Below are positions 1 through 35,687 of a stretch of DNA of 35,687 bases, in pieces (the stretch's first letter is position 1; each line of letters starts with the position of its first letter). Made by a program: the position numbers and the translations under genes. Below the pieces are notes generated by a model that searched no databases, had not been told where the DNA came from, and saw only the letters and a list, made by a program, of their open reading frames with translations. Origin of the DNA: an uncultured Asticcacaulis sp. (lineage in GTDB: Bacteria > Pseudomonadota > Alphaproteobacteria > Caulobacterales > Caulobacteraceae); the NCBI GenBank assembly GCA_936940865.1, contig CAKZJB010000175.1, forward strand, positions 1-35,687, in the 5' to 3' direction.

Positions 1-905
1 GGCGACGCATGGAATGGAAGGGCCGCCGCCTTCGCTTCCTGCGCCGCGACCGCAAGCAGGTCCTGCTCATGGCCCGTCAGCCGCTGATCTTCCCAACGGT
101 CATCGTCGACAAGCGCGTGTGGCAGATCGGTGTTCGTTCGCAGTTCACCCAACAGCTGACGGTATCGATCGCCATTTGCCAGGATGTTGTCCCCGCCCCA
201 AGCGCGACGATTGCCGTTCGATGTTCCAAAGCGCATCGCCGTAAACATACCGGCGAGTCCATCGATCAGACGCCGCAGCTTCATGTAGGCTGCATGGAGG
301 CCGTCCGACCGTGTCGACGCCCGGGGCCATCCCAGGGCCGTCAGCGTTTCATGGTTCAGTTCGCGCGCTTTCGCGATGTTGTATCGCCGGATCAGCGCGA
401 CCAGGACGTGAAGGGGCACGATCTGCTGGCCGCGTATGTCGTGGCTTTCCAGCTTCTGGATGCCGGACCGGATGAAGGCGTACGACAGCCAGGCCACCAT
501 GCAGACCGAGCCGAACAACCAGAGCCAGGCCCCCTTCCACATGTAGCCGAAATAGCGATCGACCGAGACCTTGATGAACGGGATCGAATCGTAGGCGGTC
601 GCCGTGACGACGTGCCTGACGCCTTCCGCGTCGGGTACGCTGAGAGTCTGCGGGAAAGGCGATCCGAAGGTGCGATAGACCCACGCGACAATGTGCAGGC
701 CAGCATATATCTGGTCGTCGTCCGGCGCTGCATTGTTCGCGATGCCGATGCACAACGCTGCCCACAACAGGAGCATCCATCGGAGCTTGTTCCACAGCTC
801 CATGATCATGTCGTAGGTATGTGCGAGCGTTTGTCCGCCGCGAAGCCACGCGCTGCCCGCGCTGTTTTCAGGGCGCTTCTTCTGCGCCGTCACCGAGATG
901 TCCAT
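1..905 (-). CDS. Conjugative membrane protein resembling the N-terminus of coupling protein TraD (3' end outside window)
   Basis: The frame is open from the ATG at 905 to the window edge (301 codons seen). Residues 43-59 and 121-144 are hydrophobic and flank a loop of about 60 residues. Residue 155 onward (HDIRGQQIVP) is charged and probably cytoplasmic. The plan of an N-terminal RGGQ-type segment, TM, periplasmic loop, TM and a basic post-TM segment matches F-type TraD. TraD is the inner-membrane ATPase that hands the relaxosome to the type IV channel. However, no Walker A motif is seen in the ~150 residues after TM2, where TraD would show one, so this may be a shortened or diverged coupling protein or a DotM-like accessory. 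The ribosome binding site is weak and a long palindrome lies just upstream. Its RHH neighbour supports a transfer role. That it is a membrane protein is clear; the family is an inference. Confidence 0.5.
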   Translation of the reverse strand, partial: MDISVTAQKKRPENSAGSAWLRGGQTLAHTYDMIMELWNKLRWMLLLWAALCIGIANNAAPDDDQIYAGLHIVAWVYRTFGSPFPQTLSVPDAEGVRHVVTATAYDSIPFIKVSVDRYFGYMWKGAWLWLFGSVCMVAWLSYAFIRSGIQKLESHDIRGQQIVPLHVLVALIRRYNIAKARELNHETLTALGWPRASTRSDGLHAAYMKLRRLIDGLAGMFTAMRFGTSNGNRRAWGGDNILANGDRYRQLLGELRTNTDLPHALVDDDRWEDQRLTGHEQDLLAVAAQEAKAAALPFHAS

Positions 906-918
906 CACTGAATTCGCC

Positions 919-952
919 TATACTTTCAGCCTATTGTGAGGCTGAAAGTATA
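919..952. promoter_or_regulatory. 13-bp inverted repeat in the leader of the TraD-like gene
   Basis: TATACTTTCAGCC (919-931) and its exact complement GGCTGAAAGTATA (940-952) flank an 8-nt loop. The element ends 13 nt before the ATG at 905 and there is no T-run after it, so an operator or leader hairpin controlling translation initiation is likelier than a terminator for the upstream RHH gene. Confidence 0.55.
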
Positions 953-975
953 TCATAAAATCAATGACTTAGCAT

Positions 976-1401
976 CTATTCCGGTTTGATTTTCCAACGG
1001 CTTTGCGCGTAGCGCTCGAACACCGCGAAGAGATCGGCGACGAACGCGTCGTCGTCACTGTTTGTGCGCGCGATGATCGCGTCGGGGATCGCGGGATTTG
1101 CGCCGAAAAGCTTGTTGCCCTGCTCGCCGACAGCACGCGTGACATCCTTGCGGACCTCCGCCGGCAGCAACTTCGATGCGATGATGTTGAGCATGGCGTA
1201 GGTCATGTAGCTGTGCTTCGACGCCATGTGCAAATGATACGCGGTCGTGTCGTCCGCGTCGCGTTCGAGCACATCCGCGATATACTGGTTGAGCGGCAGA
1301 CCGCGCGCCTCCGCCTTGCGCCGGATCGTTTCCAGTGTCCGCGGATCGATCCGCAGCTGGAAGCGGGCGTTGCGATTGTAGTCTTTCCCTGGCATCGGCA
1401 T
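976..1401 (-). CDS. Ribbon-helix-helix DNA-binding protein, probable conjugation accessory/regulator
   Basis: The product has 141 residues. Residues 13-48 (FQLRIDPRTLETIRRKAEARG and on) form a beta strand followed by two helices, as in MetJ/Arc-type RHH proteins. The remaining ~90 residues are of unknown fold. In MOBF-type plasmids RHH proteins (TrwA, TraY) bind near oriT, assist the relaxase and repress their own genes. The position next to a TraD-like gene and two perfect palindromes right upstream fits that role. The start at 1401 has a strong GGGGGAG ribosome site about 4 nt away; a second ATG lies two codons later. Palindrome 1411-1432 would cover the promoter or leader, so autoregulation is likely. 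RHH assignment is good; the transfer role is inferred. Confidence 0.7.
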   Translation of the reverse strand: MPMPGKDYNRNARFQLRIDPRTLETIRRKAEARGLPLNQYIADVLERDADDTTAYHLHMASKHSYMTYAMLNIIASKLLPAEVRKDVTRAVGEQGNKLFGANPAIPDAIIARTNSDDDAFVADLFAVFERYAQSRWKIKPE

Positions 1402-1410
1402 TTCTCCCCC

Positions 1411-1432
1411 TAGGCGTCACATTTGACGCCTA
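1411..1432. promoter_or_regulatory. Operator palindrome, copy 1
   Basis: TAGGCGTCA, a 4-nt centre (CATT), then TGACGCCTA: perfect 9-bp arms. It lies 10 nt upstream of the RHH start codon, and an identical 22-nt copy lies at 1497-1518. It is the likely binding site of the RHH protein or of a relaxosome component. Confidence 0.7.
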
Positions 1433-1496
1433 GTAACTATATATAAGCCATTGTTATCACGACGGAAAGCAAAATCAGCTCTGTGGCCGCATTTTG

Positions 1497-1518
1497 TAGG
1501 CGTCACATTTGACGCCTA
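1497..1518. promoter_or_regulatory. Operator palindrome, copy 2
   Basis: Identical in all 22 nt to the copy at 1411-1432, with start-to-start spacing of 86 bp (about eight helical turns). The AT-rich 64 bp between the copies would hold the RHH promoter. The pair resembles cooperative operator or oriT accessory sites. Confidence 0.7.
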
Positions 1519-1713
1519 TAGTTATTGAGACATTTTGTTTGTATATTCAATGACCTACCGTCGCCGCCGGCTGGGCGTAAGGTGTGCAAAAAAACATGAT
1601 CGATTCTGACCCAGCCGTTGTTGTCGATCGTCGCCAATGGGATGTCTTCGGGACGCTGCCCGTCATGGTCTTTCACGCTGCCTTCGCAAGCCAGGCTGTC
1701 CCGGTCCCCTCGC

Positions 1714-1733
1714 CCCTTTCGGATCCGAAAGGG
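1714..1733. repeat. Perfect 20-bp palindrome
   Basis: CCCTTTCGGATCCGAAAGGG reads the same on both strands. With no loop it would form a cruciform or bind a dimeric protein. Its role is unknown. Confidence 0.6.
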
Positions 1734-1765
1734 CTCCCCAGGTGGGGCGTCTCCCTCGGGTCGGA

Positions 1766-1810
1766 TCCTATATTAGCGCTCAGCCATGGGGTCGCTGTGG
1801 ACATATAGGA
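1766..1810. other. Two-tier inverted repeat (possible structured RNA or protein site)
   Basis: TCCTATAT (1766-1773) pairs with ATATAGGA (1803-1810), and inside it AGCG (1775-1778) pairs with CGCT (1793-1796). No T-run follows on either strand, so it is not a standard terminator. Confidence 0.35.
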
Positions 1811-1905
1811 GGCACCTCTAGGCGGCCGGCCAAACCTTAAGGCTGGGAGCGAGGCAAAACGAAATGGCGCCGCCCGATTGATCCGGGCAGCGCCGATAGC
1901 GATAT

Positions 1906-2031
1906 TCACTCCGGGTCCGGCTCGCGCTCGGCTTTCCACTTGGCTTCCAGTGCCTCGACCAGGTCGAAGAGTTCCTCGAATCTCGGATCGAGTTCATAGG
2001 GTAGAGCGACTGAGTGATGTTCCGTGTACAT
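1906..2031 (-). CDS. Small acidic protein, 41 aa, unknown
   Basis: ATG at 2031, TGA at 1906, preceded by a GAGGAG ribosome site 7-12 nt upstream. The product begins MYTEHHSVALPYELDPRF, then is helical and charged (FEELFDLVEALEAKWKAE) and ends in REPDPE. Codon use is GC-rich at third positions and suits real coding. It is the last gene of a minus-strand group after the HTH gene at 2264-2575. No family is recognised; an accessory or antitoxin-like partner of the HTH protein is possible. Confidence 0.5.
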   Translation of the reverse strand: MYTEHHSVALPYELDPRFEELFDLVEALEAKWKAEREPDPE

Positions 2032-2091
2032 GATGATGATCTCCTCGAAGCGTCATTGACGCGCCCGCGGATCAGATCGGGCCCCGGCGTG

Positions 2092-2226
2092 TCACCGAGA
2101 CGAAGGGCGGTTAGGCCCGAAGACGAGGGAAACGGCTTGTCCGTTGACACGCAGGGTGATCTGGTACGCTGGCGGGTCAATGAGGCCGAAGAGATCGTGG
2201 CGAGCGACCAGCTCGACACACCATAT
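2092..2226 (-). pseudogene. Short coding-like frame without a proper start, possibly frameshifted small gene
   Basis: The frame reads CVELVARHDLFGLIDPPAY and on to a TGA at 2092, with coding-type codon use and a regular hydrophobic/polar pattern. In this frame a TAG lies three codons before the first coding-like codon and there is no ATG, GTG or TTG. An ATG one base out of frame lies at 2224-2222, so a one-base indel, an error, or a rare start codon would explain it. It lies between the HTH gene (stop at 2264) and the 41-aa gene. Function is unknown. Confidence 0.35.
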
Positions 2227-2263
2227 TGACTACGACAAGCGAAACGGCTCGGCCCGCTGACGT

Positions 2264-2575
2264 TCAATCACCCTCGGCTACCGGAACGTCCGGATGGCTC
2301 GCCCAGGCCTTCAGAGGGTCGGGTGTCGGCCCATAACCATCGAAGACGAACCGGACGGGAACACGCAGGGCCTGGCAGACCTCGAACAGGGCGCCGGCGG
2401 GAATGCGCTCGGTCCCGGCTTCGTAATCGAGATAGTCGGATAGCTCGATGCGTGAAAGCACTGCGGCGGTTTCGGCCGACATACGAAGCAGCGTGCGACG
2501 ACCTTGCAGACGCGCACCGATATGACGATCGACGTCGCCCGGAATATGTCGAAGCTGCGAAGACTGGACGGGCAT
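2264..2575 (-). CDS. Small Xre/Cro-like helix-turn-helix protein
   Basis: I choose the ATG at 2575 (103 aa, MPVQSSQLRHIPGDVDRHIG). The reading frame extends 65 codons further upstream, but that part overlaps the structured RNA on the other strand and has no coding character. Residues ~15-75 (RRTLLRMSAETAAVLSRIEL, then YLDYEAGTERIPAGALFEVC) follow the Xre plan of helix, turn, recognition helix and the 'YE.G..R.pa..L..i...L' signature. The C-terminus (VRFVFDGYGPTPDPLKAWA) is typical of alphaproteobacterial plasmid regulators. The start lies about 30 bp from the divergent RNA copy A, so it may control that RNA. Target unknown. Confidence 0.6.
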   Translation of the reverse strand: MPVQSSQLRHIPGDVDRHIGARLQGRRTLLRMSAETAAVLSRIELSDYLDYEAGTERIPAGALFEVCQALRVPVRFVFDGYGPTPDPLKAWASHPDVPVAEGD

Positions 2576-2604
2576 CGCCGCGACATCCCCGTGGAAAGCT
2601 CGAT

Positions 2605-2829
2605 AGCGGTACGCCCCCGCATTGAGCCTCCTCTGATCCCTGGAGATCGGGGAGTTAGAAAACCGGCAGTGCACGGTCCCTGTGACCTTTAGCCGAGGCC
2701 TGTTGCATACGCCACAGGCTCCCCGACCACATTGGTCAAAGGAGGTTTGTGTCGGAATGGCCGACATCAACCAGCACTACTTGGGCTTTCTACGACCCGG
2801 GCCGCGCGTACGGCTTGGGATCAGCTATA
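2605..2829 (+). ncRNA. Structured RNA, copy A (novel repeated RNA with pseudoknot)
   Basis: About 225 nt, alignable end to end with 21500-21730, with conserved blocks and covarying stems. Helices: TCGGGGAG 2647-2654 with CTCCCCGA 2719-2726; hairpin ACCG/CGGT (2662-2665, 2674-2677) whose loop AGTGC (2668-2672) pairs with GCACT (2774-2778), a pseudoknot; CCTGT/ACAGG (2699-2703, 2714-2718); TGTCGG/CCGACA (2750-2755, 2761-2766); GGGCC/GGCTT (2799-2803, 2812-2816). The last pairs only with G-U wobbles on the plus strand, which fixes the orientation. It does not encode a protein. It is divergent from the HTH gene at 2264-2575. I do not recognise a known family. Confidence 0.75.
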
Positions 2830-2887
2830 ACGGACCGCCAGCGACAGCGCATCCAAAATCATCGGTGACGTGAACGATGTCGGGGCC

Positions 2888-3352
2888 TCAGGCAGCCAGC
2901 GGTCTGCGATAGCCCTGAACGTCGCCGAGTACCGACGGATCGCAGCTAAAGCCGGCTTCGCTCCACGCGCCCGCCATGCCATCGGCCAGGTATTCGTACT
3001 CGACCATGCTCAGAGGCTTGACGAGATATCCGCAGGCACCATTGCCATAGGCCTGAACGATGTCGCGCTCGGCGGAAGAACTCGACAACATGATGACCGG
3101 AATGTCCCTCGCGTCTGGCATCAGCTTCAGCCGCTCCAAAATGTCGTGCCCGCTCATCTTCGGAAGGTTGATATCGAGGAGGATCAGATCCGGTTTCCCC
3201 TCGGCTTCGACTGTCGCCAACCTGTCGAACAGGGCAAGGCCGTCCTGGAAATGCACGAGATGAAGAATTGGCAGGCGTCCAATCAGTGAGCGACGCAAGA
3301 GAAGCGCCTCTCCACGATTGTCTTCGACGAGCCAAACCGTTGGTGGCCGCAC
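2888..3352 (-). CDS. Stand-alone CheY-like response regulator receiver (Rcp1 type)
   Basis: 154 residues forming a single receiver domain. The acidic pocket is E10-D11, the phosphoacceptor is D60 (LILLDINLP), the switch serine region is at 90-93 (MLSSSS), and the conserved lysine is K112 (LVKPL). There is no output domain; the last 25 residues are a short tail. The spacing and 'LPKMSGHDILERLK' match the Rcp1 group that pairs with phytochrome-type or hybrid kinases. No kinase is seen in this window, so it must answer to a kinase elsewhere. It is convergent with RNA copy A. Confidence 0.88.
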   Translation of the reverse strand: MRPPTVWLVEDNRGEALLLRRSLIGRLPILHLVHFQDGLALFDRLATVEAEGKPDLILLDINLPKMSGHDILERLKLMPDARDIPVIMLSSSSAERDIVQAYGNGACGYLVKPLSMVEYEYLADGMAGAWSEAGFSCDPSVLGDVQGYRRPLAA

Positions 3353-3576
3353 GTGTTACCCTTTACAACACATGAGCGGACGTATTCGTGGTCGCCGCTC
3401 TTGTCATGAAGACACTCTGGATCCAACGAACCCGCAAGCAAATCAACGAAACGTGACCTTTGATAAGACCACGTGACTGTGCGGCACCGATGAATGCTGT
3501 CTTTTTTTGGCACCGGGAAATGGTATGTTCTATCGCGACGGTTCGCTTGGGCAGGGGGGTCTTGTGGAGACCGATC

Positions 3577-4707
3577 ATGACCCCGTTTCGCATAGACATC
3601 CCGCAGGCCGACCTCGATGACCTTGACCTGCGCCTGCGCCGCACCCGATTGCCCGACCAAGTCGAAGGTTCCGGCTGGAGCTACGGTACCGATCTCGATT
3701 TCCTTCGTCATTTCGTGGACTATTGGGCCGACGGGTTCGATTGGCGGCGGGCGGAGACCTGGCTCAACAGCTTTCCGCAGTTCACAGACACCATCCAGGG
3801 CGAAACGGTCCATTTCGTCCACATCAGCAGCCAGTCCGCCGACGCGGTCCCGATCCTTCTGGCCAACGGCTGGCCGAGCAATTTCGTGGAACTACTGCCA
3901 CTCGCCCAACGCCTCGCCGAAAGCGATCCCGGGTTTGACGTCGTCATTCCGTCCCTGCCTGGCTACGGCTTCTCCGGCAAACCGACGCGACCTGGGGTGA
4001 ACCTCACCGAGACCGCCAACTTATGGGCGGAGCTGATGAGCCGCCTGGGTTACGACCGATTCCTGACCTCGGCCTCGGACCTCGGCGCCGGCGCGGTTCT
4101 CGGTCTCCTTCATAGTGTGCCCGACCGGATCATCGGAGCCCACTGGTGCAATGTCTATTCGCAGTATCCTCGGCCGGAAAATCTCTCCGAAGCGGAGAAG
4201 TCCTACTTCAAGGGCGTCGACCAGTGGATGATGGCCGAGGGCGCCTACGCCATGGAGCAGGGCACAAAGCCGTCCACCCTGGCTGTCGGCCTGAACGATT
4301 CGCCCGCCGGCCTCGCCGCTTGGATCATCGAGAAGTTCCGGACCTGGGGCGACACGGGCGGTGACGTGGAAAAGCATTTTGGCCTCGACACCCTGTGCAC
4401 AATCGTCTCGGTCTACTGGTTCACCCAGACGATTGGCTCGTCCGTCCGCATGTACAAGGAGGCCTTCGCGGATCGCGAACGCATCGTCAAGCCATTGCCC
4501 GCCGGCATAAAACACGCGGTCCTGGTGCCTGCGGCTTGCGACCTGCCGGCGCCGCGCGAATGGGGCGATCGCCACCTGCCCGGCATCGTCCAGTGGACGG
4601 TTCCCGGCAGGGGCGGGCATTTCCCGGCGCTCGAAATTCCGGACATCATGGCCGACGATATACGCGCGTTCGCACGTCAGACTTTGGGACAAGGCGCCAC
4701 CGGCTGA
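3577..4707 (+). CDS. Epoxide hydrolase, alpha/beta-hydrolase fold with EHN N-terminal domain
   Basis: 376 residues from the ATG at 3577, which follows a GGAG site; the open frame runs further upstream without coding character. Residues 1-110 match the EHN domain (FRIDIPQADLDDLDLRLRRTRLP). The oxyanion region NGWPSN lies at 98-102, with Asn replacing the usual His of HGWP. The nucleophile is D168 in SASDLGAGAV and the catalytic His is H348 in RGGHFPALE. The length suits microsomal-type epoxide hydrolases (about 370-400 aa), which open epoxides to diols through an Asp ester. It is a single gene with its own promoter region and a terminator-like hairpin after it. It looks like accessory metabolic cargo; substrate unknown. 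Confidence 0.85.
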   Translation: MTPFRIDIPQADLDDLDLRLRRTRLPDQVEGSGWSYGTDLDFLRHFVDYWADGFDWRRAETWLNSFPQFTDTIQGETVHFVHISSQSADAVPILLANGWPSNFVELLPLAQRLAESDPGFDVVIPSLPGYGFSGKPTRPGVNLTETANLWAELMSRLGYDRFLTSASDLGAGAVLGLLHSVPDRIIGAHWCNVYSQYPRPENLSEAEKSYFKGVDQWMMAEGAYAMEQGTKPSTLAVGLNDSPAGLAAWIIEKFRTWGDTGGDVEKHFGLDTLCTIVSVYWFTQTIGSSVRMYKEAFADRERIVKPLPAGIKHAVLVPAACDLPAPREWGDRHLPGIVQWTVPGRGGHFPALEIPDIMADDIRAFARQTLGQGATG

Positions 4708-4744
4708 GCCACGAACTCCATAACTGCATGACGCAGCAGGTGAA

Positions 4745-4768
4745 GGCTCCCGTTATCGGCCGGGAGCC
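4745..4768. terminator. Bidirectional terminator-like hairpin between convergent genes
   Basis: GGCTCCCG (4745-4752) and CGGGAGCC (4761-4768) with an 8-nt loop, in the 69-bp gap between the epoxide hydrolase and ssb stop codons. No strong T-run on either strand. Confidence 0.5.
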
Positions 4769-4776
4769 TCTCCGCG

Positions 4777-5154
4777 TCAGAAAGCCGGTTCTTCTTCTTC
4801 GGCCGCGGCGGTATTGTCGGCCTTCTTCGAGATGTTGAAGCGGATGTCGTGGGCGTAGATCTCGATAGCGAACCCGTTCGATCCATCGTTCTTCTCGTAG
4901 GTGCGATGCGACTGGGCACCCATGATGATGAGCTGGTCGCCGACCTTGATGTGCTTTTCGATCATGGAGATCAGGTGGGGCGCGTTGGCCTTGATCTCGA
5001 ACCAGTCGGTTTCTTCGACCTGCTCGCCTTTGGACTTGAATCGGCGGCTGACGGCGACCGAGAAGGAAGCGAGCTGGCGATCGTCATTAAAGGTGCGGGT
5101 TGCGTTGATACGGCCGACGTTGGCGACGAGGGTGGTAAAGGCTGCAGTGGACAT
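4777..5154 (-). CDS. ssb: Single-stranded DNA-binding protein, plasmid type
   Basis: 125 residues from the ATG at 5154 (MSTAAFTTLVANVGRI). The frame is open further upstream without coding character. It is a single OB-fold: strands around LASFSVAVSRRFK (28-40), the conserved 'ETDWFEIKANAPH' (48-60) where chromosomal SSB has 'TEWHRVV', and 'IKVGDQLIIMGA' (69-80). The tail is short, KKADNTAAAEEEEPAF, an acidic tip like the DDDIPF protein-docking end of SSB. It protects single strands during conjugative transfer and replication. It is shorter than chromosomal SSB (~150-180 aa) because the linker is reduced. Confidence 0.85.
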   Translation of the reverse strand: MSTAAFTTLVANVGRINATRTFNDDRQLASFSVAVSRRFKSKGEQVEETDWFEIKANAPHLISMIEKHIKVGDQLIIMGAQSHRTYEKNDGSNGFAIEIYAHDIRFNISKKADNTAAAEEEEPAF

Positions 5155-5473
5155 GGCGTGGTCTCCATTCGAACCCTCGGGGCCGACCCCCTCGGGCTTG
5201 CGGTCTCGACCGCAATCATGCGTATCCCTGTCCCCGCCGAAGGGCCGGCATGCACCGCGAAGCGGCCGTAACGCAGTGAAGGAGGCTTGCCCTTGCTGGC
5301 CGGACCGGCGGGGCGAGATTTCGCATGTGATTGAGGTCATCGAACCGCTTGCCAAGGGGCGGCCCGGGTACGACTGGAGACAACGCTATGCCGCGATTGT
5401 GTCCTACGCAGTCGACTTAACGAACTTGACGGATTTATCCAACTTTGTCATATTGACGGCAGGAGCTCTTGCC
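5155..5473. other. Divergent promoter region between ssb and the RES toxin module
   Basis: 319 bp with no gene. The ssb side is GC-rich; the right end holds the likely promoter of the toxin-antitoxin pair, with a TTGACGG direct repeat at 5426 and 5453 flanking it. Confidence 0.4.
5426..5454 (+). promoter_or_regulatory. Sigma-70-like promoter of the antitoxin-toxin operon
   Basis: TTGACG (5426-5431), a 17-nt spacer, then CATATT (5449-5454), 20 nt before the ATG at 5474 which has an AGGAG site. A second TTGACGG overlaps the -10 region, so an antitoxin binding there would block the promoter. Confidence 0.5.
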
Positions 5474-6256
5474 ATGCCGACGTCAAGCCAGAAGATAAGT
5501 CAAGGTCCAGCGCGTGAGACCGCGAAGTCCGGCAGGAGTGCATCGCGGGCGACCGCCCTCCTCGACAATGCCGCCACAAAATGCGTCCCGTCACTCAAGG
5601 GTAAGGGCCGTGCCGCCAAGATAAAGGAAAAGGTCGAGGCTCTGAAGGGCCAACCTCTCCGTGGCTTCACCCGGAAGCGGTACAGTCTGGCCATCGCCAA
5701 GAAGATCGCAGATGCCGTGAAGCTCGCCGCCGAAGCCGGCCAGCCGACGCGTATCGTCCTGGATATCGACGCGGCCGGAATGACGTCGCTCATCCCCGAG
5801 CCGGTCCAGGTAAATGCGCCTGCGGTCGAAGTCGAGGAAGTGGGGGACCTGAGCCCGGAGCTTCAGCAGGCCTTGTCGGCGGCGCGCGAACGCGGACGTG
5901 TGCGTGTCGCGGAAATTCTCGCCGGCGACGACATGCTGAACGCCGAAGCCTTCGCGGAGATGCTTGGCACTACACGCGTGACCGTCAACACCTGGCGCCA
6001 GGAGAGCAAGGTGCTCGGCCTCGATGGCGCGAAGCGCGGCTTCCGGTTCCCCGAGTGGCAGATCGGTGCGGACGGCAAACCCTATGCGGTCCTGCCCCAA
6101 CTCCACGACCTTTTAGGTGGACCTTGGGGAGTCTATCGCTTCATGGTCCAGGTACATGGCGCTCTCGACGGTTTGACCGGACGCGAAGCGTTGCAACGCG
6201 GGCTGACGGAAAAGGTTCTCGCGGCAGCGGATGGCAACGGACGAGATTTCTCGTAG
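5474..6256 (+). CDS. Xre/MbcA/ParS-type antitoxin, unusually long
   Basis: 260 residues from the ATG at 5474 with AGGAG upstream. The C-terminal part (about 205-250, with GPWGVYRFMVQVHGALDGLTGREALQRG) resembles the toxin-binding domain of ParS/MbcA antitoxins. Residues 155-176 (LNAEAFAEMLGTTRVTVNTW) look like a helix-turn-helix. Ahead of these is an extra basic N-terminal region of about 120 residues (K/R-rich 40-75), absent from the usual ~120-160-aa antitoxins. The stop codon abuts the toxin ATG, so the two are translationally coupled. It should neutralise the RES toxin and repress the operon. The extension may bind DNA or nucleic acid; that is a guess. Confidence 0.7.
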   Translation: MPTSSQKISQGPARETAKSGRSASRATALLDNAATKCVPSLKGKGRAAKIKEKVEALKGQPLRGFTRKRYSLAIAKKIADAVKLAAEAGQPTRIVLDIDAAGMTSLIPEPVQVNAPAVEVEEVGDLSPELQQALSAARERGRVRVAEILAGDDMLNAEAFAEMLGTTRVTVNTWRQESKVLGLDGAKRGFRFPEWQIGADGKPYAVLPQLHDLLGGPWGVYRFMVQVHGALDGLTGREALQRGLTEKVLAAADGNGRDFS

Positions 6257-6880
6257 ATGCCGTCCGTCCCGCCGCCCGCAGACTTCGCCCGGGCACAGCT
6301 GAGACTTCACACGATTCCGGCCGGGCAAACGTTCGGCCGGATCTACCTTGCGCGATATCCAGACCCTCTCGGTTACGGCAAGACCCCAAGTCGCTTCAGC
6401 GACCCTCGGCGTCTCACTCCTGCCAACCGGTTCGGCGTCCTCTATCTCGGCGAGACTGTGAAGGTTTGCTTCCTGGAAGCCTATCTACGTGACCGACGCG
6501 ACGGCCTGATCGGGGATCTACCAATACCGATTTCGGACTTTTATGATCGTCACTACGCGGAGATCGAGACGACAGCCCCGCTGACCCTCGTCGACCTGCG
6601 CGACGACGCAGCCATTGTCATGGGCGTGCCGACAGACGTCGCAAAGGCATCGCGGCAGACACTCGGCCGTAAGTGGTCCGTCGCATTCCATCAGCATGGT
6701 TCAAGGCCCGACGGCATCATCTATCCGTCGCGCCTCAATGGTCACACGAACCTTGCGATCTATGACCGCGCGATTTCCAAGCTGAAGGCCGGCCGTGTGC
6801 GCAAACTGATCGCCGCGCCTGGTCTGGCCACCGTCCTGGATGACTTGCAGGTGGTAATCGCCGAGCCTGATCCAAGCTGA
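6257..6880 (+). CDS. RES-domain toxin (NAD+-consuming or ADP-ribosylating family)
   Basis: 207 residues, starting right after the antitoxin stop. RES signature residues are present: R46 in PSRFSD, Y63, E74 in CFLEAYLRD and S158 in IIYPSRLNG. Characterised RES toxins (MbcT, ParT, Res) destroy NAD+ or ADP-ribosylate a metabolic enzyme and arrest the cell. The size is normal to slightly long (family about 150-230). All named residues are intact, so it should be active. On a plasmid it would serve as an addiction module. Downstream, a short CCCG/CGGG hairpin with a weak T-run (about 6891-6906) could end the transcript. Confidence 0.85.
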   Translation: MPSVPPPADFARAQLRLHTIPAGQTFGRIYLARYPDPLGYGKTPSRFSDPRRLTPANRFGVLYLGETVKVCFLEAYLRDRRDGLIGDLPIPISDFYDRHYAEIETTAPLTLVDLRDDAAIVMGVPTDVAKASRQTLGRKWSVAFHQHGSRPDGIIYPSRLNGHTNLAIYDRAISKLKAGRVRKLIAAPGLATVLDDLQVVIAEPDPS

Positions 6881-7071
6881 CCTTTGTCCCGCTTCGGGGT
6901 TTCGCACACCGGCTTTCCTGTCAAAAACCCGAGTCGTTACAAGGCAATAGGACAAACACGATCGTCCCCAGAAATGATTCCGAATGGAGTCAGCGCCTTG
7001 CGCGAAGCGCGATCCCAATCGTTAACGAAAGGTTAACACGGGGGAACTCACACTCCCTGCACGCAGGCAAG

Positions 7072-7467
7072 TCACGCCTGCAGCTCGTCGAAGATCCCGC
7101 ATGGCTCTCCGTTCGGGAGGCAGCTGCTCTCACAGGATTGCAGGTGCAGCGACAAGGTCAGGTCGAGATCCCTCAGGGCATCGATGCGGGACTTGATGAC
7201 GCGGCGCTGTTCTTCGAAGAAGGCGATCGTCTCGCCACACGGCCGTTGCCCCTCGCTGAGCGACACCAGGTCTCTTATGCGCTCGATCGGAATGTCGCAG
7301 TCCCGGCAGCGGCGTATCAGGTTCAGGCGCGCGAGGTCCGCCCGGTCATAGGCCCGATTTCCGCCTTCGCGGCGCTGGGCTTTCGGCAGGAGACCGATCG
7401 ACTCGTAATAGCGGACCGTCGGGACCGTGCATTGTGCCCGCCTGGCCAGTTCTCCGATCGAAATCAT
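7072..7467 (-). CDS. MerR-family metal-responsive regulator
   Basis: 131 residues. Winged HTH at 1-70 (MISIGELARRAQCTVPTVRYYESIGLLPKAQR), then the dimerisation helix. Cysteines appear in RRCRDCDIP, RPCGE and the C-terminal SCESSCLPNGEPCG, matching the CadR/PbrR/MerR habit of binding soft metals with Cys in the helix start and tail. It is transcribed away from the small Cys-rich membrane protein and the YnfA gene, the usual divergent layout in which MerR activates the facing operon. The metal cannot be read with certainty; Cd/Zn/Pb or Hg are all possible. Confidence 0.82.
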   Translation of the reverse strand: MISIGELARRAQCTVPTVRYYESIGLLPKAQRREGGNRAYDRADLARLNLIRRCRDCDIPIERIRDLVSLSEGQRPCGETIAFFEEQRRVIKSRIDALRDLDLTLSLHLQSCESSCLPNGEPCGIFDELQA

Positions 7468-7494
7468 TGCCGGCGTCCTCCTCGAAAAACAGGC

Positions 7495-7516
7495 TTGAAC
7501 CTCAAGTTACTTTAGG
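7495..7516 (+). promoter_or_regulatory. MerR-type operator/promoter
   Basis: TTGAAC (-35 like, 7495-7500) overlaps the near-palindrome CCTCAAGT-T-ACTTTAGG (7500-7516, one mismatch between arms). This is the pattern of MerR/SoxR-class sites located in a stretched spacer. The -10 is poor. It lies between merR and the gene at 7570. Confidence 0.55.
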
Positions 7517-7569
7517 AAGCACAAGCGGCAAACGCAAGGCGATGAAGCCTGCGCTTTGGAGAGACGACA

Positions 7570-7836
7570 ATGAATAAGTGGATTCTCGGCGCGATCGCCG
7601 CCTGCGGCCTGTGCTGCATTCCCCTGCTTATACCGGCCGCGGCCGGACTTTCGGTGTTCGGGCTGCAGCTGTTCAACGGCCCTTTAAGTGTCGATCGCAT
7701 CGTGTGTGGTCTGGGGCTGGCCGTGATCGCGGTCGTGGCCGTAGCCTGGCTGATGAAGCTTTGGTCGAAACGTTCCGGCCGAAGCCCTTGCATGTCGCAG
7801 GCGTGCCAGGCATCTGGACAGTGCGGCTGCAAGTAG
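7570..7836 (+). CDS. Small Cys-rich membrane protein of the metal-response cluster
   Basis: 88 residues, with a GGAGA-type site before the ATG. There are two hydrophobic helices (about 5-33 and 44-66). The first holds a CGLCC motif followed by [10 protein letters not shown], which recalls the vicinal Cys pair in the first helix of MerT/MerF mercury transporters. The C-terminal tail carries four more Cys ([16 protein letters not shown]), a likely metal ligand. Under control of the divergent MerR it could import, sense or sequester metal. It is not a full MerT (about 116 aa, three helices). Exact family unknown. Confidence 0.6.
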
Positions 7837-7861
7837 GCCGCGCTCCGCGAAGGGTGGCCGC

Positions 7862-8191
7862 ATGAAGACCTATCTGATCTACGCGCTGGCGGCCGCCGCG
7901 GAAATCGCCGGATGCTACGCCTTCTGGGCCTGGCTGAAGCTCGGCAGGTCGGCGATATGGGTCGTGCCTGGGATGATCAGCCTGGCGCTGTTCGCCTATC
8001 TGCTGACCTTGGTCGAGGCGTCCAATGCCGGCCGGGCCTATGCCGCCTATGGCGCGATCTATATCGCCGCTTCGATCGCCTGGCTGTGGCTGGTCGAGAA
8101 GCAGACGCCCGACTGGGCTGACCTCACGGGTGCGGCCGTCTGCCTCGCTGGAGCCGCGATCATCATGTTCGGTCGCCTCGCCCTCAAATAG
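7862..8191 (+). CDS. YnfA/UPF0060-family small membrane transporter-like protein
   Basis: 109 residues, four transmembrane helices, with family landmarks [17 protein letters not shown] near the N-terminus and [20 protein letters not shown] in the third helix. YnfA proteins belong to the small multidrug/metabolite transporter superfamily; some give modest resistance to cationic compounds. The gene follows the Cys-rich protein by 25 bp and is probably co-transcribed under the MerR-type promoter, which hints at a metal or stress role. A 'ynfA' symbol would be reasonable, but the activity here is untested. Confidence 0.85.
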
Positions 8192-8202
8192 ACTGGCCGT
8201 CG

Positions 8203-8748
8203 CTACGCAGGACCGCCGAAAAGCTTGGCGATCGTCGCGACCGGCATGTAGAGGCGCAAGGGCTGGGTCGGCATCGGGGCGAAGCCGAAGCCTTCGTAGA
8301 GCGCCTTGCGCCTGGCGACGGCCTTTTCGTCGCCATCGTCCAGGACATCGAGGATGGCCACGGCCAGGCCCAGGTCCCGGGAGATGCGATAGATGCGCGT
8401 CAGGCAATCTACCAGAAGGTCGGCGCCTATGCCCGACCCGGCGAACCGCTGGTCACGCCCGATCATGGAGATGTACGCTGCGGGGATGCGTCCGTGTCCG
8501 GGCCGCGTGCGCGCGAACTGGGGCGGCAGATCCTCGAAGGTGATCGAGTGCGCGTTGATGGCATAGAAGCCGGCAACCGTCCCTTCAGCATCCGTCATGA
8601 CGAAGACCCGGAGATTATCTGCCTTTGACAGCTTGTTGGCGGTGCGCTTGAAGAAGTTGTCGACCGCTTCGACACCACACGAAAACGCCGCCCGATCGTG
8701 TTTTTCCGGATCGAGCGGCGCGATGGAGTAACCTGCAGGTTCGGTCAT
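8203..8748 (-). CDS. GNAT-type toxin (TacT/AtaT-like acetyltransferase)
   Basis: 181 residues from the ATG at 8748. The GNAT core runs from 'AFSCGVEAVDNFFKRTANKL' (22-40), typical of tRNA-targeting TacT/AtaT/KacT toxins, through the acetyl-CoA loop RFAGSGIG (101-108) to the catalytic Tyr in YEGFGF (151-156). Such toxins acetylate charged tRNAs and stop translation. The start overlaps the stop of the DUF1778 antitoxin gene by four bases (ATGA), so the pair is translationally coupled. All core features are intact. It ends 12 bp from the convergent ynfA-like gene. Confidence 0.88.
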   Translation of the reverse strand: MTEPAGYSIAPLDPEKHDRAAFSCGVEAVDNFFKRTANKLSKADNLRVFVMTDAEGTVAGFYAINAHSITFEDLPPQFARTRPGHGRIPAAYISMIGRDQRFAGSGIGADLLVDCLTRIYRISRDLGLAVAILDVLDDGDEKAVARRKALYEGFGFAPMPTQPLRLYMPVATIAKLFGGPA

Positions 8749-9056
8749 GCGTCGGAACGGGTCCGCTTCCGGTACCGATCGAAGGCCGCCTTCAGTGCCT
8801 CGGTCGGCTCCGGCGGATTGTCGAGCGCGGAAAAGAAGGCGTGATGGTCTTCGGCGCGCAAACGCGTCTCTTCGTGGGCCGCAATCGTCGCCAGGGCTGA
8901 AGAATAGGCGGCGCTGATCATGAAGGCGGAATCGTCTACGCCCGACAAGGCCGCGGCGCGCTGGATGGCATCCTTGACGCGCGGCTTGGTACGGAACTGC
9001 ATCCGCGCTTCGTTCGGCTCGTCGATTGCGTCGGCAGGGTTGTGGAACGCGTGCAT
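8745..9056 (-). CDS. DUF1778 (TacA-like) RHH antitoxin
   Basis: 103 residues from the ATG at 9056, preceded by GGAGG five bases away. ATG codons at 9068 and 9101 lack ribosome sites and the latter falls inside the operator. Residues 19-60 (EARMQFRTKPRVKDAIQRAA, then SGVDDSAFMISAA) form the RHH fold. The C-terminal part (FFSALDNPPEPTEALKAAFDRY) is the toxin-embracing tail, with 'f...ld.p..p...l...' typical of the family. It neutralises the GNAT toxin and represses the operon through the palindrome just upstream. Confidence 0.85.
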   Translation of the reverse strand: MHAFHNPADAIDEPNEARMQFRTKPRVKDAIQRAAALSGVDDSAFMISAAYSSALATIAAHEETRLRAEDHHAFFSALDNPPEPTEALKAAFDRYRKRTRSDA

Positions 9057-9075
9057 CTTGCCCTCCATGGCAAAA

Positions 9076-9104
9076 GCTTTGTACGCCAAACGGGCGTACA
9101 AAGC
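9076..9104. promoter_or_regulatory. Operator of the DUF1778-GNAT operon
   Basis: GCTTTGTACGCC (9076-9087), a 5-nt centre, then GGCGTACAAAGC (9093-9104): perfect 12-bp arms, 20 nt upstream of the antitoxin start. Expected binding site for the antitoxin or complex. Confidence 0.7.
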
Positions 9105-9112
9105 AAGATGAC

Positions 9113-9535
9113 TCAGTCAATAGCGCTATAAATGGCCGACGCTTCTGGATGCTCGGCGACATAGTCGTGCAGGCGCTCGAACGCCAAGGCCAGGTGCTCC
9201 GACCCGAAACGCATGGACAGATGCGAGAAGGTGAACAGGCAGGCGATGATACCTGCTGCGTCGGCCGAGACCTCGCCGGCGTAGCCATTGCCCCACCAGC
9301 TGATCTGGAAGCGCTTGTCGGTGTCCGGCGCCATGTAGAGCGGCTGGCCATCACGCTCCATGAAGACCCACAGACCACCATTATAGTCGGCGCAGAGCTG
9401 GCTCATGAAGTCGTAGATGGCGTTCTCGCCGCGCAGCAGCCAGGTCCGGCTGAGAAGTTCGGGTAGGAAGTCCATCCGACGGTCTTCGGGGACCGGGGTG
9501 GCAAGCGAGGTATTGGACAGGGTGGTTTCGGACAT
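9113..9535 (-). CDS. Antirestriction protein, ArdB/KlcA family
   Basis: 140 residues from the ATG at 9535, which has a GAAGGAG site. The family pattern is visible: LPELLSRTWLLRGENAIYDFM, then 'LCADYNGGLWVFMERDGQPLYMAP' (about 46-70, the ArdB 'Y.GG.W.f..l..G..yM.P'), then an Ala-rich C-terminal helix with 'FSHLSMRF'. ArdB/KlcA proteins relieve type I restriction of an incoming plasmid without mimicking DNA. The leader carries the shared purine-rich motif (9571-9583). It follows the toxin-antitoxin operon on the same strand, which supports plasmid establishment. Confidence 0.82.
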   Translation of the reverse strand: MSETTLSNTSLATPVPEDRRMDFLPELLSRTWLLRGENAIYDFMSQLCADYNGGLWVFMERDGQPLYMAPDTDKRFQISWWGNGYAGEVSADAAGIIACLFTFSHLSMRFGSEHLALAFERLHDYVAEHPEASAIYSAID

Positions 9536-9570
9536 GACGTTCTCCTTCGATTGAAGTCCGTCCTCGCCTG

Positions 9571-9583
9571 CCCTCCCCTCTTC
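9571..9583 (-). promoter_or_regulatory. Shared leader motif, copy before the ArdB-like gene
   Basis: mRNA-sense GAAGAGGGGAGGG, ending 36 nt before the start codon at 9535. Same core as 26124-26136, 28260-28272 and 29191-29203. Confidence 0.65.
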
Positions 9584-9632
9584 CTTCGGCCCTTGGTGCG
9601 AAGCTATGGAGTTTCGAGAGAGCCCACGGAAA

Positions 9633-10154
9633 TCATGCCGGGGCAAGCTTGGCCTCGGACATGAACTCTTCCAGGAGCTCGTCGGTCGAACGGTTCCAGA
9701 TACGGTCGGCCGTCACCAATGCTGCCCGGCCGCCAAAGCCATCGGCCATGGGTTTCGAGCAGGTATAGGCGGTGACGCAGGTGAACCACTGGACCGAGAC
9801 CGAGCGGCGAACGATGTCCTGCAAAAGCAGCAGGTGAACCGGATCCTCGAACCCGATGCACAGGTCCAGAACCACATGACCACTCTCGTCAAACCCGACC
9901 AGGCCGGCCAACATCGCCGCGACCGAGGGCATGACCTGGCTCTCGAATTCGGCGCTATCGGCCATCGCCTTGCGCAGGTCGTCGGCGGACACGCTCGGCC
10001 ACTGGTCGACACCGTATTCGGTCGCGAAATCGCGGGAGGTCTCGTCTTCCGAGCCGGCCTCGAACATGGCGCCCAAGAGAAACAGCTCGAACGGACTGGC
10101 GTCGCTCAAGGGTATGGCAGGCTGGACAATGGTCGGCGAATGATAGTCGGGCAT
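9633..10154 (-). CDS. Conserved plasmid protein of unknown function
   Basis: 173 residues from the ATG at 10154 (MPDYHSPTIVQPAIPLSDAS), with an AGGAGA site upstream. It is acidic and mostly helical: ELFLLGAMFEAGSEDE, VDQWPSVSADDLRKAM, and a hydrophobic stretch VMPSVAAMLAGLVGFD that is probably a buried helix. No catalytic motif or HTH is seen. It lies upstream of the ArdB-like gene on the same strand with a 97-bp gap. Both have the purine-rich leader motif at nearly the same distance from the start, so they are likely co-regulated. A role in establishment or antirestriction is a guess from context. Confidence 0.7.
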   Translation of the reverse strand: MPDYHSPTIVQPAIPLSDASPFELFLLGAMFEAGSEDETSRDFATEYGVDQWPSVSADDLRKAMADSAEFESQVMPSVAAMLAGLVGFDESGHVVLDLCIGFEDPVHLLLLQDIVRRSVSVQWFTCVTAYTCSKPMADGFGGRAALVTADRIWNRSTDELLEEFMSEAKLAPA

Positions 10155-10188
10155 GGGTCTCTCCTGTGCTTGGATGCACGAGACCTCG

Positions 10189-10201
10189 CCCTCCCCTGTT
10201 C
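10189..10201 (-). promoter_or_regulatory. Shared leader motif, copy before the 173-aa gene
   Basis: mRNA-sense GAACAGGGGAGGG (one change from the core), ending 35 nt before the start at 10154. Confidence 0.55.
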
Positions 10202-10223
10202 CTGGCTGCCGCCGGACACGAAA

Positions 10224-10254
10224 ATGGGCACCCTTGGGGGGCAAAGGTGCCCAT
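10224..10254. promoter_or_regulatory. 9-bp inverted repeat in intergenic region
   Basis: ATGGGCACC (10224-10232) and GGTGCCCAT (10246-10254) with a 13-nt G-rich loop. It lies upstream of the 173-aa gene on the minus strand and of a tiny plus-strand ORF. It could be an operator or attenuator. Confidence 0.4.
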
Positions 10255-10281
10255 CGCAAGCCGCCGCAGTTCGAGGGGGGG

Positions 10282-10371
10282 ATGAAAGGCGGCGACCGGA
10301 CCAATCTAGTGAGACCGATTACAATCTACAAGAGACCGGACCCCGAAAAAGTGCTGCAAACCCTTAAATGA
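10282..10371 (+). CDS. Possible 29-aa microprotein
   Basis: ATG at 10282 directly after GAGGGGGGG, TGA at 10369-10371. Product is basic: MKGGDRTNLVRPITIYKRPD and nine more residues. The only support is the ribosome-site-like sequence and sensible composition; no relative is recognised. The rest of the 10155-10520 gap holds a GTACCCCC (10428-10435)/GGGGGTAC (10488-10495) inverted repeat ahead of the next gene and nothing else I can name. Confidence 0.25.
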   Translation: MKGGDRTNLVRPITIYKRPDPEKVLQTLK

Positions 10372-10520
10372 CAACGCTTTCCCTGATTATATCGTGATCA
10401 CATCCGCGCCGATACCACGTCCAATTGGTACCCCCTGTATCAACAGGTGAATATTTACGATCCTTCGCAATCCCGCATAAACCAAACGGGGGTACAGACT
10501 GGGTAGACCGGAACCCTCTG

Positions 10521-10979
10521 ATGACCTCACGCGCCAAATTCAATCTGCATGTCAATGACGAGCATCGGCTGCTTGTGCTGCGTCCGATCGGCGCCATGGC
10601 AGGTTCGGAGATTGCGTCGCGTACCGTCGAATTCTACCGGAGCCTGGACGCGCCCTGGACGTATAACCGGATCGTCGACTTCCGGCGATACGATGCCTAC
10701 GTGTCCCGCGAAGATCTCGACTTTATTGCCGCGGGCTGGGCGGACATCACCGCCGGGGTCCAATATCGCGCCTATGTCGCCATGGTCGTGCGCGAGGCCT
10801 ATGAGAAACTCCGGCTACCGGAGGTCTCCCAGCGATTTCCGAATGAAACCATCTGCTATTTCAGCGACTACCACGAGGCCGTGGGCTGGCTGCAGGCGGT
10901 CGACCAGACGCGTTATCTCGCGAATCTCGGTGCCCTTCCCTTACGGGCACGCGACGGCGAGACGATTACCATCCAATAA
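10521..10979 (+). CDS. STAS/SpoIIAA-like protein, paralogue of 32749-33165
   Basis: 152 residues from the ATG at 10521 (MTSRAKFNLHVNDEHRLLVL). The open frame runs further upstream, where an inverted repeat sits. Pattern: beta strands FNLHVNDEHRLLVLRPIGA, a helix ASRTVEFYRSLDAPW, strand YNRIVDFRRYDA, helix REDLDFIAAGWADI, strand YVAMVVREA, and a final FSDYHEAVGWL. This is the alternating fold of alphaproteobacterial STAS/SEC14-like small proteins. It aligns along its whole length with the gene at 32749-33165 (PW.Y, then the D-x-F-x-x-x-W helix, then AxAWL-type ending). Role unknown; perhaps stress or lipid sensing. Confidence 0.6.
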   Translation: MTSRAKFNLHVNDEHRLLVLRPIGAMAGSEIASRTVEFYRSLDAPWTYNRIVDFRRYDAYVSREDLDFIAAGWADITAGVQYRAYVAMVVREAYEKLRLPEVSQRFPNETICYFSDYHEAVGWLQAVDQTRYLANLGALPLRARDGETITIQ

Positions 10980-11171
10980 AATCAAGCCCGAAAAACAGCC
11001 GGCCGCGATCCGCGTGTCCTACAGATTGGCGCGTCTAGTTTCGGTAGATCTTTGATTTCGAAGCCTTTCAACCATGGTCGTCGAAACGATTTGTGAGACA
11101 CGATTGTCCCTGTCTGCTGCCAGGCCGCGTGGTAAGATTGGCTCAAGCAGGACTATCGATCGGGGGCACCC

Positions 11172-11609
11172 ATGGCCAGGAAAGCAAAGCGACCGGTCTA
11201 CGAACTGGACGAAACGCTCGAAGTCGAACTCGGCAATGCGGCCGGCCTGCACGGTCCCCGCGCCGCGCAAAACATTCGGGAGGCGTTCGAACACCTGGGT
11301 GTGCGCTCCCTTGCCGACATCACCCGGTTCAGCCGGCACGATTTCTGTTCCATTCCGAATTTCGGGGCGAATGCGCTCGCTGCGCTCCGGTTTCTGCTCG
11401 CGACGACGGGTCAAAAGCTCAAGGACGACCCTTTCCTGCCGCGCCTGGTGATGTCTGCCGACGAGATCGAGATCGTGAGGGACCGCCTGCTGCTTCGGCT
11501 ATCCCAGGCAAACCAAAGCGGCCGGCCGATGAACCTGACGGGAAACGAAGTCTTCGTTCTGGCGGCGATGCTGGAACCTCAGCTCGACGCGCTGGCGGTG
11601 ATCAGGTAG
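11172..11609 (+). CDS. Protein with an RNA polymerase alpha-CTD-like domain
   Basis: 145 residues. Residues 42-80 (LGVRSLADITRFSRHDFCSI and PNFGANALAALRFLLATTG) match the helix-hairpin-helix core of the alpha-subunit C-terminal domain, which in E. coli reads [20 protein letters not shown]. The rest is not alpha-like: a charged N-terminus and a C-terminal helical part (SADEIEIVRDRLLLRLSQAN). There is no alpha NTD. Such a stand-alone module might bind DNA (UP elements) or the polymerase and modulate transcription; this is inference. Single gene, plus strand, facing the minus gene at 11698. Confidence 0.6.
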   Translation: MARKAKRPVYELDETLEVELGNAAGLHGPRAAQNIREAFEHLGVRSLADITRFSRHDFCSIPNFGANALAALRFLLATTGQKLKDDPFLPRLVMSADEIEIVRDRLLLRLSQANQSGRPMNLTGNEVFVLAAMLEPQLDALAVIR

Positions 11610-11652
11610 TTCGACCTGTGTGAGGGTCTGGGGAGAGCCACCCTTCTCGTGT

Positions 11653-11668
11653 CCCTCCCCGCCTCTTC
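11653..11668 (-). promoter_or_regulatory. Orphan copy of the shared leader motif (variant)
   Basis: mRNA-sense GAAGAG-GC-GGGGAGGG, a two-base insertion relative to the core. No minus-strand gene starts within 100 nt downstream, so it may mark a lost gene or be chance. Confidence 0.3.
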
Positions 11669-11697
11669 ACGCGGAACCCGGAGTAACCGCGTCAAGC

Positions 11698-12183
11698 CTA
11701 GTGCACCGTCCCGTCTTCCGGCATGTCAGCCAATATCGCGGTCCGGCCCGCCGTCTGCAGTCGCTCCAGCATGGCGGCCTTGTCGGCCTCGGTTGCTACG
11801 TGCTGGACGAAGTTCGGGATCTTCGTCGGATCGCCGATCAGCGGAAACGGCACTTCGCCGGCTTCTCGCGCATCGACAAAGAGGCCTGTGATATGGCTGT
11901 CCATGCCGGGCTTGGCGCGCTTGACCGGGACGAGATCGATTTTCATGACATTGGCCGCCGAGGTCAGCCGGTCGATCCCCCGCGCATTGCACAGCCAGGC
12001 AAAGTCGAAGCGGTCGAGATGAAGCTGGAGACTATCGAGCCCAGCCCCTCGCGCGATCGCTATCGAGGCCTTCAACCTTTCTTCAACACGGCTGACCGGT
12101 GTGCCGGCGGGCGATTGGGCCTGCTCGGCCGAGATCAATTCAACCAAGGTCTCCAGTCCAAATCGTTCGTGCGGATGGCCCAT
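11698..12183 (-). CDS. Hypothetical protein, 161 aa
   Basis: From the ATG at 12183 (MGHPHERFGLETLVELISAE); the frame is open to 12363 but the extra 60 codons look less coding and would collide with the divergent HNH gene's leader. The N-terminal half is helical (VEERLKASIAIARGAGLDSL), the middle is mixed (DRFDFAWLCNARGID, MKIDLVPVKRAKPGMD), and the end is EADKAAMLERLQTAGRTAIL. No motif is recognised and there are no membrane segments. It overlaps no neighbour and ends just after the leader-motif variant. Cytoplasmic; function unknown. Confidence 0.55.
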   Translation of the reverse strand: MGHPHERFGLETLVELISAEQAQSPAGTPVSRVEERLKASIAIARGAGLDSLQLHLDRFDFAWLCNARGIDRLTSAANVMKIDLVPVKRAKPGMDSHITGLFVDAREAGEVPFPLIGDPTKIPNFVQHVATEADKAAMLERLQTAGRTAILADMPEDGTVH

Positions 12184-12383
12184 GCAGCGAGTTTTGAACC
12201 GGGCCGTCCGGCTGTCAATACGGAAGCTTGGCGCGGACCGCGTTAGGGATCGAGCCCGAAGGGTGGAGACCCGGCACGGGGCTCCATCGCAGACGAAGAG
12301 CCCGGCGGCAGGCAACAGCCTGCCGAAACGCCCGATTGACCCCGCCGCCACACGCGCTATCAATGCCGGACAGGACCGAACCC

Positions 12384-12995
12384 ATGATCAACATGCCGCG
12401 CACCTGCTTCCTTGAACCGCCTCGCGAAGCTCACGACGCCGCCCAACTGTTGTCGATGGCGGTCGACGCCCACCTCGCTGGCGACAGTGCGGCCGCCGAC
12501 CATTTCATCCGAAAGGCGGATAACCCTATCATCCGCGAGTGGACCGAATCCATCTGGGGCCGCAACAGCCCGCACATCCAGGCGACGGTGCAGACGATCA
12601 GCCAGCCCGTGGCAGAACGCATCGCCATCCGGATGCCGAACGCGGCCGAGAAGGGAGCTCTGCATCTTCGCGACGGTCACCATTGCCGGTTCTGTGGCCT
12701 GCCGGTTATTCGTGCGGAAGTGCGCAAGACCATCGCAAAGGCCTATCCGAACGCCCTGACTTGGGGCCGCACCAATCTCAGCCAGCATGCCGCCTTCCAG
12801 GCCATGTGGGCGCAGTACGATCACCTGGTCCCGCACAGCCGCGGCGGCGACAACTCGGCGGACAACATGGTTGTGACCTGCGCGCCGTGCAATTTCGGGC
12901 GAATGGACTACCTGCTCGACGAGGTCGGCCTCGCCCACCCCTTCGCGCGCGAACCGATCCGATCAACCTGGGACGGCCTGGAACGCTTTCGATGA
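12384..12995 (+). CDS. HNH endonuclease with Cys4 zinc site
   Basis: 203 residues from the ATG at 12384 (an in-frame ATG at 12363 is also possible). Zinc pairs are C101/C104 (CRFC) and C166/C169 (CAPC). The HNH core is YDHLVPHSRGG (145-155) with D146-H147, and N161 in NSADNMVVTCAPCN. This is the McrA/5-methylcytosine-nuclease-like arrangement used by restriction and homing nucleases. The N-terminal 90 residues are a helical domain of unknown role (REAHDAAQLLSMAVDAHLAG). A stand-alone HNH gene among antirestriction genes may act in defence against rival DNA, though this cannot be told from sequence. Confidence 0.82.
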   Translation: MINMPRTCFLEPPREAHDAAQLLSMAVDAHLAGDSAAADHFIRKADNPIIREWTESIWGRNSPHIQATVQTISQPVAERIAIRMPNAAEKGALHLRDGHHCRFCGLPVIRAEVRKTIAKAYPNALTWGRTNLSQHAAFQAMWAQYDHLVPHSRGGDNSADNMVVTCAPCNFGRMDYLLDEVGLAHPFAREPIRSTWDGLERFR

Positions 12996-13028
12996 TGTGT
13001 TGGTCTGTCGAAAGTCACCATTGCGCTG

Positions 13029-13646
13029 TCAGGCGTGAAGCTTGTAGGCAATCCAGAGGTAGCTCACGAGGTTGGACGTTGCGTGCATCGCCCAGCCGGG
13101 CCAGATCGTACTGTTGCCGAGTCTTTCGTTCAGCAACGAAGCCGTCAGTGCCATAGCGGTCGTGAACACGCCGAAGGCCGCCGCGACCAGAAGGCCTGCC
13201 CTGAGCGCAAGCATGAGCCCGAAATGAACCGCCCCGAATACAAGCGCTTGCGCGGCGTTGCCGGCTACAGGCCCAAACCAGGCGACGGACCGCTTGGCGA
13301 TGAGGCCTCGAAAGAAAATCTCCTCGGACAAGGCCGTTTTGACCGTCGCGAGCACAATCAGCGTCGTAACCGCCTCAAGATCTAGCCCGCTGGCAATGAT
13401 CCCATGGACGACGCTGCCTTGCCCACCTGCAATCGCGGCCATCCCAGGAATCGCCAGCACACCGGCCGCTGCGACAAATCCGAGGAAACAACCGACAATG
13501 AGGCCAATTAGTCTCGGCGAACCCAGACCGAGGAATGTGACGAACGGGGGCCTTTCACGCCCGCGGAGTGGCCAATAGAGAAGGAGCGCCGTCAAGAGCA
13601 CTATGGCCAGTTGCGCGACAGTCGAAATCGATGTGCTGACGAACAC
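13029..13646 (-). CDS. CPBP-family intramembrane metalloprotease (Rce1/Abi type)
   Basis: 205 residues with about six hydrophobic helices. Motif 1 is SEEIFFRG (E108, E109, R113), motif 2 FGAVHFG (H141), motif 3 HATSN (H188, N192). All are intact, so it should be an active glutamate/His protease in the inner membrane. In bacteria these proteins process or protect against bacteriocins and act in sensing. It lies last in a probable operon with the TetR, SRPBCC and small membrane protein genes on the same strand (gap 67 bp). Substrate unknown. Confidence 0.85.
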   Translation of the reverse strand: MFVSTSISTVAQLAIVLLTALLLYWPLRGRERPPFVTFLGLGSPRLIGLIVGCFLGFVAAAGVLAIPGMAAIAGGQGSVVHGIIASGLDLEAVTTLIVLATVKTALSEEIFFRGLIAKRSVAWFGPVAGNAAQALVFGAVHFGLMLALRAGLLVAAAFGVFTTAMALTASLLNERLGNSTIWPGWAMHATSNLVSYLWIAYKLHA

Positions 13647-13713
13647 GCGACGCCTCCTTCCCGTTTACAAAATGCTGGCCGGCCACAGCTCACAAGATCC
13701 ACAAGGCGATTGT

Positions 13714-14067
13714 TCAGGATGGCCTTTTGAGTGATATCAGACTCGACAATGCGCCGCCGACCGCTCCAGCGACAGCCGAGCCAACGGTTCCGAACAACAG
13801 CAAGGTCGCCGGCACGTCCGACAAGGCGAACGAAACGGCGATGCCGATCAGGGCGCATAAGCCACCGCCAACGGTCCCCCATACTGCCGAATCCAGCAGC
13901 GAATGGCGCCTTACCCGGCCGAGCGCGATCCCTGAGGCCAGAGACAGGCCCATTCCGAACACGGCAAATAACGACTTGATGTCCGGCACAAAGTGGCCGG
14001 CAACGACCATGGCGACCTGCAAAGCCGAAAATACGGCAATGGCCAGTACAGTTGCGCGCGCCTTCAC
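13714..14067 (-). CDS. Small four-helix membrane protein, unknown
   Basis: 117 residues with four hydrophobic segments (about 5-25, 29-48, 58-80, 86-110) rich in Gly and Ala, and basic loops (GRVRRHS, LKRPS) suggesting cytoplasmic faces. There are no conserved polar residues of a known transporter. Its start overlaps the stop of the SRPBCC gene by four bases (ATGA), so the two are coupled. It may be a membrane partner of the exported SRPBCC protein. No family recognised. Confidence 0.65.
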   Translation of the reverse strand: MKARATVLAIAVFSALQVAMVVAGHFVPDIKSLFAVFGMGLSLASGIALGRVRRHSLLDSAVWGTVGGGLCALIGIAVSFALSDVPATLLLFGTVGSAVAGAVGGALSSLISLKRPS

Positions 14068-14678
14068 GGGGTCACACCGAGTCTGTCGGTCGGGCTTTCC
14101 GCGGGTGCGGAGCCCTTTTCCAGGCTGTCCTTCAATTCGACCAATGAGAACGCGTTGCCCTTGCTAAAGAAGCCGTAGAGTTCATCATAGGCCGGGTTTG
14201 GAGCGTAGCCCGCGCCCGAGATGGTCACACTCGTGGCCTCCAGGCCACCGGGTGTCTTCGTCGGTTCTAGGCGGATCGAGGTGATGATCCGGCTGAATTC
14301 TTCCGGATGCTTGAATGTACGAGGCGCCTGGACATTGCGGAAGACCAGCAGGCGGCCGTCGTCGACAGCGATTATCTGGTTTCGGATATTGTCCGGGCCA
14401 CCCTGCGGCTGGCCGGGCTTGTAATTGGTTTCGATCTGGCCGCCCTCGCGGAAGTCCACATAGGCGGTGCCGACCGTCCAGCTCTTCCAACCCTCGGCGG
14501 TGCTCAGCGCCCACCAGACCTTGTCGGCCGGCACATTGACCACAATGGACAATCGCATCGTCTTCTCGCCATTGGCGGCAACGAACGAGGTGTTCGCCAC
14601 CTGTGGAAAGTCCTGGGCTATGGCTGAGGCGGGTGCCGCGGCCAGCAAGGCCAGTCCAACAAGCAAAGGTTTGATCAT
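14064..14678 (-). CDS. Exported SRPBCC-fold protein
   Basis: 204 residues. Signal peptide 1-21 (MIKPLLVGLALLAAAPASAIA, Ala-X-Ala cleavage). The SRPBCC/START-like core begins at MRLSIVVNVPADKVWWALSTAEGW (41-64), the AHSA1-like 'v..pa..VW.alt..eg...W' signature, followed by strands GGQIETNYKPGQPQGG and LLVFRNVQAP. This fold binds hydrophobic ligands in a deep cavity; the periplasmic location suggests lipid or aromatic ligands. Its stop overlaps the next gene and its start overlaps the TetR gene's stop, making one operon likely regulated by that TetR protein. Confidence 0.78.
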   Translation of the reverse strand: MIKPLLVGLALLAAAPASAIAQDFPQVANTSFVAANGEKTMRLSIVVNVPADKVWWALSTAEGWKSWTVGTAYVDFREGGQIETNYKPGQPQGGPDNIRNQIIAVDDGRLLVFRNVQAPRTFKHPEEFSRIITSIRLEPTKTPGGLEATSVTISGAGYAPNPAYDELYGFFSKGNAFSLVELKDSLEKGSAPAESPTDRLGVTP

Positions 14679-15262
14679 TTAGTGCCCTCCTTGGTTAGTT
14701 TGGAAATATAGTCGCGCAGGCAGTCGACCGAGTTGTCGAACGCTTCCAGTGTTCGGTGTGTCCTCGACTGCATGACGCCGCCCTCCATGGTCGTCAGTAC
14801 GAACCGGGCGAGCTTCAAGGTATCGGTGCCGGCCGGAAGCCGGTCGGCCGCCCCGTCCAGGCACGCCTTCACATGGCGCACCCATCCCTCGAAATTCACC
14901 GCAAGCATTTCCCGCACGTCCGGATCGGGCTCGTGGATCTCCAGCGCAAGGGACCCGATGGGGCAGCCGTAAAAGCAGTCAGTATTGACCAGACGCTGGC
15001 GGTAGGATTCGAGGAGCTTGAAGATGCGGTCGATGGGATCGGCGACCCCTTCCCAGGCCGGCGCCAGCAGCATCGGTTCGATACCGTCGCGGTAGGCTTC
15101 GAGAACCGCGACCAGCAGCGCCTGCTTTGTCGGAAAGAAATGGTAGAGGCTGCCTGAGTTTGCACCGGCGGCTTTCAGGATGTCAGCGACAGACGTCGCG
15201 CCATAGCCACGTTCGTTGAACATCTGCATGGCCGTAACCAAAATCTTCGTCCGGGTATCCAA
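14675..15262 (-). CDS. TetR-family transcriptional repressor
   Basis: I choose the TTG at 15262 (195 aa, product starting LDTRTKILVTAMQMF with Met inserted) because AAAGGTGG lies just upstream. A TTG at 15286 would start inside the palindrome. The N-terminal HTH (about 8-50: ILVTAMQMFNERGYGATSVA, DILKAAGANSGSLYHFFPTK) is classical TetR. The C-terminal part with CFYGCPIGSLALEI and HEPDPDVREMLA resembles the QacR/AcrR-like C-terminal domain of TetR proteins acting on lipophilic compounds. It heads the operon with the SRPBCC, membrane and CPBP genes and probably represses it through the palindrome at 15275-15290. Confidence 0.85.
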   Translation of the reverse strand: MDTRTKILVTAMQMFNERGYGATSVADILKAAGANSGSLYHFFPTKQALLVAVLEAYRDGIEPMLLAPAWEGVADPIDRIFKLLESYRQRLVNTDCFYGCPIGSLALEIHEPDPDVREMLAVNFEGWVRHVKACLDGAADRLPAGTDTLKLARFVLTTMEGGVMQSRTHRTLEAFDNSVDCLRDYISKLTKEGTK

Positions 15263-15274
15263 CTGCCACCTTTC

Positions 15275-15290
15275 TTGATTGATCAATCAA
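15275..15290. promoter_or_regulatory. Probable TetR operator
   Basis: TTGATTGATCAATCAA is a perfect 16-bp palindrome 12 nt upstream of the chosen TetR start, of the TTGATNNATCAA type bound by many TetR dimers. Confidence 0.7.
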
Positions 15291-15380
15291 TCAACTGTGT
15301 AAATTGCGTCTTGTCAAGTGGGTCTCCCGGCGTCGCCAGCAGACCATATGCAAGATCAGACTAGAGAAAGCACATAATGC

Positions 15381-15791
15381 TCACGCCTCAGGCGGCGTTT
15401 TCGGCTCACCCATGACACTGTCGAGAAGCAAAAGAAGCTCCTTGTGGTCGGGCGGCTTCAGCAAGTGGGCGTCGAAGCCTTCCTCCACGGTGCGGTTGAC
15501 CGTCACTGCCTCGCCCATGCCTGAGTGCGCGATGAAACGGGTGTCCTGGCAATTGGGATGGGCCCGCATGCGGCGGTGAAGTTCGAAGCCGCTGATATAG
15601 GGCATACGAAGATCGAGGAGCACCACGTCCGGCCGCACCCGATTGACCAGTTCCATGGCGGCTTCGGCGGTATTGACGCTATGAACGGAGTGACCTTCAA
15701 GTTCGAGCAGCCAGTGCAAGGTCTGCGTCGTATCGATATCATCGTCTACAATAACGACGCTCAAACCTGGATGGGACGAAGAAGTCATCAT
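15381..15791 (-). CDS. Second stand-alone response regulator receiver
   Basis: 136 residues, one receiver domain: acidic pocket D16-D18, phosphoacceptor D60 (VVLLDLRMP), Ser90 in HSGMG at the Thr/Ser position, Lys112 (LLKPP). There is no output domain. It differs from the receiver at 2888-3352 and is not a recent duplicate. The likely partner is a hybrid histidine kinase outside the window. It is expressed alone on the minus strand; 135 bp upstream hold no gene except a doubtful 15-codon ORF at 15832-15879 on the other strand. Confidence 0.88.
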   Translation of the reverse strand: MMTSSSHPGLSVVIVDDDIDTTQTLHWLLELEGHSVHSVNTAEAAMELVNRVRPDVVLLDLRMPYISGFELHRRMRAHPNCQDTRFIAHSGMGEAVTVNRTVEEGFDAHLLKPPDHKELLLLLDSVMGEPKTPPEA

Positions 15792-15926
15792 GGAGCCCCG
15801 AAGACGTAAAGCTGGAAAGCTGGAGGCTGAAATGAATAAACCTTCGGACGATGGTTCTATTCTGGCGCGTCTATTTTAACAATGCCGCAGATGCACAATT
15901 TCTCGTCATAAGCGATTATGGAAAGA

Positions 15927-16775
15927 TCAATCCACGGCCCGCAGGCCGGAGCACGCAGGAAACTGCGAGCACCCATAGAAGCGCTTGCCTGAATATTGCC
16001 CGCGCCTGGCCTCGCGGAGCACCATGCGCCCCTCGCACAGTGGACAGGTCACGGCGTCGGCGGGCAAGGGCAATTTAAGCCGGTCCGATGGGACATTCCC
16101 GATCCGCGCCACGCCCTTTCCCGCCGCGAGGAGGTCGCGCAACCTCTTGCCCGTATAGAGCCAGATCGGCTTGCCTGTGGCGAACTCGGCCGCGGCCAGG
16201 GTGAAAGACCCCGACGTCACCACATAGCCGCCGGTCGCGCCCTCGGCCTGGACGACACCATAGAGCGCTCGCACGACGTCGACGCCCACACTGCCCTCGC
16301 GCCAATGCTTGGCCTGGACGAGGAACCGGCCTGCCGGCGAGGTCAGGACGATGTCATAACCGCCGTCGGCGCCCTCGGCCGTCAGTTGCGCCTCGAAGCC
16401 CATCGAGGCGAAGCCTTGGGCAGCCACCCGCTCGAGAGCCTCCCAGCTGAGCCCGGCCAGGACATCCGCATCCGCGGCCCGTTCCGCCAGCCGCTTCAAC
16501 CGCCGGCGCTCGATGAAGTCCTTCGCCCACATGGCCGCCGACATGACCAGGCACAACGGCACCAGGAACTGAAACACGACGGCCAGGGCGCGAACGATCG
16601 TCATAGCGGCCGCGTCGCCCGCCGCCTCGGCACCAATCACGACGGTGGCGACCGGTTTCACGGCGAAATGGTGGCAGACGAAATAGGCGGCAACGGCTAA
16701 TGGCAGGGTGAACCACGGCGGCACCCGGCTTAGCAGCTTGGCGAAATCGACGATCCTGTTGAACGATGCGGACAT
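15927..16775 (-). CDS. Membrane-anchored Mrr-like restriction endonuclease with topoisomerase-type zinc finger
   Basis: 282 residues from the ATG at 16775 with GGGGAGG upstream. Two hydrophobic segments (about 22-40 and 58-82). A coiled or basic linker (IERRRLKRLAERAA) leads to an Mrr_cat domain: LSWEALERVAAQGFASMGF (109-127), catalytic D141 in GGYDIVL, and Q154-A-K156 (FLVQAKHW), the Mrr D...QxK triad. At the C-terminus a Cys4 finger (C244, C247, C269, C275) of topoisomerase I type. Mrr-family enzymes cut methylated or otherwise foreign DNA; membrane tethering suggests action on DNA entering the cell. It is divergent from the HEPN-like gene. Confidence 0.82.
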   Translation of the reverse strand: MSASFNRIVDFAKLLSRVPPWFTLPLAVAAYFVCHHFAVKPVATVVIGAEAAGDAAAMTIVRALAVVFQFLVPLCLVMSAAMWAKDFIERRRLKRLAERAADADVLAGLSWEALERVAAQGFASMGFEAQLTAEGADGGYDIVLTSPAGRFLVQAKHWREGSVGVDVVRALYGVVQAEGATGGYVVTSGSFTLAAAEFATGKPIWLYTGKRLRDLLAAGKGVARIGNVPSDRLKLPLPADAVTCPLCEGRMVLREARRGQYSGKRFYGCSQFPACSGLRAVD

Positions 16776-16921
16776 GGCGCCCCTCCCCGGTGCCATTGTC
16801 GCCAAAGGCAGCCCGAAGCGGAAGGGACCAATTTTCTGAAAATTCGCCTACAAAATCCCCCGGTGGCAGGTAGTATTCGCCAGGTTGGCGTTTTTTCGCC
16901 CAAACGCATCTGAGGGCCGAC

Positions 16922-17545
16922 GTGGGCAGTCCGTACTTTTACGCGATCGAAATGCCGATCAGGGCGCACCAGCTGGTGACGGACCTCTGGCCCTGCGTGG
17001 AAGGCAGGGACTACAAGGAATACGGCGGCCCGTTGGCGACGACGTTCCTGGTTGCAATGGCCGGGCCCATGATCAATTTTCCCTATGAGCGTCTATACAG
17101 GCCAAACGACAACAAGGACGAACGTGAGATACACCTTAAGACCACGGACGATTTCGACGGAATGATCCGCCCGGCTGCCTTCGGGGGAACGCCATTCTTT
17201 CTTGGCGGCGCCTGGCGATATACTTACGTCGATAATCCGGATGTCAGCGTGCTCGCGATCCCGCCTCATGTTCTGGCCGAACTCGCCGCACCCGAAGCGC
17301 AGCCGGCCGCGGCCAAGGTCGACACCGAGACCTGGTTCAATTGCCTGCGCCATTGCCTCGCGCACTCGACAATCGCCTACCTCGACAAGGACGGCCTGCA
17401 GATTCCAAAAGCCCCGACCGAAATGATCGCCTTTGTCAGCGAACACCGGGTCAACAAGAAGCACGTTGGCAATCACGTTTTCCGGATAACTCGAGCGGAC
17501 TTCCGGGCTTTTCTCGACGTCTGGGTGGAATGGCTACAAAGCTGA
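16922..17545 (+). CDS. Hypothetical protein with a HEPN-like R-x4-H motif
   Basis: 207 residues from a GTG at 16922 with GAGGG upstream. N-terminal helical region (LVTDLWPCVEGRDYKEYGGPLATTFL), a charged middle (PNDNKDEREIHLK), and near residue 138 WFNCLRHCLAHSTIAYLDKDG. The R143-x4-H148 in a 'LRxxLAH' context is the catalytic signature of HEPN RNases such as the pEK499-p136 group. These act as toxins or defence RNases. The gene faces away from an Mrr-like nuclease 147 bp away, which fits a small defence island. The motif match is suggestive, not proof. Confidence 0.5.
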   Translation: MGSPYFYAIEMPIRAHQLVTDLWPCVEGRDYKEYGGPLATTFLVAMAGPMINFPYERLYRPNDNKDEREIHLKTTDDFDGMIRPAAFGGTPFFLGGAWRYTYVDNPDVSVLAIPPHVLAELAAPEAQPAAAKVDTETWFNCLRHCLAHSTIAYLDKDGLQIPKAPTEMIAFVSEHRVNKKHVGNHVFRITRADFRAFLDVWVEWLQS

Positions 17546-17917
17546 GTCCGAAAGCGTCAGAACGGCGTCGCGAGACGGGCGCTTGTCCTTGAAGAACACC
17601 ACGTGCAGATCGCTCGAAACCGCGACCTTGCCGGTGCCGAGATTGACGATGTCCGACAGGAAATGCCAGGTCAGGTTGTCGCGCGTCACCCGGATATCGA
17701 CGCGATAGGTGTCGTTCGCCGTCAGGAAGGCCTGGTACTTGATGTGAGCTTCCATCACCACGGGCACATAGACGTCGATATCGACGCCGGCCGCGCGCAG
17801 GAATTCATGACGGGCGTGCTGCAGGTACTGCAAATAGATCGAATTGTTGACGCCACGGTGCATATCGACTTCGGAGTCGCGAACCTTGTCGGTGTGGCTG
17901 AAAAGGATGTCGGTCAT
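17534..17917 (-). CDS. Acyl-CoA thioesterase, 4HBT hotdog family
   Basis: 127 residues from the ATG at 17917. The hotdog signature is SEVDMHRGVNNSIYLQYLQHARHEFL (15-40), equivalent to 'D.D..GHVNN..Yl.yfe.aR', with D18 as the likely catalytic residue, then the strand set HIKYQAFLTANDTYRVDIRV. YbgC/FadM-like enzymes hydrolyse short or aromatic acyl-CoA. The end overlaps the convergent HEPN-like gene by 12 bp. Metabolic cargo; no pathway partner in the window. Confidence 0.82.
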   Translation of the reverse strand: MTDILFSHTDKVRDSEVDMHRGVNNSIYLQYLQHARHEFLRAAGVDIDVYVPVVMEAHIKYQAFLTANDTYRVDIRVTRDNLTWHFLSDIVNLGTGKVAVSSDLHVVFFKDKRPSRDAVLTLSDSAL

Positions 17918-17970
17918 TGGGAATCCCCTCGGATGGCCCGCCTTACCCTGCAAAATCAATGCCGTAAACG

Positions 17971-18000
17971 AAAAAGGGCCCGAGAACATGCCTCGGACCC
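17971..18000 (-). terminator. Rho-independent terminator of the DUF2493 gene
   Basis: On the minus strand GGGTCCGAG (18000-17992), a 7-nt loop, CTCGGGCCC (17984-17976; nine pairs with one G-U), followed by TTTTT (17975-17971). It lies 14 nt after the stop at 18014. Confidence 0.8.
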
Positions 18001-18013
18001 CGATAAAAGGACC

Positions 18014-18934
18014 CTACTTTCGCAGGGTCACCGCCACCGTCCGGATGCCTTGTCCCCGGGCCGCGATCGCGATCTTCTCCGACGGTCCAAAGACGCCGTC
18101 CTGGCGAACGGTTTCGTCGAGTGATGTGTCCAGATGCAGGACCAGCACCGGCTCCAGCGCCAGCAGTTCGTCGTTGGCCCGGAACGGCGCGGCCGACTTG
18201 AACTTGTCGAAATTGGCCTTGGCGAGGATCGGGTTGATACGCTTGTCGCGCGCCCACTTCAGGGCGATCTGCTCGGCGCCGTGATTGCCCGTCGTCGCCA
18301 GCCGCATCATCGGGAATTGCGAATGCGCCCAGTTCAGTGCGTCGAAGATCCGCATGGCGTCGATCTGGGTGTTGGCCTGACGGGCACCGCGGAAGACCAC
18401 GACCTGGTCGCCGGGATCGGCCATTCCCTGATTGCGGCGGTCACGGGCTTTCAGAGCATCGCGCGCCTCGGTCAGGGCCAGCGTGGTCGCCTGGTTGCGG
18501 GCCGAACCGCGCCAGGGTGTCCAGACCTCGCCTGTGGCCTGGGTATAGGTGTCCGACGCCGCGTCACGCAGGACCTCGGCGATCATGACGGCCGCTTCGG
18601 CGCGATTGAATGCCAAGGTGGCGTCCTGAAGCTCGACATCCTTGATCTCGCTGCCGTCGAAGTCGCGCTGCAGCCGCCGCATATCGTCCGCCGACCGGTC
18701 TGCCTGGCGTTGAAGGCGCAGGATGGCGCTGTGCATGCCGCCGATCAGGCCTTCCATCAGCACCGGTACGTGCTCTTCCAAGGCGGAGCCAAGCAGGGCA
18801 TCGAGCATTTCGTTGGCGATGTTGTGGCCAAGCGCCTCGATCTCGCCCTGGGGTGGGTGCGGCAGGTCGTGATGGGCATCGGCGCAGGCGGCGTCGTATC
18901 GGGACAGAGGCAGAGAAGCGGACAGAGCGTTCAT
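18014..18934 (-). CDS. DUF2493/YspA-like (SLOG superfamily) plasmid protein
   Basis: 306 residues from the ATG at 18934 (MNALSASLPLSRYDAACADA). The N-terminal half is helical, with EIEALGHNIANEMLDALLGS and repeated Arg-rich helices. The C-terminal ~130 residues (from VVVFRGARQANTQIDAMRIF) form a Rossmann-like fold: 'f.GgR' strand-loop, TTGNHGAEQIALKWARDKRI, corresponding to the 'hGgArGaD..A..wA...gi' signature of DUF2493. SLOG proteins bind nucleotides; some sense nucleotide signals in conflict systems. It is common on alphaproteobacterial plasmids next to ArdC and helicase genes. It has its own terminator. The purine-rich leader is at best a weak variant here. Confidence 0.72.
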   Translation of the reverse strand: MNALSASLPLSRYDAACADAHHDLPHPPQGEIEALGHNIANEMLDALLGSALEEHVPVLMEGLIGGMHSAILRLQRQADRSADDMRRLQRDFDGSEIKDVELQDATLAFNRAEAAVMIAEVLRDAASDTYTQATGEVWTPWRGSARNQATTLALTEARDALKARDRRNQGMADPGDQVVVFRGARQANTQIDAMRIFDALNWAHSQFPMMRLATTGNHGAEQIALKWARDKRINPILAKANFDKFKSAAPFRANDELLALEPVLVLHLDTSLDETVRQDGVFGPSEKIAIAARGQGIRTVAVTLRK

Positions 18935-19216
18935 CGGGAGCAACCTTGCGAAAGAGAAACCGGATTTCCGGAGAGGCCGCCGTGGGCTTGCCTCTGCATC
19001 CCTCCCGCCGCGGCGAATTTCGCGGGCAAGGGCGCGCTTGCGCGCTCGTCTTGACCCTTGCCCGGATAGAAATTCGACCGTGGCAGGGATTGCAGGCTTC
19101 AAGGCAAGGCCATGCGGCCTTACCCGAACTCAGGATGATCGTAAGGTTGCTCCCGTTGAACGCGGCGCCGATCGGCAAAACCGACCGCCAACGACGCGAC
19201 CGGCTTGACCGACGTC

Positions 19217-19636
19217 TTAGACCGCCCGCTCGAAGGACATGGGGTCTGGCCGGGCCAACCATTTCGAGCGGCAGATCTCGAACCACGCCTGCGCGTCCTC
19301 ATCCTTGACGGGCTTGTAGTTGCGGACGAAGCCTGGATTGATGCCGGCCTTGACCCGCGCCGCCGCAATGCGGGTCAGTTGTTCGGCGGGCACCCGGCGC
19401 CCCAACCGCTCTTCGATGTAGGGGATGGTTTCGACCAGGGCCCCTGCGGAATCGAACACGAGCATGGTGTACATGAGCCCGAGCTGGTTCAGGGGCGAGT
19501 CGTCCCGCAGGTACCAGCAGACGCCTTCATGGTGACGCGTATCGACGACGAATTTTTTCAATTCTGCGAGCGTCATGGGCGGACGTGTCGGAACCTGCGT
19601 GCGTTTTCTAGCGATACCGTGGGATGGTTTTCCCAT
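19217..19636 (-). CDS. Hypothetical protein, about 120-139 aa
   Basis: The frame starts at 19636 (MGKPSHGIARKRTQVPTRPP) or more likely at the ATG at 19576 (MTLAELKKFVVDTRHHEGV), where the regular pattern begins. It contains VCWYLRDDSPLNQLGLMYTM, VETIPYIEERLGRRVPAEQL and a C-terminal WFEICRSKWL. It looks cytoplasmic and helical, with no recognised motif. It lies between the ArdC-like and DUF2493 genes on the same strand. The 281 bp after it (18935-19216) carry only an AAGGCC/GGCCTT hairpin (19106-19121) and the leader of the DUF2493 gene. Confidence 0.6.
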   Translation of the reverse strand: MGKPSHGIARKRTQVPTRPPMTLAELKKFVVDTRHHEGVCWYLRDDSPLNQLGLMYTMLVFDSAGALVETIPYIEERLGRRVPAEQLTRIAAARVKAGINPGFVRNYKPVKDEDAQAWFEICRSKWLARPDPMSFERAV

Positions 19637-19709
19637 AGGGCCCGCCGGGAATCAATCGAACGCACCCCCGATGCTGTATAAACTAACAGAAAGCAACTGG
19701 TACGGAGCA

Positions 19710-20612
19710 TTATGCCGCCTCCGCCAGAGTGGCATTCGCACCCTGTGATCCGGCGTTCCGATAGGACAGGATCATATCGGCGGCCGCCTGAGCTTTCCCG
19801 GCTGCCTTCAGAAGCTCGGACGGTTTCTCTTTCAGGAACCCGGCCCAGTGACCGAGATAGGCAACGTGGTTTTCGAATACCGACCGGCTGGGATTGATCC
19901 CCAGATGCATCGAGGTCAGATGCGAGGTGAGTTCGGCCACCAGTTCCTCCCGGGCGTAATCGGTACGGGTCACGTTCGGTTCGAAACGGTCGAGACGATG
20001 TTTGGCGCCCGTAGCGTGGCCGTATTCGTGGAGCAGGACCGCGACATAGTCCTCGTCGCTCTCGAAGGCGCTACGCGGCGGCATGCTGATCCGATCGGAG
20101 AGGACATGGTAGCAGGCCACATCGCCGCCATGCGACACCGCGACCGGGAAATGCTCCATGATGGCGACGACGTCGGCGTTCAGAGGCGCGATCACCGCGG
20201 GCTCCGACGGGGCGACGGGATGGTAGGTCTCGGGTAGTCCTTCGATCTGGCAGGCATTGAACACACCGTAGGATTTGAGAAAACGCAGGACCTTGTCGTC
20301 GCTGCCATCCGCTGCATCGCCATCGACCGATCGGGTCTTGTAGAAGATGGCCGGCGCCGCGCGCTCGCCCTTGCGGACATGCCCCCCGATCTCCTGCGCC
20401 TGGTTGAAGGTGAGCCAGAACGGGCTGTCATAGCCGCGCACGGCCTGCAAGCTCGACAGCAGGATGGCGTTCATGCCGCTGAAGGCGTCCCCGGTGCTAC
20501 GCAGTGGTATCGACGGGATTTCGCCCGCCGACCAGGATTTGCGCCACGGCGCGACGCCGGACTCCAGGGCAGCAATGACGGACGAAAGCGTGTCTTCGAG
20601 AAGGGGTGACAT
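19710..20612 (-). CDS. ArdC-like antirestriction protein (ssDNA-binding N-domain plus zincin metallopeptidase)
   Basis: 300 residues. N-terminal ArdC-type domain: LESGVAPWRKSWSAGEIP (17-34) and 'FSGMNAILLSS', 'FWLTFNQAQEIGGHVRKGER', the usual 'p.N..tg..YrGiN...L.......s..W.T..qa...g..v.kG.k' pattern in altered form. The C-terminal zincin has HEYGH (H195-H199) followed by TGAKHRLDR and the third ligand region REELVAELTS. ArdC coats incoming single-stranded DNA in the recipient and protects it from restriction. The leader holds a variant of the shared purine-rich motif. The active site looks intact. Confidence 0.85.
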   Translation of the reverse strand: MSPLLEDTLSSVIAALESGVAPWRKSWSAGEIPSIPLRSTGDAFSGMNAILLSSLQAVRGYDSPFWLTFNQAQEIGGHVRKGERAAPAIFYKTRSVDGDAADGSDDKVLRFLKSYGVFNACQIEGLPETYHPVAPSEPAVIAPLNADVVAIMEHFPVAVSHGGDVACYHVLSDRISMPPRSAFESDEDYVAVLLHEYGHATGAKHRLDRFEPNVTRTDYAREELVAELTSHLTSMHLGINPSRSVFENHVAYLGHWAGFLKEKPSELLKAAGKAQAAADMILSYRNAGSQGANATLAEAA

Positions 20613-20660
20613 GGAAATCTCCGGAATTCACCTCGACCATTCGAGGCTCGCCTTCGATCT

Positions 20661-20677
20661 CCCTGCCCTCTCCCTTC
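20661..20677 (-). promoter_or_regulatory. Shared leader motif (variant) before the ArdC-like gene
   Basis: mRNA-sense GAAGGGAGAGGGCAGGG, 49 nt before the start at 20612. Related to, but longer than, the GAAGAGGGGAGGG core. Confidence 0.4.
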
Positions 20678-20693
20678 GGTACGCGGCTGTGCC

Positions 20694-21113
20694 TCAATCC
20701 TCCGCCAGTGTCCTCGCCAGATCGAGCACGCGCCGTCGCACGGACGCCTTGATGATCCTGGGGAATGACTGGGCGAGCGCCACGCCCTCGGGCGTCAGCA
20801 GAAACTGCTGAACGGACTGCTCGCTATTGCTTATCTCAAATCCGCCGCCGACTTCGCTGTCCGCCACCCCGCGAAAGAACAGTTCGATCGGCGCCTTCAG
20901 AAACTTCGCCGCCTCGAATAGCTTCGAGGCGCTGATGCGGTTCGAGCCTTTCTCGTATTTCTGAACCTGCTGGAAGGTGATGTCCAGGGCTTCGGCCAGC
21001 GCCTCCTGGCTCAGGCCCATCGCCTTGCGGCGTAGGCGGATCGCGAGCCCTACCGAGACATCGACCGGATGGGGTCCATCCTTGTCCGCGGCCCTTCCGC
21101 GCTTTGTTACCAT
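20694..21113 (-). CDS. Xre-family transcriptional regulator
   Basis: 139 residues. Residues 20-77 are a textbook HTH_3 domain: GLAIRLRRKAMGLSQEALAE, ALDITFQQVQKYEKGSNRIS, ASKLFEAAKFLKAPIELFF, the arrangement of alphaproteobacterial SinR-like regulators. The C-terminal 50 residues (SVQQFLLTPEGVALAQSFPR) are helical and may mediate dimerisation. It is downstream of, and on the same strand as, the membrane protein at 21142, and faces away from RNA copy B. Candidate regulator of that RNA or of plasmid genes. Confidence 0.85.
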   Translation of the reverse strand: MVTKRGRAADKDGPHPVDVSVGLAIRLRRKAMGLSQEALAEALDITFQQVQKYEKGSNRISASKLFEAAKFLKAPIELFFRGVADSEVGGGFEISNSEQSVQQFLLTPEGVALAQSFPRIIKASVRRRVLDLARTLAED

Positions 21114-21141
21114 ACTCGTGTGCTCCTAACGCTTGGACGCG

Positions 21142-21441
21142 TCACTCTTTTGTTTTCAACGCCTTGGCCTCCCGATCTCGCAGGCAGGCTGTCACTCGCC
21201 CCCATTTGCCCGCTTCGAAGGAATCACGCTTCGTAAAGGCGTCCAATTCGCGCTTCGCGGATTCGCGTCGCGCGGCTTGGCCGTATAGCGCCTGTATCTC
21301 GTCGGCCAGTTCGCGAACGACCGACCTTGGAATAAGCCAGACGCGGACCTCGACCCGCCAGGTGACGAAGACGCACACCGTCAGGGCAATGATCACGACG
21401 CCCAGGAAGCTGAACATCAGGGGTTCAAACGATAAAGCCAT
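21142..21441 (-). CDS. Small single-pass membrane protein, unknown
   Basis: 99 residues. One N-terminal helix (about 9-30, FLGVVIIALTVCVFVT), then a basic amphipathic part (RELADEIQALYGQAARRESA) probably in the cytoplasm. No known family. The stop is 28 bp from the Xre start, so the two may be one transcript. The start lies 59 bp from divergent RNA copy B. Confidence 0.6.
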   Translation of the reverse strand: MALSFEPLMFSFLGVVIIALTVCVFVTWRVEVRVWLIPRSVVRELADEIQALYGQAARRESAKRELDAFTKRDSFEAGKWGRVTACLRDREAKALKTKE

Positions 21442-21499
21442 GAAAAGTCGACCGGAATTTCATCAAGACACTGGAAAGTGAAGCTCCATGGAGGGGCCA

Positions 21500-21730
21500 A
21501 GCGGTGCGCCCCCGCCTATAGCCTGCCTCTGATCCATGGTGATCGGGGAGTTAGAAAACCGGTCTTACTCGGTCCCTGTGACCTTTAGCCCGAAAGCCTG
21601 TTGCATGCGCCACAGGCTCCCCGACCATAGGTCAAAGGAAGGTCGTACCGGAATGGCCGGTATCAAACCAGTAAGACTAGGGGTTTTCTACGACCCCGGG
21701 GCCGCGCGTACGGCCCTCGAAGCAGCTATA
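21500..21730 (+). ncRNA. Structured RNA, copy B (novel repeated RNA with pseudoknot)
   Basis: Aligns throughout with 2605-2829. Helices: TCGGGGAG 21543-21550 with CTCCCCGA 21617-21624; ACCG/CGGT (21558-21561, 21570-21573) whose loop TCTTACT (21563-21569) is the exact complement of AGTAAGA (21670-21676); CCTGT/ACAGG (21597-21601, 21612-21616); TACCGG/CCGGTA (21646-21651, 21657-21662); GGGCC/GGCCC (21699-21703, 21712-21716). Compared with copy A, three pairs of the pseudoknot and two of the TACCGG stem changed on both sides. A possible alternative pairing GGTCGTA (21641-21647)/TACGACC (21689-21695) exists here. A T-run hairpin follows at 21746-21762. Likely trans-acting or plasmid-control RNA; function unknown. 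Confidence 0.78.
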
Positions 21731-21745
21731 TGACAGAATCGAAAA

Positions 21746-21762
21746 CGCCGCACGCGGTTTTT
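21746..21762 (+). terminator. Possible terminator of RNA copy B
   Basis: A small GC hairpin (CCG-CACG-CGG, 21748-21757) with an A-run before it and TTTTT after (21758-21762). The stem is short, so this is moderate evidence. Confidence 0.4.
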
Positions 21763-21824
21763 GTCCGACATGGGCGAACATTGGCGCGACGACCGCATCG
21801 GTTGCGCCCGCCGCGCCGACGGGC

Positions 21825-24800
21825 TTAATTGAGAACCAGCTCCAGAGCCGGATAGGCCTGCAGCACCGCGCCCATGACGCTCATATCGCCGACCGGCAGG
21901 AAGACCCTGGCCGAGTGATTGATGATTTCGACGAAGCAGCCGAGATCTCTCAAGCGCCGTGTCTCGCTGCCGGGACTGGCGATTTCGAGGCGGTAACGGT
22001 CCATGACGCGCGACCGCGTCATGCGCAACCCGCTCGCCAGCCGCAAGCTCCCTACATTCTTCATGACGAGGTCCTGCGCCGACAAGGGATTGGCGATGTC
22101 GCGGGCGATATCGGCGACACCGAGCTGTTGCAGCAGCTTCAACGCATCCGTCTCGGTCAGCACGCGGCCGAGCCAGGTCTGCCCGTCAGGAGCGCGCAGG
22201 CGTTTGACCCGGCAAGCCCGATTGGGCAGGCTCTTCCAGATCGGCAACAGAAGGCCGGTTACGAGGTTCAGTTCCGACCGGACGAACGGATCGAGACCAT
22301 CGACCTCCGCCTGCCACAGCCGACGCCAATCCGCCTCGGGCACCTCATGCCAGTGGCTTTCCTCGTACTGGGCCTCGAAGACGACGTCGATCTTGGTGGG
22401 GCGATGCAGGCGCACCGCCTTGACCAGACTGTCATCGTCACCCGAAGCGGTAACGCCTCGCTCCAGGAGCGCGGTACGTTGGCTCTTGGCGTTGTAGACA
22501 AAGGCGTAGGCGGTTCGTGGCCAATTGTCGAAGATGAACTGGAAGTCGTCGATCTGCTTGATCTCCCGCCGTTCGCGCACGGAGAATTTCAGCAGACGCG
22601 TTTCCGCGCCGGTCTTGTCGGTGCGGATGACCGCGTCGCTGATCAGCTCGACCTCGGCTGGGACCACGTCCTCCACGCCCTTGTCGAGCTGGCCCGACGA
22701 CTCCGCGCGTTCGAGGATGGCTCTCAGTCGCGTCTCGAACTCGTCGAAAAGCGCATTCTGATCCGCGATCCGCAGGGCGAGCAGTCGGTTCAGGAAGGTG
22801 TGAAGCGGCGGCAGGTTTTCGGCCGAGGCCAAGCAGCCGTCGCCGTCGCGCAGCTTCAGAGCCGTCTTGCGTTCGAACTGCTCAATGTCCATGCAGGCGA
22901 TCTTTCCCTGATACATCGAGGCGTAGAAGGCCTGAAGCGCGCGGCGGGCATATTCGTTCTCCAGATTGTCCTCGGCCTTGAACAGGCCATTGCCGGCGCT
23001 TCTACGCTCACCCTTGGTCAGGGCGCCCAGGCTGTCGAGCCGGCGAGCTATCGTCGACAGGAAACGCTTCTCGCCCTTGATATTGGTCGTTACGGGGCGG
23101 AAGCACGGAACGGACACCTGGTTCGAGCGGTGGGTGCGGCCGATGCCTTGAATCGCATTGTCGGCACGCCAACCCGCCTCAACCAGGTAATGCCGGCGCT
23201 GCTTGTGGTTCGCGCACGCCCGGTCGGCATGGTAGCTGCGGCCGGTCCCGCCCGCCTGGCTGAAAACCAGAATGTCCTTCCGACCACCCATGAAATCGTC
23301 GGTTTCGGTCTTGGCCGAGGACGAAGACCGGCGTTCGAGGATCATACGCCCTTCCCGGATCACGACGCGGCGGCTGCGTCCGGTGATTTCCGCGATGCGG
23401 TTGGGCCCGAAGTGGTGGATGAGGCTATCCAGGACACCCGGCACGCCCGGAAGGGTCGCAAGGCTGAGAATAAGCTCGTCGCGCATGGCCAGGGCCTCCT
23501 GGGAGTGGACGGCGTTGCCGTCGGCATCTTTCAGAGGGACGGCGATTTCGTTGCCGTTGTCGTCGGTCTCCATCACCATACAGGTGGTCGGAAACGAGTG
23601 CTCTAGGTACTCGGTGACGGTGTCGCGGGGCGTCAGATCAATATGCAGATCGTTCCATTCGGTCGGGGATACGGCGTCGAGACGCCGGTCCATCACCGCC
23701 TGGTTGGTGCTGACCAGTTGCACGACGCAGGCGAAGCCGGCCGCGACATCGTCCTCAATCGCCCGGATCAGTGTCGGCGCCTTGAACCCGCACAGCAGGG
23801 CATTGAAGAAACGCTGGGCTGTCGAAGCGAAGGCGGATTTGGCCGCGGCCTTGGCCTGACCGGAGTTCGTCTTGCCGTCTGAAGTGACCCCGATCGCCTC
23901 AAGGGCCTTGTCGACATGGCGATGGATGATCTCGAACGCCTCAGCCCAGGCGTCCCAGATCTCGATATTGGTTTCGGTCAGCTCGTGCATCAGCGGATCG
24001 ATCGTCAGCCCGTCGAAGGACAGCATGCGGGCGGTGTAGAGGCCCTGAGCCTTCAGCTCGCGCGCGATCAGCTCCATGACGGCGACGCCACCGTCGTCCG
24101 CGGCCTTCAGGAAGTCTTCCCGGGTCATGAACGGCGCCTCGGCCGAGCCCCAAAGGCCAAGCCGGCAGGCATAGCCGAGGTTTTCGGGGGTCGTGGCGCC
24201 CGTCGCCGAAACGTAGACGACCCGCGCATTGGGCAGCCGGTATTGCAGCATCAGGCCCGCCAGACCCTGCTGCGACGGCTTCTTGATGCCGCGATTGCCC
24301 TTACCGCCGGCGGCGTTGGCCATTTCGTGGGCTTCGTCGAAGATCAGGGCACCGTCGAAATCGGCACCGAGCCAGTCGACCAGCTGATCGAGACGGGATT
24401 TCTTGTCCTGGCGGCCAGCGACGCGCAGGGTGGCATATGTGGTGAACAGGATGCCCTTGTCCGCGCGGATCGCCTGACCGAGCTTGTAGGTATTCTGGCT
24501 GATCAGGTCCGAGGGGGCTCCGCCGATGGCGGTCCAGTCACGGCGCGCGTCCTCCAGCAATTCCTCGTTCTTCGATATCCACAAGGCCTTGGTGCGCCCG
24601 CGCGCGATGTTGTCGGCTATGATCGCGGAAATCTGACGGCCTTTGCCGACCCCGGTGCCGTCGCCGAGGAAGAAACCCTTGCGCAGCGCGAACGATTCGG
24701 GATGGCCTTCCTTGACAGCGCCATAGCTCGTCTGGGCTTCCGACAGCGCCCACCAGCCGGGAAGGATGTCCTCGTGCGCTTGCCCTGCGTAGACGACGGT

Positions 24801-26066
24801 CTCCATCTGGGCGTCCGACAGGCCGCCGTTCACCACGCCGGGCGGCAATAGAGGCTGGTAGGTCGCTGCGGGCGGCGACACGGTGCCCATGGCCGCGGAT
24901 TCGACCAGATGGGACGGATGATCGTTGGCTGGCTCGAAGGCCATCCGGGCGACTCTGTAGGCGCTGTATAGACCGACATCGGCGCCCAAACCCGCCCAGG
25001 GCTTGGGCGCATATTGCACCATTGCGGTCGTCTGCAGGAAGGCAAGGCGGGTCGATATGGCCGGGCGAACCGTCCCCGTTCCGCCAAATGCCGATTGCAG
25101 GCCCGTGGAGCGGAATATCCTGGCGCGGGCTGTCGGGCGAGGCGCGACGGCCAGAACCGCCTGTACGGCCTGTTCCAGCGTCTCGCAGGCCACAAGCTTT
25201 GGCATTCCCTCCCCAGGCGCGACCCGGTCGAACACCAGAAGGCCGGTCTCGACGCTCGTTCCATGCTTGGCATAGGCCTCGTCGGGCAGGACAATCGCTG
25301 CCCGCACCGCGAATATCCGCGCCAGGCGCTGGGCCTCAGGAGAGTCGAAGAAACGTGCCGGGACGATGGCGCTGACGCGGCCGCCGTCGGCAAGACATTT
25401 GCCCGCACTGAGCAGGTGGGCTTCAAGTTGCTGGAACGGCGGATTGAGGATGACCGCGTCGAAACTGCCGGAGGCGGCCATGCGGTCGTGGAGCATGGCG
25501 GCGTCGAGGCGCGTGCGTGCGCTTGCTGGAAAGAGAGCGTCGAGGATTTCCGAGCGGGTCGGCGCCAGCTCGTTCAGGTGCAGTTTCGCGCCCGCCAGCT
25601 CGGCCAGGATGGCGAGCATGCCTGTGCCCGCCGACGGTTCCAGGATTGTGTCGCCGTCACGCACCTGCGCGGCAAGCACCGCCAGCGCAGCCAGCTCCGG
25701 CGGTGTCGAGAACTGGTCGAGCGCGACCTGTTCCTCGCTGCGGCGGGTGTGGGTCAGGCCGAGGCGGTTGAGTGCCTGCAGGGCCAGAATCGTTTCGAGC
25801 GGCGCGTCTTCCAGGCGCGCGACCTGGTAGGCGATCTTGCGGAGGTGAAGGACCTGGGCGACCTCGATAGCGTCATACGCGTCCTTCCACGTCCACAGGC
25901 CTTCGCTGTCGGTGCCCATGAAGGCGAAGGTCATCGCGTCCCGCACCGCATTGCGGTCGAGGGTCTTTGCCTTGGCCAGGGCGGGAAGCAGGGCGCGCGC
26001 CGCGCTGAGAATGCCGGCCGAGCGGCTGACGGTGGAGGCGGCGAAAAGGGAAAGATTGGCAGACAT
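21825..26066 (-). CDS. Strawberry-notch-type helicase fused to an N6-adenine methyltransferase-like domain
   Basis: 1413 residues. The N-terminal methylase-like domain has EPSAGTG (143-149, SAM loop) and NPPF (208-211, catalytic NPPY/F of N6-adenine methylases). The SNF2/strawberry-notch helicase follows: GDGTGVGKGR (468-477, Walker A variant), DEAH (577-580), 'VYVSATGAT', and the C-terminal lobe with QGIGRTHRSNQ, the Q..GR..R arginine finger motif VI. The remaining ~300 residues are a strawberry-notch-type extension. Such proteins are frequent on alphaproteobacterial plasmids and some phages; role in plasmid DNA processing, modification or defence is unproven. Third gene after toprim and ParB-like genes, with the shared leader and a possible attenuator upstream. 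Confidence 0.88.
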   Translation of the reverse strand: MSANLSLFAASTVSRSAGILSAARALLPALAKAKTLDRNAVRDAMTFAFMGTDSEGLWTWKDAYDAIEVAQVLHLRKIAYQVARLEDAPLETILALQALNRLGLTHTRRSEEQVALDQFSTPPELAALAVLAAQVRDGDTILEPSAGTGMLAILAELAGAKLHLNELAPTRSEILDALFPASARTRLDAAMLHDRMAASGSFDAVILNPPFQQLEAHLLSAGKCLADGGRVSAIVPARFFDSPEAQRLARIFAVRAAIVLPDEAYAKHGTSVETGLLVFDRVAPGEGMPKLVACETLEQAVQAVLAVAPRPTARARIFRSTGLQSAFGGTGTVRPAISTRLAFLQTTAMVQYAPKPWAGLGADVGLYSAYRVARMAFEPANDHPSHLVESAAMGTVSPPAATYQPLLPPGVVNGGLSDAQMETVVYAGQAHEDILPGWWALSEAQTSYGAVKEGHPESFALRKGFFLGDGTGVGKGRQISAIIADNIARGRTKALWISKNEELLEDARRDWTAIGGAPSDLISQNTYKLGQAIRADKGILFTTYATLRVAGRQDKKSRLDQLVDWLGADFDGALIFDEAHEMANAAGGKGNRGIKKPSQQGLAGLMLQYRLPNARVVYVSATGATTPENLGYACRLGLWGSAEAPFMTREDFLKAADDGGVAVMELIARELKAQGLYTARMLSFDGLTIDPLMHELTETNIEIWDAWAEAFEIIHRHVDKALEAIGVTSDGKTNSGQAKAAAKSAFASTAQRFFNALLCGFKAPTLIRAIEDDVAAGFACVVQLVSTNQAVMDRRLDAVSPTEWNDLHIDLTPRDTVTEYLEHSFPTTCMVMETDDNGNEIAVPLKDADGNAVHSQEALAMRDELILSLATLPGVPGVLDSLIHHFGPNRIAEITGRSRRVVIREGRMILERRSSSSAKTETDDFMGGRKDILVFSQAGGTGRSYHADRACANHKQRRHYLVEAGWRADNAIQGIGRTHRSNQVSVPCFRPVTTNIKGEKRFLSTIARRLDSLGALTKGERRSAGNGLFKAEDNLENEYARRALQAFYASMYQGKIACMDIEQFERKTALKLRDGDGCLASAENLPPLHTFLNRLLALRIADQNALFDEFETRLRAILERAESSGQLDKGVEDVVPAEVELISDAVIRTDKTGAETRLLKFSVRERREIKQIDDFQFIFDNWPRTAYAFVYNAKSQRTALLERGVTASGDDDSLVKAVRLHRPTKIDVVFEAQYEESHWHEVPEADWRRLWQAEVDGLDPFVRSELNLVTGLLLPIWKSLPNRACRVKRLRAPDGQTWLGRVLTETDALKLLQQLGVADIARDIANPLSAQDLVMKNVGSLRLASGLRMTRSRVMDRYRLEIASPGSETRRLRDLGCFVEIINHSARVFLPVGDMSVMGAVLQAYPALELVLN

Positions 26067-26123
26067 GGTTAGGCTCCTGAGCTGGCGCGGGGCCCATCCC
26101 CACAGTCCAGTCGCCCTTGACCT

Positions 26124-26136
26124 CCCTCCCCTCTTC
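26124..26136 (-). promoter_or_regulatory. Shared leader motif before the helicase gene
   Basis: mRNA-sense GAAGAGGGGAGGG, 58 nt before the start at 26066, exactly the distance seen before the ParB-like gene. Downstream both leaders continue with GAGG-like and GGATGGGCC segments. Confidence 0.65.
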
Positions 26137-26152
26137 CTGCCGGCAGAACAAA

Positions 26153-26176
26153 GGCCCCCGTCTTGTGACGGAGGCC
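26153..26176 (-). terminator. Possible attenuator/terminator after the ParB-like gene
   Basis: Minus strand GGCCTCCGTC, ACAA loop, GACGGGGGCC (ten pairs, one wobble), then TTTGTT. It lies 7 nt after the ParB-like stop and before the helicase gene, so it may lower helicase expression. Confidence 0.5.
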
Positions 26177-26183
26177 CGTAGCG

Positions 26184-28202
26184 TCAGGCGGCAAGCGCCT
26201 CGTCGTCTTCCACGACCTCGGCGGCCAGAGCGTCACCCGCCGAAAGCTCGCGGTCACCGGTTTCGGTCGGAGCTTCACCTTCGTCGTCGATCTCCGGCTC
26301 GATCGCCGCGGCGTTGTCGAAGGTCAGCACCGTCGGCACCCATTGCCGCGCCTGCGCCTGTTCGGCGACATATTCGGCGAGCGGGGCTTTCTTCATCGTG
26401 CCGAGCGTATCCATCTCGCAGCCCATGCGCTCGGCGTAGCCCATCAATTGCTTCTTGCTGCAACGGGCATAGAAACCAGCGTCCGGCAGAAAGTGCGCGC
26501 GGATGTCGTGGTCGATCTCCTCGGCCACTTCCTGGATCTGCGCCCGCGCCGTCCGCCGGATGAACTTGGCGTCGGGCTCGTTGAGCCATACCGAGACGGC
26601 CGTCATCAGCGCCAGGAGGTCCTGCAGTTGCTGGAAGGCCAGGCTCGATATCCACGGATAGGTGCGCAGACCCGACTCCGCAAACGCGTCACGATAGACC
26701 TCCAGCCGGGCGAACAGGTCGGCATCGAGGCCTTCCACTGGGTCCTGATAGTAGCTGCCGATATTGCGACTGAAGGTCATCTTCAGCGCGCGATCCTCGA
26801 CGGTGCCGCCGGCCCGGTGCAACACGATCTGCTCGAACATGGTGGCGAGCAGGAACTTGAACGAGGCCTGGAAGCTGTCGGCCAGGGACCGCTGGAAGCC
26901 GCGGACCGCCAGTTCGGACGCGAGCTGGTGGAAGGCACCGCCATGGTCGGTCTCGACCGCAATCCGGCGCTCCGGGATCACGTCGGCAACGCGCGCAGGT
27001 GTTTCGTCCTTCGGTTCCTCGGCCGGCTTTGCCGCGATCTTGGCCTGTTCCAACGCACGGACGTCTTCGGCCGTCGTGAAGAAGCGGAATTCAAGGACAG
27101 TCCTTTGCCCCGGGCGGATCTGCACGGCGCGAACGGGTAGCGGCGCGAACTTGGCAATGGCCAGGGCGAGCTGCGGTTCGACCAGAGGCAGGAAGATCGC
27201 AGGCGTGAGGCCGTCTGCGTGGGCCGTGGCGTTTACGGTCTCGCGGACCTCGTTCAGCACCGTTTCCGCTGCGCTGATAGCGGTTTTCTCGTCGACGGGA
27301 CGGTTGTACCGGAAAGGCGCCTCTTCGAACCCCTCGGGCGCATAGCAGTCCTCGTCCGCGGAAATGAAGACCTCGATGCCCCGGGCCGCAAACGCCTCTT
27401 GGATCGGCGCCGCCTTTTCCGACCACAGGCGCATGGCGACATCGGCATCGAGGCAGGTGTCGGGCATCTCCTCAAGCAGATCGCTGGTCTTGCGGCCGCC
27501 GGCAGCCAGATAATCGTCCATGCCGACGAACTGCATCAACGAGGACAGGGCCGAAAGGCCGTCGTTGTCGAGATAGTCGCGCACTTGGTACGCGCGCAGC
27601 GACCCCTGTTCGCGGGCGAGCTTTGCCAGCGCCTTCTGTTCCGGCATCGACGGGATGCGGGCGATGAGTTTCATGGCGTCGAAGTCGAACAGCTTGTCCT
27701 TGTAGGCCATCAGGACATCCATGTGGACCTGGCTGACAGCGTGATATCGCCTGGCTTCGGAGAGATCGACGCACAGGGCGCGGGACATGGCTTCGATCGT
27801 GATCTTCTTCGCGGCCAAGGCACGGATCGCAAGAATGGTCTCGGCGGGCTTCAGGGGCACACGGGCCTGATTGGCGGTAATCGCGGCCGCGGCGATCGAT
27901 TCCTTGGTTTCGCAAAGGTAGGCCGCGATTTCGATATCTTCGTCGACCACGCCTTGCGCCAGCAGATGCCTGAAGCCGAACAGGCGCCGGCGGCCGTCGA
28001 GTGCCATGAACGGCTTTTCCTTCTTTCCGCCTGCCCGCACCAGCAGGGGCACGAGAAGCCCCGCGGCGTCCGGGGCCAGGCTGGTCGCCAGATCCGGGAT
28101 GAGTTCGTCGGGCCCGTCTAGGAAACGCGGGTTTTCCGGCGCGATGTCGAGGTCCTTAAGGCGGACGGTTATCGCCTTGAGCTGGGTGGCGGTATTGGTC
28201 AT
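26184..28202 (-). CDS. Large ParB-like protein (ParB/Spo0J-type nuclease-fold domain, long C-terminal part)
   Basis: 672 residues. N-terminal ParB/Srx-like domain: RLKDLDIAPENPRFLDGPDE, 'LLVPLLVR', DGRRRLFGFRHL (69-80), corresponding to the GERRxRA CTP-binding box, then an HTH-like part (SRALCVDLSEARRYHAVSQV). The C-terminal ~400 residues (with acidic tail DDEGEAPTETGDRELSAGDA) are much longer than in partition ParB (about 300 aa), and no ParA is adjacent. The family is common next to strawberry-notch genes on alphaproteobacterial plasmids, where it may load onto DNA rather than partition. It carries the shared leader motif overlapping the end of the toprim gene. Confidence 0.82.
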   Translation of the reverse strand: MTNTATQLKAITVRLKDLDIAPENPRFLDGPDELIPDLATSLAPDAAGLLVPLLVRAGGKKEKPFMALDGRRRLFGFRHLLAQGVVDEDIEIAAYLCETKESIAAAAITANQARVPLKPAETILAIRALAAKKITIEAMSRALCVDLSEARRYHAVSQVHMDVLMAYKDKLFDFDAMKLIARIPSMPEQKALAKLAREQGSLRAYQVRDYLDNDGLSALSSLMQFVGMDDYLAAGGRKTSDLLEEMPDTCLDADVAMRLWSEKAAPIQEAFAARGIEVFISADEDCYAPEGFEEAPFRYNRPVDEKTAISAAETVLNEVRETVNATAHADGLTPAIFLPLVEPQLALAIAKFAPLPVRAVQIRPGQRTVLEFRFFTTAEDVRALEQAKIAAKPAEEPKDETPARVADVIPERRIAVETDHGGAFHQLASELAVRGFQRSLADSFQASFKFLLATMFEQIVLHRAGGTVEDRALKMTFSRNIGSYYQDPVEGLDADLFARLEVYRDAFAESGLRTYPWISSLAFQQLQDLLALMTAVSVWLNEPDAKFIRRTARAQIQEVAEEIDHDIRAHFLPDAGFYARCSKKQLMGYAERMGCEMDTLGTMKKAPLAEYVAEQAQARQWVPTVLTFDNAAAIEPEIDDEGEAPTETGDRELSAGDALAAEVVEDDEALAA

Positions 28203-28246
28203 GGTGGAAGTCTCCAGACTGGGTGAGGCCCATCCTCAACGATCAG

Positions 28247-29158
28247 TCACCCCTGCCCTCCCTCCCCTCTTCCCTGCATCAATGCCTCCAGCATCCGATT
28301 GAAGTCCTCGTGAGGCGCCGACGGCAGCCGCAAATTTACGCCCAAACCCTGCTCGGTAAGCTTTTCCAGAAGTTGGCGGGCGGCGCCCTCCCCGGCCGCG
28401 CCGCGATCCGCAGCTATGGTGATTTCGCCGACCCCCTCGGGCACAACCATCCGAGGAAGGTTTCGGGCGCCCAGCAGCGCTCGACCGGGAAGACCAAGGA
28501 TCGCCATGGCGGACAAGGTTGTCACGACGCCTTCCCCGACAACGAGATGCGAAGAGAGCGGTGACAGCGCGACATAGGCGCCCGGGGGCACGACACCGAC
28601 GGTTTTCCGGGAAATGCGCCGGCGCACGTCGCGACGGCCCAGACCATCGAGGTAGGTCAGTTCGATCGCCGTTGGCCTTCCGCCCGCGTCGAGGATCAGC
28701 GCCATCAGCGCAGGACCTGTTCTCGAACGGGCCTCATAGACCGCGTACGGGCACCTTGGATGATGGAGCAGGCGCGCTTCGGCAAAGATCGCAGGCGGCA
28801 GGGACCTTTGCACGAGGTAGCGTTCGCTAAGCGTGCCAGCCAGCGGGACGCCGTACGACCAAAGGTCCAGGGCGGTCGACCGCTTTCGGTGATCCGACAC
28901 GGTAGGCCCGGCGTCAGGACAGGATGACGCGCCGACTGGGAGGCCGGCCCTGTCGATGAGCCCGTGCGACCGCAATTCGTCGAGGATTTCGCGGACTGTG
29001 GAGCGGCCAAAACTGTAGGCGATCACCCTGCCCGTTCGGCCAATCACAAGCGATGCGGAGCGATCTGCACGGCTATGGCCAGGGGCTGGAATGGATGCTC
29101 GGCGCCCGGAACTGTACAGATCGCCGCCGCAAACCCGGACGATTTCACTGAGGGACAT
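28247..29158 (-). CDS. Toprim-domain primase-like protein (DUF7146 type)
   Basis: 303 residues from the ATG at 29158 (MSLSEIVRVCGGDLYSSGRR). The N-terminal domain resembles phage/plasmid primase zinc-binding or CHC2-like regions but without Cys ligands. The middle holds RYLVQRSLPP and 'LRLP'-like elements; the Toprim core is VVGEGVVTTLSAM (catalytic Glu) and ITIAADRGAAGEGAA, where the usual DxD of Toprim is reduced to a single Asp. The C-terminal residues QGRGEGGQG are encoded by the purine-rich leader motif of the next gene. Probably primes or binds plasmid DNA. Two-metal activity may be impaired. Confidence 0.78.
   Translation of the reverse strand: MSLSEIVRVCGGDLYSSGRRASIPAPGHSRADRSASLVIGRTGRVIAYSFGRSTVREILDELRSHGLIDRAGLPVGASSCPDAGPTVSDHRKRSTALDLWSYGVPLAGTLSERYLVQRSLPPAIFAEARLLHHPRCPYAVYEARSRTGPALMALILDAGGRPTAIELTYLDGLGRRDVRRRISRKTVGVVPPGAYVALSPLSSHLVVGEGVVTTLSAMAILGLPGRALLGARNLPRMVVPEGVGEITIAADRGAAGEGAARQLLEKLTEQGLGVNLRLPSAPHEDFNRMLEALMQGRGEGGQG
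28260..28272 (-). promoter_or_regulatory. Shared leader motif before the ParB-like gene, inside the toprim C-terminus
   Basis: mRNA-sense GAAGAGGGGAGGG, 58 nt before the start at 28202. It also encodes Gly-Arg-Gly-Glu-Gly of the toprim protein, so the protein end appears shaped by the motif. Confidence 0.65.
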
Positions 29159-29190
29159 TTCGATCTCCTTCGATATGGCGACCGGTGCAG

Positions 29191-29203
29191 CCCTCCCCTC
29201 TTC
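29191..29203 (-). promoter_or_regulatory. Shared leader motif before the toprim gene
   Basis: mRNA-sense GAAGAGGGGAGGG, 33 nt before the start at 29158, like the 35-36 nt spacing at 9535 and 10154. Confidence 0.65.
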
Positions 29204-29688
29204 GCTCAACCTGCTGAAATACAAGAGGTTTGTCATCTACTCGTAAAGTACATGTACTTGACATGCGCTTGCATTGCGCTGGCCAAAAGCCAGGAGCAGC
29301 CATGTGCCCGTCAATGCCCTGCGCTTTCCATATACAACCCCATGTCGAGCACATCGCATTGTCTGGCGCATGTATGGCGCAAGACCCGTGGTTGCGGTTG
29401 GCATTTACATTGCCGCCGGATGGCAGAGGATACCCATTAGCTTGCGGTGGGTATGCCGGGGACTGGTCCGGCCCCTGGCTCGCAGCAGGCTGGCGCGACG
29501 CAAGGACACGCGCGATACCGGGCTCGTACTTGCACTCCACATGTGAATTGCAGGCAAGGAACCCGCCAATTTAACGACATGTTAAGGTTAAGGACCTTAC
29601 AAAGTCTGTGCCAGCGCACGGGTTTCGCTGGCCTTGGCAGAGGCGGGCGCCAACTTGGCGCTGGTGCCGCAGAGGACAGGAGTTAGAC
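29204..29688. other. Intergenic region between toprim and parA
   Basis: 485 bp with no gene I accept; frames on both strands have poor codon use. It holds the 14-bp palindrome AAGTACATGTACTT (29246-29259), close to the likely toprim promoter, and the inverted repeats listed at 29571-29661 before parA. Confidence 0.5.
29571..29661. promoter_or_regulatory. Cluster of inverted repeats upstream of parA (operator or centromere candidate)
   Basis: TTAAC/GTTAA (29571-29575, 29581-29585) overlapping the tandem TTAAGG-TTAAGG (29582-29593); GCCAGCG/CGCTGGC (29610-29616, 29626-29632); and the near-continuous palindrome GCGCCAA-C-TTGGCGC (29647-29661), 28 nt before the parA start. RHH-type partition proteins bind such sites. 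Confidence 0.5.
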
Positions 29689-30369
29689 ATGGCAGCGACA
29701 GTTATTTGCCTGGCGTCGAGCAAGGGCGGATGCGGCAAGACGACCCTGACGGCGGTGCTGGCGGGTGTCTATGCGACCGACTACCGGGTTCTGATCATCG
29801 ACGCGGACGCGCAGGCGCGCTTGGCGGACGGATGGTACGACGAGTCCCGGGTTCCGGCCAACATTTCCATGGCGAAGGCCGATCATAAGACGATCGGAGC
29901 TATGATCGCAGAAGGGCGCAAGAATTACGACGTCGTCCTCGTCGATGTCGAAGGCTCGGCGAGCCTTACCCTGGCGAACGGAGTGTTCAACGCCGACTGC
30001 GTGCTGATCCCGGCCAACAAGTCGACGCCGGATCTTCGCGACGCCATGGGCGTCGTCGACCTGGTTCAGCAGTACAACGCCCAAGGCGGCAGCCGCGCCT
30101 ACGGTGTCGTCTGGAACCGCGTGCCGCCCGCCATCAAGAGCCGGGAGATGGACAATACGGCCAAGGCCGCCATCGATGCCGGCGTACCGATCATTTTCGA
30201 GGTCTGCGAGCGCGACGCCTATCGGTCCATGTTCAGCTATTCCACGACCTTGACCAAGCTCGACAAGAAGGAAGTTCCCGGTGTCGGGAAGGCGCTCGAA
30301 GAATCCTTGCGGTTCGCCGAAGCCGTAGCCCAAGCCATCATCGATTCAGAACGTAAAGAGGTTGCATAA
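29689..30369 (+). CDS. parA: ParA-type partition ATPase
   Basis: 226 residues from the ATG at 29689, after ACAGGAG. Deviant Walker A K12-GGCGKTT (SSKGGCGKTTL), Walker A' DADAQ (38-42), Walker B around VLVDVEG. It is short and has no N-terminal HTH, so it is type Ib (ParF/Soj-like). It drives plasmid segregation on the nucleoid together with the RHH protein encoded next, whose start overlaps its stop (TAATG). The upstream inverted repeats are likely the operator and perhaps the centromere. Confidence 0.88.
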   Translation: MAATVICLASSKGGCGKTTLTAVLAGVYATDYRVLIIDADAQARLADGWYDESRVPANISMAKADHKTIGAMIAEGRKNYDVVLVDVEGSASLTLANGVFNADCVLIPANKSTPDLRDAMGVVDLVQQYNAQGGSRAYGVVWNRVPPAIKSREMDNTAKAAIDAGVPIIFEVCERDAYRSMFSYSTTLTKLDKKEVPGVGKALEESLRFAEAVAQAIIDSERKEVA

Positions 30370-30704
30370 TGGACGACGTCGTCTCCCAGCGTAAAACCCT
30401 GCTTCCCCCGAAGAAAACCCAGCCTGTGGAGACTCCGCAGGCGGCGCCCCGGGTCGATGTTCAGGCGATTGCCCGTCAACAGGGCTTCGACAAGAGTGGG
30501 CTGGGCTCAAACTATCGCGATGCCGGTCGGGTCATCCGCAACCGAATCCCGCGGGACGCCCAGGTGACGGTGAAAATTACGGCCGAGACTGCCAACTGGT
30601 GGCGCACGCACGCCAGCGAGACCGGCCTGAGCCTCCCGGACATCCTGGAGGCAGCACTCGACATGTACCGCTCTCAGGCCGAGCAAGGCCGCTCGGCGGC
30701 CTAA
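30369..30704 (+). CDS. RHH centromere-binding partition protein (ParG/ParB-small type)
   Basis: 111 residues. The flexible basic N-terminus (PPKKTQPVETPQAAPRVDVQ) suits the ParA-stimulating tail of ParG-like proteins. The C-terminal RHH is AQVTVKITAETANWWRTHAS, ETGLSLPDILEAALDMYRSQ. Overlap with the parA stop supports an operon. It would bind sites upstream of parA and repress it. It ends with a strong hairpin at 30775-30810. Confidence 0.75.
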   Translation: MDDVVSQRKTLLPPKKTQPVETPQAAPRVDVQAIARQQGFDKSGLGSNYRDAGRVIRNRIPRDAQVTVKITAETANWWRTHASETGLSLPDILEAALDMYRSQAEQGRSAA

Positions 30705-30774
30705 GGGGTAGGGGAGGGCGTCTACACCGCTCCAGAGCCCTCACAGAGCCCTGCAAGGCCATTCGAGACGAAAA

Positions 30775-30810
30775 GAAGGCCTCGGCAGCGATCACGCAGC
30801 CGGGGCCTTC
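30775..30810. terminator. Bidirectional terminator between the partition operon and repA
   Basis: GAAGGCCTCGGC (30775-30786) and GCCGGGGCCTTC (30799-30810), twelve pairs with one wobble and a 12-nt loop. TTCTT follows on the plus strand and TTCTTTTC on the minus strand. It overlaps the repA stop codon (30792). Confidence 0.7.
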
Positions 30811-31859
30811 TTCTTGCGGTTGGTGGCGTAGCGGCGGCAGAAGGCGAGGAAGGCCTTTTCGGGGTCCTTCGGCACCTCCTTGATCCAGTCGCGGAATTCG
30901 CGCTCGACGACATAGACGTCGAAGCCTGGCACGAAGTAGCGCGCGGCCGCGAAAACCTCCGGATCGAGCGGGCGCATAAGGCTGCCAGGCCTTTGTTCGT
31001 CGGGCATCTCGAGGCGGGTAGGGACCGTGCCCCGATTGGTGAAGGTGACGATATCGTCGTCGCCCAGGGTCACGGCGTAGTCGGGAATGTGGCTATGGGT
31101 CGCGTCCTGGTCCGCGACCGCGCGGATCGTGCGGCGAAACTCGCGGATGCTGGATTGCGATCCGCACTTGCTCTGCAGAAGGTCGAGCCGGATTCTGAAG
31201 GCCGGCTGGCTTCCGCAATGCTTGCGGGCGATTTCATACAGGCGCCGTTCGATCGGCTTGCGAAGCCGGAAATAGCCACGGCTTAGCGTAAGGACTTCCC
31301 GAGCCTGGATGGATTTGAACACCCAGTCCGACAGCTTGATCTCCAGGTCCTGCATGCGTCCCTCGCGGGTCTCCCGCTTAATCGAATACTGGTCGATCAA
31401 GCCGAAGCCATCGAGGGTTTCGGTGTTGCCTGTGAGGACGTTGGTTTCGATCGTCGTGCCGCGAAGCCGGACAAGCGCGGCGCGCAGTTGCTCGTAGCCA
31501 CGGCCGTCGATACCGCGATTGGTCGCCGTCAGTAGGTCGTGCGCCTTGCAGCGAACCGTCTGACTGATCTCCTTGCCCGCGTTCACGGCGGCCATGATTT
31601 GGCTGATGCAGTAGATCAGGACGTCCCGGTCGTGGACTGTGGCCAGTCCTTCGGTGCTGGGCGTCACCTCGACGAACTTGTCCCCGTTCTGATAGCGGCG
31701 CTTGCGGGTGTCGGGATTGGTCGAGACACTGAAAATCGGGTGTTCCATCGACGCGATATCGCCCTTGGGCGCGGCGTCCAGGATGTCGCAGACGAAAAAA
31801 TCGGGCTGCTGCATGCGGTCAGGGAGGAGGGGGGACTTGCTCTTTGCGACCGCGCTCAT
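30792..31859 (-). CDS. repA: RepA plasmid replication initiator (RPA family)
   Basis: 355 residues from the ATG at 31859, with GGAGAG upstream. Landmarks of the alphaproteobacterial RepA family: PIFSVSTNPDTRKRRYQNGD (45-64 region), VHDRDVLIYCISQIMAAVN, 'RGYEQLRAALVRLRGTTIET' winged-helix recognition, and 'LSRGYFRLRKPIERRLYEIA'. RepA binds the iterons and opens the origin. It is transcribed away from the iteron array, with one iteron 46 bp before its start, so iteron-bound RepA probably represses its own gene. Length is usual for the family. Confidence 0.88.
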   Translation of the reverse strand: MSAVAKSKSPLLPDRMQQPDFFVCDILDAAPKGDIASMEHPIFSVSTNPDTRKRRYQNGDKFVEVTPSTEGLATVHDRDVLIYCISQIMAAVNAGKEISQTVRCKAHDLLTATNRGIDGRGYEQLRAALVRLRGTTIETNVLTGNTETLDGFGLIDQYSIKRETREGRMQDLEIKLSDWVFKSIQAREVLTLSRGYFRLRKPIERRLYEIARKHCGSQPAFRIRLDLLQSKCGSQSSIREFRRTIRAVADQDATHSHIPDYAVTLGDDDIVTFTNRGTVPTRLEMPDEQRPGSLMRPLDPEVFAAARYFVPGFDVYVVEREFRDWIKEVPKDPEKAFLAFCRRYATNRKKKAPAA

Positions 31860-31904
31860 ACGATCTCTCCGTAAGTCTGATTCCAAAGCGACGACCGGGA
31901 CCCA

Positions 31905-32540
31905 ACGTGTTTTCGCCCACACCTCGCCAATGTGACCTGGCGTTGCCGCGTCTTCCGCTTAAAAAACACCGAATTCATACGTGCTTTCACCCACCGACCT
32001 CAGACCTGCAACGTGCTATCGCCCGCGCAGCGCCATAACAAAACGTGTTTTCACTCACACTTGCGATAGACCGAGTCGCTCGCCAGCGGCAGGGGTATCA
32101 AAGCCATACGTGCTTTCACCCACAGCCGGCCAGCAATCTAACCCGATTACCGCCCGCTTTCAGTCGAAATACGTGTTATCACCCACGCTGGGGCAATATC
32201 AAACGTGTTTTCACCCACACCTGCGGACGAGGTCACGTGCAACCGCCCACGCCAAGACCGCAGTAACGTGCTATCGCCCACACCCAGGCCGGTCGATACG
32301 TGTTTTCACCCACGCCCGGCCCAAGACGGTCGCCGAAAATCACTCGCCGCATGCCATTTCATAACCAGGGTGGTCTGCAATCGCGAAGCGACGGTGATCG
32401 GTATCGGACACGTCCAGATTACTCTTGGACTTTTCCACAGCCCCGTCAAGAACATTCGTGTTTTCGCCCACGCTGGCTCGTGTTATCGCCCACGGAAAAC
32501 ACGTGTTTTCATCCACGCCCCGCACGTGTTTTCGCCCACA
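31905..32540 (+). repeat. Fourteen 17-bp RepA iterons
   Basis: Consensus (A/T)CGTGYTWTCRCCCAC plus one base. Start positions: 31905, 31979, 32011, 32043, 32108, 32171, 32203, 32235, 32266, 32298, 32456, 32478, 32501, 32524. All have the same orientation. The middle group is spaced 31-32 nt (with two 63-65 nt steps where degenerate relatives sit near 32075 and 32142), the right group 22-23 nt. A 141-nt spacer with a DnaA-like box separates them. Confidence 0.9.
32431..32439 (+). promoter_or_regulatory. DnaA-box-like site in oriV
   Basis: TTTTCCACA, one mismatch from TTATCCACA, in the spacer between the two iteron groups. Confidence 0.45.
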
Positions 32541-32665
32541 CCACTGCTAAAAAAGGGGCCAAAAATGCTCAAATTTTCAGAGAGATATGTGACCGGCTTC
32601 CAGCCTTAACTCTGACTCTAACTATACTAATAACTACCTTTAACAGTCTGGCTTGGCGGAAAGGC

Positions 32666-32674
32666 TGTGGATAG
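32666..32674 (-). promoter_or_regulatory. DnaA-box-like site beside the DUE
   Basis: CTATCCACA on the minus strand, one mismatch from consensus, just after the AT-rich segment. Confidence 0.45.
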
Positions 32675-32748
32675 TCAGTCCACGGCGCGAAACCTCAAAC
32701 GCCGCGAATCAGAACTCCATGATTCGATTCGGCTTTTGAAACCTTTTG

Positions 32749-33165
32749 TTAATCATTGGCAGCGGTTTCGTTCAGCCAGGCATATGCGGTGTCAACTGTG
32801 TGGAACAGGCGAAACACGCGCGTCGGAAATAGAACCTTATAGGTCTCGAAGCGCTCGGCGGTCAGGGGATCAAGGCTGACGGAAGCGACCTTGCGGCCGA
32901 TATCGCGATCGCCCACCATGCGATACCAGCTCTCCCGAAAGGCATCGAGTTCGTCGAACAGGATATGCCCTTGAAAGGGGAGCATGTTGAACATGCAGTC
33001 GTACTTCCAGGGCTGCTCGACCTTCTCAAACTCCAGCCGCACATGCTCGAAGAGCTTGAAGCCGACATTGATCGCCGGATAGTTGACCCTGATGAGGCGC
33101 GGGCTTTCGATGATGAAATCGAGGCACACATCCTCCGGCGCGACTACCGGCTCCGACCTATACAT
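32749..33165 (-). CDS. STAS/SpoIIAA-like protein, paralogue of 10521-10979
   Basis: 138 residues from the ATG at 33165 (MYRSEPVVAPEDVCLDFIIE), with GGGGA upstream; a TTG two codons earlier is less likely. It alternates strands and helices: LIRVNYPAINVGFKLFEHVR, PWKYDCMFNMLPFQG, FDELDAFRESWYRMVGDRD, GRKVASVSLDPLTAERFETY, and VFRLFHTVDTAYAWLNETA. The PW-x-Y, helix-with-W and AYAWL positions line up with the 152-aa protein at 10521. Role unknown, perhaps a regulator near oriV; 33172-33320 hold nothing I recognise. Confidence 0.6.
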   Translation of the reverse strand: MYRSEPVVAPEDVCLDFIIESPRLIRVNYPAINVGFKLFEHVRLEFEKVEQPWKYDCMFNMLPFQGHILFDELDAFRESWYRMVGDRDIGRKVASVSLDPLTAERFETYKVLFPTRVFRLFHTVDTAYAWLNETAAND

Positions 33166-33320
33166 CCACAATCCCCGGTCCGCCCAAAATGGACAGCGCT
33201 GTCAGTTTCAAAAACTGACGCAATCTCAACGGATTACTTTGCGATTCAAAGTGGAAACAACTGTCAGACAGATTCCCGACAACGGAATTTTCCAATCGGG
33301 ATATGCAGTCACAAGCGAAA

Positions 33321-34130
33321 CTAAAGTTCGAGCCGCTTCACAACCTCTGCGACGCTCCGGGCGCGGCCGCGACGGTCATAGAAAATGGTCGGGTTGGCGC
33401 GTGCGGCCTCAGGGAGGATATCCGCCGCGACCAGGGTGGGATTCCACACTGCCAACTGGAGTAGTCTTGTCCCGCTCCCGGCTCCGAACACGTGCAGGAT
33501 ATACCTTTCATCATCGTCGGGCAGGCGACCGAAGGTTTCGACAAATTCCGCGTCGTTCATCGAAGTGAAGGCTCCGGCCAACTTCGTACTGAGAACCGGG
33601 TCATAGCGCATTGCCAGCAGTCGGATGCGATCACCGCGGTCCGGCGTTCCACACCGGCCGTCTTCCGAGCGGGCAAGTCCGAATGGCGACCGGATGCCAA
33701 GGCGAGGGCCGGCGTCGAGGACCATGCAAAGCCAGGTGTTTTCGGTGAACTGGAACAGGCCAGCGGCCGAGGACCGGCGTGCCTTCGCCAGAGGATTCAT
33801 ACCGCTTTCACGCCGCGCGATCTTGAGAAGATAATCCCCGTCGGACCCCGCCGTCATGGCCACCAAGGCTGCCGTGCGTGCATCACCCTGTGGGACGCTA
33901 GTCTTTGGCAAGGCAATCCGACCAAGCGTCGCCAACTGAAGCTCGAAAACAAATGCCCTGCTGTCGGGATCGAAAGTGCGAAGCTCCATCCAATCCGCCA
34001 GCCAAGCTGAGGACAAGATGTCCGGATCACGCAAGAGGGACGCGTGGGGCAGGGAGCGCGATCCCACCGCCGGGACATCACCGCTGCAAACGAGGACCAG
34101 GCCAAGCACAAGGGCCCGGCGCCAGGTCAT
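33321..34130 (-). CDS. Lytic transglycosylase-like protein for conjugation
   Basis: 269 residues. N-terminal hydrophobic export signal (LVLGLVLVCSGDVPAVG). The SLT core is around residue 100: YLLKIARRESGMNP with catalytic E108, then AAGLFQFTENTWL, the 'ES.f.p.A.S..GA.GlmQf...T' signature. The C-terminal ~120 residues are another domain. Such enzymes (VirB1/P19-like) open the peptidoglycan for the type IV channel. Its start overlaps the upstream HTH gene stop by four bases, so the two form an operon. Close to the pilin gene, as expected. Confidence 0.8.
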   Translation of the reverse strand: MTWRRALVLGLVLVCSGDVPAVGSRSLPHASLLRDPDILSSAWLADWMELRTFDPDSRAFVFELQLATLGRIALPKTSVPQGDARTAALVAMTAGSDGDYLLKIARRESGMNPLAKARRSSAAGLFQFTENTWLCMVLDAGPRLGIRSPFGLARSEDGRCGTPDRGDRIRLLAMRYDPVLSTKLAGAFTSMNDAEFVETFGRLPDDDERYILHVFGAGSGTRLLQLAVWNPTLVAADILPEAARANPTIFYDRRGRARSVAEVVKRLEL

Positions 34131-34558
34131 GACGGCAACTGCTGGACGTTTGCCTCGCCATGGCCCGTGTTGGACATGGAACTGACGGGCGTCGGCCGGG
34201 AATTCATCAGGAAGATCATGGCGATCCGGCGCAGGAATTCGTTGAGGTTTTCGCTGTTCTCCGCCGCGTCATAGAGCTGAGACGGCCGGGCGCCCATCTG
34301 CAGGATGATCGAATGGAAAACCGCAAGCTTTGTCGGGCCAGTCACGATGCGATACTGGTCGTCGAGAACGGGTGTAATGTAGGTGTGGAGTGTATCCTTG
34401 TTCACGCCGGCGGCCTGAGCGACGTTCTTGCGGGCTAAATCGCGTTGCGCGCCCGTATGGTAGCCGATCGCGAATGCGTAACGCAGACCATGGGCGACGC
34501 GCGCCGTGATGATATCCGCCATGAAAATCCCGTCAGGGATGTCCCAGAGATCAATCAT
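34127..34558 (-). CDS. HTH-containing protein in the transfer region
   Basis: 143 residues from the ATG at 34558 with GGAGGGG upstream (an earlier GTG at 34570 is less likely). AHGLRYAFAIGYHTGAQRDL precedes ARKNVAQAAGVNKDTLHTYI (about 44-63), which fits a helix-turn-helix, then TGPTKLAVFHSIILQMGARP. The family is unknown; it could regulate tra genes. Coupled to the transglycosylase gene. Confidence 0.5.
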   Translation of the reverse strand: MIDLWDIPDGIFMADIITARVAHGLRYAFAIGYHTGAQRDLARKNVAQAAGVNKDTLHTYITPVLDDQYRIVTGPTKLAVFHSIILQMGARPSQLYDAAENSENLNEFLRRIAMIFLMNSRPTPVSSMSNTGHGEANVQQLPS

Positions 34559-34607
34559 TGTCCCCTCCACAACTCAAAGTCACACTTAAAAGTCAGCCGA
34601 TAAAAAA

Positions 34608-34622
34608 TCAAGTAATACTTGA
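34608..34622. promoter_or_regulatory. Palindrome upstream of the HTH gene
   Basis: TCAAGT-AAT-ACTTGA, 6-bp arms, 50 nt upstream of the start at 34558, beside direct repeats of AAAGTCA-like sequence (34577-34594). Possible operator. Confidence 0.45.
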
Positions 34623-34661
34623 TCTTTTGCGAAAACAAATGAAAACCGTTGAATCAAAACG

Positions 34662-35147
34662 CTATTTTATAAAGCGTTCGTCTCTTTGGCTATTTTTGAT
34701 AAGGTGGTTCGCGTAGATGAATAGGCAGGCGAGAACAACCTGCCGCTTCCCGAACCGTTGCTTGAGATCCTCGCTCGAAGTCGCCGCATAGTGGGCGCAC
34801 AGCGGGGACACACGCTCTTCGCTGAAGGCCTTCGTCATGGTGATCGAGCCTTCCTTGTACTTGTCAACGTCGAAGGCGCCATCGGTCGCCATGACGATCT
34901 CGTCGCCGGTGAACTTGGCGCAGAACTCCAGCGCTGGTTCCAGCAATAACTTGGTCGTCACCTGCAGACCCAAGGCCTGGCCGCCGTTAAAGTAGCGGTT
35001 GGCATGCTCGATCAATCCGGCCTGGACCGTGTGGCGCCAGCTCGGATCGTTGGTCAGATCGATAATGACGTAGCCGCTGCCGGCCGCCTTGCCAGCGGGC
35101 TTGGCGCGGGTCTGTCTGTCGTCGGCTGCGATCTGTGAGACAAGCAT
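34662..35147 (-). CDS. Hypothetical protein, 161 aa
   Basis: From the ATG at 35147, with AGGGCC upstream. Starts MLVSQIAADDRQTRAKPAGK; the middle has AGLIEHANRYFNGGQALGLQ and LLLEPALEFCAKFTGDEIVM; the end has RFGKRQVVLACLFIYANHLI, a hydrophobic helix that could be buried or peripheral. No recognised motif. Lies on the minus strand next to the HTH and transglycosylase genes and may be a transfer accessory. Confidence 0.6.
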   Translation of the reverse strand: MLVSQIAADDRQTRAKPAGKAAGSGYVIIDLTNDPSWRHTVQAGLIEHANRYFNGGQALGLQVTTKLLLEPALEFCAKFTGDEIVMATDGAFDVDKYKEGSITMTKAFSEERVSPLCAHYAATSSEDLKQRFGKRQVVLACLFIYANHLIKNSQRDERFIK

Positions 35148-35260
35148 GGAAGGCCCTATTGTCGTGTGCAGGATAACGCGTTGAATGTCTTAAGGGAAGG
35201 GGAGGGGGATTCGCCAATTCAGTAAGAATAATCGCCCGGCAGGCGAAATCATCCGAAATC

Positions 35261-35376
35261 CGGCCTATTTTTCCGAAATTCCACCTACTTTTATGTCATT
35301 TGCCGAACTCAACCGCGTCTTTTTCATAAAAATAGGCCGAACGACCTACTTTTACGAAAAAGGACATAAAAGTAGG
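35261..35376. promoter_or_regulatory. Interlocked inverted repeats upstream of the pilin gene
   Basis: CGGCCTATTTTT (35261-35272) complements AAAAATAGGCCG (35328-35339); CCTACTTTTATGTC (35284-35297) complements GACATAAAAGTAGG (35363-35376). The pairs cross, so they cannot both be nested hairpins. A fifth CCTACTTTTA lies at 35345-35354. It looks like an operator array for a regulator of the tra operon. Confidence 0.6.
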
Positions 35377-35427
35377 CCAAAACGCATAAATTACCCGGCT
35401 TGTTTCTATTCGGCCTAGATGAGAGTT

Positions 35428-35473
35428 GTTGGCCGTACCGCAACGGTACACATCTCAAACATTAGAGGCCAAC
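35428..35473 (+). promoter_or_regulatory. Leader hairpin covering the pilin ribosome site
   Basis: GTTGGCC (35428-35434) pairs with GGCCAAC (35467-35473), enclosing GTACCG-CAA-CGGTAC (35435-35449). The only Shine-Dalgarno-like AGAGG (35464-35468) overlaps the 3' arm, so the hairpin could limit translation of the ATG at 35477. Confidence 0.5.
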
Positions 35474-35476
35474 TAC

Positions 35477-35687
35477 ATGAATACTGCACTCATGCCGGCC
35501 GCGTTCGCGGTACGGCCCAACTCCAAGACGGTCCGCATGATCGAAATGGTGCTTCTCGCCGTCGCGATCGTCGTCCTGGCCGCCTTTGTCGGCATGGCGA
35601 TGGCCGGCACCGACACCACCTTCAACGCGGCTACCACCACCCTGACCAACTGGACGACGGGTTCGCTCGGCCGCCTCGCAGCGGTCG
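35477..35687 (+). CDS. F-type conjugative pilin precursor, TraA-like (3' end outside window)
   Basis: 70 codons seen. Starts MNTALMPAAFAVRPNSKTVR, followed by a hydrophobic stretch MVLLAVAIVVLAAFVGMA ending in Ala-Met-Ala-Gly, a signal-peptidase site. The mature end begins GTDTTFNAATTTLTNWTTGS and continues LGRLAAV, the start of a hydrophobic helix. F-type pilins have this long leader and a short mature part with two helices. It should be the first gene of the tra operon on the plus strand. Family call is from layout and pattern. Confidence 0.65.
   Translation, partial: MNTALMPAAFAVRPNSKTVRMIEMVLLAVAIVVLAAFVGMAMAGTDTTFNAATTTLTNWTTGSLGRLAAV

Follow-up and report, generated by a model that had tools for sequence, protein, structure and literature searches.

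A structured 5′ leader RNA with a core related to sRNA-Xcc1 and a fast-diverging pseudoknot: a likely antisense switch

Described relatives of the leader RNA

The C4 antisense RNA of phages P1 and P7 (Rfam RF01695), whose exact layout in P1 is a1/b1/a2/b2, has its antisense core inside the leader of the gene that it controls. According to extracts of the cited papers, P1 C4 represses the ant (anti-repressor) gene of its own operon (PMC8198154); IsrK (STnc1160) of Gifsy-1 targets the read-through mRNA of which it is itself the leader, both in cis and in trans, and the pairing sites of the P4 CI RNA flank it on either side (PMC4825925), both being leader RNAs that act on their own transcript via alternative pairings. 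RNA control of plasmid transfer is also known, the Ti-plasmid sRNA QfsR being tied to it by base pairing with trb mRNA (extracts of PMC7912708 and PMC7843513). sRNA-Xcc1 (RF02221), known as a Xanthomonas small RNA, gives a band of roughly 100 nt and measures 88 nt by RACE (PMC2996969); it lies upstream of symE in Xanthomonas integron cassettes (PMC12444791), and transcripts of seven homologues have been detected in Xylella (PMC12189769; extracts in each case). We found no description of the present leader in the titles and opening lines of abstracts that we searched.

The window (the whole stretch of DNA analysed, 35,687 nucleotides) holds two copies, A and B, of one element of ~215 nt, both placed on the minus strand by a covariance model (R1) built from 65 sequences; two further copies lie on a separate contig (C5) of the same assembly. 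The window looks like a plasmid, and Pfam matches on 20 of its ORFs include RepA, ParA, ArdC, a Strawberry-notch helicase, a Toprim protein, and a lytic transglycosylase, among others. Positions 15927-16805 encode a protein with an Mrr-type restriction endonuclease domain and a topoisomerase zinc ribbon, which weakly matches type IV restriction models. The further homologues on which a sequence-only reading of the window had staked its claim of a selected RNA structure are indeed there, many of them on plasmids: R1 matches 98 places in 97 loci (106 to 215 bits, the 65 model sequences included).

No Rfam family reaches its gathering score in the window or, among 12 loci examined, at any leader (Atu_Ti1, present in two of these loci, lies elsewhere), in line with the sequence-only reading, which had recognised no family; but the RNA is not without recognisable kin, since its core is a remote, sub-threshold relative of sRNA-Xcc1 and the reverse search also matches. 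Specifically, i) copy B aligns on its minus strand with positions 1-87 of the RF02221 model, end to end, at 31.7 bits (E 0.001 for 431 bases; the gathering score of 53 is not reached); ii) RF02221 matches 4 of 11 further loci at E≤1, again full-length and below the cut-off of 53 (28.4-37.6 bits, E 0.004 to 0.65); iii) of 30 loci with RF02221, R1 in turn matches 22 at E≤1 (E below 0.005 in 15) and leaves 8 unmatched; and iv) both RNAs share the order of folds in the three-stem core, AUACAA and UU-UAA stretches, an upstream P2-like hairpin, a stretch a1 complementary to the third loop, and a small gene downstream. Kinship of the core with sRNA-Xcc1 is thus well supported. Beyond its lower score (28.4-37.6 bits against the cut-off of 53), the window family differs in having the additional helices P1, P4, and P9, in lacking, by eye, a T-run after a1, and in lacking, by test, an a2 site.

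The 30 RF02221 loci come from the order of a Lysobacter genome (G299), in which 24 of 200 genomes carry the family (17 over the cut-off, up to 11 copies per genome) compared with 0 of 14 control genomes. Judged by eye, most of them run from a promoter-like TTGACA through a P2-like hairpin, a1, and a further hairpin bearing a T-run to the core and then a gene; 22 of the 30 have a run of 5 or more T upstream of the core. The third loop finds an upstream Watson-Crick match of 6 or more in 28 of the 30 (16.5% with swapped loops), with a mean of 7.13 compared with 4.72 ± 0.15 for swapped loops, a mean reached by none of 300 shuffles. A downstream match of 6 or more nt is present in 10 of the 30 (6.6% when swapped), 8 of these at a Shine-Dalgarno-like stretch, and three genes after such Shine-Dalgarno-site matches encode SymE; locus L189 has a match of 5. 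In L165, L166, L181, and L189 the motif TTGTTAGGC, which we take to be attC-like, adjoins the leader upstream of the core; these four loci are probably integron cassettes of leader and symE in which the antisense target is repeated at the symE Shine-Dalgarno.

The window family shares with C4 and CI an antisense loop (a′) whose complement lies upstream within its own leader (94 of 98 copies and 52 of 55 divergent ones), and with C4 a similar CCGG-UUU-AAC-CCC linker, but copy B scores 18.4 bits against RF01695, below the gathering score of 45, and no downstream target site was found. We looked for a second target a2 of a′ in the 98 window-family copies, where downstream, upstream, and other leader regions match no better than they do swapped loops, and rejected this candidate. 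By eye P3 has no U-run in the window family, which therefore seems to have no terminator between a1 and core of the Xanthomonadales kind. IsrK gives no useful sequence match (isrK, 13.1 bits, plus strand, 21698-21764), and IsrK and CI control other genes; QfsR was compared by description only.

Structure, strand and turnover of the pseudoknot

Read 5′ to 3′ on the minus strand, the element consists of hairpin P1; hairpin P2, of the GGGG-YKTAGAAA-CCCC type; strand a1; hairpin P3; the long-range stem P4; a core in which P5 encloses P6, P7, and P8, the loop of hairpin P8 being a′; and hairpin P9, after which the gene follows.

Table 1. Positions of the leader RNAs, their parts, and the ORFs behind them in the window
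Feature	Positions	Strand	Remarks
Leader RNA copy B (P1 to P9)	21501..21717	-	R1 175.2 bits, model 1-212; also in R1 training set
P1 hairpin, copy B	21698..21717	-	6 of 7 P1 pairs vary on both sides
P2 hairpin, copy B	21681..21696	-	3 of 4 pairs vary on both sides
Stretch with a1 (pseudoknot upstream strand), copy B	21666..21680	-	GTCTTACT within
P3 hairpin, copy B	21643..21665	-	8 of 8 pairs vary on both sides
Core P5-P6-P7-P8, copy B (sRNA-Xcc1-like part)	21541..21625	-	RF02221 match 21533-21626, minus strand, 31.7 bits
a′ loop of P8, copy B	21562..21569	-	AGTAAGAC; partner of a1
Top of P9, copy B	21501..21515	-	invariance in collected set partly imposed by search pattern
ORF downstream of copy B	21142..21441	-	99 aa; hydrophobic N-terminal stretch; no Pfam match
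Leader RNA copy A (P1 to P9)	2606..2817	-	R1 166.8 bits, model 1-212; also in R1 training set
Stretch with a1, copy A	2770..2782	-	GTAGTGC within
Core P5-P8, copy A	2645..2727	-	
a′ loop of P8, copy A	2666..2673	-	TGCACTGC; pseudoknot has a G-U pair on minus strand
ORF downstream of copy A	2264..2575	-	103 aa; weak XRE-type HTH (HTH_31, E 0.004, below Pfam's cut-off)

The sequence-only reading had described two aligning copies with compensated changes, and in this it was right: copy A is 82% identical to copy B over query positions 11-241, the change from AGTGC/GCACT to CTTAC/GTAAG comprises three two-sided changes, and that from TGTCGG/CCGACA to TACCGG/CCGGTA two. Its choice of the plus strand was due to the A-C cells in P1 of the window copies, the GGGCC stem being said to pair on the plus strand only; these cells on the minus strand are real (two in copy A, one in copy B), but the family-wide excess of G-U favors the minus strand. 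The two window copies by themselves are not decisive, since G-U and A-C cells over all helices on the minus strand number 5 to 5 in copy A and 6 to 3 in copy B. Across the family, the minus strand has more G-U than A-C cells: 528 compared with 133 in the model-fitted alignment of 98 sequences (P5 and P6, 163 to 8), 377 compared with 129 in a sequence-only alignment of 65 sequences (P5 and P6, 111 to 5), and 8 compared with 0 within the pseudoknot, for which 96 of the 98 sequences could be used. On this balance and the position of the gene we reject a plus-strand RNA and read the element as a minus-strand leader.

Selection on an RNA structure with a pseudoknot, also proposed from the two copies, is borne out in the family. 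Counted over 65 homologues, both partners have changed in 40 of 57 pairs, and the 228 compensated cells compare with 90.0 ± 9.5 in shuffles (0 of 500 reach 228) and with 48 to 155 when partners are slid by 1-3 columns. Pairing is weaker in the sequence-only alignment for P4 (67.6% of cells), P7 (69.1%), and P1 (71.2%); the perfect conservation of P9 is partly due to the search pattern, and many unpaired positions of the leader are conserved. An unbroken a1/a′ run of at least 6 pairs (G-U allowed) occurs in the 94 of 98 copies (75 distinct sequences) compared with ~7% of swapped partners, the mean run being 7.0 for a copy's own a′ and 3.8 when a′ is swapped between copies. The same run is found in the 52 of 55 divergent copies (37 to 101 bits; eight loci were left out, six high-scoring and two repeating other rows), collected with R1, a model that contains no pseudoknot; their own pseudoknot score is 16.9, the best of 300 swaps being 9.0, and the three copies short of the run are L228 and L229, in which a1 is not placeable, and one more with a run of 5. 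RNAalifold also suggested kissing of the P1 and P9 loops (ACGC with GCGN), which we do not claim because ACGC is near-invariant while N varies. In several divergent copies (L198-L205), 3′ of the core, P9 is by eye replaced by terminator-like hairpins of the CACCAGAG...CTCTGGTG type with a T-rich tail.

Between near-identical copies, no segment of the leader changes faster than the pseudoknot. In 81 pairs of sequences at most 12% divergent outside it, 32.5% of pseudoknot columns differ, compared with 17.4% in the P9 foot, 12.7% in P3, and 3.4-8.4% in the rest, gaps being counted as differences; a′ is shared in 18 of the 81. We give no p-value because these pairs overlap in sequences, one sequence entering many pairs. 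Turnover can be wholesale, as between L104 and L049, which differ at 8 of 17 columns within the pseudoknot and 4 of 189 outside.

Co-resident copies share a′ in 2 of 132 distinct pairs, a figure confounded by orthology and drawn from two sets with three pairs in common. In the first (24 genomes or bins, chosen for having multiple copies, with 3 of 75 pairs from G597, where a1 is not placeable), 0 of 75 pairs share a′, and the closest band, at 0 of 7 co-resident compared with 1 of 22, is uninformative. In the second (62 of the 103 matches listed in one genus, that of G300, with seven multi-copy genomes left out wholly or in part), 2 of 60 pairs do, one an exact duplicate and the other a pair 67% identical. 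Within the 80-99.9% identity band of this set, 0 of 29 co-resident pairs share a′ compared with 175 of 949 pairs from different genomes, a contrast that overstates the effect because the latter include orthologues.

Distribution, promoter and downstream genes

The leader RNA family is real and widespread. A BLASTN search with copy B finds 282 of 72,556 plasmid records at E≤1, 217 of them typed conjugative (many from near-identical strains), 159 plasmid records at E≤1e-4, and 3 of 50,697 phage records at E≤1; a pattern from the 3′ half of the element matches genome contigs in at least 119 stretches and viral contigs in 3. Among the pattern matches listed, most are alphaproteobacterial, some are from Acidobacteria, two are gammaproteobacterial (Lysobacter and Rhodanobacteraceae), and several are from metagenome bins; copies on large chromosomal contigs are also among the matches listed. 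R1 matches 50 of 385 sampled genomes of the window's class at E≤1e-5 (own genome included), 25 of 199 in the order of G300 at E≤1e-5, and 57 of 148 in the plasmid-rich genus of G300 at E≤1e-15 (centre genome included in both), and the leader architecture of these matches is now linked with sRNA-Xcc1; in the window's own order, BLASTN at E≤1e-6 finds 3 of 299 genomes, own genome included. Some divergent copies stand in tandem (three in 1.3 kb of G656, at G656:C79:32181-33487, L221, and two in G627, at G627:C50, L231), and others are clustered, with four within about 110 kb in G549 (G549:C1, L223-L226). The core is also matched without the rest of the leader, at L164:1501-1585 and in several R1 matches in the window's class (about model 88-177 only); these may be stand-alone trans RNAs.

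A leader role for the element is well supported by what surrounds it. Directly upstream of P1, 109 sequences give a plurality promoter consensus TTGACA-17-TATGAT, with single positions 0.30-0.64 conserved (no gaps), although the promoter is weak at both window copies. Downstream, an ORF of at least 45 codons is present in 136 of 139 elements (near-duplicates included) and starts 20-39 nt past P9 in 104 of the 136, the ORFs being picked mechanically by a score that favors length, ATG, and a Shine-Dalgarno. The ORF behind copy B has no clear Shine-Dalgarno. Of 13 annotated plasmid regions, 5 have an annotated traM whose start is separated from the aligned edge by 15-25 nt; these are on pTiA8196, pSinA, pAt4, and one plasmid each of Ancylobacter and Bradyrhizobium. 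In the two plasmid regions L016 and L019, Atu_Ti1 (RF02506) scores above its cut-off within the tra region (L016:7402-7493, L019:510-601), and on pTiA8196 a ProQ/FinO-family gene adjoins leader and traM (L016:5314-5646).

A Pfam search of 91 downstream ORFs matches 37 families in all, led by PF10074 (RovC_DNA-bd; 24), HTH_3 (9), TraM (6), and DUF5818 (5), and leaves many ORFs matchless; the families matched most often are regulators, and small membrane-like proteins are also present. PF10074 is presumably the former DUF2285, a label that PLSDB gives to one leader-neighbouring gene. The protein encoded behind copy B has homologues after the contig C5 copy C5a (E 4e-17) and after the divergent copy L205 in G656 (E 6e-10), each in a single comparison. 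The structured RNA thus stands before traM and DUF2285-type genes, which are regulators of plasmid and ICE transfer. According to the cited papers, TraM is an anti-activator of TraR, and A. tumefaciens without Hfq has less TraM (PMC4201532), which would fit RNA control of traM in a way not specific to the leader; DUF2285 has a role in activation and antiactivation of conjugative element transfer, and a text search of that paper finds no mention of a UTR, leader, riboswitch, non-coding RNA, or sRNA (PMC10359603).

Candidate mechanism, its rivals and a possible start-site mask

From these observations an antisense switch is likely, and we lean slightly towards a specific version of it, in which the ~215-nt minus-strand 5′ leader controls the small downstream gene on the C4/CI/IsrK principle, by antisense pairing in cis and possibly in trans with immunity-like specificity; P1 C4, P4 CI, and Gifsy-1 IsrK are its nearest mechanistic models, and the leader would be a larger, remote relation of such phage-type antisense RNAs. 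The core P5-P8 would display the antisense loop a′, the complement of which, a1, is transcribed first. Pairing of a1 with a′ in cis would close the pseudoknot and fix the leader in one state, and an alternative state would change translation or read-through of the gene starting usually about 25-35 nt further on. By analogy with the described systems, we expect a1 to be the target of the core, in cis and perhaps also in trans. Because a1 emerges before a′ is made, RNA of the leader or its core that the cell already contains, whether made in a previous round of transcription or by a resident element of that type, could bind nascent a1 or compete for a′, so that the setting would depend on the amount of same-type RNA. 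Strand, structure, pseudoknot, leader position, kinship to sRNA-Xcc1, and the fast divergence of the pseudoknot are computational findings; we infer the switching, the direction of its effect, the trans action, and a processing of the core. On conjugative elements the downstream gene often encodes a regulator of transfer, either TraM, which acts as a brake, or one of the DUF2285 type, a domain known from activation and antiactivation; a resident plasmid could in this way set the regulator of a same-type newcomer.

Taken further, the leader could belong to an RNA immunity-type system of conjugative plasmids and ICEs, in which a resident core would recognise only same-type leaders via a hypervariable a1/a′ password and set the transfer regulator (TraM or DUF2285-type) of a newcomer or of sister copies, with diversifying selection keeping co-resident copies orthogonal. 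We put this forward tentatively and consider it rather doubtful; if true, residents would set the transfer regulator of same-type newcomers by password match.

We wish to stress that a freely varying structural pseudoknot would covary too, and that this counts against the antisense reading. A purely cis-acting leader, riboswitch-like or protein-binding, with a pseudoknot of structural importance only and a ligand or protein setting translation, is a possibility we take seriously while holding it to be on the unlikely side: many unpaired positions are conserved, the genes downstream are heterogeneous as with signal riboswitches, and no further target of a′ was found; but such a leader hardly leads one to expect a pseudoknot that changes about 2 to 10 times more than other segments among near-identical copies (32.5% compared with 3.4-17.4%), that can turn over wholesale (L104/L049), or a core akin to sRNA-Xcc1. 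That kinship leads in another direction as well, since the gene downstream of sRNA-Xcc1, symE, belongs to a type I toxin family and has an antisense match at its Shine-Dalgarno, and since the protein encoded behind copy B is small, has a hydrophobic stretch, and has a homologue after a copy in G656, itself a genome with tandem copies. A type I toxin-antitoxin-like module, in which the leader or core RNA silences a small toxic protein, is nevertheless improbable, given that regulators are matched most often downstream (PF10074 24, HTH_3 9, and TraM 6 of 91) and that the window family has no a2.

The least probable reading, and a very unlikely one, is a single-stranded-DNA element of conjugation, such as a folded site or a promoter of the Frpo type, Frpo being the name for a type of ssDNA promoter. 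In its favor are the 217 of 282 matching plasmid records typed conjugative (many near-identical) and the RepA, ParA, ArdC, and Strawberry-notch genes in the window. Against it speak the promoter consensus of ordinary type immediately before P1, the rather constant spacing to the start codon, the G-U bias on the coding strand, and, among the matches listed, copies on large chromosomal contigs and on contigs labelled Acidobacteria.

The antisense switch apart, the 5′ strand of P5 is partly repeated before the gene. Such a match, of 6 or more nt, falls in the first 60 nt behind the element in 43 of 142 copies (22 of 164 rows left out because the strand was unparsable or the stretch short); the corresponding figures are 6.8% for mononucleotide shuffles and 3.9% for 2963 ATG starts picked mechanically, Shine-Dalgarno composition accounting for part of the count. 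By eye, window copy B has no such match after the element, and we therefore keep an anti-Shine-Dalgarno role of P5 as a side observation: as a lead only, the sequences suggest that the P5 3′ strand would be able to mask the start site.
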